Assembly: GCA_013348725.1 (NCBI GenBank)
Contig: CP054689.1
Coordinates: forward strand, 1,290,501-1,354,500
From: Ectothiorhodospiraceae bacterium 2226
GTDB taxonomy: Bacteria > Pseudomonadota > Gammaproteobacteria > GCA-013348725
Length of the DNA: 64,000 nucleotides
Direction: 5' to 3'
Position numbers and translations under genes: made by a program. The notes below the pieces were generated by a model. That model was not told the DNA's origin and did not search any database. It worked only from the letters and a program-made list of their open reading frames with translations. Below are positions 1 through 64,000 of this stretch, piece by piece (the stretch's first letter is position 1; each line of letters begins with the position of its first letter).

Positions 1-1179
1 GGTGCGGCGCTGGTGGCACTCGACCCGCGCAATGGGGCCATCACTGCGCTGGTGGGCGGATTCGACTTCTTCCATAGTCATTACAACCGAGCCTTCCAGG
101 CCCAGCGCCAGGCAGGCTCGGCGTTCAAGCCCTTCGTCTACTCCGCGGCCCTGGAGCGGGGCTACACCCCCGCCAGCCTGGTCAACGACGCCCCGGTGGT
201 GTTCGACGACCCGGGCCTGGAAGCCACTTGGCGCCCGGAGAACTACACGGGGCGCTTCTATGGACCGACGCGGTTGCGCGAATCGCTGGTGCATTCGCGC
301 AACCTGGTCTCGATTCGCCTGCTGCGGTCGATCGGCATTCCCTACACCATCAACCACACCGTGCCGTTTGGCTTCGACCGCGACCGCCTACCGCGGGACC
401 TGTCGCTGTCGCTCGGCAGCGGGAGCGTGACGCCGCTGGAACTGACCGCCGGTTACGCCGTGTTCGCCAACGGCGGCTATCGGGTCGAGCCGCACTTCAT
501 CGAGCGCATCGTCGACGCCGCCGGGGACGAGGTGTTCCGCGCCGATCCGCCCACGGTCTGCCCCGAGTGCCCCTCGGATTCGGCGGCCCGCGGACTACTG
601 CCGGTAAGCGACACGGCAGCGCTGCAGACCGACGACGGGTATCCGCTGATCGCACCGCTGGACCTGAGCCCGCCGCCGCGCCCCGCCGAACGGGTCATCA
701 GCGCGCAGAACGCTTACTTGATGACCTCCATGATGCGCGACGTGATCGATCGCGGCACCGCACGCGCGGCGCGCCAGCTGCGCCGCGCCGACCTGGCGGG
801 CAAGACCGGCACCACCAACGATCTGCGCGACGCGTGGTTCGCCGGCTACAACGGCCAAGTGGTCGCCAGCGCCTGGGTGGGCTTCGACACGCCCCGCTCG
901 CTCGGCGCGCGGGAAACCGGCGGCCGTACGGCGCTACCCATCTGGATGGACTTCATGGGGCGCGTGCTTGACGGCGTGGAGGAACAACCGTTTACCCAAC
1001 CGCCCGGGTTGGTGACCGTGCGCATCGATCCCGCCAGCGGGCTGTTGAGCACGCCGGGCAGCGGCGATGCGATCTTCGAAACCTTCCCAGCGGACCAAGT
1101 CCCGCAGCAGGCGGCGGCGCCGGCCGCGCGTGACGAAGCCGGCGGCTCGACGCCCAGCGTGATGGACCAGTTGTTCTGA
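1..1179 (+). CDS. mrcA: Penicillin-binding protein 1A, C-terminal part (5' end outside window)
   Basis: Class A penicillin-binding protein: an inner-membrane, periplasm-facing enzyme that polymerises glycan strands and cross-links peptidoglycan. Only the last 392 residues are here, in frame from base 1, covering the transpeptidase domain. All three catalytic motifs are visible: SxxK as SAFK at local residues 40-43, SRN at 99-101, and KTG at about 268 followed by TTND. The stretch around VALDPRNGAI and NRAFQAQRQAGS matches PBP1A rather than PBP1B. The tail after KTG ends in a low-complexity Ala/Pro region and VMDQLF. The next genes (unknown protein, maeB, rpmE) repeat a neighbourhood known from other gammaproteobacteria. 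The start, glycosyltransferase domain and membrane anchor lie upstream of the window. Confidence 0.93.
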   Translation, partial: GAALVALDPRNGAITALVGGFDFFHSHYNRAFQAQRQAGSAFKPFVYSAALERGYTPASLVNDAPVVFDDPGLEATWRPENYTGRFYGPTRLRESLVHSRNLVSIRLLRSIGIPYTINHTVPFGFDRDRLPRDLSLSLGSGSVTPLELTAGYAVFANGGYRVEPHFIERIVDAAGDEVFRADPPTVCPECPSDSAARGLLPVSDTAALQTDDGYPLIAPLDLSPPPRPAERVISAQNAYLMTSMMRDVIDRGTARAARQLRRADLAGKTGTTNDLRDAWFAGYNGQVVASAWVGFDTPRSLGARETGGRTALPIWMDFMGRVLDGVEEQPFTQPPGLVTVRIDPASGLLSTPGSGDAIFETFPADQVPQQAAAPAARDEAGGSTPSVMDQLF

Positions 1180-1276
1180 GCACGCCACGGCGCGCCCGGC
1201 GGTAACACCGCGAAGGCGAAGCCGTGGCCGCCCCACACCTCCCGGGCTTCCGGGCCGACGCATGAGGAAGGACGCC

Positions 1277-1906
1277 ATGCCCCAGAACCAGGGAACCAAG
1301 GACCGCCAGATGCGCCACCGCATCGCCCAGGAGGCGGCGCGCCTGATCGCCGAGACCGGCCTCACCGATTACTACGCCGCCAAGCGTAAGGCCGCCACGC
1401 TGCTCGGTGCGCCCGACACCCGCAATATGCCGCGCAACGTGGAGGTCGAAGAGGCCCTGCATACTCACCTGCGCCTGTTCCGCCGCACCAGCCACCTAGA
1501 TGCACTGCGCGACTTGCGCGCGGCCGCGTTGCGGGCCATGCGCCTCACCGAGCGCTTCGAGCCGCGCCTGGTCGGGCCCGTGCTCGCGGGCACCGCCGAC
1601 ATCCACTCCCCTGTCCACCTGCACCTTTTCGCCGATACCACGGAAGAGGTCAGCCTGTTCCTGATGGAGCGCAATATTCCGTTCGAACTGGACGAGCGGC
1701 GCGTGCGCCTGGATGCCGAGCGGACTGAGAACTTCCCCGTGTTCCGCTTCATGGCGGGCGAGGCGGTGCTGGAATTGACGGTGTTCCCGCGGCGCGGCCT
1801 GCGCCAAGCACCCCTGAGTCCGGTCGACGGTCGCCCCATGCAACGGGCCGGCGCCACCGCGGTGGAGGCCCTGTTGGCCGCAGACGGCGAGGCCGGCGCG
1901 CTCTAG
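1277..1906 (+). CDS. Conserved protein of unknown function, about 209 aa
   Basis: I recognise this as a conserved gammaproteobacterial protein often found near ponA/mrcA and malic enzyme, but I know no tested function. It is soluble, with no signal peptide or membrane segment. The N-terminal half is helical and Arg/Ala-rich (RHRIAQEAARLI). The C-terminal half carries beta-strand-like stretches (VHLHLFADTTEEVSLFL, AVLELTVFPRRGLRQAPLSPVDG) that recall a nucleotidyltransferase-like fold; that is inference only. An in-frame ATG at 1262 exists, but GAGGAAGG at 1264-1271 sits 5 nt before the ATG at 1277, so the shorter form is preferred. The stop codon overlaps the convergent maeB stop by 4 bp. Confidence 0.8.
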   Translation: MPQNQGTKDRQMRHRIAQEAARLIAETGLTDYYAAKRKAATLLGAPDTRNMPRNVEVEEALHTHLRLFRRTSHLDALRDLRAAALRAMRLTERFEPRLVGPVLAGTADIHSPVHLHLFADTTEEVSLFLMERNIPFELDERRVRLDAERTENFPVFRFMAGEAVLELTVFPRRGLRQAPLSPVDGRPMQRAGATAVEALLAADGEAGAL

Positions 1907-3177
1907 TCGTCGGCGCGGGCGTATTCTGCGGGCAGGGGCACGCGGGACATCCCCGCCGCCACTGCCGCCCGCGCCACGGCGCCGGCTACTGTCGTACGCA
2001 GTCGCGGATCGAAGGGCTTGGGGATGATGTACTCGGGACCGAAGGCGAGCGCCTCCAGCCCATAGGCCGCCAACACCTCGCCGGGTACCGGCTCGCGCGC
2101 CAAGTCGCGCAGCGCGTGCACCGCAGCGAGCTGCATCCCGGTGTCGATCCCACGGGCCCGCACGTCGAGCGCGCCGCGGAAGATGAACGGGAAGCCGAGC
2201 ACGTTGTTCACCTGGTTGGGGAAATCGCTGCGGCCGGTCGCCATCACCAGGTCATCGCGTGCCGCGTGGGCGCGCTCGGGGTGGATCTCGGGGTCGGGAT
2301 TGGACAGCGCGAAGACCACCGGCCGCGGCGCCATGGCCCGCAACGCGGCCTCGTCGACGAGATCGGGACCCGACACGCCGATGAAGACGTCGGCATCGCG
2401 CATCGCGTCGAGCAGCGAGCGCTCCTCGGTCGCCACCGCAAACTCCGCCTTGTAGGGATTGAGATCCTCGCGGCCGCTGTGGATCACCCCGCGGCGGTCG
2501 ACCAGACGCAAACGCTCGCGCTGCGCGCCCAAGGCAACGAGCAGGCGCATGGAGGCGATACCCGCCGCGCCCGCACCCAGGCACACCACCTTGGCATCCG
2601 CGAGCCGCTTGCCCTGCAGCTCGAGCGCGTTCAGCAGGCCCGCGGCGATGATGATGGCGGTGCCGTGCTGGTCGTCATGAAACACGGGGATATCGAGTTG
2701 CTCGGCGAGCGCCCGCTCGATTTCAAAGCAGTGCGGCGCGGCGATGTCCTCGAGATTGATGCCGCCGAAGGTGGGTGCGATGCGGCGCACGGTGTCGATG
2801 AACGCCGCGGGCGATTCGGCCTCGACCTCGATGTCGAACACGTCGATATCGGCGAAGCGCTTGAACAGGACGCCCTTGCCTTCCATCACGGGCTTGCCCG
2901 CCAACGGCCCCACATTACCGAGTCCGAGCACCGCCGTGCCGTCGGTGATCACCGCGACCAGGTTGCCCTTGCCGGTATAGCGGTAGGCGGCCGCCGGGTC
3001 CGCGGCGATGGCGCGCACCGGGGCGGCCACGCCCGGCGTGTAGGCGAGACTCAGGTCCTGCTGGGAGGTACACGGCTTGTGGACGGCGGTGGCAATCTTG
3101 CCGGGCCGCGGCTCGGCGTGATAGGCCAGGGCCGCCTGCGCCAAGGCATCGGCGGCCGGCGCTTGCGGGTCTGACAT
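1903..3177 (-). CDS. maeB: NADP-dependent malic enzyme, short form
   Basis: Cytoplasmic malic enzyme: oxidative decarboxylation of malate to pyruvate, giving NAD(P)H. The 424-residue protein has the bacterial malic N-terminal domain ([15 protein letters not shown], then [24 protein letters not shown]) and the dinucleotide-binding domain ([17 protein letters not shown]), ending with [13 protein letters not shown] and [21 protein letters not shown]. Lys in the [11 protein letters not shown] stretch and Asp in the DDQHGTA stretch are the usual substrate and metal residues. E. coli MaeB is about 760 residues because it adds a phosphotransacetylase-like domain; that domain is absent here. The stop overlaps the stop of the convergent upstream gene. 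Confidence 0.95.
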
Positions 3178-3208
3178 GGTGGAGCCCCGTGCTGGGAAGG
3201 GAGGCGGC

Positions 3209-3231
3209 GCGTCGCGCAGGACGCGCGACGC
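3209..3231. terminator. GC-rich hairpin after rpmE
   Basis: A perfect 9-bp stem (GCGTCGCGC at 3209-3217, complement at 3223-3231) with a 5-nt loop lies directly after the rpmE stop, between rpmE and maeB, both on the minus strand. No T-run follows on the minus strand, so it may be a weak terminator or an mRNA 3'-end stabiliser. Confidence 0.4.
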
Positions 3232-3240
3232 GGCCCGAGG

Positions 3241-3444
3241 TTACTTGCGGCCGTACTTCTGGCGGAACTTGTCCACGCGGCCCGCGGTGTCCACGATCTT
3301 CTGCTTGCCGGTATAGAACGGGTGGCATTCCGAGCAGACTTCCAGCGACAGGTCGCGACCGGCCGTGGAACGGGTCTTGAACGTGTTCCCGCAGCTGCAG
3401 GTAACCGTGATTTCGGTGTAGGACGGATGGATGTCCGCTTTCAT
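3241..3444 (-). CDS. rpmE: 50S ribosomal protein L31 (zinc-binding type)
   Basis: Ribosomal protein L31, a bridge protein of the large subunit. The start at 3444 gives 67 residues; upstream in-frame codons are not part of the family. The four zinc-ligand cysteines are at C16, C18, C37 and C40, the same positions as in the E. coli-type zinc-containing form, so this is the C+ paralogue expected under zinc-replete conditions. GAGGTCTCC precedes the ATG. Sequence such as MKADIHPSY and HPFYTGKQ is diagnostic. The gene is between maeB and a DUF3135 gene, all read leftwards. Confidence 0.97.
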
Positions 3445-3595
3445 CTGGAGACCTCGTCTGATAGCGCATGCCGCCACCCGATTGCTACTCGGGCACCGCA
3501 CACAGAGAACGCGCAAGTATACGCGCCCTGATGGGCCGTCGGCAAGCGGGCGCGCGGGCGCCGGCATGGGCGTGTGCGCCGTGTGCGTCGGCGGA

Positions 3596-3955
3596 TCAGG
3601 TGGGGTTTTGACGGGGCTTGCCGGGGCGCAGGGGGAGGACGGGCGCCGGCGGTCGCGGGGCGGGCCGGCGAGGCGCGCCGCCGCGCAAGGTTTCCACCAG
3701 CCCACCCGCGCCGGCCACGGCATCCCACATCAGCGCGTAGAGGCGGCTACAGGCAACCAAGGGGTTACGGGTGCGGCGGCGGGTCGCATCCACCCGCCAC
3801 TGCAGACGCCGCAGCCGCAGCTGGCGGTGCGGCGGGGCGCGCCGGATATGCGCCTCGAGAACCTCGGCGCGCCGGCACTCGAACGCGGCCGGGTCACGCT
3901 GGGCCAAGCGCGCCCACTCGTCGAAGTCGGCCATCTGCCAGCGATCGGTCTGCAT
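3596..3955 (-). CDS. DUF3135 domain protein
   Basis: Small cytoplasmic protein of about 119 residues. The pattern [16 protein letters not shown], then [15 protein letters not shown] and [16 protein letters not shown] is the DUF3135 signature; the function of that family is unknown. The C-terminal 30 residues are Pro/Arg-rich and look unstructured. A GTG one codon earlier (3958) also opens the frame, but the ATG at 3955 follows GGGAGGGG at a suitable distance. It lies between rpmE and rho on the same strand. Confidence 0.75.
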
Positions 3956-4042
3956 CACCCCTCCCGCGCATCGTGCTGCTCAAGCTATAGCACACGCGGG
4001 CGAGGGCCTCCACGCGGGACACACGGCCCGCGCGGGCCGGGC

Positions 4043-5299
4043 TCAGCGCTTCATCGAGTCGAAGAACTGCGCGTTGGTCTTGGTCGCCTTCATCTTGTCG
4101 AACAGGAACTCCATGGCGGCCAGTTCGTCCATGGAATGCAGCAGCTTGCGCAGAATCCACATCTTCTGCAGCTCTTCGGGGTTGGTGAGCAACTCTTCGC
4201 GACGGGTGCCGGAGCGGTTGATGTTGATGGCGGGATAGATCCGCTTCTCGGCAATGCGCCGATCCAGGTGGATCTCCATGTTGCCGGTACCCTTGAACTC
4301 CTCGAAGATCACGTCGTCCATGCGCGACCCGGTGTCGATGAGCGCGGTGGCGATGATGGTCAGCGAGCCGCCCTCCTCGATGTTGCGCGCGGCACCGAAG
4401 AAGCGCTTGGGGCGGTGCAGGGCGTTGGCGTCCACGCCGCCGGTGAGCACCTTGCCCGAGGACGGGATCACGGTGTTGTAGGCGCGCGCCAGACGCGTGA
4501 TGGAGTCGAGCAGGATCACCACGTCGCGCTTGTGCTCGACCAGGCGCTTAGCCTTCTCGATCACCATCTCGGCCACCTGCACATGGCGGCTGGCCGGCTC
4601 GTCGAAGGTGCTGGAGACCACCTCGCCGCGCACCGAGCGCGCCATCTCGGTCACCTCTTCCGGGCGCTCGTCGATGAGCAGCACGATGAGATCGCACTCG
4701 GGGTGGCTGTGGGTGATGGACTGCGCGATGTTCTGCAACATCATCGTCTTACCCGCCTTCGGGGGGGAGACGAGCAGTCCGCGCTGACCTTTGCCGATGG
4801 GCGCAACCAGGTCGATGGTCCGCGCGGTGATGTCCTCGGTGCTGCCGTTACCCTGCTCCAGGGTCAGGCGCTCGTTGGCGAACAGCGGCGTGAGGTTCTC
4901 GAAGAGAACCTTGTTCTTGGCGTTCTCAGGTGGCTCGAAGTTGATCTCCGCGACCTTGAGCAGCGCGAAGTAGCGCTCCCCTTCCTTGGGCGGCCTGATC
5001 TTGCCGGACACCGTGTCGCCGGTACGCAGGTTGAAACGTCGGATCTGGCTGGGCGAGACGTAGATGTCGTCGGGGCCGGCCAGATAGGAGCTGTCTGCCG
5101 AGCGCAAGAACCCGAATCCGTCCTGCAGGATCTCCAGCACTCCGTCGCCGTATATATTCTCGCCGCTCTTGGCGTGTACCTTCAGGATGGAGAAGATGAT
5201 GTCCTGCTTACGTGAGCGGGACATACCCTCGATACCCATGCCCTGCGCGAGCTGGATCAGTTCGGCCGCGGGCTTCTTTTTCAGTTCAGTCAGGTTCAT
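4043..5299 (-). CDS. rho: Transcription termination factor Rho
   Basis: Hexameric RNA-dependent ATPase/helicase that ends transcription. The 418 residues match the E. coli length. Visible parts: the N-terminal helical RNA-binding domain ([19 protein letters not shown]), the cold-shock-like primary RNA site ([29 protein letters not shown]), the Q-loop/P-loop region ([17 protein letters not shown]), Walker B ([16 protein letters not shown]) and the secondary site ([26 protein letters not shown]). It lies downstream of trxA on the same strand, the order seen in E. coli, with about 190 bp between them containing a hairpin. Rho genes are often autoregulated through their leader. Confidence 0.98.
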
Positions 5300-5454
5300 C
5301 GTCGGATAGGGTCAACTATGGCATTCGGACGTGCCACCGGCGGGGCGTGCAGGTGGGGACACGTTTAGGAAATGAACGGGGGTGGCAGTGACGGCGCGAC
5401 GGTGAGTGCTGTTGTTGCCGCAGCGTTGCTTCTCAAAGTAACACCAAACAGGCA

Positions 5455-5483
5455 AGGCGTCCAGCCGCTAGGGCCGGACGCCT
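5455..5483 (-). terminator. Hairpin between trxA and rho
   Basis: Inverted repeat AGGCGTCC (5455-5462) with GGACGCCT (5476-5483), 13-nt loop. Read on the minus strand it begins about 8 nt after the trxA stop and is followed by TGCCTGTTTGG, a poor T-run. It is a candidate trxA terminator or attenuator ahead of rho. Confidence 0.45.
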
Positions 5484-5490
5484 CCATGAA

Positions 5491-5817
5491 TCACAGATTA
5501 CTGTCGATAAAGGCGGTCAATTGGGACTTGGAGACCGCACCGACCTTGGTGGCCTCGACATTACCGCCCTTGAACAGCATGAGCGTCGGGATGCCGCGAA
5601 TCCCGTACTTGGGAGGCGTGGCCGGATTCTCGTCGATGTTCAGTTTCGCCACCTTGAGCCGTCCGGCGTAGTCCCGGGCGATCTCATCGAGCACCGGCGC
5701 GATCATCTTGCAGGGGCCGCACCAGTCCGCCCAGTAGTCCACCAGCACGGGGCCGTCGGCCTTGATGATCTGGTCCTCGAAAGTGTCATCGGTGACATGA
5801 ACGATTTCGTCGCTCAA
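5491..5817 (-). CDS. trxA: Thioredoxin 1
   Basis: Cytosolic dithiol oxidoreductase of 108 residues with the WCGPC active site (within [15 protein letters not shown]) and the cis-Pro loop ([14 protein letters not shown]). It reduces disulfides in reductive enzymes and is recycled by thioredoxin reductase. The start codon is TTG (complement of CAA at 5815-5817), supported by GGGGAG 7 nt upstream and by the family length. It lies between rho (same strand) and rhlB (divergent), as in E. coli. Confidence 0.97.
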
Positions 5818-5932
5818 TTGCTGTCTCCCCTTATTCGTTACCGGCCTTGTTATGCCGCAGCAGCGTGAACCTGATCACGCAGCTTTTCATTTGAGCTGAA
5901 GTATGACCGTATTTCAAGCATGCCGATTCTGA

Positions 5933-5938
5933 TATGCT
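5933..5938 (+). promoter_or_regulatory. -10-like hexamer placing rhlB in a possible leaderless transcript
   Basis: TATGCT ends 8 nt before the rhlB ATG, and no Shine-Dalgarno sequence is present in between or just upstream. The expected transcription start would fall at or next to the ATG. No convincing -35 is visible. Confidence 0.4.
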
Positions 5939-5946
5939 CAGTCGCT

Positions 5947-7275
5947 ATGACCGATAAACATCTGAGTGACACCTTATTCGATAGCCTAGACCTTCCCTCC
6001 GAACTCCTGCAAGGCATTGAGGCCGCCGGCTTCAAGCACTGTACCCCGATCCAGGCCAAGGCCCTGCCCCTGGCGCTGGGGGGCAAGGACGTGGCGGGAC
6101 AGGCACAAACCGGCACCGGCAAGTCGGCCGCCTTCCTGATCGCGTTGTTCAATCGCCTGATGCGCACGCCTCCCGACCCCAAGCGCCGCGCCAACCAGCC
6201 GCGCGCGCTGGTGCTCGCCCCGACGCGCGAGTTGGCCATCCAGATCCACTCGGATGCCGAGACGCTGGGTGCGCGCACCGGGCTCAGCCTGGGGCTGGTC
6301 TACGGCGGCACCGGCTATGAGTCGCAGCGCAACACGCTGCAGACGGGCGTCGACGTGCTGATCGGCACCCCCGGGCGCATCATCGACTACTTCAAGCAGC
6401 ACGTGTTCGACCTGCGCGCCTGCGAGGCGATGGTGCTGGACGAGGCCGATCGCATGTTCGATCTCGGCTTCATCAAGGACGTGCGCTTCCTGCTGCGGCG
6501 CATGCCGCCGCCCGAACAGCGCCTGAACATGCTGTTCTCGGCCACCCTGTCGATGCGCGTGATGGAGCTGGCCTACGAGCACATGAACAACCCCGAACTG
6601 GTGGAGGTGGAGCCCGAGCGGGTGACCTCCGAGGGGGTGCGGGAACGGGTGTACTACCCCGCCAACCACGAGAAGATCCGCCTGCTGGTGGGGCTGATGC
6701 GCAAGCTCGCGCCCGCGCGCAGCATCGTGTTCATCAACACCAAGCGCGCGGCGGATATGGTCTGGTCGCACCTGGAGGGCAACGGCATCCACGCCGCCGT
6801 GCTGTCGGGCGACGTGCCGCAGACCAAGCGCCAGAGCCTGCTGGCGGGCTTCGCGCGCGGCGACCTGCCGGTGCTGGTGGCCACCGACGTGGCGGCGCGC
6901 GGACTGCACATCCCGGCGGTGTCCCACGTGTTCAACTTCGACCTGCCGCAGGACGCCGAGGATTACGTGCACCGCATCGGCCGCACTGCGCGCGCCGGCG
7001 CGAGCGGCGAGGCGATCAGCTTCGCTTGCGAGACCTACGCGTTTTCGCTGATGGACATCGAACAGTACATCGGCCACAAGATCCCGGTGGAAAGCATTGA
7101 CGAGGACCTGCTGGCGGATCTCGCCCCGCCGGTGCGCCGGCCGCGGCGTGAGGCGCGTCCCCAGGATCGCGGGCGGGGCGGCGAGGCCAAAGGCAATCGC
7201 CGCGATGGGCGCCGTAGCGGCGGCCGGCGACGCACGGGCGGCGAGCCGCGCCCGGCGGACCCCACCCCGAACTGA
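5947..7275 (+). CDS. rhlB: DEAD-box ATP-dependent RNA helicase RhlB
   Basis: RNA helicase; in E. coli it unwinds structured RNA for the RNase E degradosome. The start at 5947 gives [16 protein letters not shown]; an upstream in-frame ATG at 5920 has no support. Motifs in order: Q motif (FKHCTPIQ), motif I AQTGTGKS, Ia PTRELAIQ, Ib TPGR, II DEAD, III SAT, IV region [35 protein letters not shown]. The last 50 residues are Arg/Gly-rich ([17 protein letters not shown]...), typical of RhlB tails that bind RNA. It is divergent from trxA-rho, the conserved gammaproteobacterial order. Confidence 0.95.
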
Positions 7276-7289
7276 GACGGCGTCCGCCG

Positions 7290-7706
7290 ATGGCGCCCGC
7301 CGGACGTCGGCCGGTCATCCCGGTAGAGCCGGCCGACAAGTGCGGCCGCTGCGTGGGCTCGAAGTGCTGCACGTACATTACGCAGCGCATCCCCGGCCCG
7401 CGCTCCAAGCGCGACTTCGATCACCTACTCTGGCAGCTCTCCCACCACGGCGTGCAGGCCTACAAGGACAGCGACGGCTGGTACCTGCTGGTCAACACCC
7501 CCTGCCGGCACCTGCAGCCCGACGGGCGCTGCGGCATCTACCACAGCCGGCCGGCGATCTGCCGCGAGCACAGCAACGACTATTGCGAATACGACGCCCC
7601 CGCCGACGAAGGCTTCGAGTTGTTCTTTCCCGATTACGAGGCGCTGCTGCGCTACTGCCGCCGCCGCTTCAAGCGCTGGGATCAACGCCACCAGGACGGC
7701 CTGTGA
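7290..7706 (+). CDS. YkgJ-family cysteine-cluster protein
   Basis: A 138-residue cytoplasmic protein with the CxxCxxxxCC pattern (CGRCVGSKCC, about residues 19-28), then CRHLQPDGRCGIYHSRPAICRE and DYCEY further on. This spacing of cysteines is the YkgJ / Fe-S or zinc-binding cysteine-cluster family; biochemical role unsettled. It begins 14 nt after the rhlB stop and may be co-transcribed. Its 3' end overlaps the convergent yrfG gene by 38 bp. Confidence 0.85.
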   Translation: MAPAGRRPVIPVEPADKCGRCVGSKCCTYITQRIPGPRSKRDFDHLLWQLSHHGVQAYKDSDGWYLLVNTPCRHLQPDGRCGIYHSRPAICREHSNDYCEYDAPADEGFELFFPDYEALLRYCRRRFKRWDQRHQDGL

Positions 7707-8364
7707 CCGGGCCCGTCGGCATGATGTCGGCGAAACTCTCAATGGCGCGGAACTCCGCCACATCGCGCACCGGCCCCCGACTGTCGGGCCGCAGCACCGC
7801 CAACAGGTGGGCGATGCCGTAGGCGCGCGCCGAGCGCAGCACGGGCAGGCTGTCGTCCACCAACAGCGTCTGCTCGGGATCGAAGCGGTGATCCCCGCGC
7901 AGCCCCTGCCAGAAGCGCCGGTCCTCCTTCGGGCGCCCGTAGTGGTGGGCGCTCACGACCACGTCGAAGTGGCCCTCCAGGCGGGTGCGTTCCATCTTCA
8001 GGGCGAGGCTCTTCGGGTGAGCGTTGGTGACCAGCAACACCCGCTTGCCCGCCGCGCGCAGCGCGTCGAGGAAATCCACCGTGTGGGGATGCACGGCGAT
8101 CAGGTGCTCGATCTCCCGCTTCAGCAAGGCGATGTCGAGCTGCAGCTGCTCGCTCCAATAGTCGAGGCAGTACCAGTTCATCGTACCCTCCGCCGCGCGA
8201 AACACCGGGTACAGGTGCGCCTTGGCCTCCTCCACCGACATGCCGTGAAGCTGCGCATAGCGTGCGGGCACGAGCTCCCGCCAGAACTCGTTGTCGAAGT
8301 GCAGATCCAGCAGGGTACCGTCCATGTCGAGCAGGACGTTCTCGATCTCGCTCCAGGCGAGCAT
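7669..8364 (-). CDS. yrfG: HAD-superfamily GMP/IMP nucleotidase-type phosphatase
   Basis: HAD hydrolase of 231 residues resembling E. coli YrfG, a purine mononucleotide phosphatase. The first catalytic motif DMDGT is at residues 13-17, motif II is VTNAH, the Lys is in GRPKEDRRFW, and the last acidic motif is LLVDDSLPVL. The frame is open to 8547, but MLAWSEIENVLLDMDG at 8364 is the family-like start; the extra upstream codons are compositionally junk. It is divergent from nudE, a pairing also seen in E. coli. The C-terminus overlaps the YkgJ-type gene on the other strand. Confidence 0.88.
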   Translation of the reverse strand: MLAWSEIENVLLDMDGTLLDLHFDNEFWRELVPARYAQLHGMSVEEAKAHLYPVFRAAEGTMNWYCLDYWSEQLQLDIALLKREIEHLIAVHPHTVDFLDALRAAGKRVLLVTNAHPKSLALKMERTRLEGHFDVVVSAHHYGRPKEDRRFWQGLRGDHRFDPEQTLLVDDSLPVLRSARAYGIAHLLAVLRPDSRGPVRDVAEFRAIESFADIMPTGPVTGRPGGVDPSA

Positions 8365-8566
8365 GTGACCTCCCAGGGCATGTGGGGCATCAGGCAGCGG
8401 CGCGTCCACCGCTCCTGTCAGTATCTTTGCTCCGGCGTGCACCCCGCAAGCCGAACTTTGAGCCGCAGCGGCGCGACGGTACACTGAGGCGCCGCCGGAG
8501 GCGCGCCTGCTGCCCCGGCCGCAGCGGGCGACATCGCCACCGATCATCTACGCTTAGGGTCGAAAC

Positions 8567-9115
8567 ATGGCCAAGATTCCGGTTATCCGCCGTTCCCGCA
8601 CCGTCGCCCGCTCGCGCCTGTTCCACATCGAGGAACTGGATCTCGAGTTTTCCAACGGCGTGTCGGCCCGTTACGAGCGCCTCGCCGGCTCGGGGCGGGG
8701 GGCGGTGCTCATCGTGCCGATGCTCGATCCCGAGACGGTGCTGCTCATCCGCGAGTACGCCGCGGGGGTGCATCGCTACGAGCTTGCGCTGCCCAAGGGA
8801 CGCGTCGAGCCCGGCGAAGAACTGTTGGCGGCGGCCAACCGCGAGATCATGGAGGAAGTGGGTTACGCGGCGCGGCGCCTGGAGGTGCTGCGCGCGGTGA
8901 CGGCCGCCCCGGGTTATCTGAGCCACACCACGCACATCGTGCTGGCCCAGGAGCTCTACCCGCAGCGCGCGCAAGGCGACGAGCCGGAAGAGATCGAGGT
9001 GGTGCCGTGGCGCCTGTCCGAGCTGTCGGCACTGTTAGAACAAGAGGATTGCACTGAGGCCCGCAGCATCGCGGCCCTCTTTTTAGCCAGGGAGGCAATG
9101 GCGGGTGAACGCTGA
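8567..9115 (+). CDS. nudE: ADP-compounds Nudix hydrolase NudE
   Basis: Nudix hydrolase of 182 residues that in E. coli cleaves ADP-ribose, NADH and Ap3A-type compounds. The complete Nudix box is at residues 78-100 (GRVEPGEE, seven residues, REIMEEVGY), fitting Gx5Ex7REUxEExGU. It overlaps the next gene, cysQ, by 11 nt, implying one transcript. Both act on adenine-nucleotide by-products, which fits a shared clean-up role. Confidence 0.93.
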   Translation: MAKIPVIRRSRTVARSRLFHIEELDLEFSNGVSARYERLAGSGRGAVLIVPMLDPETVLLIREYAAGVHRYELALPKGRVEPGEELLAAANREIMEEVGYAARRLEVLRAVTAAPGYLSHTTHIVLAQELYPQRAQGDEPEEIEVVPWRLSELSALLEQEDCTEARSIAALFLAREAMAGER

Positions 9116-9962
9116 ACAGGGACTGGATTTGAACGGGCTGCTGCCCGAGGTGGTGGCGCTCGCGCGCGAGGCCGGGGAGCGCATCCTCGAGGTCTACGAG
9201 ACCGACTTCGAAGTACAGATCAAGGGCGACGACAGCCCGCTGACCCACGCCGATCTCGCCGCCCACCGCACCATCGTCGGCGGCCTACGAGCCCTGACCC
9301 CCGAGCTGCCGGTGCTGTCCGAGGAGTCGGCCGCCATCCCGTTCGAAGAGCGGGCGCGCTGGCGCCGCTACTGGCTGGTGGACCCGCTGGACGGCACGCG
9401 CGAGTTCGTCAAGCGCAACGGCGAGTTCACGGTGAACATCGCCCTGATCGATAACCACGAGCCCGTGCTCGGCGTGGTCGGCGTACCGGTGAAAAACGTC
9501 GCGTACTACGCCCGTCGCGGCGGCGGCGCCTGGCGCGCCGACAGCGCAGGGGCGACGCAGGCAATTCACGCGCGCCCCCTGCCGGACGGCCCGCCGACGG
9601 TCGCCGGCAGCCGCTCGCACGCCGGCCGTTCGCTCAGCGCCTTCCTGGCCCGCCTCGGCACGCACGAGCTGGTGAGCATGGGCAGCGCGCTCAAGTCCTG
9701 CCTGGTGGCCGAAGGCAAGGCCGACGTCTACCCGCGCCTCGGGCCCACGTCGGAATGGGACACCGCGGCGGCCCAGGCCGTGGTCGAGGAGGCCGGCGGG
9801 CACGTGACCGACACCGCCATGCGCCCGCTGCGCTACAACACCAAGGAAAGCCTGCTGAACCCCCACTTCTTCGCCTACGGCGCGAATCAGGTCGACTGGT
9901 CGAAGTATCTGGAGGCGGAGCCCGCCGGGGCCCGCCCGCGCCCCATCGCGCACGGCTCGTGA
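9105..9962 (+). CDS. cysQ: 3'(2'),5'-bisphosphate nucleotidase CysQ
   Basis: Inositol-monophosphatase-fold enzyme that hydrolyses 3'-phosphoadenosine 5'-phosphate, a by-product of sulfate assimilation, to AMP. Metal-binding motifs are visible: EES (about residue 71), DPLDGTREF (about 92-100) and WDTAAAQAVVEEAGG near 220. Start is GTG at 9105 inside the end of nudE, with GGGAGG upstream. Length 285 is slightly longer than E. coli CysQ (about 246) because of a C-terminal tail. Confidence 0.92.
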   Translation: MNAEQGLDLNGLLPEVVALAREAGERILEVYETDFEVQIKGDDSPLTHADLAAHRTIVGGLRALTPELPVLSEESAAIPFEERARWRRYWLVDPLDGTREFVKRNGEFTVNIALIDNHEPVLGVVGVPVKNVAYYARRGGGAWRADSAGATQAIHARPLPDGPPTVAGSRSHAGRSLSAFLARLGTHELVSMGSALKSCLVAEGKADVYPRLGPTSEWDTAAAQAVVEEAGGHVTDTAMRPLRYNTKESLLNPHFFAYGANQVDWSKYLEAEPAGARPRPIAHGS

Positions 9963-9965
9963 ACG

Positions 9966-9993
9966 CCGTGAGGCGCGCTGGCGCGCCTCACGG
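9966..9993. terminator. Perfect 12-bp hairpin between convergent genes
   Basis: CCGTGAGGCGCG (9966-9977) pairs exactly with 9982-9993 around a CTGG loop. It fills the 32-bp gap between the cysQ stop and the stop of the small minus-strand gene, so it could terminate both transcripts. No T-run on either side. Confidence 0.6.
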
Positions 9994-9994
9994 A

Positions 9995-10219
9995 TCACCC
10001 CGCTGAGCGCGTGTCGTACACCGACATGATGGTCTCGAGCTCGCAGAGTACGCGGAGACGTTCGTCGTCCGTCAGCCCCTCGGTCTGCGGCACCGGCAAG
10101 CCAAGGCGCAGCGCGCCGATGGTGGCGCGCACCGCCTTGCAGCCGTTCTGACACAGGGCTTCCACGCAAGCGTTTACCCGGCGGTCGTTGACCGCCACCG
10201 CAATCGCGACGGCCCCCAT
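9995..10219 (-). CDS. Small conserved-looking protein downstream of minE
   Basis: Seventy-four-residue protein, no recognised domain. Its ATG begins 1 nt after the minE stop, so it is almost certainly translated from the min transcript. The sequence starts MGAVAIAVAVNDRRVNACV, has two cysteines in ALCQNGCKAVRATI, and ends in an acidic helix (LTDDERLRVLCELETIMSVY). The frame is open to 10276, but that would run into minE. No signal peptide or clear membrane segment. Function unknown; a link to division is only by position. Confidence 0.65.
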   Translation of the reverse strand: MGAVAIAVAVNDRRVNACVEALCQNGCKAVRATIGALRLGLPVPQTEGLTDDERLRVLCELETIMSVYDTRSAG

Positions 10220-10220
10220 G

Positions 10221-10490
10221 TCAGCGGGCGGCCACGCGTCCCTTGTCGGGCAGCGTGATGTTGAGCTCCAGTACACCCAGCTCAGCCTCCTGCTCGAGCG
10301 TTACCGACACACTGTCGTTGTCGACATCCACGTACTTGGCAATCACTTCCATCAAGTCCTTCTTGAGCAACGGCAGGTAGTCCGGCGCGTTGCGGTTGGC
10401 ACGTTCGTGCGTGATGACGATCTGCAGGCGTTCCTTGGCGGTCTTGGCTGAACCGTTGCGGCGCCCACGCAGCAAATCGAGAAGACCCAT
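10221..10490 (-). CDS. minE: Cell division topological specificity factor MinE
   Basis: Eighty-nine-residue MinE, which binds membrane-bound MinD, stimulates its ATPase and drives pole-to-pole oscillation so that the Z ring forms at mid-cell. The N-terminal amphipathic/MinD-binding part (LLDLLRGRRNGSAKTAKERLQIVITHERA) and the topological domain (YLPLLKKDLMEVIAKYV) are visible. Start is 3 nt after the minD stop; gene order minC-minD-minE. Confidence 0.96.
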   Translation of the reverse strand: MGLLDLLRGRRNGSAKTAKERLQIVITHERANRNAPDYLPLLKKDLMEVIAKYVDVDNDSVSVTLEQEAELGVLELNITLPDKGRVAAR

Positions 10491-10493
10491 GGC

Positions 10494-11309
10494 TCAGCTC
10501 CCGAACAGGCGCTGGAGGATACCCTTGCGGGCCTCTTCGAGGAAACGCTGCGGGCGCTCCTCGCCCAGGAAGCGGGCCACGATGTCGCTGTAGGCATCGC
10601 CGGCCTCGCTACGTTCCTGCAGCACGATGGGCACGCCGGCGTTCGAGGCCTGCAGCACGTCCTGCGACTCCGGCACCACCCCGAGCAGCGGGATGCCGAG
10701 GATCTCGCACACGTCTTCCACGCTCAACATCTCGCCGCTCGCCACCCGCCGCGGCGAGTAACGCGTAACGATCAGATGCTCGCGCACCGGCTCGCCAGCG
10801 TCCTCCGCACGGCGCGACTTGGCCGCGAGGATGCCGAGAATGCGGTCGGAGTCGCGCACCGAGGAGACCTCGGGATTGACTACCACCAACGCCTCGTCGG
10901 CGTAGTACATGGCCATCATGGCGCCGCCCTCGATGCCGGCGGGTGAGTCGCACACGATGTAGTCGAAACCTTGGTCCTCGGCGAGCGCCTTCAGGACGCG
11001 CCCCACCCCCTCGCGCGAGAGCGCGTCCTTGTCGCGCGTCTGCGAGGCGGGCAGCACGTACAGCTTGTCGCAGCGCTTGTCGCGGATCAGCGCCTGGTGC
11101 AGCGTCGCTTCTTCATTGATGACGTTGACGAAGTCGTACACCACGCGGCGCTCGCAGCCCATCACCAGATCCAGGTTGCGCAAGCCGACGTCGAAATCGA
11201 TAACCGCCGTCTTGTGCCCCTGCAGCGCGAGACCCATGGCGAAGTTGGCGCTGGTGGTCGTCTTGCCCACGCCCCCCTTGCCGGATGTGACTACGATGAT
11301 CTTTGCCAA
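10494..11309 (-). CDS. minD: Septum site-determining ATPase MinD
   Basis: Deviant Walker-A ATPase of 271 residues that recruits MinC to the membrane. KGGVGKTT is at residues 11-18, switch regions DFDVGLRNLDL and DSPAGIEGGA follow, and the C-terminal amphipathic helix EARKGILQRLFGS is the membrane-targeting sequence. The start codon is TTG (complement of CAA at 11307-11309), with GGAGG 7 nt upstream; no in-frame ATG nearby fits. A gap of about 200 bp separates it from minC, so minDE may have an extra promoter. Confidence 0.97.
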   Translation of the reverse strand: MAKIIVVTSGKGGVGKTTTSANFAMGLALQGHKTAVIDFDVGLRNLDLVMGCERRVVYDFVNVINEEATLHQALIRDKRCDKLYVLPASQTRDKDALSREGVGRVLKALAEDQGFDYIVCDSPAGIEGGAMMAMYYADEALVVVNPEVSSVRDSDRILGILAAKSRRAEDAGEPVREHLIVTRYSPRRVASGEMLSVEDVCEILGIPLLGVVPESQDVLQASNAGVPIVLQERSEAGDAYSDIVARFLGEERPQRFLEEARKGILQRLFGS

Positions 11310-11507
11310 GGCAGAACCTCCGGTTGTTCATTATGTGGCGGACCCACGTCCGCCGGACCCGCACGCGCGGGCGCCGCTCCTGCATGACCCTGAGCGATCC
11401 ATCGATGCGCCAGAGTCCGGGGCATGCCGCCCCCTTTCCCTCCAACCGCGGCCTGCGCCACGGCCCCATACCTTGTTACGCGGTCGAGTCTACCCCGCGA
11501 CGGGTCG

Positions 11508-12215
11508 TTACAAGGCCTCAATGACCAGTTGGCCCTGCACCAGGCGCACCTGTACCGACCGCGGCGGGCGTGTGCCCTCTTCGACCACCCGGTAGACCCC
11601 GGCGATTGACACCAACTCGCCCGCGAAATCCTGACAGAAGATGCGCGCGCTTTCATCCCCCTGGACGCCCGCCAACGCACGGCCGCGAAAGGTGCCGTAG
11701 ACGTGGATGCTGCCGTCGGCGAGCAACTCGGCGCCGGTGTTGACCGGCCCGACCACCACCAGGTCGCCGCCGGGCGCATACACCTGCTGGCCCGAGCGCA
11801 CCGGCTGCGTGACCAGTTTGGCCGGCGCATAGGCCGGTGGCGCGGGCGCGGCCTCGCGTGCCGCGCCCGCGCCGACCACGCCCAAGCCGAGCTCGCGCGC
11901 GGCAGCAGCCAGCGGCGCCGGCGCCCCGGCCAGCAGCGCGGCCGGGCGCAAGCCGTGGGTGCGCAGCCCCTGGAGCAGGGCGCGCAGGTTCAGGCGCTCC
12001 GGTGCCTCGACCTCGTTGAGGTCCAGCACCACGGCCGCGTTCTGGAAGAAATCCGCGCCTTTTGCCAGGTGGGTGCGCAAGGCGTCGTTCAGCGCGGTGA
12101 GCTCACTGCTGAAGATGCGCAGTACGCTGAAGGTGAAGCTGCGTCCCGTGAAGGCGAGCGCGGCCGACGTGCGGCGTGCGCCGACGCCCGGCTTGGCGGC
12201 TGAGCGAGTTCCCAA
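11508..12215 (-). CDS. minC: Septum site-determining protein MinC
   Basis: FtsZ-polymerisation inhibitor of 235 residues. The N-terminal FtsZ-interacting domain (FTGRSFTFSVLRI ... VVLDLNEVEAPERLNLRALLQGLRTHGL) is joined by an Ala/Pro linker to the beta-helical MinD-binding domain (VRSGQQVYAPGGDLVVVGPVNTGAELLADGSIHVYGTFRGRALAG). The frame opens at a TTG at 12215; no ATG fits and the Shine-Dalgarno (CGGAACA) is weak, so the exact start is uncertain. Head of the minCDE set. Confidence 0.94.
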   Translation of the reverse strand: MGTRSAAKPGVGARRTSAALAFTGRSFTFSVLRIFSSELTALNDALRTHLAKGADFFQNAAVVLDLNEVEAPERLNLRALLQGLRTHGLRPAALLAGAPAPLAAAARELGLGVVGAGAAREAAPAPPAYAPAKLVTQPVRSGQQVYAPGGDLVVVGPVNTGAELLADGSIHVYGTFRGRALAGVQGDESARIFCQDFAGELVSIAGVYRVVEEGTRPPRSVQVRLVQGQLVIEAL

Positions 12216-12389
12216 TGGTTATTGTTCCGTTGGCAGGATGTGCGCGATTGTCGATTGTTGTGCGGCCGGGGGCCGCGAACGGGTTCCCATTAGACAGTAA
12301 AGGCCCCGGCCTTGCCAAGGCAGTACGCGGCGTGGACGCACGCCCCCCGGTTCCCTTAAAGTGTCGCGTTTTTAACCGGGGCGAGCGTC

Positions 12390-13016
12390 ATGGGTCAGGC
12401 ACAGGATAGACGAAGCGCCGCGCGCGCGCTGACCGAGGCCGGGCGGTTCTTCTTCGCCCGCGGATGGGTCCCCGCGACCAGCGGGAACTTCTCAGCGCGT
12501 CTGTCGGCCGATGAGGCCCTGCTCACCGTCTCGGGCCGCCACAAGGGCCATCTCGACCCGGAGGCGGACTTTCTGCGCGTGGACCTCGACGGTCGTAGCC
12601 TGGATGCGGATCGGCGCCCGTCCGCCGAGACCGAGTTGCACACCACCCTGTACCGGCGCGACGCCGGGATCGGTGCGGTGCTGCACACCCACTCGCCCCA
12701 CGCCACGGTACTGTCCCAACTTACGCGGGGGGGCGACCTGGAACTGGCCGAGTACGAAGTGCTGAAGGCCTTTCCGGGGATCGCGACCCACAGCGCCAGC
12801 GTGCGCGTACCGGTGTTCGACAACGACCAGGACATCACGCGGCTGGCGGCCGCGGTCGCTGCGCGCATGGACGCGGCCGGACTCGGTGTCGGCTACCTGA
12901 TCGCCGGGCATGGCTGCTATACCTGGGGGGAGACCGTGGCCGATGCGGTGCGCCATGTCGAGGCGTTGGAGTTCCTGTTCGAATGCGAGCTGCTGAAGCG
13001 AGGATTGGTGCGATGA
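12390..13016 (+). CDS. mtnB: Methylthioribulose-1-phosphate dehydratase
   Basis: Class II aldolase/adducin-fold zinc enzyme of the methionine salvage pathway; dehydrates 5-methylthioribulose 1-phosphate. The 208 residues show [29 protein letters not shown], a zinc-binding HTHSPHAT and the C-terminal [19 protein letters not shown]. The next gene's ATG overlaps its TGA, so mtnB-mtnD-mtnC form an operon. Promoter sequence was not clear. Confidence 0.95.
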
Positions 13017-13591
13017 GCGAACTGCGTATCTACCGCGAGGCGGGGGCCGACGGCGCGCCGGCGGGCGAGCCGCGCGTGGTGCAGGCGCGCGAGGACATCG
13101 CGCGCGAGCTGGCGGCAATCGGCGTGCTGTTCGAGGCCTGGGAGGCCGAGCGCGTGCTGCCGGACGATGCGACCCAGGACGAGGTGATTGAGGCCTACCG
13201 CGGCCCGATCGAGCGCCTGATGCGCGACAACGGCTTCAAATCCGTCGACGTGGTGAGCATGTATCCCGACCACCCCGACCGGGAGGCGCTGCGCAAGAAG
13301 TTTCTCGACGAGCACACCCACAGCGACTACGAGGTGCGCTTCTTCGTCGACGGCAGCGGCCTGTTCTATCTGCACCCGCAGAACGAGGCCGGGCGCGGCA
13401 AGGTGTACACCGTGCTGTGCGAGCGCGGCGACTTGATCAGCGTGCCGGCCGGCACCCCGCACTGGTTCGACATGGGCGAGCGGCCGTTCTTCAAGGCCAT
13501 CCGGCTGTTCTGCTCGCCCGAGGGCTGGGTGGCCGACTTCACGGGCAGCGACATCGCGCGCCGCTACCCCGCCTACGACGAGCTCGTATGA
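13013..13591 (+). CDS. mtnD: Acireductone dioxygenase
   Basis: Cupin metalloenzyme that oxidises acireductone to the 2-oxo acid precursor of methionine (iron form) or to an off-pathway product (nickel form). Metal ligands are H101, H103 and E107 (HTHSDYE) and H150 (GTPHWFDMG). The start at 13013 uses the ATGA overlap with mtnB; an earlier in-frame ATG at 12983 lies inside mtnB and is not needed. Length 192, typical. The stop overlaps the mtnC start. Confidence 0.95.
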
Positions 13592-14271
13592 TCCGCGCGA
13601 TCGTCACCGACATCGAGGGCACGACGTCCTCGCTTTCGTTCGTCAAGGACGCGCTGTTCCCCTATGCGCGCGAACACCTGCCCGCGTTCGTGCGCGCGAA
13701 CGCGCAGCGGCCCGATGTGCGCCGCGAGCTCAATCAGGTGCAGGCGGAAACCGGCGCCGTGGACGACGAGGCGGCCATCCAGACCTTGCTCCAGTGGATC
13801 GACGAGGACCGCAAGGCGACCCCGCTTAAGACGCTACAGGGCATGATTTGGGAGCGCGGCTTCGCGCAAGGTGACTTTCAGGGCCACATCTACGAGGACG
13901 CCGCACGGCGCCTGCGCGAGTGGCATGCCGCCGGGCTCAAGCTGTACGTGTACTCCTCCGGTTCCGTGCAGGCCCAGAAGCTGCTGTTCGCACACACCGC
14001 CTACGGCGACCTCACGCCGCTGTTCAGCGGTTATTTCGACACCACCATCGGCAACAAACGTGAAGCGGGCGCCTACCGGCGCATCCTGCAGACCATCGGC
14101 CTGCCCGGCGAGCAGGTGCTGTTCTTGTCCGACGTACCGGCCGAGTTGGATGCCGCGCGCGCGGCGCGCATGCGCACGCTGTGGCTGGTGCGCGACGAGG
14201 AGACCGACCTGGCGGCCGACCACACGGCGGTGCGCAACTTCCACGCCATCGACTTCAACGCGTTGCGCTAG
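13588..14271 (+). CDS. mtnC: Enolase-phosphatase E1 (acireductone synthase)
   Basis: HAD-fold enzyme of 227 residues that enolises and dephosphorylates 2,3-diketo-5-methylthiopentyl 1-phosphate to give the MtnD substrate. The variant HAD motif DIEGTT (residues 8-13, Asp-x-Glu) is diagnostic; [15 protein letters not shown] and [17 protein letters not shown] are motifs II and III. The start ATG overlaps the mtnD stop (ATGA). The open frame continues upstream inside mtnD but is not coding. Confidence 0.95.
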
Positions 14272-14319
14272 GGACGTCTGATCCGCGACGGCGCAGAGCA
14301 CGCATAGCGGACAACGCGC

Positions 14320-15051
14320 CTAGGACTGGACCTCGATGCGGTTGACCACGCGGTCCACGCCGAACACGAACCACGCGTCGCGTTCGGCGGCGTGGCGCTG
14401 ACCCTCGGCCGCCACCAGCCCCTCCAGCACCACGGTGTGGTCATCCTCGGCGTGCGCGCGGATCTGGGTGGCATCCACCGACGGATCCTTGTCGAGCACC
14501 AGGCGCAGCGCGTCAGTCAGTTCGGCGCCGTTGTCGGCCTCGTCGGGGACCACCTCCAGCCCGTTGACGACGTCCCTCACCCCACGCGCCCACCAGCACA
14601 GCACGCCCGCCAAGCGCTTGTGCGACAGGCTGTTGACCTGCCCGCTCAAGGTCACCACGCCCTCTTCCACGCGCACCACGATCTCGTCGTTCGACTCCGG
14701 CGGCGTGGCGCGCACCAAGGTACCGCGCCCGTTGCCGTCCAGCACGCGCAACCCGCTGACTTGTAACGCGCGATCCTGCTCCAGGTTGGCGAGCACCCGA
14801 TCGCGTACCGCGCCGTCGCCGGGGCGTTCGAGCGGCTCGACGTGCAGGCGGTCGATGATCGCCGCGATGCCGGGCACGGCGGCGGCACACGCCAGCGCCA
14901 GCTTCTTGGCCGCCACGCTGCCGACTTCGCCCTCCAGCACCAGCGCATCGTGGTCCATGCGCGCCTTGATCGGATGATGGTGCAGGTCCACGTGCGGCTC
15001 GCGCTCGAGCGCAGCACGCACTTGGCGGATCAGAGCGTCGTCGGGCATCAA
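14320..15051 (-). CDS. Three-BON-domain protein
   Basis: A 243-residue protein that reads as three successive BON domains, each with the pattern of a helix then alternating strands: about residues 5-75 (DHDALVLEGEVGSVAAKKLAL), 80-165 (EEGVVTLSGQVNSLSHKRLA) and 170-240 (DDHTVVLEGLVAAEGQRHAA). BON domains bind phospholipid or other interfaces, commonly in periplasmic stress proteins such as OsmY, but here there is no signal peptide, so the protein looks cytoplasmic. Its ATG overlaps the stop of the YbaK-type gene (ATGA), so the two are co-translated. Confidence 0.82.
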   Translation of the reverse strand: MMPDDALIRQVRAALEREPHVDLHHHPIKARMDHDALVLEGEVGSVAAKKLALACAAAVPGIAAIIDRLHVEPLERPGDGAVRDRVLANLEQDRALQVSGLRVLDGNGRGTLVRATPPESNDEIVVRVEEGVVTLSGQVNSLSHKRLAGVLCWWARGVRDVVNGLEVVPDEADNGAELTDALRLVLDKDPSVDATQIRAHAEDDHTVVLEGLVAAEGQRHAAERDAWFVFGVDRVVNRIEVQS

Positions 15052-15551
15052 TGCATCCTCTTGCCGCGGCTGTGGTTGGACTGCATGGGGTGGCTGTACT
15101 GGCCGGCGCGGGCGTCGCGCAGCAGGTCGAGGAAGGTCTCGGCCCGCATGCGCACCAGTGACTGGTGATCGCCACCCTCGAAGTAGATCTCCGGGTCTGT
15201 GCCGACGCTCTCGTCGATCAGCGTCTCCAATCCATAGGCCGGCCCGAGCGGCGGCACCGCGCCAGGATCACAATCGGGGAACAGCTGGTTGACCTCGGCG
15301 GCGGTGGCGAGTCCCACCGGACGGTCGAGTTCCTCGTGCAGCACGCCAAGCTCGACCTCGTGGGTGGCCGGCACGATCACCATGAGAAAGCGCTGATCGT
15401 CCTGCAACACCACCGCCTTGGCCACATCCTGGCCCGGCACGTGGGCCTCGCGCGCGGTGTGGGTACTGGCGAGGGTGCGCGGGTGCTCGACAATCTCGTA
15501 GTCGGCGCCGCTCTGGTCCAGGTAGCGCTTCACCGTCTCTGCTAGTGGCAT
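15048..15551 (-). CDS. YbaK/EbsC-type aminoacyl-tRNA deacylase domain protein
   Basis: 167-residue single-domain protein of the YbaK/ProX editing family, which hydrolyses mischarged tRNAs. Typical stretches are ADYEIVEHPRTLASTHTAREAHVPGQDVAKAVVLQD and FPDCDPGAVPPLG. The frame is open far upstream to 16580, but ATG at 15551 follows GGGAGG and begins the fold; the upstream part runs antisense to another gene. The tail (about 20 residues, HPMQSNHSRGKRMH) is unusual. Specificity cannot be told. Confidence 0.85.
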   Translation of the reverse strand: MPLAETVKRYLDQSGADYEIVEHPRTLASTHTAREAHVPGQDVAKAVVLQDDQRFLMVIVPATHEVELGVLHEELDRPVGLATAAEVNQLFPDCDPGAVPPLGPAYGLETLIDESVGTDPEIYFEGGDHQSLVRMRAETFLDLLRDARAGQYSHPMQSNHSRGKRMH

Positions 15552-15677
15552 GGGGATCCCTCCCGAGGTGCCGTGCAGCGCCAGAGCGGCGCCTGCCAGG
15601 GAAGTATAGCCAAGGGCACCACGACCCACGCCGGGCAGTGGTAGCATGACGGGAAACATCGAATCGGAGGTCCTGCC

Positions 15678-16622
15678 ATGGTGCGTGCGCGAAGTGCCTT
15701 GATCCTGCTCCTGATCGCCGTGTCGCCGGCGGCGCTGGCCGAACGCATCCTGCCCGCGCCGGAGCAACTCAGCGAACGCGTCTGGGCGTGGATCGGCCCC
15801 TATGGCGGGCCGACGCAAGAGAACCGCGGGTTTCGCATGAACCTGCTGTACGTGGTGGGCGACGACGCCGTCGCGGTGCTGGACACCGGCTACACCGAGG
15901 CGATGGCGCAGGAGATGCTGGCCGCCATTCGCGCGCGAACCGACCGGCCGATCCGCTATGCGGTCAACACCAATTCCCAGGCGGCCCGCCATATGGGCAA
16001 CGACGTGTTCCGAGACGCCGGCGCCGAGATCGTCGCGCACCGGGATGCGCTGCCGCGCCTCACCGGCGAGGCGCAGAACTTCGCCGGCGCCGTGGAGCGG
16101 ACCCTCGGCTTGGCGGCCGACAGCGTGCAGCCGCCGGCACCGCCCACCGAGGTGGTGGACGGCCCCGCCAAGCTCGACCTCGGCGGCGTGACCCTGGAAC
16201 TCCTGCCGGCCGGCCACGCCCACACGCCGGGCAGCCTGGTGGTCAACATCGCCGAGCAAGGGCTGGTGTATGCCGGTGACGTGCTGTACGGCGAGCGGCT
16301 GCTGTCGATCCTCCCCGGCGTCAGCGACGTGGCCGGCTGGATCGCCGCCTACGAGGGCCTGCGGGCGCATACGGGCGCGAGCTTCGTGCCGGGACACGGC
16401 AAGCCCGGTCCACTGGAGAAGTTCGAACACCCCGTGCACGGCTACCTCACCGCGCTGCGCGAGCACATGGACGCGCAGGTCGACATGGGCGTCGACATGC
16501 AGAGCGCGATCGAAAGCTTCGACGCCTCCCCCTGGGCGCCGCTCGAGAACTTCGAGGATCTCCACGCGCGCAACGCCCACGCCGCCTACGTGCAGAGCGA
16601 GGAGGCCGCGTTCGGCAATTGA
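15678..16622 (+). CDS. Secreted metallo-beta-lactamase-fold protein lacking the HxHxDH motif
   Basis: A 314-residue exported protein: signal peptide in the first 21 residues (LILLLIAVSPAALA). The MBL core is clear (LLYVVGDDAVAVLDTGYTE ... LELLPAGHAHTPGSL ... VYAGDVLYGERLL ... VPGHGKPG). Where active members have VNTHxHxDHxxGN, this one reads VNTNSQAARHMGN (residues 96-108), so the ligand positions are N, Q, A and R. The later ligands H180 or H182, D201 and H240 remain. It could be a mono-metal enzyme, a binding protein, or a subfamily with different chemistry. Good Shine-Dalgarno (GGAGG) at about 15666-15670. Confidence 0.8.
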   Translation: MVRARSALILLLIAVSPAALAERILPAPEQLSERVWAWIGPYGGPTQENRGFRMNLLYVVGDDAVAVLDTGYTEAMAQEMLAAIRARTDRPIRYAVNTNSQAARHMGNDVFRDAGAEIVAHRDALPRLTGEAQNFAGAVERTLGLAADSVQPPAPPTEVVDGPAKLDLGGVTLELLPAGHAHTPGSLVVNIAEQGLVYAGDVLYGERLLSILPGVSDVAGWIAAYEGLRAHTGASFVPGHGKPGPLEKFEHPVHGYLTALREHMDAQVDMGVDMQSAIESFDASPWAPLENFEDLHARNAHAAYVQSEEAAFGN

Positions 16623-16824
16623 GGGTCAAGCGTGTTGCAGCCTGACGTCGGCGCCGGCGCGCCCGGCCGATGAGGCCTTTGAGGCCGCGAGATGGCGGGA
16701 CTCGATTCGGCACAGCGCGCACGCCACGCACCAATCGATCTCCACGACCGCGGCTCGAGGTGTACGAGACGCCGGTGTCCTGCACCGCGCGGCACCACCG
16801 CCGCAGGGCCTCCACGGAAGCCGT

Positions 16825-18480
16825 TCAGTCGAAGCCGACCAACACCGGGTCGTGGTCCGAACTGCGGTAGGGGTCAGGCGCGTACCAGTCGCGGCGCCCG
16901 TCGAACGCCAGGTGCGGCGGCTCATCCGCGTTGATGTGCCAGATCGCCACGCCGCGGACCCGCTCGGCCATGCCGGCGCTCGCCAGAACGTGGTCGAGAT
17001 AGCCGGCCTCGCCCCGGAATACGTAGGTGTAGCGCCGCTCGGGCGGCAGCCGCGCGGCCACCAAGTCCACCAACCCGGCCTCGTCCAATACCCGCAGCGG
17101 GTCCTCCGCGCCGTAGGCGTTCAGGTCGCCCAGCACCAGCACGTCCTCCACCGCGGCCTCGTGTGCGGCGCGCCGCACGAAGCCCGCCAGCGCCTCGCCC
17201 TGCGCCGTGCGCCGCTGGTTCCAACAGCCCTGCCCGCGATCGATGTCGCCGCGCGCGGGACAGCCGGTCTTGGACTTGAAGTGGACCGCCACGGCCAGGA
17301 ACGGCGCGCCGCCGGCGCGCGCGCGGAACACGGCCGCCACCGGCGGACGCTCATGGATGGGGTCGGTGTCGACGCGCGGTGCGCCCACCACCTCCAGTCG
17401 GTCGGCGCGGTACACCAGCGCGACCTGAATGGCATCGGTACCGAGCGGCTGGGGCACCGGCACCGCGCGCCAATGCGCTTCTTCCGCGCCACGGTTCAAC
17501 TGGCGGACCAGGTCGGTCAGGGCCTCGGCGCGGTTTTCGACCTCCACCAGCGCCAGCAGGTCGGCCTCCAGCCCGTGGGCCGCGGCCAACAGCTTGGCGC
17601 GTTGACGCTCGAGTTCCTGTGCATGACGCGCCCCGCGCTGCCCAAGGCTGAGGAAATAGTTCTCCACATTGAAGGCCGCCGCACGCACCCGCCCCGGCAC
17701 CGGCGGCGGGGCCGCCGGACGCGGATTCGCGTCGTCGAAATGCACCGCGCGAATGGGGTGCACGCGGTATTCCTCGAAGGCGTGCGCGAGAATGCCGGTC
17801 AGACCTTCGATCACCGCGCCGCTGCGCCGGCTGCCGTAGGCGTCGAGGTAGGGAATCGGCTCGGGCTGCGCGCGGTAGCTGCCGTCGTCCAGCACGATGC
17901 GCCGCCGCGCGTTGGCCGCCGGGTCGCCGTCCGGCGCGTTGGTCGGCCGAAACAGGCGCCCGCCGGCCGCCAGATCCAGCGAGCCGTAACGTGCGAGCAG
18001 ATAGTTGCCGGTGACGGTGAGGGGCTGATCGAAGCGCACCTTGACGTCCACCAGTCGCGCCAGGCGATCGGCATCGGCGGGCAACTCGAGCGGCACGGGG
18101 TCCGGCAGCCCGGGACGGCCGCACACCTCCACGCGCGCCGGCGCGCTCAGCTGGAAGCGCCCGCGGTGCTCGGCGGTCTCGGCGGCCAGGCGCACGCGCA
18201 CCCCCGGCTCGATCCCCCGGCGCTCGCGCGCGCCCAGGCGGGGGGCGAACACGAACACGGCGGCCGGCTCCGGCGCGCCCGCCTGCTGAAGATAAAAGCC
18301 GCCCAGGGCCTCACGCCCGAGGAACACCCCCGTCACCACGCCTTCGACCGTCACGCGCTGGCCCGGCGCCTGCGTCTTGACCTCGGCCAGCGGCGCCGTC
18401 GCGAGGGGCGGACATTCGCGGGCGCCCGCCGCCCCGCCGGTCAGCGCGAGCAGCGCCAGCGCGAAGCCGAGGCCCCGCAT
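16825..18480 (-). CDS. ExeM/NucH-family extracellular endonuclease
   Basis: Secreted nuclease of about 551 residues. The ATG at 18480 starts a signal peptide (MRGLGFALALLALTGGAAGA); one six codons upstream is also possible. Residues about 30-130 form an OB-fold-like domain (VTVEGVVTGVFLGREALGGFYLQ). Residues about 260-550 are an endonuclease/exonuclease/phosphatase domain with AAFNVENYF, ALVEVEN, AVHFKSK, GDLNAYGAEDPL and the terminal RSSDHDPVLV. The ExeM/NucH family degrades extracellular DNA; a role in biofilm or phosphate scavenging is plausible. The gene follows moaB on the minus strand after a short gap. Confidence 0.9.
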   Translation of the reverse strand: MRGLGFALALLALTGGAAGARECPPLATAPLAEVKTQAPGQRVTVEGVVTGVFLGREALGGFYLQQAGAPEPAAVFVFAPRLGARERRGIEPGVRVRLAAETAEHRGRFQLSAPARVEVCGRPGLPDPVPLELPADADRLARLVDVKVRFDQPLTVTGNYLLARYGSLDLAAGGRLFRPTNAPDGDPAANARRRIVLDDGSYRAQPEPIPYLDAYGSRRSGAVIEGLTGILAHAFEEYRVHPIRAVHFDDANPRPAAPPPVPGRVRAAAFNVENYFLSLGQRGARHAQELERQRAKLLAAAHGLEADLLALVEVENRAEALTDLVRQLNRGAEEAHWRAVPVPQPLGTDAIQVALVYRADRLEVVGAPRVDTDPIHERPPVAAVFRARAGGAPFLAVAVHFKSKTGCPARGDIDRGQGCWNQRRTAQGEALAGFVRRAAHEAAVEDVLVLGDLNAYGAEDPLRVLDEAGLVDLVAARLPPERRYTYVFRGEAGYLDHVLASAGMAERVRGVAIWHINADEPPHLAFDGRRDWYAPDPYRSSDHDPVLVGFD

Positions 18481-18505
18481 GCGAAGCACCCTCAACACAG
18501 GCGGC

Positions 18506-19024
18506 TCAGCGTTCCAACAAGCGCGGCATCAACTCAACGAGGTTGCACGGGCGAGTGCGGTAGTCCAGCTGATGGGCCAGGATTTGGGTCCATGCCGTGC
18601 GACAGGCCCCGCTCGAGCCGGGCAGCGCGAACACATACGTGCCATTGGCCACGCCCGCCACCGCGCGCGACTGGATGGTCGAGGTGTTGATCTCCGCGAG
18701 CGAGACGTGGCGAAACACCTCGCCGAAGCCTTCGATGGTCTTGTCGAATAGCGGGACGAGCGCCTCCGGCGTGCCGTCGCGCCCCGTCAGGCCCGTGCCG
18801 CCGGTGGCGATCACCGCCTGAACGTCGGGGTCGGCGATCCAGCGGGACACCTCGGCGCGAATGCGGTACACATCGTCGGGCACGATGAGCTTCTCCGCCA
18901 AGCGGTGCCCTGCCTGCTGCACGGCCTCGGCGAGGTAGCGGCCGGAGGTGTCGTCCGCCTCGCTGCGCGTGTCCGATACCGTGAGCACGGCGACGCTTAC
19001 GGGAATGAAGGCACGCTCGGTCAT
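18506..19024 (-). CDS. moaB: Molybdenum cofactor biosynthesis protein B
   Basis: MoaB/Mog-fold protein of 172 residues, linked to molybdopterin adenylylation. Typical motifs: [36 protein letters not shown] and [18 protein letters not shown]. The start at 19024 (MTERAFIPV) matches E. coli MoaB and has AGGAGTGTTGCC upstream; in-frame codons further up are not conserved-looking. No other moa gene is in the window, so the rest of the pathway must be elsewhere. Confidence 0.94.
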
Positions 19025-19333
19025 GGCAACACTCCTCTTCTGGGGGCCGCCATTGTACGTGCCTGATGCCGCCATCGCGACGCTGCCGCGGGCGGCGCTT
19101 TACTCCGCCGCTCCGCTCCCCTATCCTCCGGGTCTTGCGGGGGGTCGGGTAGCGGCCGCGGGAGCGGCGGCGCCTGGGGAACGCAGGGCCTCCACCACGA
19201 CAACATCCTTCCACCGACGCCTGCCGGCCGGGCGCGCCATGCCCCCTTCGCGTCGGAAACCGGTCGGAGCGATCGGGCCGCCCGAACAGAGCGCTTCGCC
19301 CCCCGCTCCCCGGCATCAGAGACGAGGACGCGC
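19025..19333. other. 309-bp intergenic region between moaB and the KaiC-like gene
   Basis: Divergent promoters for moaB and the KaiC-like gene must lie here. No convincing ORF, repeat or consensus promoter stood out; the sequence is GC-rich throughout. Confidence 0.5.
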
Positions 19334-20800
19334 ATGGAGTCACACCAGCCGCCCGAACCCTTGGGCCGCAAGACTACCGGGATCCCCGGGTTGGACAAGC
19401 TCTTGGACGGCGGCATTGTCGCGGGGGCGGTCTATATCGTGCAGGGCCCGCCCGGTGCCGGGAAGACGATACTCGCCAACCAGTTTTGCTTTCACCGCGC
19501 GGCCGAGGGCGAGCGCTGCCTGTACCTGACGCTGCTGTCCGAGTCGCATGACCGGCTGCTGCGCCACATGGGACAGATGCAGTTTTTCGACGCCACCCGC
19601 ATCCCCGAGATGATCTATTACGCCAGCGGCTTCGGCGCGCTGGAGCGCGAGGGGCTGGCCGGGGTGCTGCGTCTCGTCAGCCTGGAGCGGCGCCGGCGCG
19701 ATGCGTCGGTGGTGGTCCTGGACGGACTGTTCGTCTTGGAAGAGCACGCCGGCTGCGAGCGCGACTTCCGCCGCTTCGTGCACGACTTGGCCACGCTGGC
19801 GCACCTCAGCAACTGCACGATACTGCTACTCACCAACAGCAAGCGCGGCGCCGGCAGTGCCGAGTACACGATGGTTGACGGCTGGCTGGAACTCGGCCGC
19901 GAGCAACTCGCCTACCGGGCGCTACGCTACGTGCAGGTACACAAGACCCGCGGCAGCGATTTCTTATCGGGACGGCATGTGCTCAAGATCAGCAACGGCG
20001 GGCTGGCGGTGTACCCGCGCCTCGAGAGCGAACTGCACCCGGTACGCACCCCGCCGCGCGATCAAGGCCAACGCCTGTCCAGCGGCATGGCGAAGCTCGA
20101 CGAGATCCTCGGGGGCGGACTGCGGGCCGGCTCCACGACGCTGGTGGTGGGTCCCACGGGCATCGGCAAGACCTCGCTCGGGCTGAAGTTCCTCAGCCGG
20201 TGCACCCCCGAAGAACCCGGCGTCCTGTTCGGTTTCTACGAGGACGAATCCGATCTCATCGAGAAGGCGCGGGGTAACGGCCTCGACCTGCACGCGATGA
20301 TGGCAAGCGGCGCCGTGACGGTCGTGGTCCACCCCGCGGTCGAGTACTTTCTGGACGAGCTCGGCCAGACCCTGCTTCAGGCCGTGCAAAGGAGCGGCGC
20401 GCAGCGTCTGTTCGTCGACGGCGTCGAGGCCTTCGAGCAAAGCGCCGAACACCCCGAACGTCTGGGGCGCTATCTGACCGCGATGGCCAACATCCTGCGG
20501 GCCGCCGGAGTCACCACGCTGTATACGATGGAGATTCCCAAACTCATCGGCGGCGAGGTTCACGTCGAGTTCGGACCCGTCTCGGCGGTGTCGCAGAACA
20601 TCCTCGTACTGCGCTATGTCGAACTGAAGGGCTGCATGCGGCGCGCCCTGTCTATCATGAAGGCGCGCCAGGGCGCGTTTGACGCCACCATACGGGAACT
20701 GGTCTTCACGGAAGAGGGCCTCGATATCGGCGAACAGTTCGAAGGTGTGGACGACATCCTCGCGGGCCACGGGCACCCACGGCCCCCGGGTAGAGGCTGA
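19334..20800 (+). CDS. KaiC-like double RecA-fold ATPase
   Basis: A 488-residue protein made of two KaiC/RadA-type ATPase domains, like cyanobacterial KaiC (about 519 residues). Domain 1: TTGIPGLDKLLDGG then Walker A GPPGAGKT at 38-45 and Walker B ending D130. Domain 2: SGMAKLDEILGGG then GPTGIGKT at 273-280 and Walker B ending D362. The C-terminal strand resembles KaiC (RYVELKGCMRRALSIMKAR). Aligning by eye, the KaiC Ser431-Thr432 pair corresponds to Ser-Ala in GPVSAVSQN (about 417-418), so one phosphosite is kept and the other lost. Catalytic Glu is single in domain 1 (LSES) and YEDES in domain 2. No KaiA or KaiB is present. A response regulator starts 1 nt after the stop, so the two are co-translated; likely a signalling ATPase rather than a clock. 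Confidence 0.88.
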   Translation: MESHQPPEPLGRKTTGIPGLDKLLDGGIVAGAVYIVQGPPGAGKTILANQFCFHRAAEGERCLYLTLLSESHDRLLRHMGQMQFFDATRIPEMIYYASGFGALEREGLAGVLRLVSLERRRRDASVVVLDGLFVLEEHAGCERDFRRFVHDLATLAHLSNCTILLLTNSKRGAGSAEYTMVDGWLELGREQLAYRALRYVQVHKTRGSDFLSGRHVLKISNGGLAVYPRLESELHPVRTPPRDQGQRLSSGMAKLDEILGGGLRAGSTTLVVGPTGIGKTSLGLKFLSRCTPEEPGVLFGFYEDESDLIEKARGNGLDLHAMMASGAVTVVVHPAVEYFLDELGQTLLQAVQRSGAQRLFVDGVEAFEQSAEHPERLGRYLTAMANILRAAGVTTLYTMEIPKLIGGEVHVEFGPVSAVSQNILVLRYVELKGCMRRALSIMKARQGAFDATIRELVFTEEGLDIGEQFEGVDDILAGHGHPRPPGRG

Positions 20801-20801
20801 C

Positions 20802-21212
20802 ATGGACGCCGCCAAAGCGCACATCCTCCTCGTGGAAGACGAGCCCGGGATCCGCACGTCCCTCTCGTTGCTGCTGGAGTTGGAGGGCTATCGCCTGAGC
20901 ACCGCCGACAACGGGGACGCGGGGCTGGCCCACATGGACGCCGAGCGCCCCGACCTGGTGATCACGGACTATATGATGCCGGGCCTGGACGGTTTGGCGA
21001 TGATCCGCGCGATGCGCGCCATCCCGGCTCTGGCGGACGTGCCCGTGCTCCTGATGAGTGGCGCACTACCCGCCGATTTGGATCCCCTGGAGGTGGCCGA
21101 CGCATTCCTGCAGAAGCCCGCCCGCATCGACCGTCTGGTCCACACCATCCAACTACTGCTGCGCACCCACGGCAGTGAAGCCGACAGCAGACCACGCGGC
21201 GACGGCGTCTAA
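20802..21212 (+). CDS. Single-domain response regulator
   Basis: A 136-residue CheY-like receiver with no output domain. Acidic pocket E12-D13, phospho-acceptor D56 (DLVITDYMMPG), switch S86 (VLLMSGA) and K105 (FLQKPAR) are all present, so it should be phosphorylatable. A 17-residue polar tail follows the receiver. The ATG is 1 nt after the KaiC-like stop. The frame is open upstream inside that gene but not coding there. KaiC-like proteins with adjacent receivers are common outside cyanobacteria; the partner kinase is not obvious, since the nearby kinase-like gene is degenerate. Confidence 0.9.
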   Translation: MDAAKAHILLVEDEPGIRTSLSLLLELEGYRLSTADNGDAGLAHMDAERPDLVITDYMMPGLDGLAMIRAMRAIPALADVPVLLMSGALPADLDPLEVADAFLQKPARIDRLVHTIQLLLRTHGSEADSRPRGDGV

Positions 21213-21260
21213 CCGAATGTAATCGCCGGCGCCCGTGCGCTTGCGCGCCACGCGCCCGCG

Positions 21261-21785
21261 CTAGCGGGCGTGCACCAACCGGATGAGGCGCCCCAGCACG
21301 GCCGGCGCCAGCGCCGCCCCCTGAGGATCGCCGAAACCCGCCTCGTACAGCAGCACCACCAACTCGGCCTTCTTGTGCGGAGTAAGCGGCGTCTCGCGTA
21401 CCGCCAGCGCCCGCTCCACCGCCTCCAACACCGCCGACAGCCGGTCCCCCTCCAGGGGCGCGGGCACATGGGCGGCCGCCGCGTCTTCCCGCACCGGACC
21501 CTCACCGCTCACCAGCCAGCGTATCGACACGCCGGCCGCCGCGGCAAGCGCCACCAAGGGTTCGACGGTGGGCTGCGACTGGCCGCCGATGTAGCGGTAC
21601 AGCTGCGACTCCGAGATACCGCTTCGGCGCGCCAGCTCCTTCTTGCCCATCACATCCGCGACCATGGCGATCCGCTGAGGAAGCCCTTTTACACCCGCCG
21701 GGCCATAATTCTCCGACACATACTTGGCGGCGGCGTGCTCGCGCACGCCGGACGCCGACCCGCCGCAGCCCTTAGCCGATGCCAT
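21261..21785 (-). CDS. CI-like helix-turn-helix regulator
   Basis: A phage-repressor-type (XRE/CI-like) DNA-binding protein of about 174 residues. The HTH is in MGKKELARRSGISESQLYRYIGGQSQPTVEPLVALAAAAGVSIRWLVSGEGP. There is no peptidase tail; the C-terminal 70 residues are helical (LSAVLEAVERALAV, AELVVLLYEAGFG). The frame is open to 21866, but the extra 27 codons coincide with a repeated DNA motif that looks like an operator, so ATG at 21785 is preferred. This type often regulates its own promoter. Convergent with the response regulator and divergent from the kinase-like gene. Confidence 0.8.
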   Translation of the reverse strand: MASAKGCGGSASGVREHAAAKYVSENYGPAGVKGLPQRIAMVADVMGKKELARRSGISESQLYRYIGGQSQPTVEPLVALAAAAGVSIRWLVSGEGPVREDAAAAHVPAPLEGDRLSAVLEAVERALAVRETPLTPHKKAELVVLLYEAGFGDPQGAALAPAVLGRLIRLVHAR

Positions 21786-22184
21786 GTTCGCCCTCGCGCC
21801 TTTGATGGACCATTTATGCGAAATTTCTCGGCCTTGCCTGGCGTAAATATGCCACTTATGCGACAATCGCGCTCGCGTGCCACGGCGCGCTTACCCGTAC
21901 AATTTGTGAGGATACCACGCGCCGCGAAGCCGCTGCCATACGACAGCGTAGTCCGTCCGTCTGCTCATCCGATGCCGCCTATCGACCCCCTCCACGCGCG
22001 TGCTCCCCGCTCCCGCATGCCATGCGGTGAGTGGCGCAGTTTCCTCGTGCCCAACCCTTCCGAACACGCGGCGTCATGAGGCGCGGCACCTTGATCGGCC
22101 TCCTCGACGGGGGACGCGCGCCGCACGCGCACCACCCCGCGGCTTCCCCCACCGCGCCGCTGCGGTGACCCGACGAGGCGGCTC
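21786..22184. other. 399-bp divergent intergenic region of the regulator and kinase-like genes
   Basis: Contains the operator-like repeats at 21814-21861 and a TACAAT hexamer at about 21898-21903 on the plus strand. The rest shows no ORF that I can support. The part near 21800-21920 is less GC-rich than its surroundings, as expected of a promoter region. Confidence 0.5.
21814..21861. promoter_or_regulatory. Candidate operator for the CI-like regulator
   Basis: Three half-sites of the form TTATGC/GC(G/A)TAA: TTATGC at 21814-21819 and the dyad GCGTAA (21841-21846) with TTATGC (21856-21861), nine bases apart. Wider context repeats as CCATTTATGCGA (21810-21821) and CCACTTATGCGA (21852-21863). 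It lies 25-80 bp upstream of the regulator's start, where an autoregulatory operator is expected. Confidence 0.55.
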
Positions 22185-23132
22185 ATGCTCAGACAACACC
22201 CACATCTCGGCAGCGCGCTCGTCACCCGACACCTCCACATCGTGGCGGTTGACGCGGGCCCGACGCCCATTCCGGCGGCAACCAGTTCGCTGCGCGGGTT
22301 GCCGCCCGCCGTGCGGGACCCACTGGTGCACGTGGTGCAGACCGTGCTGGCCAGCCGGCATGCCATCGCGGACTTCTTGCTGAAGCCGGCGTCCACAGCG
22401 CCCTCGTGGTCATGCACGGCCCTGCCGATTAGCGAGCCCGGTCGCTACGAACCCAGCGCCGTGCAGCTGTTCTTCTCGCGCCGCGCCCCCAGCCCGGAGG
22501 CACCGATAGGGGCGGTCGCTCATGCCGCGCGCGACGCGCTCGCGCCGATCCGCAACGTCGCCCGCCTGCTGGCCGATGGATCGCGTTCCGCACAGGAGTT
22601 GCGCTGGAACTTGGCGCTGATCGAAACCCAGGTCGGCTATCTCGGGCAACTGATCGACGAAATGGAGTCGATCGCGCAACTGCGGGCGGGGCGGGTGCGC
22701 CTCGCGCGCGGCCTGATCAAGCTGGAGCGCGTCGTGCAGCAGGCGCTGGATGCCGTGGGCGCGAGCACCCGCCCCACGCTGCACCGCGCGACACCGGGGC
22801 CGCTGACCGTGTGGGCCGACGAGGCTCGGCTGCGCCAGGCGCTCGACACCCTGTTGCGCCTTGCGCTGGTGGAGAGCGATGGAGGCGAGGCGCGCGTCAC
22901 GCTGAGCCTGACGCGCGGCGAAGCGGTGATCGATATCGGGGTGCCGGACGCGACGCCGGCCGGCCCGCTCGCGGCCCTGCTGTCGCCGGATACCGCGGAG
23001 GTGCGCCCACGTCCGGACGTGATCCTCGCCGCCCACCTGTTGTGGGCTCAGGGCGCCCGTATCGGGCCCGGCGGACGCGCCGCGTTGTTGCGCGTTACGT
23101 TGCCGTTGTCTGCTGCGCGTCCCTACGGCTAG
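22185..23132 (+). CDS. Degenerate histidine-kinase-like protein
   Basis: A 315-residue protein. Residues about 108-165 match a HisKA dimerisation helix, with H113 in HAARDALAPIRN aligning to HELRNPLAPIRN, but the following Glu, Asn and Pro are A, D and A. Residues about 205-310 look like an HATPase fold (VWADEARLRQALDTLLRLAL), yet the N-box Asn is replaced by Arg/Leu and the DxGxG G1 box is absent (IDIGVPDATPAG). ATP binding is therefore doubtful. No membrane segments; the first 100 residues have no recognised domain. It may be a phosphotransfer or adaptor protein for the nearby receiver. GAGGCGG lies upstream of the ATG. Confidence 0.7.
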   Translation: MLRQHPHLGSALVTRHLHIVAVDAGPTPIPAATSSLRGLPPAVRDPLVHVVQTVLASRHAIADFLLKPASTAPSWSCTALPISEPGRYEPSAVQLFFSRRAPSPEAPIGAVAHAARDALAPIRNVARLLADGSRSAQELRWNLALIETQVGYLGQLIDEMESIAQLRAGRVRLARGLIKLERVVQQALDAVGASTRPTLHRATPGPLTVWADEARLRQALDTLLRLALVESDGGEARVTLSLTRGEAVIDIGVPDATPAGPLAALLSPDTAEVRPRPDVILAAHLLWAQGARIGPGGRAALLRVTLPLSAARPYG

Positions 23133-23325
23133 CGCGGTCGATAAAGGGCGAACGCCGCGCGGGCTGGCAGGCGGATGACCCTGCCGGCAAAATGTGATGC
23201 AATCTCCAACAGTCGCGGCGGCGGCATGACGAAGCCGCCGCTAGCCTTTACAGTGCCTGCGCTCACCCAGGTCGTTGGGAACCCGCCGCCCCCACGCCGG
23301 TCGTAACGGGGCGTTCGTTCAAGGA

Positions 23326-25212
23326 ATGAGGACAGCCGAATTGTTGAGGGCCCGCATGGAACTGGCCGCCTTCGCGGCCTTGCTGCTCGCCGTTTTGCCC
23401 TACGCGCACGCCCAGGAAGACGCGCCCGGCGTGGAAGGTCCGTTCCACGGCATGGCGCTGCACGGTGACCTCAAGTACGGCCCCGACTTCCAGCACTTCG
23501 AGTACGCCGACCCCGACGCGCCCAAGGGCGGCATCGTGCGCCTCGGCGCCGTCGGCACCTACGACAGCCTCAACCCTTTCATACTGCGCGGCACCACGCC
23601 GCCGAACATGACCAATGTGTTCGACACCTTGATGGTCAGTTCGAGTGATGAGCCCTTCTCGGTGTACGGCTTGATCGCCGAGTCCATGGAGGTGGCCGAC
23701 GATGACTCGTGGGTGATCTTCACCCTGCGCCCGGAGGCTCGCCACCACGACGGCACTCCGATCACGGTCGAGGACGTCATCTTCACCCTGGAGACCCTCA
23801 AGCGGGACGGGCATCCCTTCTACCGCTCCTATTACGCAAATCTCGAGCGCGCCGAGGCGGTCGGCCCGCGCCGGGTAAAGATCCACTTCAACATGCGCGG
23901 CAACCGCGAGTTGCCGCTGATCGCGGCCCAGATGACGGTGCTGTCCAAGGCGTACTGGTCGGAGCGCGACTTCGCGCGCACCACCCTGGAGCCGCCGCTC
24001 GGCAACGGCCCGTACCGCGTCGCGCGGGTCGACCCCGGGCGGTCGCTGATCTACGAGCGCGTGGAGGATTACTGGGCGGCCGATCTGCCGGTGCGCCGCG
24101 GCCAGCACAACTTCGACCGCATGCGCTACGACTTCTACCGCGACAGCACGGTCGCCCTGGAGGCCTTCAAGGCGGGGGAGTACGACTTTCGCGCGGAGAA
24201 CGTGGCGCGTAACTGGGCGGAGGGCTACGAGGGCCCGGCGCTCGCGCGCGGGCTGATCCGCATGGAGGAAATCGAGCACCAGCAACCGAGCGGCATGCAG
24301 GGCTTCGTGATGAACACGCGCCATCCCGTGTTCGCCGACCCGCGCGTGCGCAAGGCGATGGCCTACCTGTTCGACTACGAGTGGACCAACCGCGCGCTGT
24401 TCCACCGCGCCTATGCGCGCACCACCAGCTATTTCTCCAACTCCGACTTGGCGGCCGAGGGCCTGCCGAGCGAGGCGGAACTCGCCCTGCTCGAGCCTTT
24501 CCGCGGCCAGATCCCCGACGCGGTGTTCGAGCGCGAGTACGTGCCGCCCGCCACCGACGGCACCGGCTCGATCCGGCCGAACATGGTGCAGGCCTACGAG
24601 CTGCTAACCGAGGCCGGTTGGGAGATCCGCGACCGACGCATGGTCCACGCCGAGACCGGGCAGCCGCTCACCTTCGAGATCCTGCTGGTCAACCCGAGCT
24701 TCGAGCGCGTGGCGCTACCCTACGCGCGCAACCTGCGCCGCCTGGGCATCGAGGGGCGCGTGCGTACCGTGGACAGCACGCAGTACCAGCACCGCTTGGA
24801 CCACTTCGACTTCGACATGACGGTGATCGTGCTGCCGCAGTCGCTCTCGCCCGGGAACGAGCAGCGCGATTACTGGACCAGTGCCGCGGCCGACATGCCC
24901 GGTTCGCGCAACTACGCCGGCATCCGCGACCCGGCGGTGGACGCGCTGGTCGACCGGCTCATCGCGGCGGAGACGCGCGCGGATCTCGTCGCCGCCGCGC
25001 GCGCGCTCGACCGCGTGTTGCTGTGGGGCCATTACGTGGTGCCCAACTGGCACACGCGGGTGTTCCGCGTCGCCTATTGGGATAAGTTCGACCGACCGGC
25101 GGTCAGCCCGCCCTATGCGCTTGGGTTCGAAACCTGGTGGGTGGACGCCGAACGCGAGGCCGCACTACGGCGCCAGGGCGGCCCGCGCTCGGTGCGCGGA
25201 GGTAATCGCTGA
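23326..25212 (+). CDS. yejA: Peptide ABC transporter substrate-binding protein, YejA type
   Basis: Periplasmic SBP_bac_5-family receptor of about 628 residues for the YejABEF importer, which in enteric bacteria takes up peptides and microcin C. Signal peptide ends near AYAHA-type sequence ([11 protein letters not shown]). The YejA hallmarks are [29 protein letters not shown] and [13 protein letters not shown] near the N-terminus, and [13 protein letters not shown] further on. Starts at 23326 and 23356 are both possible: the former gives Arg residues before the hydrophobic core, the latter has a better-spaced GAGGG. The stop overlaps yejB (TGATG). Confidence 0.9.
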
Positions 25213-26294
25213 TGCCCGCGTATATTCTGCGTCGTCTGCTACTCATGATCCCCACCTTGCTCGGGATCATGATCATCAACTTCATCGTGGTGCAGGCCGC
25301 CCCGGGCGGCCCGGTGGAACGCGTGGTGGCGGAGATGCGCGGGCACGGCGTGGAGGCCACCGCGCGTATCGGCGGCGCAGCCGAGGGCGAGGTCGCGCGT
25401 GGCACCGACACGGGCTACCGCGGCGCACGCGGCATCGACCCCGAACTGATCGCGGAGCTCGAACGCCACTACGGCTTCGACCGCCCGGCGCACGAGCGCT
25501 TCGGGCAGATGCTGTGGAACTACATGCGGCTCGACTTCGGCAACAGCTTCTATCGCGATCGCAGTGTGATCGAACTCATCGTCGACGCGCTACCGGTGTC
25601 CATCTCGTTGGGGCTGTGGACGCTGCTCCTGGTGTATCTGATCTCCATCCCGCTCGGCATCACCAAAGCGGTGCGCGATGGCTCGCGCTTCGACGTGTGG
25701 AGCTCGGCAGTGGTCATCGTGGGTTACGCCATTCCGGGCTTCATGTTCGCCATTCTACTCATCGTGCTGTTCGCCGGCGGGAGCTTCTTCGACATCTTTC
25801 CGCTACGCGGCCTGGTCTCCGAACACTGGGAGGAGCTGTCCTGGCCGGCGCGCATCGCCGACTACTTCTGGCACATCACCCTGCCGGTGCTCGCCATGGT
25901 GATCGGCGGCTTCGCCGGACTGACCATGCTGACCAAGAACTCCTTCCTGGACGAGATCAACAAACAGTACGTGGTGACCGCGCGCGCCAAGGGCCTGGCG
26001 CAGCGCCATGTGCTCTACGGCCACGTGTTCCGCAACGCCATGCTGATCGTGATCGCCGGCTTTCCCGCCGCGTTCATCGGCGTGCTGTTCACCGGCGCGC
26101 TGCTGATCGAGGTGATCTTCTCGCTCGAGGGCCTCGGCCTGCTCGGTTTCGAGGCGGCGGTGAACCGTGACTACCCGGTGATGTTCGGCACCTTGTTCAT
26201 CTTCACCCTGATCGGGCTGGTACTGAACCTGATCGGCGACCTGATGTACGTGGTCATCGACCCACGCATCGACTTCGAATCGCGGGAGGTCTGA
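25212..26294 (+). CDS. yejB: Peptide ABC transporter permease, YejB type
   Basis: Inner-membrane permease of 360 residues. First TM at residues about 8-30 ([25 protein letters not shown]), a periplasmic loop, then five more TMs with the EAA motif ([29 protein letters not shown]). The long loop with [21 protein letters not shown] is characteristic of the YejB/OppB group. Start overlaps the yejA stop by one base; the yejE start follows 3 nt after its stop, so translation is coupled. Confidence 0.94.
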
Positions 26295-26297
26295 GCC

Positions 26298-27377
26298 ATG
26301 TTTCGTCGCCTGAGCCCGCTCAACCAACGCCGCTTCGAGAACTTCCGTGCCAACCGCCGCGGCTGGTGGTCGCTGTGGATCTTCTTGACGCTGTTCGTGA
26401 TCAGCCTCGGCGCCGAGTTCATCGCCAACGACAAACCGCTGGTGGTGAACTATGACGGCCGGCTGTACTTCCCGGTGGTGCAGTACCTGCCCGAGACCAC
26501 CTTCGGCGGGGTGCTGCCGATCGAGGCCTATTACCGCGATCACTACGTGCAGGAGATGATCGAGGAGAGGGGTTGGATGATCTGGCCGCTGATCCCCTAC
26601 AGCTACCAGACGGTGAACTACAACCTGGCACAACCCGCCCCCTCGCCGCCGAGCGCGGACAACTGGCTGGGCACCGACGATCAGGGGCGCGACGTGCTCG
26701 CGCGCATCATCTACGGCTTTCGCATCTCCATCCTGTTCGGCCTGGCGCTGACCGTACTGAGCTCCATCATCGGGGTGATCGCGGCCGCCACCCAGGGCTA
26801 CTTCGGCGGCTGGGTGGACCTGCTCGGCCAACGCATGGTCGAAATATGGGCCGGGCTGCCGGTGCTGTACATCCTGATCATCATGGCGGCCATCATCGAG
26901 CCCAACTTCTGGTGGCTACTCGGGCTGATGCTGCTGTTCAGCTGGGTGGCGTTGGTCGGCGTGGTGCGCGCCGAGGTACTGCGGGTGCGCAACTTCGATT
27001 ACGTGCGCGCGGCCCGCTCGCTCGGGGTGAGCAACATCGGCATCATGTTCCGCCACGTGCTGCCCAACGCCATGGTGGCCACCCTTACCTTCCTGCCGTT
27101 CATCATGAACGGCTCCATCACCACCCTGACCTCGCTCGACTTCCTGGGCTTCGGGCTGCCGCCCGGCTCGCCCTCGCTCGGGGAGCTGCTGGCGCAGGGC
27201 AAGAACAACCTGCACGCGCCGTGGCTCGGGATCAGCGCCTTCCTGGTCCTGGCGGTGATGTTGAGCCTGCTGATCTTCATCGGCGAGGCGGTGCGCGATG
27301 CCTTCGACCCACGCAAGGCGATGGCGCGCAGCAACGTAGCAGCGGGTGAACCGACCAAGGCGATGGCCCATGCCTGA
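26298..27377 (+). CDS. yejE: Peptide ABC transporter permease, YejE type
   Basis: Second permease, 359 residues. N-terminal LSPLNQRRFENFRANRRGWWSLWIFL is the YejE signature, followed by a periplasmic segment containing TTFGGVLPIEAYYRD and NWLGTDDQGRDVLAR, then the transmembrane domain with the EAA motif (FDYVRAARSLGVSNIGIMFRHVLPNAM). Partner of YejB. The yejF start lies 8 nt inside its 3' end. Confidence 0.94.
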   Translation: MFRRLSPLNQRRFENFRANRRGWWSLWIFLTLFVISLGAEFIANDKPLVVNYDGRLYFPVVQYLPETTFGGVLPIEAYYRDHYVQEMIEERGWMIWPLIPYSYQTVNYNLAQPAPSPPSADNWLGTDDQGRDVLARIIYGFRISILFGLALTVLSSIIGVIAAATQGYFGGWVDLLGQRMVEIWAGLPVLYILIIMAAIIEPNFWWLLGLMLLFSWVALVGVVRAEVLRVRNFDYVRAARSLGVSNIGIMFRHVLPNAMVATLTFLPFIMNGSITTLTSLDFLGFGLPPGSPSLGELLAQGKNNLHAPWLGISAFLVLAVMLSLLIFIGEAVRDAFDPRKAMARSNVAAGEPTKAMAHA

Positions 27378-28998
27378 GCAAACCCTCTTCGAAGTGCGGG
27401 ATCTGGCGGTCGCGTTCGGCAACGGCGCGGCGCGCGCCGTGGACGGCGTGTCGTTCGACGTCCGCGCCGGCGAGACGCTCGCCCTGGTGGGCGAGTCCGG
27501 CTCCGGCAAGTCGCTCACCGCGCTGTCGCTGCTGCAACTGCTGCCGCCGGGCGCGCATCACCCCACCGGCAGCATCCGCTACCGCGGACGCGAGCTGATC
27601 GGCGCGCCGGAGCCGGTGCTGCGCGACATGCGCGGCAACCGCGTGGGCATGGTGTTCCAGGAACCGATGACCTCGCTCAACCCGCTGCACACCATCGAGA
27701 AGCAGATTCGCGAGACGCTGGTGCTGCACAAGGCGATGAACAAGAAGGCGGCGCGCGAGCGCACCCTGGAGTTGTTGCGCCTGGTCGGACTGCCCAACGC
27801 CGAGTCGCGCCTGAACGCCTTCCCGCACGAGCTCTCCGGCGGTCAGCGCCAGCGCGTGATGATCGCCATGGCACTGGCCAACGAGCCCGACGTGCTGATC
27901 GCCGACGAGCCGACCACCGCGCTGGACGTCACCATCCAGGCGCAGATCCTCGAGCTGCTGAAAGACCTGCAGCAGCGCCTCGGCATGGCGTTGGTGCTGA
28001 TCACTCACGATCTCGGCATCGTGCGCCGCATCGCCGAGCGCGTGTGCGTCATGAACCAGGGCAAGATCGTGGAGCGCGGCGAGGTGGCGGAGGTGTTCGC
28101 CGCGCCGCGCCACGAGTACACGCAGCGCCTGCTGGCGGCCGAACCCAAGGGTCGGCCAGGACCGGCCGACGAGCGCGCACCTGTGGTGATGGAGGCGCGC
28201 GACGTCAAGGTGTGGTTCCCCATCCTCGGCGGGCTGCTGCGCCGCCCCAAGGACTACATCAAGGCGGTGGACGGCGTCAGCCTCAAGGTGCGCAGCGGCC
28301 AGACCGTCGGCATCGTGGGCGAGAGCGGCTCGGGCAAGACCACGCTCGGCATGGCGCTGCTGCGCCTGACCGGCAGCGAGGGCACCATCGTGTTCCAGGG
28401 CCGCACCATCAGTGGCGAGCGCAGCAAGGCGCTGCGCCCCCTGCGCCGCGCCATGCAGATCGTGTTTCAGGACCCCTTCGGCAGCCTCTCGCCGCGTATG
28501 TCCGTGGGGCAGATCATCGAAGAGGGCCTGCGGGTACATGAGCCCCGCATGCCGGCCTTCGAGCGCGAACAGCGCATCACCGAGGCGCTGCGCGAGACGG
28601 GGCTGGACCCCGAGGCGCGCCACCGCTACCCGCACGAGTTCTCCGGGGGGCAGCGCCAGCGCATCTCGATTGCACGCGCCATGGTCCTCAAGCCCAAGCT
28701 CGTGGTGCTGGACGAGCCCACCTCGGCGCTGGACGTGTCGGTGCAGGCGCAGATCATCGAGCTGCTGCGCGCGCTGCAGGCCAAGCACCAGCTCGCGTAC
28801 ATCTTCATCAGCCACGACCTGCGCGTGGTGCGCGCCCTCTCGCACGAGGTGATCGTGATGCGCGGCGGCCGGGTGGTGGAGCACGGCTCGGGCGACCGGA
28901 TCTTTGAGGCGCCCACCGACGAATACACCCGCCAGCTCATCAAGGCCGCGTTCGACACCACGCTGTTCGGGGCCGACCGCGAGGCCGCGCCGGCCTGA
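27370..28998 (+). CDS. yejF: Peptide ABC transporter ATP-binding protein with two ABC domains, YejF type
   Basis: A 542-residue fused ATPase. Domain 1: Walker A GESGSGKS, signature LSGGQRQRV, Walker B VLIADEP. Domain 2: Walker A GESGSGKT, signature FSGGQRQRI, Walker B LVVLDEP. Both nucleotide sites look intact, and both domains carry OppD/OppF-like H-loops. Start at 27370 overlaps yejE; the extension to 27346 is not needed. The set yejABEF is complete. Confidence 0.94.
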
Positions 28999-29053
28999 GC
29001 GCGCGGGGCCGATTGCTGGCCTGAGGGCACTGGCCCCAGCCCCTAGCGGACGC

Positions 29054-29059
29054 TAAAAT
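29054..29059 (+). promoter_or_regulatory. -10-like TAAAAT implying a leaderless Sel1 transcript
   Basis: TAAAAT ends 7 nt before the ATG at 29067, so the predicted transcription start is the A of the ATG; no Shine-Dalgarno is present. The -35 is not obvious. Confidence 0.45.
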
Positions 29060-29066
29060 CCGAGCT

Positions 29067-29489
29067 ATGGGCATGCGGTTCAACATCTTGGGCGGGCTGG
29101 TCGTTGTCCTTGCGCTATCGCTGCCGGCGGCGGCCGAGGACGTCCTGGACGCCGGCTACGCCGCCTACCGCGCGGGCGATTACAGCGCGGCACTGGCCGC
29201 CTGGCAGCCGCTGGCCGAACAGGGTCACCGCAAGGCGCAGCTCTACGTCGGCTACATGTATCGTCAGGGCATCGGGGTGAGTGCAGACCCCCGCCAGGCC
29301 GCCCGCTGGTACCGAAAAGCCGCCGAGCAGGGTGTCCCTGAGGCGCAGTACCAGTACGCCCTGATGTTGGAGCTGGGCATCGGCGTCGAGCCCGACTATT
29401 GGGCCGCGGAAGGTTGGTACCAGCAGGCCACCAGCCACGGCTACTGCCCCAGCCAACTCAGCGCGGGGGGCGCGCTCGGCGACCGATAG
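29067..29489 (+). CDS. Sel1-repeat protein, secreted
   Basis: A 140-residue protein with signal peptide (GGLVVVLALSLPAAAE) and two to three Sel1-like repeats (AYRAGDYSAALAAWQPLAEQG, AQLYVGYMYRQGIGVSADPRQAARWYRKAAEQG, AQYQYALMLELGIGVEPDYWAAEGWYQQA). Sel1 repeats bind protein partners in envelope processes; the partner here is unknown. One Cys near the C-terminus. Confidence 0.88.
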   Translation: MGMRFNILGGLVVVLALSLPAAAEDVLDAGYAAYRAGDYSAALAAWQPLAEQGHRKAQLYVGYMYRQGIGVSADPRQAARWYRKAAEQGVPEAQYQYALMLELGIGVEPDYWAAEGWYQQATSHGYCPSQLSAGGALGDR

Positions 29490-29572
29490 GCCCGCGCCCG
29501 TACTTCGACGAACCTTATGTCCGCTACCCTCCTTTCCTGCGCCCGCACGGCGCCCCGGCACGGTTTCCACTG

Positions 29573-30598
29573 ATGCGCTTCCTGCTACTGATCCTCGGCG
29601 GCCTCACGCTCGGCGCCGCCGCCCACCTCGCCCAGGTCTCCGACGAGGGCTGGCTGCCGCTCGGCCCGCAGGCCGAGGGGCATGTGGCCGCGCTCGCGGT
29701 GAACGAACGTGGCCGCCTGTATGCGGGCACGCAGGATGGCGAACTCTATACGCGGACCGACGACAGCTGGCGCGCCACCGCGCGCGAAGCGCGCCTCGTC
29801 GCGCACCCGATCACGGCGCTACTGCCGGGCGAGCCGTTTTTCATCGGCACCACACAAGGCCTCTACACCCTGGACGGCAACCAGGCCGCGCCGGTCGCCG
29901 CGCTGCCGGCCCTGGCGGTCCGCGAGCTGATCCGGGATGGCGCCGGCGGCGTCTTGTTGGCCGAGGTCCAGGGCGATATCTACCATGCCGCCGCAGGCGA
30001 GGCGTGGCGGCGCGTGCCGCGCGCGGGCTTGCCGGATGGCGTACCGGTGTATCGTCTGCTCGTCCACGGCGGGCGCCTGCACGCGGGCACGGTGGGCGCA
30101 GGGGTCTACACGCTCGGCGACGACGAACCCTGGACCCCGCTCGGCACGGGACTGCCCGAGGACACCAAGGTATTTGCGCTATGGCCGCTGACCGAACGCG
30201 GCCTGGTGGCCGGCACCGACGCCGGTGCGTGGCGGCTCGATGAGGGCGGGCAGTGGCGCCGCCTGGGGGTGGGCCTCGATCGGCAACGGGTCCTCGACCT
30301 CACCACCTATCGCGAGGGCAATACCGACGTGTTGCTGGCCGCGTCGGACGAGGCGCTGTGGCGCCTGCCGGTCGACCAGCCGGATGCCTGGTGGCAGGCC
30401 ACCGATACCTTGGTTCCGCTGGCGAAACCGGTGGCGCGGGTCGTGGTGAGCGACGGGGAGCCGTATCTGGCAGCCGGCCCGGTGTACGGCTGGGCCGTCA
30501 GTCGTAGCGATCGCCTCGGCGTCGCCTTGCTCGGCGGCACGGGCATGGTGCTGATCATTCTGGCCCTATGGCTCGGGGGCAGGCAGCGGCGCCGGTGA
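29573..30598 (+). CDS. Doubly membrane-anchored propeller-like protein
   Basis: A 341-residue protein. N-terminal hydrophobic segment at about 2-20 (FLLLILGGLTLGAAA) and C-terminal TM about 316-335 (VALLGGTGMVLIILALWLGG) followed by RQRRR, with a periplasmic middle. The middle has repeated units such as VAALAVNERGRLYAGTQDGELYTRTD, VYRLLVHGGRLHAGTVGAGVYTLGDD and FALWPLTERGLVAGTDAGAWRLDEGGQWRRLG, the pattern of a beta-propeller like those of two-component-regulator propeller or photosynthesis-type repeats. No catalytic motif. ATG at 29573 starts it; earlier in-frame codons have no support. Confidence 0.7.
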   Translation: MRFLLLILGGLTLGAAAHLAQVSDEGWLPLGPQAEGHVAALAVNERGRLYAGTQDGELYTRTDDSWRATAREARLVAHPITALLPGEPFFIGTTQGLYTLDGNQAAPVAALPALAVRELIRDGAGGVLLAEVQGDIYHAAAGEAWRRVPRAGLPDGVPVYRLLVHGGRLHAGTVGAGVYTLGDDEPWTPLGTGLPEDTKVFALWPLTERGLVAGTDAGAWRLDEGGQWRRLGVGLDRQRVLDLTTYREGNTDVLLAASDEALWRLPVDQPDAWWQATDTLVPLAKPVARVVVSDGEPYLAAGPVYGWAVSRSDRLGVALLGGTGMVLIILALWLGGRQRRR

Positions 30599-30630
30599 GG
30601 AGGCGATGGTCGGGTCGCCCCGACACGAAA

Positions 30631-30660
30631 AAGGCGCGGCGCCCTACGGCGCCGCGCCTT
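30631..30660 (-). terminator. Intrinsic terminator of the EF-hand gene
   Basis: A perfect 13-bp stem (30631-30643 with 30648-30660, loop CTAC). On the minus strand it is followed by TTTTT, completing a Rho-independent terminator for the gene ending at 30706. It may also end the propeller gene on the plus strand, where the T-run is only TT. Confidence 0.8.
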
Positions 30661-30705
30661 ACCTCCTAACTAGGGCGCGGTCAAACGCCCGCTGAGGCGT
30701 GGGGC

Positions 30706-31242
30706 TTAAAGACCGCCCTCGGTGCCTTCGGGGGAGGTGGTCTCCTCACCCGGCTGCACCTCGACTCCCTCGGGGGCACCCGGGGCGCCGACGTCACCCT
30801 CGACGCCCGGCGCGCCACCTTCCTGCTCCTCCATGAACTGCGCGAACTCCGCCTCGCTGATCACGCCGGTCTGGTCGCGATCGATCTCATCGAAGCGCTC
30901 GGCGAGTTCGGCATCACCCTCGACCTCTTCGCGCGTCAAATAGCCGGTGCCGGCCGTGTCGAGTTGCTCGAAGCGCTCACGGTGCTCGTCGGAGGCCCAG
31001 GTCGCCACCTCGTCTTCGCGCATGCCGTCCGCGCCCGGAGGCGGGGAGGCCCCGGGCGCCTCGGCCGCTTCGTCGGGACCGGTGCCACCCACGGCGCCGT
31101 AGGCGCCATCCTGCTGAGTGATCGGCGAGTCGCCTTCCACGGCGTCGCCCTGCGCGGCACCCGCGCCGGCATCGGTCGCCATCGAGGCGCCGGTGAACAT
31201 CGACAGGGCCAGAACCAAGGCCGCCTTGTCTTTGATCGCCAT
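30706..31242 (-). CDS. Exported EF-hand protein
   Basis: 178-residue protein with a signal peptide (ALVLALSMFTGASMA) and two EF-hand loops: DTAGTGYLTREE and DRDQTGVISEAE, each with Asp at 1, Gly at 6 and Glu at 12, so calcium binding is likely. The flanks are Gly/Pro/Glu-rich and disordered (about 30-75 and 145-178). GGAGG precedes the start at 31242. The gene has its own terminator. Calcium role unknown; the next genes on this strand encode Asp-rich surface proteins. Confidence 0.83.
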   Translation of the reverse strand: MAIKDKAALVLALSMFTGASMATDAGAGAAQGDAVEGDSPITQQDGAYGAVGGTGPDEAAEAPGASPPPGADGMREDEVATWASDEHRERFEQLDTAGTGYLTREEVEGDAELAERFDEIDRDQTGVISEAEFAQFMEEQEGGAPGVEGDVGAPGAPEGVEVQPGEETTSPEGTEGGL

Positions 31243-31493
31243 AGTTGTTTCCTCCATTCGCTGTAGGTTTCCTTACCTGGCGGGCTGTCGCGGCATGGCC
31301 GCACCCGCTGCGCCGATATGGCTGAGCTAAGCGTAGCAAGCGCTGCGCCAAGCTTCAGGAACGGGGCGATTTCAAGGCGATGGAGGGGGGTGGCATCCCC
31401 GGCCGCGCCGCCGGGCGGCCGCGAAGCGTCGCCGCTGTACGACAGTCAAGCCAATTCGCCGGGCCGAGGCCGGCGCACTTGCCCTTGCGGCGG

Positions 31494-31658
31494 CTAGATG
31501 CCGCCCAACAGGCCGAAGAGTCCGCCCAGCATCAGAAGCACGATCAAGCCGGCGGCGCCGAACAGGATCTGTGCCGCGCGCCGCTGCGTCTTCCACAGCA
31601 TGAGGCCGACGTAGGCCGCAAGAAGGGCGAGACTCAGGCCGATGACCAGCAAACGCAT
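31494..31658 (-). CDS. Small two-TM membrane peptide, 54 aa
   Basis: A short ORF with GGAGA before its ATG (31656-31658). It translates to two hydrophobic helices (LLVIGLSLALLAAYVGLML and ILFGAAGLIVLLMLGGLFG) joined by WKTQRRAAQ, ending GLLGGI. The charge pattern places the loop in the cytoplasm by the positive-inside rule. No family recognised. The antisense strand has no better ORF here. Confidence 0.55.
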   Translation of the reverse strand: MRLLVIGLSLALLAAYVGLMLWKTQRRAAQILFGAAGLIVLLMLGGLFGLLGGI

Positions 31659-31766
31659 ACAGTATCTCCGAGGCCGACCCCGATGAACGGAAGCAACCCT
31701 ACGAATGGATGAGCAAGAGCGCTACGGTACCGAAAAGCGTCGCGCGGCGAAAATCGGTACCGCGAT

Positions 31767-33578
31767 TCAGCGCTGGCCTTGACGCAGACGCCACCCCAGG
31801 ACGGCCAGCGCGCCCAAGATCATCAGGGGGTGTAGCGGATCGGGCGTCCCCGCCCCGCGCAGTGTGCATCCGCCGCCGCCGGCCAGCCGCTGGGCCTCCC
31901 CGGCCTCCTGCGTCTCTTCGCCGTCGGAGCCACCGTCAGAGGGTTCGCGGGGCGCAGGATCGTCGCGCTGCTCGCTCTGGTCGCCCTGGTCGCTGTCGCC
32001 GCCGCGTTCGTCGCGGTCGTCGTCTTTCTTGTCCTCGTCCTTCCTATCCTCGTCCTTCCTATCGTCGTCCTTCTTGTCGTCGTCCTTCTGATCGTCGTCC
32101 TTGTCGTCGCTCATCTCGGGGACGATCAAATAATGGGCGTTCACCACCGGCGAGTCCTCGAAGTTGCCGCGGTCGCGATAGGCCATCGCGCGCAGCAGCG
32201 CGGACTCTTTTAGCGTGATGCGCTTGCCGCTGTCGATTTTCTTGCCGTTGCGCCGCGTCGGCGTGCTGCCATCGAGGGTGTACATAATCTTGGCGTGACT
32301 CGTGTCGGTCGACAGGCGAACCTTCACCTCGCGCTCGTAGGTCCCGGCGGGCGGATCGAACGTCGGCGGGTCGACTTGGCCAGCACTGAGTTCGTAGTCG
32401 GCGCTGGCGATCAGCGAGTCCGCCAGGCCGTCCTGATAAGCCATCGCGCGGATGCTCGCATCGTCATCGAGGACGATCTCCCCGCTGTCCCCCAGGGCGT
32501 CACCGTGCTCCCGACTGGGGTCGCTGCCATCCAGCGTGTAGCGGATGATGGCGCCCTCGGTCGCCGTGGAGATGCTCACCGATTCTCCCTGCACCAAGGG
32601 GCCGTCCGCTTCGATGCGTGGCTTGGCGGCCTGCTCCAGGGTAAGCGCGCTCAGCGACAAGGTGCACGCCGGCGCGTAGTCGGCATCGCTGGCGCAGGCG
32701 GCGGCGGCAAACTCGCCCGCCTCATGGCCGGCAGCGGCGACCAGCAGCAGGCCCTCCAGGGCGTGCCGCGGTGCCAGCAGCTGGAAGCGTCCGACGGCAT
32801 CGGTAACGGCCTCGATGCGCCGACCGTTCAGGATCAGGCCGGCAAACCGCACCTCAGCCTCGTCCAGTGCCTCGCCCGCCTCGCCGAACACGTGACCCGC
32901 GAAAGGCTGAGCCACCCACAGCTGCGCGGGATTGGAAACGCCCTGCAGGCCATCGGCGCTCACAGCCAGGCGCACGCGCGTGTCGTCGGGCACATCGCGG
33001 GTGGCGAGATCGACCTGCAGTTCGCCGGACGGCGGCACGTGGAGCGGCTCTGGCGGCAAAACCACCGCTTCGGTGGGCAGACCCTCGGCATCGAGGACGT
33101 CGAGATGCAGTGTCGCGCCCGGCACGGCGCCCCGTAGCGTCAACCGGACGTTATCGGCACCCGCGAGGACTTCGTCAGGGCTGAGGGTCGCATCCAGGAG
33201 TACCTCCACCGCCAACTCGACACGCCAGCCGAGCGCGACATCGGTCACGGCGACGCGATGCAGGCCGGCGAAGGCGCCGTCGGTCGGCGCGGTGTAGCGC
33301 CAGCCCCCGTCCCGCAGGCGCTCGAGCGTACCGGCCACACCCGCCGCGTTCGGCTCGACATGGGCAAGGTAGGCACCGCTGCCGCCCACCGCCTGGAAAT
33401 CGAGTTGGGCGCCCGCTTGGAGACTCAACTCACTCGGCAGAGGAACACCTTGGCCTGTTTGCAGATGGAGCGTGTCCGCGAGCGCGGCGGTGGTCCACGC
33501 GCCCCACACCAGCACCAGCATCATCTGCCACGCCCACGCAGGCGCGCACCGCCTTAAGCGGCCTTCCTTGTCGCTCAT
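31767..33578 (-). CDS. Secreted chitobiase-C-domain protein with KDDD linker and CTERM-like tail
   Basis: A 603-residue exported protein. N-terminal signal (MMLVLVWGAWTTAALA), then beta-sandwich domains, a carboxypeptidase-regulatory-like segment (GEAGEALDEAEVRFAG) and two CHB_HEX_C-type repeats (RYTLDGSDPSREHG, MYTLDGSTPTRRNG). A linker of about 60 residues built of K/R-D-D/E repeats follows, then AGGGGCTLRGAG, a hydrophobic span and Arg residues, a tripartite tail like MYXO-/JDVT-type CTERM signals that are cut after export and anchor the protein at the surface. Paralogue of the adjacent upstream gene. No catalytic residues seen; probably structural or adhesive. Confidence 0.75.
   Translation of the reverse strand: MSDKEGRLRRCAPAWAWQMMLVLVWGAWTTAALADTLHLQTGQGVPLPSELSLQAGAQLDFQAVGGSGAYLAHVEPNAAGVAGTLERLRDGGWRYTAPTDGAFAGLHRVAVTDVALGWRVELAVEVLLDATLSPDEVLAGADNVRLTLRGAVPGATLHLDVLDAEGLPTEAVVLPPEPLHVPPSGELQVDLATRDVPDDTRVRLAVSADGLQGVSNPAQLWVAQPFAGHVFGEAGEALDEAEVRFAGLILNGRRIEAVTDAVGRFQLLAPRHALEGLLLVAAAGHEAGEFAAAACASDADYAPACTLSLSALTLEQAAKPRIEADGPLVQGESVSISTATEGAIIRYTLDGSDPSREHGDALGDSGEIVLDDDASIRAMAYQDGLADSLIASADYELSAGQVDPPTFDPPAGTYEREVKVRLSTDTSHAKIMYTLDGSTPTRRNGKKIDSGKRITLKESALLRAMAYRDRGNFEDSPVVNAHYLIVPEMSDDKDDDQKDDDKKDDDRKDEDRKDEDKKDDDRDERGGDSDQGDQSEQRDDPAPREPSDGGSDGEETQEAGEAQRLAGGGGCTLRGAGTPDPLHPLMILGALAVLGWRLRQGQR
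31990..32115. repeat. 15-bp tandem repeat coding for K/R-D-D linker
   Basis: Imperfect 15-bp units (plus strand TCCTTCCTATCGTCG variants) encode KDDDK/RKDED pentads in the shorter surface protein. Confidence 0.7.
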
Positions 33579-33644
33579 GAGTCACCCCTGCGCAGCGTCA
33601 CTGCCGCGCGTCGTCCTTGATGTTATCGGCCACCGGGCCGTCGG

Positions 33645-36029
33645 CTAGCAGCGCACACCACGGCGCAAGCGCCATACCGCCAGCAGCATCAGTAGTGGCA
33701 GCAGCGGATCGGGGCGTCCGTCGCCGGCTCCCAGCGCGCAGCCACCACCGCCGCCGATGCGCGGCCCGTCGGCAGTCGGCTCGCCGTCTTCCGGCGGCGC
33801 CTCGCCGTTGCCGTTCCCATTGTCATCGTCGTCGCCCGGCGGCGGAGTATCGCCCCCGTTGTCGTCGTCATCCCCCGGGAGCGGTGGAGGCGTGCCGCCA
33901 TTGTCGTCGTCATCGTCATCGTCGTCGGGAGGCAACGGAGGCAGTCCGCCGTTACCGTTGCCGTCGTCGTCGTCATCGTCGTCGGGAGGCAACGGAGGCG
34001 TGCCGCCGTTGCCGTCATCGTCGCCGGGGGGCGGAGGAGGCGTGCCGCCGTTGCCGTCATCGTCGCCGGGGGGCGGCGGAGGCGTGCCGCCGTTACCGCC
34101 ATTGCCGTCGTCGTTGCCGTTTTCGTCGTCGTTACCGTTTCCGTCGTCGTTACCGTTTCCGTCGTCGGTGCCGTTTCCGTCGTCGTTGCCGTTGCCGTCG
34201 TCGGTGCCGTTTCCGTCGTCGTTGCCGTTGCCGTCGTCGTTGCCGTTACCGTCGTCGTTGCCGTTGCCGTTGCCGTCATCGTTGCCGGTGCCGTCGTCGT
34301 TGCCGTTACCGTCGTCGTTGCCGTTGCCGTCGTCGTTGCCGTTACCGTCGTCGGTGCCGTTGCCGTCGTCGGTGCCGTTGCCGTTGCTGTCATTGCCGCC
34401 GTTGCCGTCATCGCCACCGTTGCTGTAGTCGCCGCCGTTACCGTCGTCGCCGCCGCTGCCGTCATCGCCGCCGTTGCCGTCGTCACCGTCATCCTCGCCA
34501 GGCGTGATGTGGAAACTCGCGCTGACCTCATCGGACAGCTCGTACTCGTCGTCGTCGGCCGCTGCCGCCAGCAACAGCATTGATTCCTCGGAACTGTGCG
34601 CGCCCCGGAAGGCAATGGCGCGTAATAGCACAAACGACTCCGCGACCTCGCGTAACTCGAAGCTCCCACCATTGCTCACCTGAACGCCGTGCGTCGGTGA
34701 GGGCGGCGAGCCGTCCAAGGTGTACGCGATGGTCGCGTTCTTGGTCGGCGTGCGCAGCGTCACGGTCACCGATCCCGCGAAAAGACCGCCGGGGGGGTCG
34801 ATGCTCGGTGCGTGCATCCGGTCCGTCGTAATGTCGAACTCGGCGCTGGCGACTTCGGAGTCGGCCATGCCGTTCAGGTAGGCGATCGCCTTCAGCGTGA
34901 CGCTGTGCTCCAGCGCCACCTCCCCACCGTTCTCCAACACCTCGCCGTGCTCGCGGCTGGGCGCCGTGCCATCCACGGTGTAGCGAATCAGCGCGCCCGG
35001 CGTGGCGCTGCTGATGCGCACACCGCTTGCGTCGGTGCTGAGCGTGCCGCCGTCGGGGTCGAATCCGGGCGTCCGCACCTGCTCGAGTTCCGGCGGCGAA
35101 AGCGTGAAGGTGCATGCAGACGCGTAGCTTGCGTCGCTCGCACATCCGCCTGCCGCGATAGCCTGCGCGGTATAACCGTCGGCCACCGCGCGCAAGTCGG
35201 CGTCGGCGCGCGGGGCCAGCATGCCAAAACGGCCGGCCTCATCCGTGACGGTCTCATAGCCGCGGCCCGCGACGCTCACGTCCAGCATTTCCACCCGGGC
35301 GCCTTCGAGCGCAGCCCCGCCCGTGCCGTACACGACGCCCGCATACTCCTGCGCCGGCAACACGGCGACGATGGGACTCGTCGCCTCGGCAGAGGTCGCG
35401 CGCACCGCCACCCGCACCCGTTGTGTCTCGGACACGCGCGCAGTGCCGATTTCGACGCGCAGCGGGTTGCCGTCGCTCGGCTCACTCGTGACGGGCGGCA
35501 CCGGAGTCGGCAGCGCGAGCGCTTCGCTCGGCAAACCGCGCTCATCCTGCACCGCGAGACTCAGGCTCTCGCCGGCCTGCGCACCACGCACGGTGAGCTG
35601 CACGCTGTCGGGTCCGCCCAGCGCCTCGCTCGCCGACCAGCTCGCCTGCAAGGGGACGCGCACCGTGAAGTCGAACGCGGTTTCGCCATCGCGCACTTCG
35701 ATGCGGTGGGCCCCCGCGAAGGCGCCCGTAGGGGGTACGGTATAGCGGTAGGTGTCCTCGCCCGTCGCCTGCAGGTCACCGAGGACGCCCGCCTCGTTCG
35801 GGTAAGGGGTGAGCGTGGCGGCACCGCTGGCACCCTGCACGCGCAACTCGAGCGTCTGGCCCGGTGCGAGGGTGTAGGGACTTGCCAGCGGAGCGCCGTC
35901 GGGGCTACTCAGGTGCAACTCGGCGGCCACCGCGCCGGCGCTCAGCACGCAGAGGACCAGACCACAGGCGAGGATGCGTCGGCCGACGCACGCGCGAATG
36001 AATGCGAGTCGTGATACGCTCATGCGCAT
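33645..36029 (-). CDS. Secreted chitobiase-C-domain protein with long NGNDDG repeat linker and CTERM-like tail
   Basis: About 794 residues, a longer paralogue of the next gene. Signal peptide (ILACGLVLCVLSAGAVAA), two beta-sandwich domains, a carboxypeptidase-regulatory-like segment and two CHB_HEX_C-type repeats (RYTVDGTAPSREHG, AYTLDGSPPSPTHG). From about residue 510 to 765 the protein is an acidic low-complexity stretch: many NGNDDG hexads, then PPPPPGDDDGNGGT-type units. It ends GGGGGCALGAGDGRPDP, a hydrophobic span and RLRRG. ATG at 36029 has AGGAGG 4 nt upstream; ATG at 36023 is possible. The repeat tract is likely variable in length between strains. Confidence 0.75.
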   Translation of the reverse strand: MRMSVSRLAFIRACVGRRILACGLVLCVLSAGAVAAELHLSSPDGAPLASPYTLAPGQTLELRVQGASGAATLTPYPNEAGVLGDLQATGEDTYRYTVPPTGAFAGAHRIEVRDGETAFDFTVRVPLQASWSASEALGGPDSVQLTVRGAQAGESLSLAVQDERGLPSEALALPTPVPPVTSEPSDGNPLRVEIGTARVSETQRVRVAVRATSAEATSPIVAVLPAQEYAGVVYGTGGAALEGARVEMLDVSVAGRGYETVTDEAGRFGMLAPRADADLRAVADGYTAQAIAAGGCASDASYASACTFTLSPPELEQVRTPGFDPDGGTLSTDASGVRISSATPGALIRYTVDGTAPSREHGEVLENGGEVALEHSVTLKAIAYLNGMADSEVASAEFDITTDRMHAPSIDPPGGLFAGSVTVTLRTPTKNATIAYTLDGSPPSPTHGVQVSNGGSFELREVAESFVLLRAIAFRGAHSSEESMLLLAAAADDDEYELSDEVSASFHITPGEDDGDDGNGGDDGSGGDDGNGGDYSNGGDDGNGGNDSNGNGTDDGNGTDDGNGNDDGNGNDDGNGNDDGTGNDDGNGNGNDDGNGNDDGNGNDDGNGTDDGNGNDDGNGTDDGNGNDDGNGNDDENGNDDGNGGNGGTPPPPPGDDDGNGGTPPPPPGDDDGNGGTPPLPPDDDDDDDGNGNGGLPPLPPDDDDDDDDNGGTPPPLPGDDDDNGGDTPPPGDDDDNGNGNGEAPPEDGEPTADGPRIGGGGGCALGAGDGRPDPLLPLLMLLAVWRLRRGVRC
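33835..34500. repeat. Minisatellite coding for acidic linker
   Basis: Between about 34090 and 34500 the DNA is a tandem array of imperfect 18-bp units (read on the plus strand, CCGTTGCCGTCGTCGTTG variants), each encoding NGNDDG or NGTDDG. From 33835 to 34090 longer units encode PPPPPGDDDGNGG. Such arrays change length by slippage or recombination. Confidence 0.85.
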
Positions 36030-36217
36030 TCCCCCTCCTTGGGCTGGCTCCTTGGGCTGGTCATACGCCACGGCGCATGCACGGGCAAATCGTCAGCTTT
36101 TCCGCAGCTTGCGGACATCGTTCTCGCGAGGCCGGCGCCCCCCACCGGCTGCTTGAGCTATAGTTGACGCCACTGACGAGTGCAAGGAGGCGGGGCCTCG
36201 CGGCCCTCGCAACAATA

Positions 36218-36877
36218 ATGATGGAACGACCTTACCCAGGGGCTCGTCGTGGCGTGCCGGCGCGCGTCGCGGCGTGGTTGATCGTTAGTGCGCTGTCCCT
36301 CACCCTCTGGCCGGCCACCGCCGCCGCCCAGCAATTGTATTGGGGCTTCGGCATGGGCTTCACCCGGCACGACACCAGCGCCGCCGACTGGGACGACGGT
36401 TCCCTGATCGATGGCGGCGTGAGCCGTAGCGACTTCGGTTTCAAGCTGATCGCGAGCTATGAGATGAACCCACGTCTGGCGTGGGAGGCCGCGTTCGTCA
36501 GTCTGGGCGAACACAGCTTCGAAGGAAGGTCGGACGGCGGGGACTTCTGGCTGAGCGGGGACGTGCGCGGCAAGGCCAGCACCTTGGGTGTCTCCGGCTC
36601 GGGCGTGGTGCGCTGGCCCATTGGCGAGCGCAGCTCGGCCTATGCGCGCGGCGGTCTGTTGTACTGGAATACCGACGTCACCATCGACGACGAGCGCGCG
36701 CGCGAGTCGGGCGGCAAGACCGGCGCCAGCCCCTTGGTGGGCGGCGGGCTCGAGTTCGAGCTCGACCGCGCCATGCGCGTGCGCGTCGAATGGGAGCGCT
36801 ACCTGAACATCGAGAAAGGCGTCTTCGGCAAGTACGACGTGGACATGCTGTCGGCCAGTTTTCTGGTCACCTTCTAG
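36218..36877 (+). CDS. Outer-membrane beta-barrel protein
   Basis: About 219 residues. Signal peptide to about residue 40 (VAAWLIVSALSLTLWPATAAAQ), then alternating strands with Gly/aromatic girdle (LYWGFGMGFTRHD, FGFKLIASYEMNPRLAWEAAFVSLGEHSF, AYARGGLLYWNTDVTID) and C-terminal F (MLSASFLVTF), as in OmpA-like or OmpW-like eight-stranded barrels. The frame opens at TTG 36164; ATG at 36218 or 36221 is more likely, though the nearest AGGAGG (36185-36190) is too far to decide the start. Transcription may come from a TATAGT at about 36159. Confidence 0.75.
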   Translation: MMERPYPGARRGVPARVAAWLIVSALSLTLWPATAAAQQLYWGFGMGFTRHDTSAADWDDGSLIDGGVSRSDFGFKLIASYEMNPRLAWEAAFVSLGEHSFEGRSDGGDFWLSGDVRGKASTLGVSGSGVVRWPIGERSSAYARGGLLYWNTDVTIDDERARESGGKTGASPLVGGGLEFELDRAMRVRVEWERYLNIEKGVFGKYDVDMLSASFLVTF

Positions 36878-36947
36878 CGGGGTGGCGGGCGTTGCGCGGG
36901 TTCATGAGCAAGCGCGAATAGTCTGAAAATCTAATACTATCAGCCAC

Positions 36948-36977
36948 TTGGCATTGTGATCCACGTTGACCTATAGT
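36948..36977 (+). promoter_or_regulatory. Sigma-70-like promoter for the SulP gene
   Basis: TTGGCA (36948-36953) and TATAGT (36972-36977) with an 18-bp spacer, in a locally AT-rich stretch, about 118 nt upstream of the SulP start. Confidence 0.5.
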
Positions 36978-37094
36978 CGCCCCTGAGCGGCCTCCCGCCG
37001 CACCGCCGGGCGCTCCTCGGGGCGGACAACAACAACGTGGCGACAGCGAGCGGCGCGCGCCCCGGGGCGAGCGAGCGCGCCGCGAGACCTCAGA

Positions 37095-39392
37095 ATGCAG
37101 GAAAAGCCGAGCAACGGCATCAAGGGCCTGAGGCACTGGCGCTACGACCTGAGCGCCGGTCTGCAGGTCGCGCTCGTGTCGCTGCCGCTCTCCCTCGGCA
37201 TCGCCATCGCCTCCGGCGCCCCGCCGGTCACGGGCGTGGTGTCAGCCATCATCGCGGGGCTGATCTTCCCCTTTCTGGGCGGTGCCTACGTCACCATCAG
37301 CGGCCCGGCCGCCGGGCTCGCGCCCGCGCTGCTGTCGGGCATGCTGCTGCTAGGGGGCGGTGATCTGGCCGCGGGCTACCCGCTGGTCCTGGTTGCCATC
37401 TGCCTCACCGGGCTGTTGCAGATCCTGCTGGCGTTCATGAACGCCGGACGCTTCGCCATCTTCCTGCCCGTGACGGTGGTGGAGGCGATGCTGGCCGCGA
37501 TCGGCATCATGATCATCCTCAAGCAGATCCCACCGCTGGTGGGCGATCTCTCGCCGGTGGCGCCGACCACGCTCGCCTCCATCGCCAAGCTGCCCGACAC
37601 GCTGCTGCGCATCGAGCCGACAGTGTTCCTGATCGGCGCGGTGGGGCTGATCCTGATGTTCTACCTCAACACCGCGCGCCAGCAGTGGCTGCGGCGCATC
37701 CCGCCGCCGCTGTTCGTCGCGCTGCTCGGACTGGTGCTGGCCGCGGCCCTCGGGCTGGAGGCACCCTACCTGATCACCATGCCGGACAGCATCCTGGAGG
37801 GCGGCATCACCCCTCCCGCCTTCGCCGAAGTCGCGAGCCGCCCGGAACTGTGGGTGAATCTGCTCATCGTGGTGATCACCCTGACACTGATCGACGGCAT
37901 CGAGTCACTGGCCACCATCGCGGCGGTGGACAAGATCGATCCCTTCCAGCGCAAGTCCCATCCCAACGTGACGCTGCGCGCGATGGGTGTCTCCAACGTG
38001 CTCTCCAGCATGGCGGGAGGCCTCACCATCATTCCCGGCGGCGTCAAGAGCCGCGCCAACATCGACGCCGGCGGGCGCACGCTGTGGGCGAACTTCTACA
38101 ACGCGGTGTTCCTGATTCTGTTCCTGGTCGTGGCCACGGACCTCATCGCGCTCATCCCGCTGGCGGCCATCGCCGCGATTCTGATCTATGTCGGCTGGCG
38201 GCTGTGCGAGTACCGGGTATTCCGCAAGACCTACGCCATCGGCCGCGACCAGATGGTGATCTTCCTCATTACCGTCGCCGCCATCCTGGCCACCGACCTG
38301 CTGTGGGGGATCCTCATCGGCATCGCCGCGGAGATCCTGATGCTGGGCTACCTGCTCACCCCCTCGTTCCGCACCGTGCTCACCGGCCGTCTCAGTTTCA
38401 CCCAGTCGCTGGAGTTGCTCGCCAAGAACCTGGTCGGCCTGTTCCACAATCCCATCATCAAGGTGCACAACGACACGCGGCAGGAGCGCCCGCATTACGA
38501 GGTCTCGCTGGGCACGCTGGTGTGCTTCAACCTGCTGCCGCTGGACAAGCTGCTGCAGGCCCTGCCGGCCGACGCGGGGCTGTCGATCATCGTCACCGAA
38601 TCGGGCCGCATCATCGACCACACCGCCATGGAGTACCTGCACCAGATCCAGGAGGACGCGGTGCGCGAGGGGCGGCCCTTCGAGCTGCTGGGGCTGGAAA
38701 ACTATTATCAATTCACCCAGCACTCGCTGTCGGCGCGCATGCACGACGCGGCGCTGGTCAAGCGCGAAGCGAGCCTCTCGGCGCGTGCCACCCTCATGCT
38801 GGGCGTGGCCCAACAGCTTGGCCTGGCGTTCAATCCCGCCACCCTGGCGGCGCTCGACACCCACGGCTTCGTGTACCTGCGCCGCGGCGACCGCAAGCAG
38901 GAGCGCAACGTAATGAGCGGGGCCTATCGCGGTTGCGAACTCAAGGTGTTCGATTACAGTCACACCGCGGCACCCGATTATTACGCCGAGCACCGGCACA
39001 CGCTGATCATCGTCAAGCCGCCGGCGGAGAGCCCGGCGCTGCCCGACTTGGTACTGGCTCCCGGCCACTACCTCAAACGTTACCTGGTCGACTACCGCGA
39101 GCTACAACCGTCCGCGGACATCGGCTTTCCCGAGGGCTATCGGCTCTACACGCGCGGGGCCGACGCCGAGGCGCTGGCCGCCGCCACGCGCCTGCGCGGC
39201 TTTCTGCAAAGCTATCCCGGGGTGTACGTGGAGGTGCGTCGCAATGCGCTGCTGACCTTCCGTCCGGAGCGCGAACTCGAAACGGCGGAGGGCATCGAGG
39301 GGCTGCTCGAGGTCGTCGAATACGCCTACGAGGGCAAAGCCCCCGCGTCCGCGCCGGCGGGCGCCAAGCCGGTCGGGGGCGTGGAAGGCTGA
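37095..39392 (+). CDS. SulP-family anion transporter with STAS-like and extra C-terminal domains
   Basis: 765 residues. The first 430 form the SulP/SLC26 membrane domain (DLSAGLQVALVSLPLSLGIAIASGAPP, then about a dozen TMs; the conserved SGPAAGL and IDGIESL region are visible). About 465-545 is STAS-like (VCFNLLPLDKLLQAL ... AMEYLHQIQEDAV). The last 220 residues form an additional domain of no family I can name (AYRGCELKVFDYSHTAAPDYYAEHRHTLIIVKPP). Substrate could be bicarbonate, sulfate or another anion; no adjacent carbonic anhydrase. It is convergent with the following kinase gene. Confidence 0.85.
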   Translation: MQEKPSNGIKGLRHWRYDLSAGLQVALVSLPLSLGIAIASGAPPVTGVVSAIIAGLIFPFLGGAYVTISGPAAGLAPALLSGMLLLGGGDLAAGYPLVLVAICLTGLLQILLAFMNAGRFAIFLPVTVVEAMLAAIGIMIILKQIPPLVGDLSPVAPTTLASIAKLPDTLLRIEPTVFLIGAVGLILMFYLNTARQQWLRRIPPPLFVALLGLVLAAALGLEAPYLITMPDSILEGGITPPAFAEVASRPELWVNLLIVVITLTLIDGIESLATIAAVDKIDPFQRKSHPNVTLRAMGVSNVLSSMAGGLTIIPGGVKSRANIDAGGRTLWANFYNAVFLILFLVVATDLIALIPLAAIAAILIYVGWRLCEYRVFRKTYAIGRDQMVIFLITVAAILATDLLWGILIGIAAEILMLGYLLTPSFRTVLTGRLSFTQSLELLAKNLVGLFHNPIIKVHNDTRQERPHYEVSLGTLVCFNLLPLDKLLQALPADAGLSIIVTESGRIIDHTAMEYLHQIQEDAVREGRPFELLGLENYYQFTQHSLSARMHDAALVKREASLSARATLMLGVAQQLGLAFNPATLAALDTHGFVYLRRGDRKQERNVMSGAYRGCELKVFDYSHTAAPDYYAEHRHTLIIVKPPAESPALPDLVLAPGHYLKRYLVDYRELQPSADIGFPEGYRLYTRGADAEALAAATRLRGFLQSYPGVYVEVRRNALLTFRPERELETAEGIEGLLEVVEYAYEGKAPASAPAGAKPVGGVEG

Positions 39393-39397
39393 TCGCT

Positions 39398-39416
39398 CAC
39401 GCCCGCCGCGGGCGTG
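39398..39416. terminator. Short hairpin between convergent genes
   Basis: CACGCCCG (39398-39405) pairs with 39409-39416 around a 3-nt loop, in the 40-bp gap between the SulP and kinase genes. No T-run. Confidence 0.4.
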
Positions 39417-39432
39417 TGGCGCCGCCCCCCGT

Positions 39433-42303
39433 TCAGGACGCGCGGCTCTGGCGGGCCTGCATGCGGCTCAGAACCTCTTCGACGGCTTCGGCGCGCATCG
39501 GCTTGGTGAGGTGCATGTCGAAACCCGCGTCGAGCGCCTCGGCAACATCGCCGGGCCCGCCGTAGCCGGTCAGCGCGACCAGGAACATACCCCCCAGGCG
39601 GGGGTCGCCCCGCACCGCACGCGCGATGTCGTAACCGTTCAGGGCGCCCGGCAGGCCGATGTCGCAGAGCAGCAGCTGCGGGGGCTCCTGGCGCAGGCGC
39701 CGCATGGCATCCTCGCCGTTGTCGCACAGGTTGACCTCGTGACCGCCGAGCCGGAGCATTTCGGCCAGCATCTCAGCCGCGTCGGGGTTGTCCTCCACGA
39801 CCAGTACCTGGACCGCCTCGTGGGATCGCGGGGTCTGCGGCGCGGCGACCTGCCCCGGTTGGGTCAGCGGCAGGCGCACCACAAACTCGCTGCCCGCGCC
39901 AGGGCCGGGACTCGCGGCGGTCACGCTGCCGCGGTGCAGTTCCACCAGCCCCTTCACCAGCGCGAGACCCAGCCCCAACCCACCGGCGGTGCGGGCGAGG
40001 CCCTGGCGCACCTGCCGGAAGGGCGAGAAGACATGTGGCAGCAGCTCCGCTTCGATGCCGGCGCCGGTGTCGCGCACGGTCACCGTCACCTCGTCCTGCG
40101 CGCGGTCCATGGCGACCGTGAGCGTGCCGCCCGGATCGGTGAACTTGATCGCGTTGGTGAGCAAATTGTCGAACACCTGCGCGAGGCGCACACGATCGCC
40201 GGTCACCCAGACGCTCTCGTCCGGGAGCGACGCCACGAGCTGCAGCTCGCGCGCCTGCACCGGGGCGCGCCGGTCCTGCAGGATTTCCGTGAGCAGGTCG
40301 CGCAGATCCACCGTCGCCACTTCCAGGAAGACCTTGCCCGCGACGATGCGCTGGACGTCGAGCAAGTCGTCCACCAGCCGGGTCATATGCGCCACCTGGC
40401 GTTGCAGCGCCGACTGGGTACGCGCCACCACGTCGGGTCTCAGCCCGGTGCGTACCAGCACTTCCGCCGCGCTGCTGAGCGCGGCGAGCGGATTGCGCAG
40501 CTCGTGCCCGAGCATGGCCAGAAAGCGATCCTTGGCTTGGGCGGCGTGCTCGGCACGCTGGCGCTCGCGGGCGGCCTCTTCGTACAACTGGGCGCGCTCC
40601 ACGGCCAGGGCCGCCTGCACCGCGATGTCCTCCAGCAGGGCGCGTTGTGCCGCATCGAAGTCTTGCGGCGTCGCAAACCCCATCGCGATCGCCGCCAGCG
40701 TTCGGCCGCCGACCATCAGCGGCAGGGCCGCTATCGCGCGGGACTCGGTCGGCAACCCCGGATAGTGCGCCTTGATCTGGGCGGCGTTGTGCAGCCACAC
40801 GGCCTCGGAAGCATGAAAGGCGTCGGTAACGGGCAGCGGCGCGTGGAGCGGCCCGGTGACGAAGCGTTCGGCGACGGCCGGTGCGAGCCCGTCGTACTTC
40901 ACCGTGCGCAACTCCTCCCCATAGGGGGCAACCATCAGCACGGCCGTCGCGCCGACACGTTCGCGCAGGGTGTTGCAGATCACGACGCCGATGTCGAACA
41001 CCGACGCCGCGCTGGAGAGCTCGGAGGTGATGTGTTGCAGCAGCGCGAGCCGCGTGCTGGCGTCGCGCTCCAAGCGCAGCAAGCGCCGTCGTTCATCCTC
41101 GTGCGCCTGGCGCTCACGCACCTCGGCCAGGTAGGCCCTCGAGAGCAGCTTGTCATCGGTCGCGGCCACGGCATGCAACTCGCCGTGGGCGGCGCACACG
41201 CTGGCGTAGGCGCGCGTGTCCCCGCGCTCGAAGGCAGCTTGCTCGTAACCGCACCACAACGCGAAGTCGTAACGACGCTGGAGGTGGTTCCAAATATCCT
41301 CCAACTCGAGCGCGCTCGGCGTCCGCCCGCCGCGCACCAGCACATCGACCACCTCGCCATAAAGGCGCGCCTGGTGGCCGCTGCCCTGGAGACGCTTCAC
41401 CAGCGCCTCCAGCGCCGGGCGTAGACGCGCGACGTCGACCGCCTCCGGCCAACCCAACTCGGCCAGCAGCTGCTCGGCATCGATGAACTGTACGCTCGCG
41501 GGATCGACGCCGCGTGCATGGAGCGCGTCGCGCAGCGGCGCCAGCCGACATGGCGGGACGAGCACGGCGCGGGCCCCGGGGGCGGTGCCGGCGAGGAAGG
41601 CGGCGATGCAGTCGGCCGGATAGGCCGCCTCCCGAAAGAAGTGGACCTCATGATCGGGGCGCGGGGGGCTGCTCGCTTCCCGCTGGTTGACCGCCGCCAG
41701 CAGCTGCGTGGCGGTATGGACCGGCTCCCAGCGTCCGCCGCGCGACACCAGCGCGCACTCGTGATTCTGCAGGACCTCGAGCACGTCATCGGCGCTACAC
41801 CGGTCGAGGGGATAGCTGCACAGCGCGAGGATGCGGCGACTGTGGAATGCCTCGTGCACGGCCGCCTCGTACTCGGCGAAGCTCGCCCAGTCGCCGCGCT
41901 CTAGCCAGAAGACATTGCCTGTAATGCGCAGCCCCCTGTAACCCTCGCTCAGCGCCTCTTCTTCGAGATCGAGCCAGGCCTGCAAGACCTTCGAGCCGGC
42001 GGCGATCTCCCCGTACCAGCGGGCGTGATCCAGCAAGCGGATCTGACCGCTCCGCTCGCGCTCGGCGAGGTCCGGCACCACCTCGGCAAGCGCGGCGCGG
42101 GCCTGATCGACCTCCAGCGGCTGGCCGCACACCCAGAGGCACTTGTCCCCCTGCGCCAGCCCGACGCGAAAGAACGCCACCAGCGGCTCGCGCAGCTCCG
42201 CCTCGGAGCGATAGAAGTGGCAAACGTGGGTGCCCCACGCGACGTCTTGCAGGGCGGGGAGGCCGCTCGGGACCTTGCCTGATATCTTCCGTGACACATG
42301 CAT
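39433..42303 (-). CDS. Hybrid histidine kinase with two MEDS sensor domains
   Basis: Cytoplasmic, 956 residues. Domains: MEDS 1 (about 20-190: HVCHFYRSEAELREPLVAFFRVGLAQGDKCLW), MEDS 2 (about 215-375: DHEVHFFREAAYPADCIAAFLAGTAPGA), coiled coil, GAF (about 415-560), HisKA with H600 (MLGHELRNPLAAL), HATPase with NLLTNAIKFT and DTGAGI, and a receiver with phospho-acceptor D881 (LLLCDIGLPG). MEDS was described for DcmR-type sensing of small hydrocarbon or methylated compounds. All kinase motifs are intact, so autophosphorylation and phosphotransfer to D881 are expected. No output protein is adjacent. Confidence 0.9.
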   Translation of the reverse strand: MHVSRKISGKVPSGLPALQDVAWGTHVCHFYRSEAELREPLVAFFRVGLAQGDKCLWVCGQPLEVDQARAALAEVVPDLAERERSGQIRLLDHARWYGEIAAGSKVLQAWLDLEEEALSEGYRGLRITGNVFWLERGDWASFAEYEAAVHEAFHSRRILALCSYPLDRCSADDVLEVLQNHECALVSRGGRWEPVHTATQLLAAVNQREASSPPRPDHEVHFFREAAYPADCIAAFLAGTAPGARAVLVPPCRLAPLRDALHARGVDPASVQFIDAEQLLAELGWPEAVDVARLRPALEALVKRLQGSGHQARLYGEVVDVLVRGGRTPSALELEDIWNHLQRRYDFALWCGYEQAAFERGDTRAYASVCAAHGELHAVAATDDKLLSRAYLAEVRERQAHEDERRRLLRLERDASTRLALLQHITSELSSAASVFDIGVVICNTLRERVGATAVLMVAPYGEELRTVKYDGLAPAVAERFVTGPLHAPLPVTDAFHASEAVWLHNAAQIKAHYPGLPTESRAIAALPLMVGGRTLAAIAMGFATPQDFDAAQRALLEDIAVQAALAVERAQLYEEAARERQRAEHAAQAKDRFLAMLGHELRNPLAALSSAAEVLVRTGLRPDVVARTQSALQRQVAHMTRLVDDLLDVQRIVAGKVFLEVATVDLRDLLTEILQDRRAPVQARELQLVASLPDESVWVTGDRVRLAQVFDNLLTNAIKFTDPGGTLTVAMDRAQDEVTVTVRDTGAGIEAELLPHVFSPFRQVRQGLARTAGGLGLGLALVKGLVELHRGSVTAASPGPGAGSEFVVRLPLTQPGQVAAPQTPRSHEAVQVLVVEDNPDAAEMLAEMLRLGGHEVNLCDNGEDAMRRLRQEPPQLLLCDIGLPGALNGYDIARAVRGDPRLGGMFLVALTGYGGPGDVAEALDAGFDMHLTKPMRAEAVEEVLSRMQARQSRAS

Positions 42304-42640
42304 GCGGGGCAGGTTACCCGTTCGCCGCTTCGCGCGCCAATTGGGGCAAACGCGGAGAACGCGGCGCGCCGCACATTTTTGGGACCCGCGTCACACGACG
42401 CGTGTCGCCGGCCGCTGCCCGGCCTTCTCGGCCGCTAGCGTCACATGGCGGGCTGAACACACCATCCCGTGTTTTCAGACTAAGCGAAGTGACAAGCGTG
42501 GCTTTCGCTTCGCTTCGTAATCCACGGCTTGCAGATGCAATAAGCGCAGCGCATTGCGCCATGGGGCGGTACGGGCATCCTCCCGCTGCCGGCGCATTGC
42601 GCTGCGCTTAATGCGCCCGACTGAGTTGATCAGAGCTTCC
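42304..42640. other. 337-bp intergenic region upstream of the MEDS kinase
   Basis: Contains the kinase's promoter (not identified) and the REP/BIME-like element at 42536-42617. The stretch 42460-42540 is clearly less GC-rich than its neighbours. No supportable ORF. Confidence 0.6.
42536..42617. repeat. REP/BIME-like inverted repeat
   Basis: Two 20-nt arms, 42541-42560 and 42591-42610, are reverse complements with one central mismatch, 30 nt apart. Each arm sits in its own smaller hairpin: GCAAT (42536-42540) with ATTGC (42552-42556), and GGCGCATT (42591-42598) with AATGCGCC (42610-42617). Two opposing REP-like hairpins make a BIME-like unit. No RAYT transposase is in the window. Confidence 0.7.
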
Positions 42641-43420
42641 CTAACACTGGGCGCCGGCGCGGTAGGCCTCGCAGTCCTTGCGTACCGGGCGCCGCTCACC
42701 CAGCCAGCGCACGATGCCGTCTTCCACGTTGTACACGTCCTGATAACCGCCCTGCTCGGCGAGCGCACGCGCCAGCACGCCGGTGCGGCTGCCGGTACGG
42801 CAGATCAGTACCACCGGCTCGTCCTTGGCGGCGATGCGCTCAAGCTCGGCGGGGAAACTCGGTACGAAGCGACCGTTGGCGTCGAAGGCCGTCAGCAGGT
42901 AACTGCCCTCCACTACCCCGGTCTGACGCCACTCCTCGGGGCGGCGGATGTCCACCACCTTCACCCCCTGTTCGATGAGTTCGCTCAGTTCGGCATTGTC
43001 GATGTCGCTGAAGGGCGGCGGCTCGACCGCCACCAGTTCGACCTCGAAGCGCAGCGTGGCGTTGGGGGGAATCACATCACCGGCGCCCGCCGGGCCATAG
43101 CCGAGGTGCGGCGGGATCACCAGTTCGCGCTTGCCGCCCTCGCGCATGCCCATCAGGCCCATCTCCCAGCCCGGAATCACTTGGCCCGCACCCAGCACAA
43201 AGGCAAGCGGCTGACCACGGTCGTGGCTGGAATCGAATTTCGTGCCATCGCTCAACCAACCGGTGTAGTGCACCTGGACGGTCGTGTTGCGCACCGCCTC
43301 GCGCCCCTCGCCGGGCGCGATCTCGGTGATGCCGACCTGCGCAGTCCCCGCTGGCGCGGCGCCCGCGGCCCCGACCAACGCCAACATCAAACCCGCGAAC
43401 CAGAATCGCTTTTTCTTCAC
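42641..43420 (-). CDS. Exported FKBP-rhodanese fusion protein
   Basis: About 259 residues. The start is GTG at 43420 with GGAG 7 nt upstream; the signal peptide follows (KKKRFWFAGLMLALVGAAGAA). FKBP-type peptidyl-prolyl isomerase at about 30-135 (VHYTGWLSDGTKFDSS, VIPGWEMGLMGMREGGKRELVIPPHLGYG). Rhodanese domain at about 145-245 with active-site Cys in LICRTGSRTG. The protein should be periplasmic. The fusion joins prolyl isomerisation and sulfur transfer, perhaps in assisting folding or sulfur handling of exported proteins. Confidence 0.88.
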   Translation of the reverse strand: MKKKRFWFAGLMLALVGAAGAAPAGTAQVGITEIAPGEGREAVRNTTVQVHYTGWLSDGTKFDSSHDRGQPLAFVLGAGQVIPGWEMGLMGMREGGKRELVIPPHLGYGPAGAGDVIPPNATLRFEVELVAVEPPPFSDIDNAELSELIEQGVKVVDIRRPEEWRQTGVVEGSYLLTAFDANGRFVPSFPAELERIAAKDEPVVLICRTGSRTGVLARALAEQGGYQDVYNVEDGIVRWLGERRPVRKDCEAYRAGAQC

Positions 43421-43583
43421 ACATATTCTCCGCAACGCGCCCGCCCGGCGCGCCACACTCGTTGAACGGCAGGGACCGCTGCGGGCGGGCCCGATCTTGG
43501 AAAGCCCTAAGCCTCCGGATCGGCCGCCGCCCTGTCAACCGGCGGATTGGGCGGAGCGGCGTGCGCCGCCCCGCCCGCGGGCT

Positions 43584-44522
43584 CTACGGCAGATCGAGGA
43601 CGGTAACCGCGCCAGCCGTCACCGTCGCATTGGCGACGGCGCGGAACTCGATCGCGTCGGCCGTTTCGGGATCGTCGTCCGTGCCCTGGCAGGTAAATGC
43701 CGCGGTGTAGTCGCCCGGGGCCAGATACGCCGCGCGGTACCCGAACGCGCCGCTATCCTCGTCCATGCTCACCCGCGCACTCATGAGCGGATCGCCCGCG
43801 TCGCCGCGCACGTCCTGCACCTCGGCGTCGTGGCCGGCGAACACGTACACCGCGTCGCCGCCGGTGCAGGCCTCATCCAGCATCAGGTCGGCGTCCACCT
43901 CGCCGGCCAGGGTGCCGCTCTCGGCGGTGTCGATCAGGCGCAGCGCGGGCCGCAGCCGATAGCCCTGACCTGCGGCCGCCGGACGGTGGATCGACTTGCG
44001 CAGGTCGAAGTCGATCGTGAAGTCCGCCTGGCCGCCGGCCGGCACCACGAAGCCGCTGACCAGCTTCAGGCCGGTCTGGTCGCCGCTGGGCACGTACAGG
44101 GGATGCCTCCCGCCCAGCGTGTCTTCCAGATAGGAGTCATCGGCGTCGCCGTCGGCGAGCACGTGCAGGCGTACCCAGTTGTAGCGGCCCGCGGGCAGTT
44201 CCACGCCGTCCAGCAGCGTCTCGCGCGCCTCGCCCTGCAGGGCGAGCAGGTCGATCTGGCGCACCACCGGCTCGTCGCATGCCTCGCGGCGGGCCACCAC
44301 CTCCTCGTCCTCGGCGCAGAAGTGGTACGCCAGCGCCGGGCCCGACGCCGGCTTGAGGCTCACCCCGGTGAAAGCGACCACCACGGCGCTGGCTTCGTCC
44401 ACCGGGGCGTCCGTGATCGCGAGCGTCAAATGCCCGGTCGACGGCCCGCCGTCGGAACCGCCGCCGCACCCGGCGAGGAGCACCGCGACCGCCCCGCCCG
44501 TTACCCATGCTTTTGTTTTCAT
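43584..44522 (-). CDS. DUF4382 lipoprotein
   Basis: 312-residue lipoprotein; signal MKTKAWVTGGAVAVLLAGC with lipobox LAGC and C19. Residues about 30-210 match DUF4382 (LTLAITDAPVDEASAVVVAFTGVSLKP, LPAGRYNWVRLHV), a beta-sandwich family of unknown function. The C-terminal part (YLAPGDYTAAFTCQG) resembles an Ig-like or carboxypeptidase-regulatory fold. Start at 44522 follows GAGGGAGAAT. Confidence 0.88.
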   Translation of the reverse strand: MKTKAWVTGGAVAVLLAGCGGGSDGGPSTGHLTLAITDAPVDEASAVVVAFTGVSLKPASGPALAYHFCAEDEEVVARREACDEPVVRQIDLLALQGEARETLLDGVELPAGRYNWVRLHVLADGDADDSYLEDTLGGRHPLYVPSGDQTGLKLVSGFVVPAGGQADFTIDFDLRKSIHRPAAAGQGYRLRPALRLIDTAESGTLAGEVDADLMLDEACTGGDAVYVFAGHDAEVQDVRGDAGDPLMSARVSMDEDSGAFGYRAAYLAPGDYTAAFTCQGTDDDPETADAIEFRAVANATVTAGAVTVLDLP

Positions 44523-44760
44523 ATTCTCCCTCGTCCTGAGCTGTGTTGGGACGCGGCAGACGTTACGTCCTCGCGCGCCGCCTGACTGCGACGCGGCCCG
44601 CAGTTTGGCGGCGTCGCGCGGGGAGAAGGGAGCAGGAAAGGCTTGTTGGGTCGCCGGGGAGAGGTGAGTCACTCCAGCCTGGCGTTCTCAGGCGTCGCGT
44701 ATCAAGAGCGGGGGTGTTCGCTTCGCGTCGTGATCCCTGTGGCGCGGGACTCTGGGTTAT

Positions 44761-45102
44761 TCAGTTTCCCAGCAGCGCCAGCAAGGCGAACCCCGCGCTG
44801 ATCACCGACACGCCCGCTGCCCCGGCGGCCAGGACAAGCGTGCGGCGCATGCGCGCCTGCGCAAGTTCGGCGGCCTGCTCCAGCGCCGCCACCGTGCGCT
44901 GCAGCTGGGCGGCCAGCTCCTTGACGTGCGCGGCGTTCTGGGAGGCGGCGGCCTGCAGTTCGGCGATCTGTTGCTGCACCAGTTGCGGCGGCGGGACGCT
45001 GGCGTCGGCGCCGCGCTTGGTGAAGGCAGGCGCGGCGGCGGAGATGATGGTGCCGACGTGCGGCAGCACCACCTTGAGAGCGGGAATCAACCAAGGGGCC
45101 AT
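44761..45102 (-). CDS. Small membrane protein with coiled coil
   Basis: About 113 residues. N-terminal hydrophobic helix (PWLIPALKVVLPHVGTIISAAAPAF), a central coiled coil rich in Gln/Ala (LVQQQIAELQAAASQNAAHVKELAAQLQRTVAALEQAAE), and a C-terminal TM (TLVLAAGAAGVSVISAGFALLALLG). No known family. ATG at 45102 is preferred; the frame is open to 45141. Confidence 0.65.
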   Translation of the reverse strand: MAPWLIPALKVVLPHVGTIISAAAPAFTKRGADASVPPPQLVQQQIAELQAAASQNAAHVKELAAQLQRTVAALEQAAELAQARMRRTLVLAAGAAGVSVISAGFALLALLGN

Positions 45103-45153
45103 AGGGTGTCCGTGAATGCTATCGGTTCCGGTCTCCGGCATGGACCGGAGGCC

Positions 45154-46017
45154 TCACAGCATATCAGAGCCGGGCGCGGCCCCGTCCGACGCCGCCGCCT
45201 CCCACGCCAGCATGGCGCGCTTGCGCGTCGCATCCCAGCGGTAGTCGCCGATGACGCCGGTCTCGCGTATCACCCGGTGACAAGGAATCAGGTAGGCCAG
45301 CGGATTGCGCCCGACGGCCGCCCCCACCGCGCGCCCCGCGCCCGGGCGGCCGAGCGCCGCGGCCAAGCGCCCGTAGCTGACGGCCGCGCCGGGCGGCACG
45401 CGCAGCAGAGCCCGCCAGACACGCACCTGGAAATCGGTGCCGCGCACCAGGGCGCGCAGCGGCGGCGCGCCCTGTGGGGTGCGCACGAAGATGCGCCGCG
45501 CCACACGGGCGGCCCCCGCGTCGTCGCGCCGCAGCCGGGCGGCCGGCCAGGCGGCCTGCAGCTGGGTCAGTTCGTCGGCCACCGACGCGGAGCGCGCGGC
45601 GTCGAGAAACCCGAGATGGCACACCCCGCGCGGGCCTTCCGCGATCAGACAGGGCCCGAAGGGGGTGTCGGCCACCCCCGCATGCAGCGTCCAGCCGGCG
45701 CCGCCCGATTTCACTTCACCGGGCGAGGCGGCCTCCAGCGCGACGCAGGCATCGTGCAGGCGCCCCGGGCCCGACAGCCCGGCGTCGAGCGCCGCGTCCA
45801 GCACGCTCGCACCGGCGTGCAGCAGCCCCTTGGCGTGCTCCAGGGTGAGGCACTGCAGGAAGTCCTTGGGGGTGATGCCCGCCCAGGCGCGAAACAGGCG
45901 GTGCAGGTGGTAGGGACTCAGACCGACGTGCGCGGCCAACGCCGCCAGATCCGGCTGCGCGCGGCGCTGCGCCTCCAGATAGCGGATCGCACAGGCGATG
46001 CGGTCATAGTCGCTCAT
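45154..46017 (-). CDS. Ada-like AraC/O6-methylguanine-DNA methyltransferase fusion
   Basis: 287 residues: AraC-type HTH region (CAIRYLEAQRRAQPDLAALAAHVGLSPYHLHRLFRAWAGITPKDFLQ) and a C-terminal MGMT domain with the PCHRV active-site Cys (about residue 255) and GAAVGRNP. It removes methyl groups from O6-methylguanine by irreversible transfer to the Cys and likely activates transcription. The N-terminal Cys/zinc domain of E. coli Ada is missing. The start at 46017 is 55 nt after the MerB-like gene, same strand. Confidence 0.9.
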   Translation of the reverse strand: MSDYDRIACAIRYLEAQRRAQPDLAALAAHVGLSPYHLHRLFRAWAGITPKDFLQCLTLEHAKGLLHAGASVLDAALDAGLSGPGRLHDACVALEAASPGEVKSGGAGWTLHAGVADTPFGPCLIAEGPRGVCHLGFLDAARSASVADELTQLQAAWPAARLRRDDAGAARVARRIFVRTPQGAPPLRALVRGTDFQVRVWRALLRVPPGAAVSYGRLAAALGRPGAGRAVGAAVGRNPLAYLIPCHRVIRETGVIGDYRWDATRKRAMLAWEAAASDGAAPGSDML

Positions 46018-46072
46018 GCCGCCATTGTGCCCGCCACGGCGCGGGGTCGCCCACCCGATCCTTGCGCCGCCG

Positions 46073-46756
46073 TCAGTCGTGCAGCAGCGGCCGGAAGAAG
46101 CCGGCACCGACCGCTACCGCGTCGGCGGGCGTCAACAGCGCGCGCCCGTCAGCATCGCCCTGCTGCCACTGCGCCGCCAACCCGCCGTCGCGTAGAAAGA
46201 CCATCTCGCGGCACAGGCTGTGGGCGGCGGCGCCGCAGGGCGTCTGCCAATGGATCCCCACCCGCACGTCCGGGGCGGGCGTGATCGCGAGCAGTTCGCT
46301 GCCGCGCTGGTCGATCCGGATGGGGGCGCCACTGAGCGCACAGCGCGATGCGATGCGCACCTCGGTGGCGAACAAGGGCGCCACCGACAGCGCGTCCAGG
46401 GCGCACATGGCGTGAAGGCGATGCCCGCCCAGCAAGAGCGCGTGCGGCGTGGCCTCCAGCGTCAACGGATAGGCCCCGACCGGCTCGCGGTGCGCATCGA
46501 GCACCACCAGGTCGTCCGCCACCAAACGAGCGAGTGCGGCCGCCGCCTCGCCCGCGGGCAGCCGCGCGGCCAGCTCGGCGCGGCTCGGCGGACGCCCCCG
46601 TTCGGCGAACGTTCGCAGCAGCGCGCGGTGCACGGCCTGCCAAGCGGGCGGCAGGGCGCGTTGGCGTGCCCGCAAAGGGAGCAGCGCCTCCAGGCGCGCG
46701 AGGGCGGCGGCGACGTCCACCGTGGAGCAGGCCGACATCGGCATCGGCGCGGGCAT
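46073..46756 (-). CDS. MerB-like alkylmercury lyase family protein
   Basis: 227 residues. C118, D121, C139 and C182 align with the MerB residues C96, D99, C117 and C159; the spacings are +3, +21 and +64 here against +3, +21 and +63 in MerB. The surrounding text also matches (HAMCALDAL, ASRCALSGAP, SLCREMVFL). The N-terminal part is a winged-helix-like segment, as in MerB. MerB cleaves carbon-mercury bonds. No merA, merT or merR is nearby; it lies between ppiC and the Ada-like gene. Start choice among ATGs at 46756, 46744 and 46738 is open. Confidence 0.8.
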   Translation of the reverse strand: MPAPMPMSACSTVDVAAALARLEALLPLRARQRALPPAWQAVHRALLRTFAERGRPPSRAELAARLPAGEAAAALARLVADDLVVLDAHREPVGAYPLTLEATPHALLLGGHRLHAMCALDALSVAPLFATEVRIASRCALSGAPIRIDQRGSELLAITPAPDVRVGIHWQTPCGAAAHSLCREMVFLRDGGLAAQWQQGDADGRALLTPADAVAVGAGFFRPLLHD

Positions 46757-46772
46757 CGGCGCGGGCAGCGCC

Positions 46773-47054
46773 TCAGTCGTGACGCTCGGTGACTTCCAGC
46801 AGATGGAAGCCGAACTGGGTGCGCACCGGGCCCTGCACCTCTTTCACCGGCGCGCTGAACACCACCTGATCGAACTCGGGCACCATCTGGCCGCGACCGA
46901 ACGAGCCGAGCTCGCCGCCGCGCTGGCCGGACGGGCAGGAGGAATACTGCTTGGCGAGCGCCGCGAAGTCTTCGCCGCCCTCGATGCGCGCCTTCAGTTC
47001 ATTACAGAGCGCCTCCGAGTCGACCAGGATGTGGCGGGCGGATGCGGTAGCCAT
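46773..47054 (-). CDS. ppiC: Parvulin-type peptidyl-prolyl isomerase, PpiC-like
   Basis: Ninety-three-residue single-domain parvulin: ARHILVDSEALCNELKARIEGGEDFAALAKQYSSCPSG, GGELGSFGRGQMVPEFDQVVF and FGFHLLEVTERHD match E. coli PpiC closely. Cytoplasmic (no signal). First of the minus-strand run ppiC / MerB-like / Ada-like; the next gene starts 16 nt after its stop. Divergent from mscL. Confidence 0.95.
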   Translation of the reverse strand: MATASARHILVDSEALCNELKARIEGGEDFAALAKQYSSCPSGQRGGELGSFGRGQMVPEFDQVVFSAPVKEVQGPVRTQFGFHLLEVTERHD

Positions 47055-47241
47055 TGCGTCTCTCCTTAGGTTGAAGGCCGCACAGTTTGCCAGGAAAGCG
47101 GTCCGCCGTCGCGCCGGCGCGGGCGCTCACCTCGCGCGCGGCCGCTCGGCGGCAGCAACGTGCGGCAGCGTATATCTTTGAAAGGCGGTGGACGGCCACG
47201 CCCGTCCCGCGCCGGCCGGTCCCTCAAGGAGGAGGCACGAC

Positions 47242-47607
47242 ATGGGCATGCTGCAGGAGTTCAAGGAGTTCGCGGTCAAGGGCAACGCCATCGACATGGC
47301 GGTGGGCATCGTGCTCGGCATCGCCTTCCAGAAGGTGGTCGACTCGTTGGTCAACGACGTCATCATGCCGCCGATCGGCTACCTCATCGGCGGCGTCGAG
47401 TTCAAGGATCTGCAGGTCGTACTGGTCCGCACCCTGGAGCCCGGCACGGCAGAGGTCACCGAGGTGGCGGTGCGCTATGGGGCGTTCATCAACACCATCA
47501 TCGAGTTCCTCATCATCGCCTTCACGCTGTTCGTGGTGGTCAAGTGGATGAACCGCATGATCCGGCGCCGCGAGGCGGCCGTCGGCGCACCCAGCCCCGG
47601 CGCCTGA
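47242..47607 (+). CDS. mscL: Large-conductance mechanosensitive channel
   Basis: 121 residues. N-terminal helix MGMLQEFKEFAVKGNAIDMAVGIVLGIAFQKVVDSLVNDVIMPPIGYL, periplasmic loop, second TM (FINTIIEFLIIAFTLFVVVKWMNRM) and basic tail are canonical MscL. It opens a wide pore on hypo-osmotic shock. The ATG at 47242 follows AAGGAGGAGG; an upstream in-frame ATG is not used. Confidence 0.97.
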   Translation: MGMLQEFKEFAVKGNAIDMAVGIVLGIAFQKVVDSLVNDVIMPPIGYLIGGVEFKDLQVVLVRTLEPGTAEVTEVAVRYGAFINTIIEFLIIAFTLFVVVKWMNRMIRRREAAVGAPSPGA

Positions 47608-47648
47608 GAGCGGTGGGGCGGTGGCGGGCCGGCGCGCGCCACTGCGCG

Positions 47649-47654
47649 TATAAT
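47649..47654 (+). promoter_or_regulatory. Consensus TATAAT -10 implying a leaderless hydrolase transcript
   Basis: Perfect TATAAT ends 8 nt before the ATG at 47663; no Shine-Dalgarno lies between mscL and that ATG. The -35 position (about 47626-47631) does not match consensus. Confidence 0.5.
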
Positions 47655-47662
47655 GCGCCGCC

Positions 47663-48538
47663 ATGGATCCGCCCTCCGTCCAGCGCCGCCCGTCGCCCAG
47701 CGGGGTGGTGCGCGTCCCGGGCGCCACGCTGGGCTACCGCATCGAAGGCAGCGGCCTGCCGACCCTGGTGCTCGGATCGTCCGTCTATTACCCGCGCACC
47801 TTCGCGGCAGACTTGCGCGCCAAGTTGCGCATGGCATTCGTCGACCAGCGCCATTTTGCCCAGAATGCGGACGCGGCGGCGGGCGACCCCCTCGAGACCT
47901 ACCTGACGGACATCGAGGCGCTGCGTGCGGCCATCGGCTTCGAGCGCATGGCGCTGATCGGCCACTCCCACCACGGCAACCTCGCCCTCGAATACGCCAA
48001 GCGGTATCCGCAACGGGTGACGCACTTGGTGCTGATCGGCGCCACCCCCGTCGGCGTGGCCGACACCCTGGCCGCCGGCGTGGCCTACTGGGCCGCGCAC
48101 GCCTCGGCCGACCGGCGCGCCGCGTTGCAGCGGAACTGGGCACGCCTCACGCCCGCAGCGCTCGGGAGGATGTCCGCGGCGGCGGGCTTCGTGGCCGGGT
48201 ACGTCGCCGACGGGCCCAAGTACTGGTACGACCCCGCCTATGACGCGAGCGGCCTGTGGCAGGACGTCCCCATCGCGACCCAGGCCCTGCCGGGCTTTCG
48301 CGCCTTGTTCGTCGACTATGTGATGCGCTGGAATCCCGGCGAACTGCGCGCGCCGGTCCTGGTGGTGGCGGGGCGCCACGACTACGTGGTGCCGCCCACC
48401 CTGTGGGATGCGGCGCGCCCCACCCTGCCCCCCCATACCTATCACCTGTTCGAGCGCAGCGGGCACACCCCGCAACTCGAGGAGTCCGCGTGCTTCGACC
48501 GCCTGCTAGGCACTTGGCTGCGCACCGGATCGGGGTAA
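47663..48538 (+). CDS. Alpha/beta-hydrolase
   Basis: 291 residues. Nucleophile S102 in GHSHHG, acid in VVAGRHDYVVP (about 240) and His in SGHTPQLEE (about 270) complete the triad; FGSSVYYPRTF marks the oxyanion region. The motif has His where GxSxG has the last Gly, a mild deviation. Substrate unknown; prolyl-iminopeptidase-like members are similar in order. Probably translated from a leaderless mRNA. Confidence 0.85.
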   Translation: MDPPSVQRRPSPSGVVRVPGATLGYRIEGSGLPTLVLGSSVYYPRTFAADLRAKLRMAFVDQRHFAQNADAAAGDPLETYLTDIEALRAAIGFERMALIGHSHHGNLALEYAKRYPQRVTHLVLIGATPVGVADTLAAGVAYWAAHASADRRAALQRNWARLTPAALGRMSAAAGFVAGYVADGPKYWYDPAYDASGLWQDVPIATQALPGFRALFVDYVMRWNPGELRAPVLVVAGRHDYVVPPTLWDAARPTLPPHTYHLFERSGHTPQLEESACFDRLLGTWLRTGSG

Positions 48539-49092
48539 GGCGAGCGCCCTATGCCATCCCGACCGCGCCCTGCACAGGCTCAAAACGCTGGAACGGCTGC
48601 AATTGCTGTCCGCGCGGGATGCTTGACCGCCGGCGGCCAAGCCGGATCCGCCCGGAAAAGGGACTACTCCAGCCGCCCCGGACGCGTGGTCGACGTCCGG
48701 TGGGCAAAGCGAGTCCCCGCGTGCCCCAGTGCTGGTTTTCGCGAAACGCAGGACTAGGCGGTGCCGCCGACGCGGTGGATGAGGCGCAGCTTGCGCTGCC
48801 GCCGCACCGCTCTACCTGTTCGACCGCAGCGTTCAGCCACTGCGCATCGACCGGTCTATGGCTGCTCCATCGCACCCCACGCGACCTTTTGGATCGCGGC
48901 ACTTCGATCAAGCGACAGCCAGCGCCCTGCCGTACCGCGTCCTACCCAAGTCCCAGTGCAAGCCGCGTCACCTGCGCCCGCGTAACCCACGCCCGCAAGT
49001 GGCCGGCGGATCATCATCTACTATGCTAGGGGCAGCCGAACGAGCGCGCGCCGCAGGCACACGAATCTGCGCCGTACAAGGGGGATTTCGCG
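48539..49092. other. 554-bp region without a supportable gene
   Basis: Several short frames open here, but none has a Shine-Dalgarno, family resemblance or clean codon bias. A TATGCT at about 49022-49027 may be the -10 of the downstream glycosyltransferase. The composition is less extreme than in coding regions; it may be a decayed gene, though no remnant is recognisable. Confidence 0.5.
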
Positions 49093-50298
49093 ATGAGTGG
49101 ACGGGACCGCTTCGTGTATTGCAAGAACGGCAGTGTGGCGGACGAACTGGCCACGCTGGAAGCGGACCCCGGCCGCGGGACGAAAGGCGGCCCGTACCAC
49201 TACATCGCGACGTTCCTCAAGTGGTCCACGGGCGCCCAGGTGCTGCTGCTGTCCTACGACGAGCAGCCCAAGGCGTACCGCAGCGGCTCGGTGCAAGCGC
49301 ACGTGCTGCTGCGCCGTCAGCGGCGGTGGCGGCTAACCGCCACACTCCAAAAGATACGCATCTTCGCATCGACCTTCGCGCGGGTCATGGCGTTTCGTCC
49401 CACCTGGGTATTCTGCGCTGCATCGGGCCCGGCGCTCTGGGCCTGCTTTCTCGCCGCGCGCATTTATGGGGCGCCCATCGTGCACACGCGCCACAATCGC
49501 CTGGAGCGGGCCGCCGGCGGAGTGGCGGCGTGGGAGACCCGCGTCAACGCCGCGGTCATCAGGCATGTTTCCGCGGCGATCGCGCATGGACCATTTCTCG
49601 CGCAAGAGTTGGCGGCCACCGGCATCCCCGCGGCGCGCCTGCGCGAGTTCAACCTCAACTATCGTCACCTGCTCGCTCCGCCGAAGGCGAACAAGGCGAC
49701 GCCGGACCTCACCCGCGAGGGAACCCGCACCGTGCTGCTCTTCATGGGCCGCCTGGTCGAGGACAAAGGCATCTTCGATCTGCTGACAGCGCTGGCGGCG
49801 CGCCTGCGCGAAGATTCCTCCTTGTGCTTGGCTTACGCGGGCGACGGGCCGGCCCGCGAGCGCCTGGCGGCGGACGTGCAGGCGCTGGGGCTCGGCGACC
49901 AGGTCGCGCTACTCGGCCATCTGGAAGAGCGGATGCTGCACGCTGTGGTGCAACAGGCGCGCGCCGTGATACTTCCCACACGACGGCGCCTGCCCGAAGG
50001 TCGCTGCAAGGCGGCCAACGAAGCACTGGTGCTGGGCACGCCCGTGATCGCCCCAGCGTTGCGCCCGTTCACCGACCTCATCGTGCACGAACGCAACGGC
50101 CTGTTGTACGAACCCGAATCGGTGCCGGCGCTCGCGCAAGCGCTGTATCGCGTGCTCGATGACGAGGCCTTGGACGAAACGCTGCGCACGGAAGGGACGG
50201 AATACTCCCATCGCCTACTGCTCGATCCGCCCTTGACCTTCGAAGCCGCACTCGAGTGGGCCTATCAAGGTAGCCAGGGAGAGCTCGCCTCCGCCTGA
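49093..50298 (+). CDS. Glycosyltransferase family 4 protein
   Basis: 401 residues, GT-B fold. N-terminal Rossmann part includes GGPYHYIATFLKW and IVHTRHNRLERA; C-terminal nucleotide-sugar domain has VLLFMGRLVEDKGIFDLLTAL, LAYAGDGPARERL, VALLGHLEERML, ILPTRRRLPEGRCKAANEALVLGTPVI and NGLLYEP. The E-A-L pair typical of GT4 retaining enzymes is visible (CKAANEALVLG). Sugar donor and acceptor unknown. It stands alone with wide gaps on both sides, and an accessory origin is possible. Confidence 0.88.
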   Translation: MSGRDRFVYCKNGSVADELATLEADPGRGTKGGPYHYIATFLKWSTGAQVLLLSYDEQPKAYRSGSVQAHVLLRRQRRWRLTATLQKIRIFASTFARVMAFRPTWVFCAASGPALWACFLAARIYGAPIVHTRHNRLERAAGGVAAWETRVNAAVIRHVSAAIAHGPFLAQELAATGIPAARLREFNLNYRHLLAPPKANKATPDLTREGTRTVLLFMGRLVEDKGIFDLLTALAARLREDSSLCLAYAGDGPARERLAADVQALGLGDQVALLGHLEERMLHAVVQQARAVILPTRRRLPEGRCKAANEALVLGTPVIAPALRPFTDLIVHERNGLLYEPESVPALAQALYRVLDDEALDETLRTEGTEYSHRLLLDPPLTFEAALEWAYQGSQGELASA

Positions 50299-50771
50299 AC
50301 GCCGGTGGATGACACGCCCGTTTCTGCTCATCGACGCACGCCGTGGACAGGAGCGTGCTGGGGCGCGCCGATGGATGATGCTAAGTCGAGCGAGGCTTGG
50401 CCAGGTCAGCCGCAGCAACATGCGCGCCGACGGCAGAGGGTGACGCGCAGGCAATCCTCGAAGCATTCCCCTCCTCCCCGCCGCGGACCCTCTGTAGGAA
50501 ACGCGCGGCGCTTGACTAGAGCGTTCATGACTAGAGCGTTCATGCGCAAGTTCACCCGTAAGGCGAGGCGCGTACGGCGACGTTGACCGGACACCCACAG
50601 CGCCCGCACCGCGCGCCGCCGCTTCCAGTTCGGCCTCATCCGCCCCTCAGAGCGATATCCCGCCCGGCACCGACCGGAACGCACAACGGTGATCGGGTGG
50701 TGAACGCGAGGGACGCCGGGCAGGTATGATGGGCATCGGCGACCCAAATCAAACTTACACAACGCACAACA
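50299..50771. other. 473-bp intergenic region with a 15-bp tandem duplication
   Basis: GACTAGAGCGTTCAT occurs twice in tandem at 50514-50528 and 50529-50543. No ORF can be supported. The promoter of the transglycosylase gene must lie near 50700-50760. Confidence 0.6.
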
Positions 50772-51401
50772 ATGACGACATCGCGCCTCATCGCCCTGTT
50801 CGTGCCGCTGCTTACGCTGCTGGTTTCCGGCTGCGCGACCAAGCCGCCGGCCAACCAGGACAACATTTGTCACATCTTCGAGCACAATCCGCGCTGGTAC
50901 GATCATGCCAAGCGCTCCGAGGATCGCTGGGGTACCCCGATCCCGGTACAGATCGCGTTCGTGCAGCAGGAATCGAGCTTCCGGCACAACGTGCGCCCGC
51001 CGCGCGATTACTTGCTGGGCGTCATCCCCAAACCGCGTAGATCGAGCGCCTACGGCTACGCGCAGGCGCAGTCCCCGGCGTGGAGCGATTACCGCAAGGC
51101 GACCGGCCACTCCACCGCGCGGCGCAGCAACATGGCGCACTCACTGGACTTCATCGGCTGGTACAACGACGTGAGTCATCGGCGGCTGAACATCCCCAAG
51201 CACGACGCCCACCGCCTGTACCTCGCCTATCACGAGGGGCACGGCGGTTACTCGCGCGGCACCTACCGGGCCAAACCGCAAGTGATGCGCGTGGCGAGCC
51301 GCGTGGATCAACGCGCGCAGCGCTACAGCAGCCAACTCGCCGGCTGTGAACGCGACTTCCGCTGCCGACGCTTCTACCAGTTCTGGCCGTTCTGTCGTTA
51401 G
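50772..51401 (+). CDS. Lytic transglycosylase-like lipoprotein
   Basis: 209 residues. Signal with lipobox LVSGC, C21. The SLT-like core has E67 in AFVQQESSFRHN as the probable catalytic Glu, then SSAYGYAQAQSPAW and YLAYHEGHGGYSRGTY, typical of EmtA/Slt-type lytic transglycosylases. It would cleave peptidoglycan glycan strands from the outer membrane inner leaflet. C-terminus is Cys-rich (CERDFRCRRFYQFWPFCR). Followed by a hairpin terminator. Confidence 0.88.
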   Translation: MTTSRLIALFVPLLTLLVSGCATKPPANQDNICHIFEHNPRWYDHAKRSEDRWGTPIPVQIAFVQQESSFRHNVRPPRDYLLGVIPKPRRSSAYGYAQAQSPAWSDYRKATGHSTARRSNMAHSLDFIGWYNDVSHRRLNIPKHDAHRLYLAYHEGHGGYSRGTYRAKPQVMRVASRVDQRAQRYSSQLAGCERDFRCRRFYQFWPFCR

Positions 51402-51431
51402 GCGCACGCCGAGCGGCTGGTAGGTGGGAGC

Positions 51432-51470
51432 GGGGTCTGAGTCCTCCTAGGACGGACTGACTCAGACCCC
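51432..51470. terminator. 12-bp inverted repeat between convergent genes
   Basis: GGGGTCTGAGTC (51432-51443) pairs perfectly with 51459-51470, loop 15 nt with its own inner pairing (AGTCC/GGACT). It separates the convergent transglycosylase and GlcG-type genes, and resembles the GGGGTCAGAGT-type repeats scattered in some proteobacterial genomes. Confidence 0.6.
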
Positions 51471-51476
51471 CGTGGA

Positions 51477-51986
51477 TCACGGCACCAGTTCCTCGCGGAT
51501 CGCCTCGATGCCGGCCTTGCCGCAGGTGTCGTCGACCTCACCGCTCGGCCCGCCGGAGATGCCGATGCCGCCCAGGATCCGTCCGGCCTCTTCGATCACC
51601 AAGCCGCCGCCCAGCACCACCACGCCCGGCAAGTCGCGGATGCCCGCCCCGGCCTCGCCCGGCCGGGTCATATCCAGCATGTCGGTGGTGTTGCGGCGGA
51701 AACTCACCGCGGTCCACGCCTTGCCGATGGCGGTGTCGGGCGTGTGAGCGCCGGCGAAGCGATCGCGCAGCAGGACCTGGACGTTGCCGCCCCGGTCCAC
51801 CACGGCAACGGCGACCTGCGCCTCCTGCTCACGGCAGGCCTCCAGCGCCGCCTGCGCGGCCTTGAGCGCGAGCTCGGGAATCAGCACGGGATAATTGAAC
51901 GTACCGCGCTCCTGCTGCTGGACGGCGCCCACGGCGAACGAGAGCACGAGCAGGACGAGGGCGAACGGGGCGGTGAGCTTGAGCAT
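51477..51986 (-). CDS. Exported GlcG/HbpS-family heme-binding-like protein
   Basis: 169 residues. Signal peptide (MLKLTAPFALVLLVLSFAVGA), then the GlcG fold: PVLIPELALKAAQAALEACREQEAQVAVAVVDRGGNVQVLLRD, TAIGKAWTAVSFRRNT, GLVIEEAGRILGGIGISGG, DDTCGKAGIEAI. Some members bind heme or cobalamin; others are linked to glycolate use. Start at 51986 has GGAGG 7 nt upstream; the frame is open to 52028 without support. Confidence 0.87.
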   Translation of the reverse strand: MLKLTAPFALVLLVLSFAVGAVQQQERGTFNYPVLIPELALKAAQAALEACREQEAQVAVAVVDRGGNVQVLLRDRFAGAHTPDTAIGKAWTAVSFRRNTTDMLDMTRPGEAGAGIRDLPGVVVLGGGLVIEEAGRILGGIGISGGPSGEVDDTCGKAGIEAIREELVP

Positions 51987-52203
51987 GACAGGGCCTCCTT
52001 GCGTGGCGAGACGGCGCAGCCCGATCACCGGTGAACCCGGCGCAGCCGCGCGGTTTTTTTCTTGCTACTCCAACAGTCTAGTACGGCCCCGCAGGAGCGA
52101 CCCGCGAGGCGCCTGGTCGGCATTGATCGAGATCAGTTCCTCGCGCCGGCCCCGCCGTTATGCTTCGCCCCTGCGTTCATTCGTACAGAAAAACGAGGCG
52201 AGC

Positions 52204-53025
52204 ATGATCACTTTGTTTGACCAGGGGGGCCACAAGTGCGTGGCGTTCGAGGATCTGGTGACCTGCGGCAAGCCCGGCGCGAGCGGCCGGGACGCCTGCG
52301 ACAGCATCCAATCCAATCAGTTTCTCATCGTCGACGACGGCCACGCCGCGCTGCTCGATCCCGGCGGCAACCTGACCTACAACCGGCTGTTCATGCAGGC
52401 GAGCAACCACGTGGTGATCAAGAACCTGGACTACGTGATCGCCTCACACCAGGACCCGGACATCGTCGCCTCGCTGAACAAGTGGCTGGTGGGCACCGAC
52501 TGCCAAGTGATCGTGCCGGAGATCTGGAAACGCTTCATCCCTCACTTCTGCAGCCCGGGCGCCACCGAAGGCCGGCTGATCGGCATCCCCGACGCCGGCG
52601 CCGAGATCAAGCTCGGGCGCGCCACGCTGGTGGCGCTGCCCGCCCACTTTCTGCACTCGGAGGGCAACTTCCACTTCTACGACCCGCAGAGCCGCATCCT
52701 GTTCTCCGGCGACGTCGGCGCCTCGAGCGTGGACCCGGAGGAGCTGAGCGCGCCGGTGCGGGACATGGCCACCCACATCCCGCGCATGCTGGGCTTTCAC
52801 CGCCGCTATATGAACAGCAACCGGGTGTGCCGCCTGTGGGTCAACATGGTGCGCGATCTGGACGTGGACTGGATCGTCCCGCAGCACGGTCCCTCGTTCC
52901 GTGGGCGGGAGATGGTCGGGCGCTTCCTGGACTGGTTCGAGCACCTCGAGTGCGGTGTGGACCTCATGACCCAGGAGCACTACCGGCGGCCACGGGCGGC
53001 GTTGGGGCGCCCGGCCGCGGCCTAG
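52204..53025 (+). CDS. MBL-fold protein of the oxygen-binding di-iron type
   Basis: 273 residues. SNQFLIVDDGHAALLDPGGNL, ASHQDPDIVASLNKWL, LVALPAHFLHSEGNFHFYDPQSRILFSGDVGAS and IVPQHGPSFRG follow the order of FprA/ODP-like di-iron proteins. The first motif is HQDPDI rather than HxExDH, a known type of variant; H, D and the later H, D, H ligands are present. It may sense or reduce oxygen or nitric oxide. No flavodoxin domain, so it is not a complete FprA. Start follows a weak GAGGCG. Confidence 0.75.
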   Translation: MITLFDQGGHKCVAFEDLVTCGKPGASGRDACDSIQSNQFLIVDDGHAALLDPGGNLTYNRLFMQASNHVVIKNLDYVIASHQDPDIVASLNKWLVGTDCQVIVPEIWKRFIPHFCSPGATEGRLIGIPDAGAEIKLGRATLVALPAHFLHSEGNFHFYDPQSRILFSGDVGASSVDPEELSAPVRDMATHIPRMLGFHRRYMNSNRVCRLWVNMVRDLDVDWIVPQHGPSFRGREMVGRFLDWFEHLECGVDLMTQEHYRRPRAALGRPAAA

Positions 53026-53079
53026 AAACGGGTTGCCTCACTCCGAACCGGCTTCTTGAAACCACGCAACGTGACCACG

Positions 53080-53108
53080 GCCGCGCCCGGCGCCTGTCCG
53101 GGCGCGGC
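53080..53108. terminator. 11-bp hairpin between convergent genes
   Basis: GCCGCGCCCGG (53080-53090) pairs perfectly with 53098-53108, loop CGCCTGT, at the 3' end of the RND permease gene and facing the di-iron MBL gene. No T-run. Confidence 0.55.
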
Positions 53109-56100
53109 TAGGCCTCGCGCGGGGCGGCGTGCTCGTGCGGCGCTGCGACGGGGCCGCGCTCGCGGGCGAGGTAGAGATACACCGCCGGCACCACGAACAA
53201 GGTGAACAGCGTGCCGATGCTCATGCCGGCGGCGATCACCAAGCCCATCGCGAAGCGCGCGCCGGCGCCCGGCCCGCCCGCGATCAGCAGCGGCACCATG
53301 GCCAGCACGGTGGCGGCGGTGGTCATCAGGATCGGCCGCAGGCGCAGCGCGGCGGCCTCCTCGATGGCGGCCCGTTTGTCGCGGCCCTGAGCCTGCAACT
53401 GGTTGGCGAATTCCACGATCAGGATGCCGTGCTTGGCCATCAGGCCGATCAGGGTCACCAGGCCCACCTGGGTATAGATGTTCAGGGTGGCGAAGCCGAG
53501 GCTGACAAACACCAGCGCGCCGGCGATCGACATGGGCACCGTCACCAGCATGATGATCGAGTCGCGGAACGACTCGAACTGCGCGGCCAGCACCAGGTAG
53601 ATCACGATCAGCGCGAAGAAGAAGGTCAGCAGCAATTGCTGGCCCTCGGCGACGAACTGGCGCGCCTGGCCCGCGTAGTCGACGCTGTAGCCGGGCGGCA
53701 GCACCTCGGCGGCGATCTCGTCGATCAGCTCGAGCGCCTCGCCCAGGGTCACGTTGGGACGCGGCACCCCGGACAAGGTGACCGCGTTCAGCTGCTGGAA
53801 GCGCTTCAGCTGCTGCGGCTGCACCGTGTGCTCCAGGGTCACCAAGGTGGACAGCGGCACCAGATCGCCGTCGCGGTTGCGCGTGTAGAGGTCCTCGATC
53901 TGGTCGGGGTTGAGCCGCTGCACGCGCTCGAGCTGCGGGATCACGCGGTAGGAGCGGTTCTCCAGCGAGAACCGCCCGGCGGGCGCGCCCGAGAACAGCG
54001 AGGCGAGATCGGCCGACAGCGTCTGCATGTCCACCCCCATCAGGGCCGCCTTGTCGCGGTCGATGCGGATCTCGGTGCGCGGCATGTCGATCTTGAGGTC
54101 GCCGTCGATGAAGATGAAGCGTCCGCTCGCCATGGCGCGGCCCACCATCTCCTGGGCGACCTCCACCAGGCTCTCGGCCGGTTCGGTGCTGCGGATCACG
54201 TACTCGATCGGCGGACCGCCGCCCGCCCCCGGCAGCGAGGGCGGCACCAGTGCGAAGACGCTCAGGCCGGGAATCCGATCGAGGCGCGGCTGCAGGTCCT
54301 CCTGCAGGATCTCGGCGGTGCTGCGCGAGCGTTGATCCCAGGGCGCGAGCACGAACCCCGCGATCGCGGCGTTGGTGCTGCCGGCGCCCGCGCCGCCGAA
54401 GCCGTTGACGATGAACACGTTCTCCAACTCGGGGATCTCGTCGAGGTAGCGGTTCATCACCGCGGTGTTGCGCTCCAGGTGGTCGAGGGTGGTGGGCGCG
54501 TCGGCCTCGGCGATGGAGAACACGAAGCCCTGATCCTCGGCGGGCTCCAGTTCGCTCGGGCTGGTGATGAACAGGAAGTAGGTCGAGGCCAGCACGATCA
54601 GGCCGAAGGTGAGCACCACGTGCTTGTCGTTCAGCGCGCCGTGCAGGCGGCGCTGATAGCGGTGGCGCAGGCCGTCGAAGCGCGCATCCAGCCACGCCTC
54701 CAGCCGCGGCTGGCGCCCCTCGGCGCGCGACTTCAGCAAGCGGGCGCTCAGCATGGGCGAGAGCGTTAGCGCGACCAGGCCGGAGATGATCACCGAGGCG
54801 GCCAGGGTGAAGGCGAACTCGATGAACAGCGTGCCGGTAATCCCGCCCACGAACGCGATGGGCAGGAACACCGCCACCAACGTGGTGGACATCGCCACGA
54901 TCGGCCAGGCCAGTTCGCGCGCCCCGCGCAGCGCGGCATCGAACGGGCGCATGCCCTCCTCGATGTGGCGGTGGATGTTCTCCACCATGATGATGGCATC
55001 GTCGACTACGATGCCGATCGCCAGCACCATGGCGAGCAGGGTGAGCAGGTTGAGCGAGAACCCCATCAGGAACATCAGGAACATCGTGCCGATCAGCGCC
55101 AGCGGCACCGCCAGCGCGGGAATGAGCACGCTGCGCAGCGAACCCAGGAAGAGGTAGATCACCCCCACCACGATCACCAGCGCGAGCACGATGGTGAACA
55201 GCACCTCGTCGATAGCGCTCTGGATGTAGCGCGTGGAGTCGTACACGATCTCGCCCGCAAGCCCTTGCGGGAACTCGGGCGCGATCCGGGTACGCCAGAC
55301 CTCGCGCACCTCGGCGATCACGTCCAGGACGTTGGCGTCGGGGGCCACCTCGACGCCGATGAAGGTGGCCGACTGGCCGTTGAAGCTCACCGAGACGTCG
55401 TAGTTCTCGGCGCCCAGTTCGACCTCCGCGATGTCGATCAGGCGCACGATGGCGCCGGCCTCGCTGCGCACCACCAGTTGCTCGAACTGCTCGGGGCTGT
55501 GCAGATCGGTGCTCGCCCGCAGGTCGATGCTGACCGAGTCGCCCTTGGTGCGCCCCACCGCCGACAGCACGTTCTGGGCGCGCAGCGCGCGGCTCACGTC
55601 GGCGCCGGTGACGCCCTGCGCGGCCATGCGCTCGGGGTCGAGCCACACGCGCATGGCGAAGGTGCGGTCGCCGAGGATCTCGGCGCGCTGCACGCCGGGA
55701 ATGGTCGACAGTTGCGGCTCGACCACCCGCACCAGGTAATCGGTGATCTGGTTGTTGTCCAAGAGTTCCGAGTAGAAGCTCATGTACATCGCGGCGATGG
55801 TCTCGCCGACCGACAGATCGATCACCGGCTCCTCGGCGTCCTCCGGTAGATCCGAGCGCACCTTGTTCACCTGCGCGGCGATCTGGGTGAGCGCCTCGTT
55901 GGGGTCGTAGTCCAGGCGCAGGTGGGCGGTGACGATGCTCACCCCCGCCACGCTGGTGGAGGTGATGTAATCGATGCCTTCGGCGGCGGCGATCTCGCGC
56001 TCCAGCGGGGTGGTGATGAAACCCTGGATGAGATCGGCGTCGGCGCCGATATAGGCCGTGCTCACCGTCACCACCGCATTCTTCACCTCGGGGAACTGGC

Positions 56101-56203
56101 GCACGTTGAGGTCGAACGCGGCGCGGATACCGAGCAGCAGGATGAACAGGCTGACCACCGTGGCCAGCACCGGCTTGCGAATGAAGATGTCGGTGAAGCG
56201 CAT
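53108..56203 (-). CDS. RND-family multidrug efflux permease (HAE-1 type)
   Basis: 1031 residues, the usual length. N-terminal MRFTDIFIRKPVLATVVSLFILLLGI, two large periplasmic loops, and 12 TMs. TM4 holds the proton-relay Asp pair in GIVVDDAIIMVENIHRH; the second half repeats (FFFALIVIYLVLAAQFESFRDSIIMLVTVPMSIAGAL). It exports hydrophobic compounds across both membranes with the adaptor encoded just upstream and an outer-membrane channel encoded elsewhere. It starts 8 nt after the adaptor gene. Confidence 0.94.
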   Translation of the reverse strand: MRFTDIFIRKPVLATVVSLFILLLGIRAAFDLNVRQFPEVKNAVVTVSTAYIGADADLIQGFITTPLEREIAAAEGIDYITSTSVAGVSIVTAHLRLDYDPNEALTQIAAQVNKVRSDLPEDAEEPVIDLSVGETIAAMYMSFYSELLDNNQITDYLVRVVEPQLSTIPGVQRAEILGDRTFAMRVWLDPERMAAQGVTGADVSRALRAQNVLSAVGRTKGDSVSIDLRASTDLHSPEQFEQLVVRSEAGAIVRLIDIAEVELGAENYDVSVSFNGQSATFIGVEVAPDANVLDVIAEVREVWRTRIAPEFPQGLAGEIVYDSTRYIQSAIDEVLFTIVLALVIVVGVIYLFLGSLRSVLIPALAVPLALIGTMFLMFLMGFSLNLLTLLAMVLAIGIVVDDAIIMVENIHRHIEEGMRPFDAALRGARELAWPIVAMSTTLVAVFLPIAFVGGITGTLFIEFAFTLAASVIISGLVALTLSPMLSARLLKSRAEGRQPRLEAWLDARFDGLRHRYQRRLHGALNDKHVVLTFGLIVLASTYFLFITSPSELEPAEDQGFVFSIAEADAPTTLDHLERNTAVMNRYLDEIPELENVFIVNGFGGAGAGSTNAAIAGFVLAPWDQRSRSTAEILQEDLQPRLDRIPGLSVFALVPPSLPGAGGGPPIEYVIRSTEPAESLVEVAQEMVGRAMASGRFIFIDGDLKIDMPRTEIRIDRDKAALMGVDMQTLSADLASLFSGAPAGRFSLENRSYRVIPQLERVQRLNPDQIEDLYTRNRDGDLVPLSTLVTLEHTVQPQQLKRFQQLNAVTLSGVPRPNVTLGEALELIDEIAAEVLPPGYSVDYAGQARQFVAEGQQLLLTFFFALIVIYLVLAAQFESFRDSIIMLVTVPMSIAGALVFVSLGFATLNIYTQVGLVTLIGLMAKHGILIVEFANQLQAQGRDKRAAIEEAAALRLRPILMTTAATVLAMVPLLIAGGPGAGARFAMGLVIAAGMSIGTLFTLFVVPAVYLYLARERGPVAAPHEHAAPREA

Positions 56204-56211
56204 GGGCGGCG

Positions 56212-57333
56212 TCAGGCGTTGTCGGGACGAGCGTCGGGGTTCATGCCGGGCTGCACGGCGGGGTCGTCGCTGACGAGCACCGCGGCGTCGTTACGCAGCT
56301 TGAGCAGTCCGCTGGTGGCCACGCGCGTACCGGGCGCGAGGCCGGCGCGCACCTCCACCAGATCGCCGCGCCGGGCGCCGGTCTGCACGAAGCGCTGGGT
56401 GACGCGCAGCACGCCCTCGGCATCTTCGGCGACGATCCACACCGCGTCGCCGTAGGGACTGAAGCGCACCGCACTGAGCGGCACGGTGACCACGGTCTCC
56501 GGCGCGCCGAGGGGCAGGCTCACGCGCCCGAACATCCCGGCGCGCAACGCCCCGTCCGGGTTCGCGACCTGCGCCTGAACCTCGAAGGTGCGCGTGGCCG
56601 CGCTGACCGCGGGCTCCACCGCGCTCACCGTGCCCTGCCACACCGCCGCGCGCGCATCGACGCGCACCTCGAGCGCCTGGCCCGGGTGGATGTCGCCCAC
56701 GCGGCGCTCGGGCACGCTGAAGTTGAGGTAGATGGGATCGACGGTCTGCAGCGACACCACCGGATCGCCCGGCGAGACGTACTGACCGACGTTCACGCGG
56801 CGGATGCCCACCGCGCCCGCGAACGGGGCCCGCACCGTCTTCTGCCGGATGCGCGCGCGCTGCTCGGCCACCGCCGCGTTCGCCTGTTCGAACTCGCTCT
56901 CGGCACGCTGCAGCTCGGCCTCGGTCACCGTGTTCGCCTCCACCAGGCGCCGCGCGCGGCGCAGCTCGGTCTGCGCCAGCCGCTGCGCGGCCTCCAGGCT
57001 GGCGAGCCGAGCGCGGTCGCTCTCGGAGTCGAGCACCACCAGTTCCGCACCCGCCTCCACGGCGCTGCCGCTCTGAAAGCGGATCTCGCGCACGATGCCG
57101 CCCACCTCGGCCGTGAGCATGGCGCCCTCGACCGGCGCGAAGCTGCCCACCGCCTCGAGGCGGCGCGTCCAGGTCACTTCGCGCGCCTCGGCCGCGGTGA
57201 TGGTCGCGGTCGGCGGCGGCATGGTGTCGAACACCTCGGTGATCATGGCGTTCACGAACGCCTTGAAGCCGAAGATGCCCCCGAACACCACGCCCACACC
57301 GAGCAGCATCAGGATCATGCGCTTGTTCATCAT
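56212..57333 (-). CDS. RND efflux periplasmic adaptor
   Basis: Membrane-fusion protein, 373 residues. N-terminal TM (MILMLLGVGVVFGGIFGFKAFVNAM), barrel-sandwich domain (VEGAMLTAEVGGIVREIRFQSGSAVEAGAELVVLDSE), a helical hairpin (LEAAQRLAQTELRRARRLVEANTVTEAELQRAESEFEQANAAVAEQRARI), then beta-barrel and membrane-proximal domains. Together with the permease it makes the tripartite pump. It begins 6 nt after the tetR gene, so all three are one operon. Confidence 0.93.
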   Translation of the reverse strand: MMNKRMILMLLGVGVVFGGIFGFKAFVNAMITEVFDTMPPPTATITAAEAREVTWTRRLEAVGSFAPVEGAMLTAEVGGIVREIRFQSGSAVEAGAELVVLDSESDRARLASLEAAQRLAQTELRRARRLVEANTVTEAELQRAESEFEQANAAVAEQRARIRQKTVRAPFAGAVGIRRVNVGQYVSPGDPVVSLQTVDPIYLNFSVPERRVGDIHPGQALEVRVDARAAVWQGTVSAVEPAVSAATRTFEVQAQVANPDGALRAGMFGRVSLPLGAPETVVTVPLSAVRFSPYGDAVWIVAEDAEGVLRVTQRFVQTGARRGDLVEVRAGLAPGTRVATSGLLKLRNDAAVLVSDDPAVQPGMNPDARPDNA

Positions 57334-57339
57334 CGTTTC

Positions 57340-58086
57340 CTACACTCGCGGGCTCGACTGCCGCGGCCCGTCATCGTCCGCCAGCGCGGTGCGCAGGCGT
57401 GCCACCAAGGCTTCGGTAGCGGCCGCGTCCTCCAGGTCGGCCAGGGGCCGCCAACCCATGCCGTTCAAATAGGTCTGCACCTGTTGGAACAGGAGCCGCT
57501 CAGGGTTGTCGATCTGCAGGGACTCGAATAGACCTTGCACGTGCGACAGCGCATGCATTCCCTCGCTCACGCTCCAGGGGCCGCAGGCCAACTCCATGGG
57601 CGAGAGTCCCCGGCTGTCCAACTCGCCACGCGCCAGCGCCTCGCGGATGATGCCGGTGACGATCTCGCCGATGGGCTCGCCGGCGGCCAAGGCTGTGCGG
57701 CGGCGCGCGGGCGAGGTGTTCTCCCACACCGCCTCGGTGTGGACGTAGTGCAGCAGCTTGACGTGGTCCGGAAACCGGCGCGCGAACTCCAGGTCGCTCA
57801 CCGCGATGGCGAACATGCGCTCGCGGGTGCCGGTGGCGCGCAGGCGCTCGACGCGGCGAAACACCTCGACCTGGGCGTCGAGCTGGCGGTTGGCCAGCGC
57901 GAGCAGCAGGTCTTCCTTGGACGTGAAATGCTGGTACAGGGTGCCGGTGGCGTAGTCGCAGGCCCGCGCCAGCCGTGCCATCTGCAGATTCAGAAAACCG
58001 TCCTCGCGGATGTACTCCGCGGCGGCCCGCAGGAAGCGCTCCTCCCGCTCGGCGAACTCCCTCTGCTTGCGCTCCTTGGTGCCCAC
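57340..58086 (-). CDS. TetR-family regulator of the efflux operon
   Basis: 248 residues. HTH at about 12-55 (REERFLRAAAEYIREDGFLNLQMARLARACDYATGTLYQHFTSKEDLLLALANRQ); ligand domain follows. It probably represses its own operon (tetR-adaptor-permease) via a palindrome at 58102-58130. Longer than usual TetR proteins by about 40 residues, at the C-terminus. Confidence 0.92.
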   Translation of the reverse strand: MGTKERKQREFAEREERFLRAAAEYIREDGFLNLQMARLARACDYATGTLYQHFTSKEDLLLALANRQLDAQVEVFRRVERLRATGTRERMFAIAVSDLEFARRFPDHVKLLHYVHTEAVWENTSPARRRTALAAGEPIGEIVTGIIREALARGELDSRGLSPMELACGPWSVSEGMHALSHVQGLFESLQIDNPERLLFQQVQTYLNGMGWRPLADLEDAAATEALVARLRTALADDDGPRQSSPRV

Positions 58087-58513
58087 GGCGATTCCTTTGG
58101 CGAATCGACGTCGAATTATGAATACGATTCACGCCGGCCGCAAGCGCACCGTTATTGCTTGAGCTTTCTCCCCACGCGCGACCGTTTTGGGCGACGGCAA
58201 GGGTATGGAGGACAGCGGTTGACGGATGAACTCGGCTGGATGCGCCGCCCTGCAGCGCTCGAGCAGGAACTGCAGGCACTGCACGAGGCCCTTGAGCACG
58301 CCGGCTCGTCGGCCGCGGCGGTGGTCACTGTCAGGTTCGGCGTCGCCGCAGAGCGGTCAGGCCACTGCACCGTGCGGGCTTTTCGCGCGCGCCGACTGTG
58401 TGCGCCGTACGAGGCAGCAGGGAGAGCGAAACTGCATGCGCACCCGGCGAGCGAATGACGGTGCGCCGGGCTGCGGGGCCAAGCGTGGCCTTCCGTGCCC
58501 GCGCGGGCGCGGA
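58087..58513. other. 427-bp intergenic region upstream of tetR
   Basis: Holds the probable TetR operator and promoter (58091-58130, a locally AT-rich stretch). The rest, about 58150-58513, shows no supportable ORF or repeat. Confidence 0.55.
58102..58130. promoter_or_regulatory. Candidate TetR operator
   Basis: GAATCG (58102-58107) and CGATTC (58125-58130) form an inverted repeat over 29 bp; a CGACGTCG palindrome lies at 58106-58113. It is 16-44 bp upstream of the tetR start, over an AT-rich -10-like stretch (CATAAT, minus strand). Confidence 0.5.
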
Positions 58514-58882
58514 TCAAGAGCGGGAGGTGGCCGGCGGCAACACGGTGTAGTGCATGGTCATGGCGCGGATACGCCCGTCGCGGATGACAAAGGAATCGGC
58601 GCCATCCTCCACCCGCACGCCATCGGTGCCTCGGCCGCCCCACTCCAGGAATCCGAGTTCGCCCTCCACCAGCACGGTGCGATACTCCCAGCGGCCGCCG
58701 GGCAACTGCGCTGCCAGCAGACGCGCTGCCCGGCGCACGCCCTCGTGACCACGGAACACGCCGTAAGCGCTCAGCAGCACAACGTCGGGCGCGAAATTGC
58801 GCGCAAGGTCCGCCTCCACCTCGCCTGCCTGGGCCAGGCGCAGATGATCCGCCAGGACCTCACGCGCCGAACGCGTCGCCAT
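58514..58882 (-). CDS. NTF2/SnoaL-like protein
   Basis: 122 residues; cone-shaped NTF2-like fold. DHLRLAQAGEVEADLARNFAPDVVLLSAYGVFRGHEGVRRAARLLAAQLPGG is the N-terminal helix pair and first strand. ATG at 58882 follows GGGAG; the frame is open to 58909. Binding or catalytic role unknown. Its start is 26 bp from a Fur-box-like motif, so it too may be iron-regulated, although its promoter is not visible. Confidence 0.8.
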   Translation of the reverse strand: MATRSAREVLADHLRLAQAGEVEADLARNFAPDVVLLSAYGVFRGHEGVRRAARLLAAQLPGGRWEYRTVLVEGELGFLEWGGRGTDGVRVEDGADSFVIRDGRIRAMTMHYTVLPPATSRS

Positions 58883-58897
58883 CGCCGCTCCCGCTGC

Positions 58898-58925
58898 TTG
58901 ACTCACCAATGCGAATGCTTATCAT
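58898..58925 (+). promoter_or_regulatory. Sigma-70 promoter of the small ORF
   Basis: TTGACT (58898-58903) and TATCAT (58920-58925) with a 16-bp spacer, close to consensus. The predicted start is near 58932, about 24 nt before the ATG at 58956. Confidence 0.7.
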
Positions 58926-58927
58926 TT
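58908..58927. promoter_or_regulatory. Fur-box-like site
   Basis: The 20 bases from 58908 (AATGCGAATGC...) differ at two positions from the classical Fur-box form AATGAGAATGATTATCATTT. The site covers the -10 and spacer of the promoter at 58898-58925, as in Fur-repressed genes. Confidence 0.65.
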
Positions 58928-58955
58928 ACTCGAGTCTCACACAAGGATGATTGCC

Positions 58956-59204
58956 ATGCCCGCCACCCCCGCTCGATCCGCGCCTCGCGCCTCGGTCGCC
59001 TCGCTCGCGCAGCTTCGTCGTCGTCTAGGTCTCGCCATGCGCGCCTACGAGCGATTGGGCGTGGGCACGTATGCGGCCGCCGCGGCCCTTCACCTGCACG
59101 AGCTGCTTGCCCACCCGCAGTTCAGGGTGAGCCCCGCGGAGCGCTGCGCGGCGCGCGCCATTGCCCGGCGATGGCAGGCGCTCGCTTGGTGCAGCGCACG
59201 CTAG
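58956..59204 (+). CDS. Small protein of unknown function under a Fur-type promoter
   Basis: 82 residues, no recognised domain, no signal peptide. Helical, Ala/Arg-rich: SLAQLRRRLGLAMRAYERLGVGTYAAAAALHLHELLAHPQF, then RVSPAERCAARAIARRWQALAWCSAR with two Cys. AAGGA at 58943-58947 favours ATG 58956 over 58947. Its overlapping promoter and Fur box make an iron-starvation role likely but unproven. The stop overlaps the convergent persulfide dioxygenase gene by 4 bp. Confidence 0.6.
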   Translation: MPATPARSAPRASVASLAQLRRRLGLAMRAYERLGVGTYAAAAALHLHELLAHPQFRVSPAERCAARAIARRWQALAWCSAR

Positions 59205-60574
59205 CCGCCGATGATCGGGCAGCCGATGGCGCGGCACGCCGCCATCGAGCCCAGCGCCACCTCGACGTTCTGATAACCCGCGCGGCGCAACACGCTGGCC
59301 GCGATGATGGCGCGCTGGCCGCTGCCGCAGAAGGTGGTAATGGGGCGGGCGTCCGGCACCTCCTCCAGCCGCCGACCGAGTTCCCCCACGTAGAGCTGCG
59401 TGGAACCCGGCACGTAGCCCTGCGCCACTTCGTCCACGCCGCGCACGTCGAGCAGCGTGTAATCGGCCTTCGCCTCGGTACGCGCTTTGATCTCCTGCGC
59501 ATGAACCGCGGGAATGGTGTCGTAGGGCCGCCCGCTGGTGGCCCAGGCGGTCATGCCGCCGCGCAGCCAGGCGCTCACGCGCCGATAGCCGAGCCGCACC
59601 AGGTGGCGTACGGCCGGCTCGAGCTGCGCGGCCTCCTCCACCACGAGGCCGATGTCTTTGTCGTAGGGCACATACCAGCCCACGAAGGCGGGGATCATGT
59701 CCAGCGGGATACCGAGGCTACCGGGCACCGCGGCGGCCGCGATCGCCTCGGGGCTGCGCACGTCCAACACCACCATGCCCTCGCCCTGCGCCTCGGCGAA
59801 GGCGTCCACGCCGAGCGGCGCGGGCAGCGGCAACTCGACCAGCGGGGCGTCGCCGTCGCGGTTCACGCGCTCCATCTGATCGAAGTACGGCGGCTTGTAG
59901 TGGTGCTCCTGCGACTTGAACGCGATGAAGGCGTCGCGGTCGAGCTGCAGGCGCGGGTTGTGGCGGCGCTCGTACCCCAGGGTGGAGAACTCGCGGTCGG
60001 CCATGCCCGAGCCGCATACCGAGCCGGCGCCGTGCGCGGGGTACAGGATCACGTGATCGCCGAGCGGGAGCAGCTTGTTGTGCAGGCTGTCGTACAGCAG
60101 GCCCGCCACCTCGCGCGCCCGCCCGGGATAGAAATCGGTGCGCCCCACGTCGCCGATGAACAGCGCGTCGCCGGTGAACACGCCCACCGGCGCCTCGCCG
60201 GTGGCCTCGTCGAACAGCACCAGCGAGATGCTGTTCAGGGTATGACCGGGCGTCTCCAGCACCTGCAGGCGCAGGTCGCCGAGCTTGAAGCACTCGCCCT
60301 CGCGCACGTCTTCGCCGTAACGGAACGGCTCGTCCGGGTCGCGCCCGTGCAGGATGCGGGCGCCGGTGCGGCGCGCCAGGTCCACGGAGCCGATGACGTA
60401 GTCCTCGTTGCGATGGGTCTCGAACACGTACGCGATGCGCACGCCCTCGCGCTCGGCAAGCTCGAGGTAGGCGTCCACGTCGCGGCGCGGGTCGATCACG
60501 GCGGCCTCGCCGCCCGCGCCCAGCATGTACGACAGATGGGCCAGGCCCTCGGACTTCAGCGTGTGCAGGAACAT
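59201..60574 (-). CDS. MBL-fold persulfide dioxygenase-like protein fused to two rhodanese domains
   Basis: 457 residues. N-terminal MBL domain: THRNEDYVIGS (54-64) keeps H54 and D58 but has N and Y in place of two His, while H in TPGHTLNS and D in FTGDALFIGD are intact. ETHE1-type persulfide dioxygenases bind iron with the equivalent first His, the second His and the Asp, so activity is possible. Rhodanese 1 (about 255-355) lacks a Cys at the active loop; rhodanese 2 (about 365-455) has it in TTFCGSGQR. Related fusions oxidise persulfides or supply thiosulfate. GGAGAG lies upstream of the ATG at 60574. Confidence 0.83.
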   Translation of the reverse strand: MFLHTLKSEGLAHLSYMLGAGGEAAVIDPRRDVDAYLELAEREGVRIAYVFETHRNEDYVIGSVDLARRTGARILHGRDPDEPFRYGEDVREGECFKLGDLRLQVLETPGHTLNSISLVLFDEATGEAPVGVFTGDALFIGDVGRTDFYPGRAREVAGLLYDSLHNKLLPLGDHVILYPAHGAGSVCGSGMADREFSTLGYERRHNPRLQLDRDAFIAFKSQEHHYKPPYFDQMERVNRDGDAPLVELPLPAPLGVDAFAEAQGEGMVVLDVRSPEAIAAAAVPGSLGIPLDMIPAFVGWYVPYDKDIGLVVEEAAQLEPAVRHLVRLGYRRVSAWLRGGMTAWATSGRPYDTIPAVHAQEIKARTEAKADYTLLDVRGVDEVAQGYVPGSTQLYVGELGRRLEEVPDARPITTFCGSGQRAIIAASVLRRAGYQNVEVALGSMAACRAIGCPIIGG

Positions 60575-60677
60575 AGGCTCTCCGTTGTGCGGCGGCTGGT
60601 GGTCTACCTTTATCGGTTTAGTGGGCGATGGGCGCGCGCGCCAGCACCGCGCCCTGACGTGCACAGGGAGGATGCGC

Positions 60678-61166
60678 ATGGCGGGCAATTCGGACCCTAA
60701 TCCGAGCCGGCGCAAGGCCGCGGCGGCCGGCATACTGTTCGGCGTCGGCCTGGGCGGGTTCTTCGACGGCATCCTGCTGCACCAGATCCTGCAGTGGCAT
60801 CAGATGCTTTCCAGCGTGCTGCCGCCCGACACGCTGGAGGCCATGCACATCAATATGCTGGGCGACGGCCTGTTCCACGCGTTCACCTGGTTCGTCACCG
60901 TGGCGGCCATGTTCCTGCTGTGGGCCGCTGCACGTCGGCGCGAGGCCTTGCCGAGCAGCGTCTGGTTCGTGGGCCTGCTGCTGCTCGGCTGGGGGCTGTT
61001 CAACCTGATCGAAGGCCTGATCAACCATCAGATCCTCGGGCTGCATCACGTCATCGGGGAACCACATGCCGGTTGGGATTGGGGCTTCGTACTGCTGGGC
61101 GGCGTCGGGCTGATCGTGGTCGGCGGGCTCATGATCCGCGCCGGCGGGCGTCCCCGCCCGCGTTGA
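60678..61166 (+). CDS. DUF2243 membrane protein
   Basis: 162 residues, four TMs. Diagnostic motifs GGFFDGILLHQILQWHQM and LFHAFTWF, then NLIEGLINHQILGLHHV: conserved His in the membrane suggest metal or heme binding, but function is unknown. GGGAGG precedes ATG 60678; ATG 60672 is in frame too. Confidence 0.9.
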   Translation: MAGNSDPNPSRRKAAAAGILFGVGLGGFFDGILLHQILQWHQMLSSVLPPDTLEAMHINMLGDGLFHAFTWFVTVAAMFLLWAAARRREALPSSVWFVGLLLLGWGLFNLIEGLINHQILGLHHVIGEPHAGWDWGFVLLGGVGLIVVGGLMIRAGGRPRPR

Positions 61167-61248
61167 CGCTACCGAGCGGAGCCACCCCGGCCCCCCGCCG
61201 CACTATCCCGGCGCGCCGAATCCCGCAAAGCTTCCGAGGCGGTTCTGT

Positions 61249-61254
61249 TAAACT
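61249..61254 (+). promoter_or_regulatory. -10-like hexamer close to the uvrD start
   Basis: TAAACT ends 9 nt before the ATG at 61264, and no Shine-Dalgarno is present, so uvrD may be leaderless. The -35 is not evident. Confidence 0.35.
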
Positions 61255-61263
61255 CGGACCCCC

Positions 61264-63444
61264 ATGGAAGACGTCTCCCACCTGCTCGACCCGCTCAACG
61301 AGGCCCAGCGCGAGGCGGTCGCCGCCCCGCCCGGCAACCTGCTCATCCTGGCCGGCGCCGGCAGCGGCAAGACCCGCGTGCTGGTGCACCGCATCGCCTG
61401 GCTGATCCAGGCGCAGGGGGTGTCGCCCTACGCCATCCTCGCCGTGACCTTCACCAACAAGGCCGCCGGCGAGATGCGCGCGCGCATCGAGCGCCTGGTG
61501 GGCATGCCGCCGGGCGGCATGTGGGTGGGCACCTTCCACAGCCTCGCCCACCGCCTGCTGCGCGCGCACTGGCGGGAGGCCGGGCTGCCGCAGCAGTTCC
61601 AGATCCTGGACAGCGACGATCAGCAGCGCGCCGTGAAGCGCGTGATCCGCGAGCTGGACCTGGACGACACCCACTGGCCGCCGCGCCAGGCACAGAGCTA
61701 CATCAACGCGCGCAAGGACGAGGGGCTGCGCCCGCAGCACATCGAGCCGGGTCACGATCCCTACCAGCGCACCATGCTGGCCATCTACCAGGCCTACGAA
61801 GCGCTGTGCCAACGCGGCGGCATGGTCGACTTCGCCGAGCTCCTGCTGCGCGCGCACGAGCTGTGGCTGCACAACCCGGAGCTGCTGGCGCACTACCAGC
61901 AGCGCTTTCGCCACATCCTGGTGGACGAGTTCCAGGACACCAACACCATCCAATACGCTTGGCTGCGCCTGCTCGCCGGCGAGACCGGCCACGTGTTCGC
62001 GGTGGGCGACGACGACCAGTCCATCTACGGCTGGCGTGGCGCGCGCATCGAGAACATCCACCGCTTTTCGAAAGATCTGCGCGCGGTGCACACCCTGCGC
62101 CTGGAGCAGAACTACCGCTCCACCGGCACCATCCTCTCGGCGGCCAACGCGCTCATCGCGCACAACGCCGACCGCCTCGGCAAGAACCTGTGGACCGCCG
62201 GCGGCGAGGGCGAGCCCATCCGCCTGTATGCCGCGTTCAACGACCTCGACGAGGCGCGCTTCGTGGTGCAACGCATCACCCAGTGGGTGGACGAGGGCGG
62301 GCGGCGCGACGAGATCGGCATCCTGTACCGCTCCAACGCCCAGTCGCGCGTGATCGAAGAGGCGCTGGTGCAGCACGGCGTGCCCTACCGCGTGTACGGC
62401 GGCCTGCGCTTTTTCGAGCGCGCCGAGATCAAGGACGCGCTGGCCTACCTGCGCCTGATCGCCAACCGCCACGACGACGGCGCGCTGGAGCGGGTAATCA
62501 ACACGCCCACGCGCGGCATCGGCGAGCGCACCGTGAGCGGGCTGCGCGAGACCGCGCGCGCGCAGCGCGTCTCGATCTGGGACGCGGCGCTGCAGACCTT
62601 GGCGGCGGACGCGCTGGCCGCACGGGCCGCCAACGCCCTGCGCGCCTTTCTCGCGCTCATCGACGGCTTGGCGCAGGAGACGGCGGGACTGGCGCTGCAC
62701 GAACAGGTCGCGGCGGCCATCGAACGCAGCGGCCTGCGCGAGCACTACGCCAAGGAGAAGGGCGAACGCGGGCAGGCGCGCCTGGAGAACCTAGACGAAC
62801 TCGTGAACGCCGCGCGCCAGTACGTCGACACCGGCGAGGAGCCGCCCGAGGGCGCCGGCGGCGGGCCGCTCGCGGAGTTCCTGGCGCACGCCGCGCTGGA
62901 GGCCGGCGAGGCGCAGGGCGAGTCCTGGGAGGACTGCGTGCAGCTCATGACGCTGCATTCGGCCAAGGGCCTGGAGTTCCCGCTGGTGTTCCTGGTGGGC
63001 ATGGAGGAGGGGCTGTTCCCGCATCAGATGTCCATGGAGGAGCCGGGTCGCCTGGAGGAGGAGCGCCGCCTCTGCTATGTCGGCATGACGCGGGCCATGC
63101 GCCACCTCTACATCACCTACGCCGAGGTGCGCCGCCTGTATGGGCGCGAGAACTACGGGCGCCCCTCGCGCTTCCTGGCCGAGATGCCGGGGGAGCTGCT
63201 GGAAGAGGTGCGCGTACGCGGGACCGTCAGCCGGCCGGTGGCGGCGGGTGGCGGTTTCGGCGCCGCCGCCCTGGCGGAGGACTTTCCGCTGCGCCTTGGC
63301 CAACGCGTGCATCACGCCAAGTTCGGCGACGGCGTGGTGCTGAACGCCGAGGGCAGCGGCCCGCAGGCGCGCGTGCAGGTCAATTTCGAGGGCGTGGGCA
63401 GCAAGTGGCTGGTGCTGGCCTACGCCAAGCTGGAGCCGGTGTAA
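61264..63444 (+). CDS. uvrD: DNA helicase II, UvrD
   Basis: 726 residues, close to E. coli UvrD (720). SF1A helicase for nucleotide excision and mismatch repair. Motif I GAGSGKT, Ia TFTNKAA, II DEFQD, III GDDDQSIYGWRGA, IV EQNYRST, V TLHSAKGLEF, VI VGMTRAM, plus the C-terminal Tudor-like region (LGQRVHHAKFGDGVVLNAEGSG) that contacts RNA polymerase. No SOS box is visible upstream. Confidence 0.97.
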   Translation: MEDVSHLLDPLNEAQREAVAAPPGNLLILAGAGSGKTRVLVHRIAWLIQAQGVSPYAILAVTFTNKAAGEMRARIERLVGMPPGGMWVGTFHSLAHRLLRAHWREAGLPQQFQILDSDDQQRAVKRVIRELDLDDTHWPPRQAQSYINARKDEGLRPQHIEPGHDPYQRTMLAIYQAYEALCQRGGMVDFAELLLRAHELWLHNPELLAHYQQRFRHILVDEFQDTNTIQYAWLRLLAGETGHVFAVGDDDQSIYGWRGARIENIHRFSKDLRAVHTLRLEQNYRSTGTILSAANALIAHNADRLGKNLWTAGGEGEPIRLYAAFNDLDEARFVVQRITQWVDEGGRRDEIGILYRSNAQSRVIEEALVQHGVPYRVYGGLRFFERAEIKDALAYLRLIANRHDDGALERVINTPTRGIGERTVSGLRETARAQRVSIWDAALQTLAADALAARAANALRAFLALIDGLAQETAGLALHEQVAAAIERSGLREHYAKEKGERGQARLENLDELVNAARQYVDTGEEPPEGAGGGPLAEFLAHAALEAGEAQGESWEDCVQLMTLHSAKGLEFPLVFLVGMEEGLFPHQMSMEEPGRLEEERRLCYVGMTRAMRHLYITYAEVRRLYGRENYGRPSRFLAEMPGELLEEVRVRGTVSRPVAAGGGFGAAALAEDFPLRLGQRVHHAKFGDGVVLNAEGSGPQARVQVNFEGVGSKWLVLAYAKLEPV

Positions 63445-63557
63445 CCCCGCGGCACGGCCCACGCGGCGGACCCGCCAGTACGGGGCACGGAGCCCCCCAC
63501 GAGGGACCACGGAAGGGACTGTTCAGCCAACACGTATCGTATCGAGGAGCACCTTCC

Positions 63558-64000
63558 ATGAAACGTCGCGAATTCATCAAGGGCCTGTCGGCCGGCGGCC
63601 TACTGGCCGGCGGCACGCTGGCCGGTGCCGCCGTCGCCAAGGACAAGGAGGTCAAGCACCGCTGGCGCATGGCCACCGCGTGGCCCGCCAACTTCCCCGG
63701 CATGGGCACCGGCGCCACCGCCCTGGCCAAGCTCATCACCGAGATGAGCGGCGGGCGCATCGAGGTGCGCGTGTTCGGCGCCGGCGAGCTGGTGCCGCCG
63801 TTCGAGATCTTCGACGCCGTGGCGCGCGGCACGGTGGAGATGGGGCACGGCGCGAGCTACTACTGGACCGGCAAGAGCGAAGCGGCGCAGTTCTTCTCGG
63901 CGGTGCCGTTCGGCTTCACCGCACAGGAGATGAACGCCTGGCTGTACCACGGCGGCGGTATGGAGCTGTGGCGCGAGACCTACGCCCCGTTCGGCGTGGT
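63558..64000 (+). CDS. TRAP transporter substrate-binding protein, DctP type (3' end outside window)
   Basis: The first 147 residues only. MKRREFIKGLSAGGLLAGGTLAGAAVA is a Tat signal (RR-x-F-I-K), so the protein is exported folded. The mature part (KHRWRMATAWPANFPGMGTGATALAKLITEMSGGRIEVRVFGAGELVPPFEIFDAVARGTVEMGHGASYYWTGK) is the DctP family, with large-molecule or carboxylate-binding relatives. The small and large membrane subunits would be expected downstream. Confidence 0.9.
   Translation, partial: MKRREFIKGLSAGGLLAGGTLAGAAVAKDKEVKHRWRMATAWPANFPGMGTGATALAKLITEMSGGRIEVRVFGAGELVPPFEIFDAVARGTVEMGHGASYYWTGKSEAAQFFSAVPFGFTAQEMNAWLYHGGGMELWRETYAPFGV

Follow-up and report, generated by a model that had tools for sequence, protein, structure and literature searches.

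Tandem paralogous JDVT-CTERM proteins with two different acidic repeat linkers in Ectothiorhodospiraceae bacterium 2226

Two neighbouring genes in a 64,000-nucleotide stretch of the Ectothiorhodospiraceae bacterium 2226 genome (CP054689.1, positions 1,290,501 to 1,354,500; hereafter the window) encode proteins, P1 and P2, that share a folded part and a C-terminal tail and carry markedly different acidic linkers between them. We asked what kind of proteins these are, how the pair arose, and what role the linkers might play.

Layout of the gene pair and its folded domains

P1 and P2 are encoded by two minus-strand ORFs located exactly where the sequence-only reading had placed them, 66 bp apart (Table 1). 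In both, a putative signal peptide precedes a folded part of ~450-470 residues, which is followed by an acidic linker of low complexity and, at the C-terminus, by a short tripartite segment. By eye, the hydrophobic N-termini of the two proteins look like Sec signal peptides. The start codon of P2 was assigned to the ATG at 36029, which is accompanied by a strong AGGAGG, and a longer product initiated from a GTG at 36071 is possible. A perfect 13-bp tandem duplication (CCAGCCCAAGGAG, two copies, 36035-36060) covers the ribosome-binding region just 5' of this start codon. An OmpA-like outer-membrane beta-barrel gene (36197-36877, plus strand) is divergent from P2. Downstream of the pair lies a minus-strand gene (30706-31257) whose acidic product (pI 4.1) is an EF-hand protein that probably carries a signal peptide. 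A strong terminator-like hairpin (30660-30631) comes after this gene, which could be co-transcribed with the pair.

Table 1. Features of the P1 and P2 genes, in window coordinates.
Feature	Position	Strand	Basis
P2 gene (794-aa JDVT-CTERM surface protein), upstream member of the pair	33645..36029	minus	ORF, strong ribosome-binding site, domain and tag matches
P2 putative Sec signal peptide, residues 1-36, ...LVLCVLSAGAVAA/E	35922..36029	minus	judged by eye
P2 folded part, ~5 beta-sandwich domains, the last two CHB_HEX_C_1/Fn3_assoc	34503..35921	minus	AlphaFold, mean pLDDT 85.6; Pfam
P2 acidic linker, GNGNDD/GNGTDD array followed by GGTPPPPPGDDDGN-type Pro/Asp units	33759..34502	minus	Tandem Repeats Finder; composition
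P2 JDVT-CTERM tag (IGGGGGCALGAGDGRPDPLLPLLMLLAVWRLRRGVRC)	33648..33758	minus	NF033191, 27.9 bits; 33.7 bits in genome search
P1 gene (603-aa JDVT-CTERM surface protein), downstream member of the pair	31767..33578	minus	ORF, domain and tag matches
P1 putative Sec signal peptide, residues 1-35, ...WGAWTTAALA/DT	33474..33578	minus	judged by eye
P1 folded part, paralogous to that of P2	32115..33473	minus	43% identity in alignment; Pfam; tree
P1 acidic polyampholyte linker, 15-bp KDDDK/KDEDR repeat at 32017-32102, then D/E/G/S-rich	31881..32120	minus	Tandem Repeats Finder; composition
P1 JDVT-CTERM tag (GGGGCTLRGAGTPDPLHPLMILGALAVLGWRLRQGQR)	31770..31880	minus	NF033191, 31.1 bits; 36.8 bits in genome search

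The shared N-terminal architecture proposed earlier held for most of its elements. Pfam detected two CHB_HEX_C_1/Fn3_assoc stretches in each protein, with PF13290 scores of 83.7 and 69 bits, far above the gathering cut-off of 22 bits, and the AlphaFold model of the P2 folded part, which was confident, was almost all beta with about five sandwich domains. The mutual orientation of these domains is uncertain in this model (pTM 0.55; input of five sequences). The proposed carboxypeptidase-regulatory-like part was less distinct; the CarboxypepD_reg-like match in P2 stayed below the threshold (12.8 bits against a cut-off of 32.2, E = 0.12), Pfam gave no such match in P1, and AlphaFold modelled the region as beta. 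A fold comparison of the P2 model returned Ig-like matches, including intimin, pilins, FdeC, and other adhesins, that were loose and mostly of high rmsd or restricted to single domains. Such generic matches support a rod-like series of Ig-like domains but point to no function in particular. A sequence-based search for solved homologues yielded nothing useful, and we found no indication of a ligand or an enzyme activity for either protein. Judged by their family, the Ig-like domains are more likely to be binding or structural modules than enzymes, and they may bind ligands.

C-terminal tags and the sorting machinery

The CTERM-like tail previously noted in both proteins proved to be a JDVT-CTERM tag, scoring above the curated NF033191 (NCBIfam) cut-off of 27 bits in each case. 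At the extreme C-terminus, both tags (GGGGCTLRG...LMILGALAVLGWRLRQGQR and GGGGGCALG...LLPLLMLLAVWRLRRGVRC) have the invariant Cys, a hydrophobic helix, and a basic end with the terminal Arg. The genome, a single contig of 2.96 Mb, encodes four tags above the cut-off, those of P1, P2, a subtilase, and a repeat protein at 347 kb, and a fifth below it in a related repeat protein at 1608 kb. The only MrtJ above the cut-off in the genome (NF033192, 125.2 bits against a cut-off of 75; C1:2348272-2348556) has a domain that starts 150 bases past the tag of the subtilase. The subtilase gene (C1:2346626-2348128; L027:6127-7629) and the mrtJ gene that follows it (L027:7605-8090) constitute a canonical two-gene sorting pair. 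The type II secretin GspD is also encoded, again above the cut-off. The same genome contains a family of repetitive, probably beta-propeller proteins (L028:1519-3522, L029:543-2564, and L030:4375-8639), two with JDVT-type tails, one of these below the cut-off, and two tandem members that have no tag and end in a CHB_HEX_C-like domain.

MrtJ has been described with a single adjacent target, and MrtX, a related myxosortase, cleaves MYXO-CTERM proteins, in which a disordered region adjoins the tag and whose surface localisation needs the type II secretion system (PMC11980579). From the tags, the MrtJ and GspD genes, and the MrtX precedent, we infer that MrtJ processes both proteins and that they end up exposed on the outer surface. 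Counting against this reading, the pair is not adjacent to MrtJ but lies ~1 Mb away. All tagged proteins other than the subtilase are far from mrtJ. In our survey of 369 genomes of the class, MrtJ was present in 53, a JDVT tag in 44, and both in 41 (Fisher p 6e-40). At least two tags (two to six) were present in 15 of these 41, indicating that several likely targets per MrtJ are common, in contrast to the published arrangement of one enzyme with one adjacent target.

These features point to a scenario to which we assign a probability of roughly 0.65, namely that the two are membrane-sorted proteins of the cell surface, that their acidic linkers serve as disordered spacers, and that the pair arose by an old duplication, after which two repeat tracts grew separately. 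Both proteins would be exported by Sec, with their five Ig-like beta-sandwich domains folding outside the cytoplasm. The JDVT-CTERM tag would first retain them in the inner membrane, its Cys would probably be lipidated, and MrtJ, encoded elsewhere in the genome, would remove the tag helix, after which the type II secretion system would carry the lipid-anchored proteins to the outer surface. There, the domains would be kept off the membrane by the acidic repeats of the linker, a disordered and self-repelling spacer comparable to the stalk that SD repeats form in staphylococcal Sdr/Clf proteins. After the gene duplication, units would have been duplicated in tandem and in frame within each copy, giving each a repeat tract of its own, and selection would have favoured a linker that is hydrophilic, acidic, and unstructured but no fixed unit or length.

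On their sequence features, P1 and P2 can be classed as JDVT-CTERM proteins, essentially a known kind and an ordinary variation on known designs of bacterial surface proteins, and nothing in the evidence calls for a new mechanism. They resemble MYXO-CTERM/MrtX proteins such as TraA in having a signal peptide, an adhesin-like folded part, a disordered stretch, a Cys-containing tripartite tag, and a presumed type II secretion route, but the MYXO-CTERM tag is specific to Myxococcota and the linkers of P1 and P2 are acidic tandem repeats. Staphylococcal ClfA, Sdr, and Fbl proteins likewise combine Ig-like domains, an acidic low-complexity stretch, and a C-terminal sorting signal, and both Fbl and P2 have 18-bp repeats (encoding SDSDSA and GNGNDD, respectively). 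In ClfA and Fbl, the 18-bp repeat region lies right before the anchor and forms a flexible stalk whose copy number affects binding (PMC6533592). The staphylococcal proteins, however, use LPXTG, sortase, and a thick cell wall, as opposed to JDVT-CTERM and MrtJ in a Gram-negative-type envelope. P1 and P2 contain neither LPXTG, their tail being JDVT-CTERM, nor a Ser-Asp dipeptide repeat, their repeats being KDDD and GNGNDD; the resemblance is one of design, not descent.

Origin of the pair and of its linkers

BLASTP aligned P1 with P2 at 41% identity over 464 residues (E 7e-98), the alignment identity was about 42-43% over ~460 residues, and in a tree the two were sisters with support of 100/99. 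These results bear out the duplication suggested by the sequence-only reading. The duplication is old, judging from the 42% amino acid identity and an NG86 dS of ~1.08, which is near saturation.

The linkers are mutually unrelated in sequence. The contrast drawn earlier between a KDDD-type polyampholyte and an NGNDDG-type polyanion with Pro-rich units is real, and both consist of in-frame tandem repeats. Tandem Repeats Finder identified 5.7 copies of a 15-bp unit in P1, and 20.4 copies of an 18-bp unit and 3.4 copies of a 42-bp unit in P2 (P2 rows at 34105-34484, 34098-34480, 33959-34102, and 33901-34015). The 80-residue P1 linker has 36 acidic and 15 basic residues (net -21), and the P2 linker exceeds 240 residues, a 239-residue stretch of which has 74 acidic residues and one basic residue (net -73). 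An assembly error, named earlier as a possible source of the linkers, is unlikely because the arrays are in frame, contain scattered synonymous differences, and lie on the single contig of a 100% complete genome. We also rejected an import from another gene; neither repeat was found elsewhere in the genome, and the GNGNDD pattern had a single match, in one other genome among 320 of the class.

We then compared the pair with its relatives, using a five-row profile (P1, P2, and three MAG units) against the 369 genomes and in a scan of the single genome contig. The N-terminal unit was present in five other proteins, two in genome G287, two in genome G082, and one in an Ectothiorhodospiraceae MAG, all five of which end in a C-terminal sorting tag. 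The two G287 units paired together in the tree, as did the two G082 units, each within its own genome. The G287 proteins have JDVT-CTERM tags preceded by Ser runs and the G082 proteins have Cys-containing tags preceded by Ser/Gly linkers, these four linkers being short. The MAG protein (JAFIFV010000031.1, L091:2122-7245) contains three copies of the Ig-like/middle/CHB_HEX_C unit with 29-34% identity, but it is larger (1707 residues, the units following a long N-terminal part), its short linker is Gly-rich, and its tail, which is GlyGly-CTERM-like, lacks the Cys, suggesting that sorting tags may have been exchanged between relatives. Every one of these relatives has a short linker, so the extended acidic tracts appear to be derived in this lineage and to have grown separately in each copy. 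We saw no sign of the linker replacement proposed earlier, and the data fit just as well with two repeat units that expanded independently in linkers that were originally short. In G287, two JDVT-CTERM genes lie in tandem (L114:3370-7572 and 7748-13126), encoding a subtilase and a protein with the P1/P2-type N-terminal unit. A search of 143 relatives with the P2 domain part returned mainly CHB_HEX_C matches, with no same-genus or same-family genome among the matches listed.

Possible roles of the linkers

To place the linkers among those of similarly tagged proteins, 60 other JDVT-CTERM proteins from the class were collected and 65 tails were compared in all. The Asp+Glu share was highest in P1 and P2 (0.40 and 0.37; next, 0.32), and P2 had the lowest entropy. 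We rejected acidity as a general property of JDVT-CTERM linkers, as the 60 pre-tag residues showed no higher acidity than the rest of the protein (55 proteins, p 0.65); these residues were less hydrophobic than the rest (p 0.002, 55 proteins). Counting against the main reading, none of the three other likely targets encoded in the genome has a low-complexity linker of similar acidity, so sorting does not depend on a long linker. We also rejected a by-product of a halophilic proteome as the full explanation; other proteins encoded in the window have ordinary pI values, so the nearby proteome is not acidic overall and the acidity of the linkers is not simply halophile composition.

The sequence-only reading had inferred selection on linker charge, and we examined this by comparing every repeat copy with the consensus of its own array. 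The GNGNDD array of P2 contained 16 synonymous and 15 nonsynonymous differences, against an expected synonymous share of 19-26%, and the Pro/Asp array showed a similar pattern, with 19 and 11. The p-values for this synonymous excess (4e-5 to 3e-3 for the GNGNDD array, by transition bias; ~2e-5 to 3e-3 across both arrays, by array and transition bias) are only indicative, and the omega of ~0.2-0.3 for the GNGNDD array is rough, because repeat copies share ancestry (an N-to-T change appears five times). Charge was altered in three of the 15 amino acid changes in the GNGNDD array, compared with about half expected, and in six of the 11 in the Pro/Asp array, all toward more Asp. The P1 array, which is short, gave four synonymous and five nonsynonymous differences, a weak signal. 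Selection on composition is thus supported for the P2 linker by repeat differences that are mostly synonymous, and the earlier claim stands for P2 more than for P1.

These results bear on the possibility that slippage produced the linkers neutrally and that they have no selected role, in which case any soluble pre-tag sequence would serve equally well. The clear tandem-repeat origin, the uniqueness of the repeats in the genome, and the short linkers of other targets in the genome would all fit slippage. We nevertheless consider it unlikely, given that the copies in both P2 arrays show more synonymous differences than expected, that few changes in the main P2 array alter charge, and that P1 and P2 have the most acidic of the 65 tails.

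Calcium binding, surface spacing, and adhesion had been suggested as linker roles. Spacing fits best, by the position of the linkers and by the parallel with SD-repeat stalks, and calcium has no motif in its favour; a pattern scan of both linkers found no full EF-hand, RTX, or TSP3 motif. Thrombospondin-3-like DxDxDG repeats (at least three motifs within 150 residues of the tag) occur just before the tag in 21 of the 60 other JDVT-CTERM proteins (L038, L043, L048, L056, L057, L060, L063, L064, L066, L067, L071, L076-L078, L080, L081, L083, L084, L087, L089, and L090), often joined to it via a conserved TGLxG stretch, indicating that Asp-rich stretches recur beside the JDVT tag. Together with the Asp/Asn/Gly composition of the linkers and the EF-hand gene downstream of the pair, this recurrence could suggest specific binding of Ca2+ by the Asp/Asn-rich tracts, which would make the proteins stiffer or cross-link them, like thrombospondin type 3 or RTX repeats. 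Such a calcium response seems quite improbable, since in addition to the missing motifs the 6-residue period has no hydrophobic residue of the kind that an RTX roll needs, and the Lys/Asp polyampholyte of P1 would be a poor calcium ligand.

Most proteases cleave Asp/Gly/Asn and poly-Pro tracts poorly, and no cleavage motif is evident in the linkers. That they are protease-sensitive release points for shedding the folded part is therefore very improbable, even though the genome encodes a tagged subtilase and partial release by an unknown protease has been described for Myxococcus surface proteins whose tags adjoin a disordered region (PMC11980579).

If the spacer reading is true, the principle of the SD-repeat stalk extends to lipid-anchored surface proteins of Gram-negative-type bacteria. 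JDVT-CTERM substrates have barely been studied, and the pair provides a natural comparison, with one architecture on two differently charged linkers before the same tag. A more far-reaching version, which we regard as speculative and rather doubtful, is that convergent evolution gave MrtJ-sorted proteins of Gram-negative bacteria acidic repeat stalks, the counterpart of staphylococcal SD-repeat stalks, with a charge pattern tuned in each paralogue (polyampholyte versus polyanion) such that their extension would differ with salt or divalent ions. Elsewhere in the window, at 50513-50544, we noted a perfect 15-bp direct repeat (TGACTAGAGCGTTCA, 2.1 copies).
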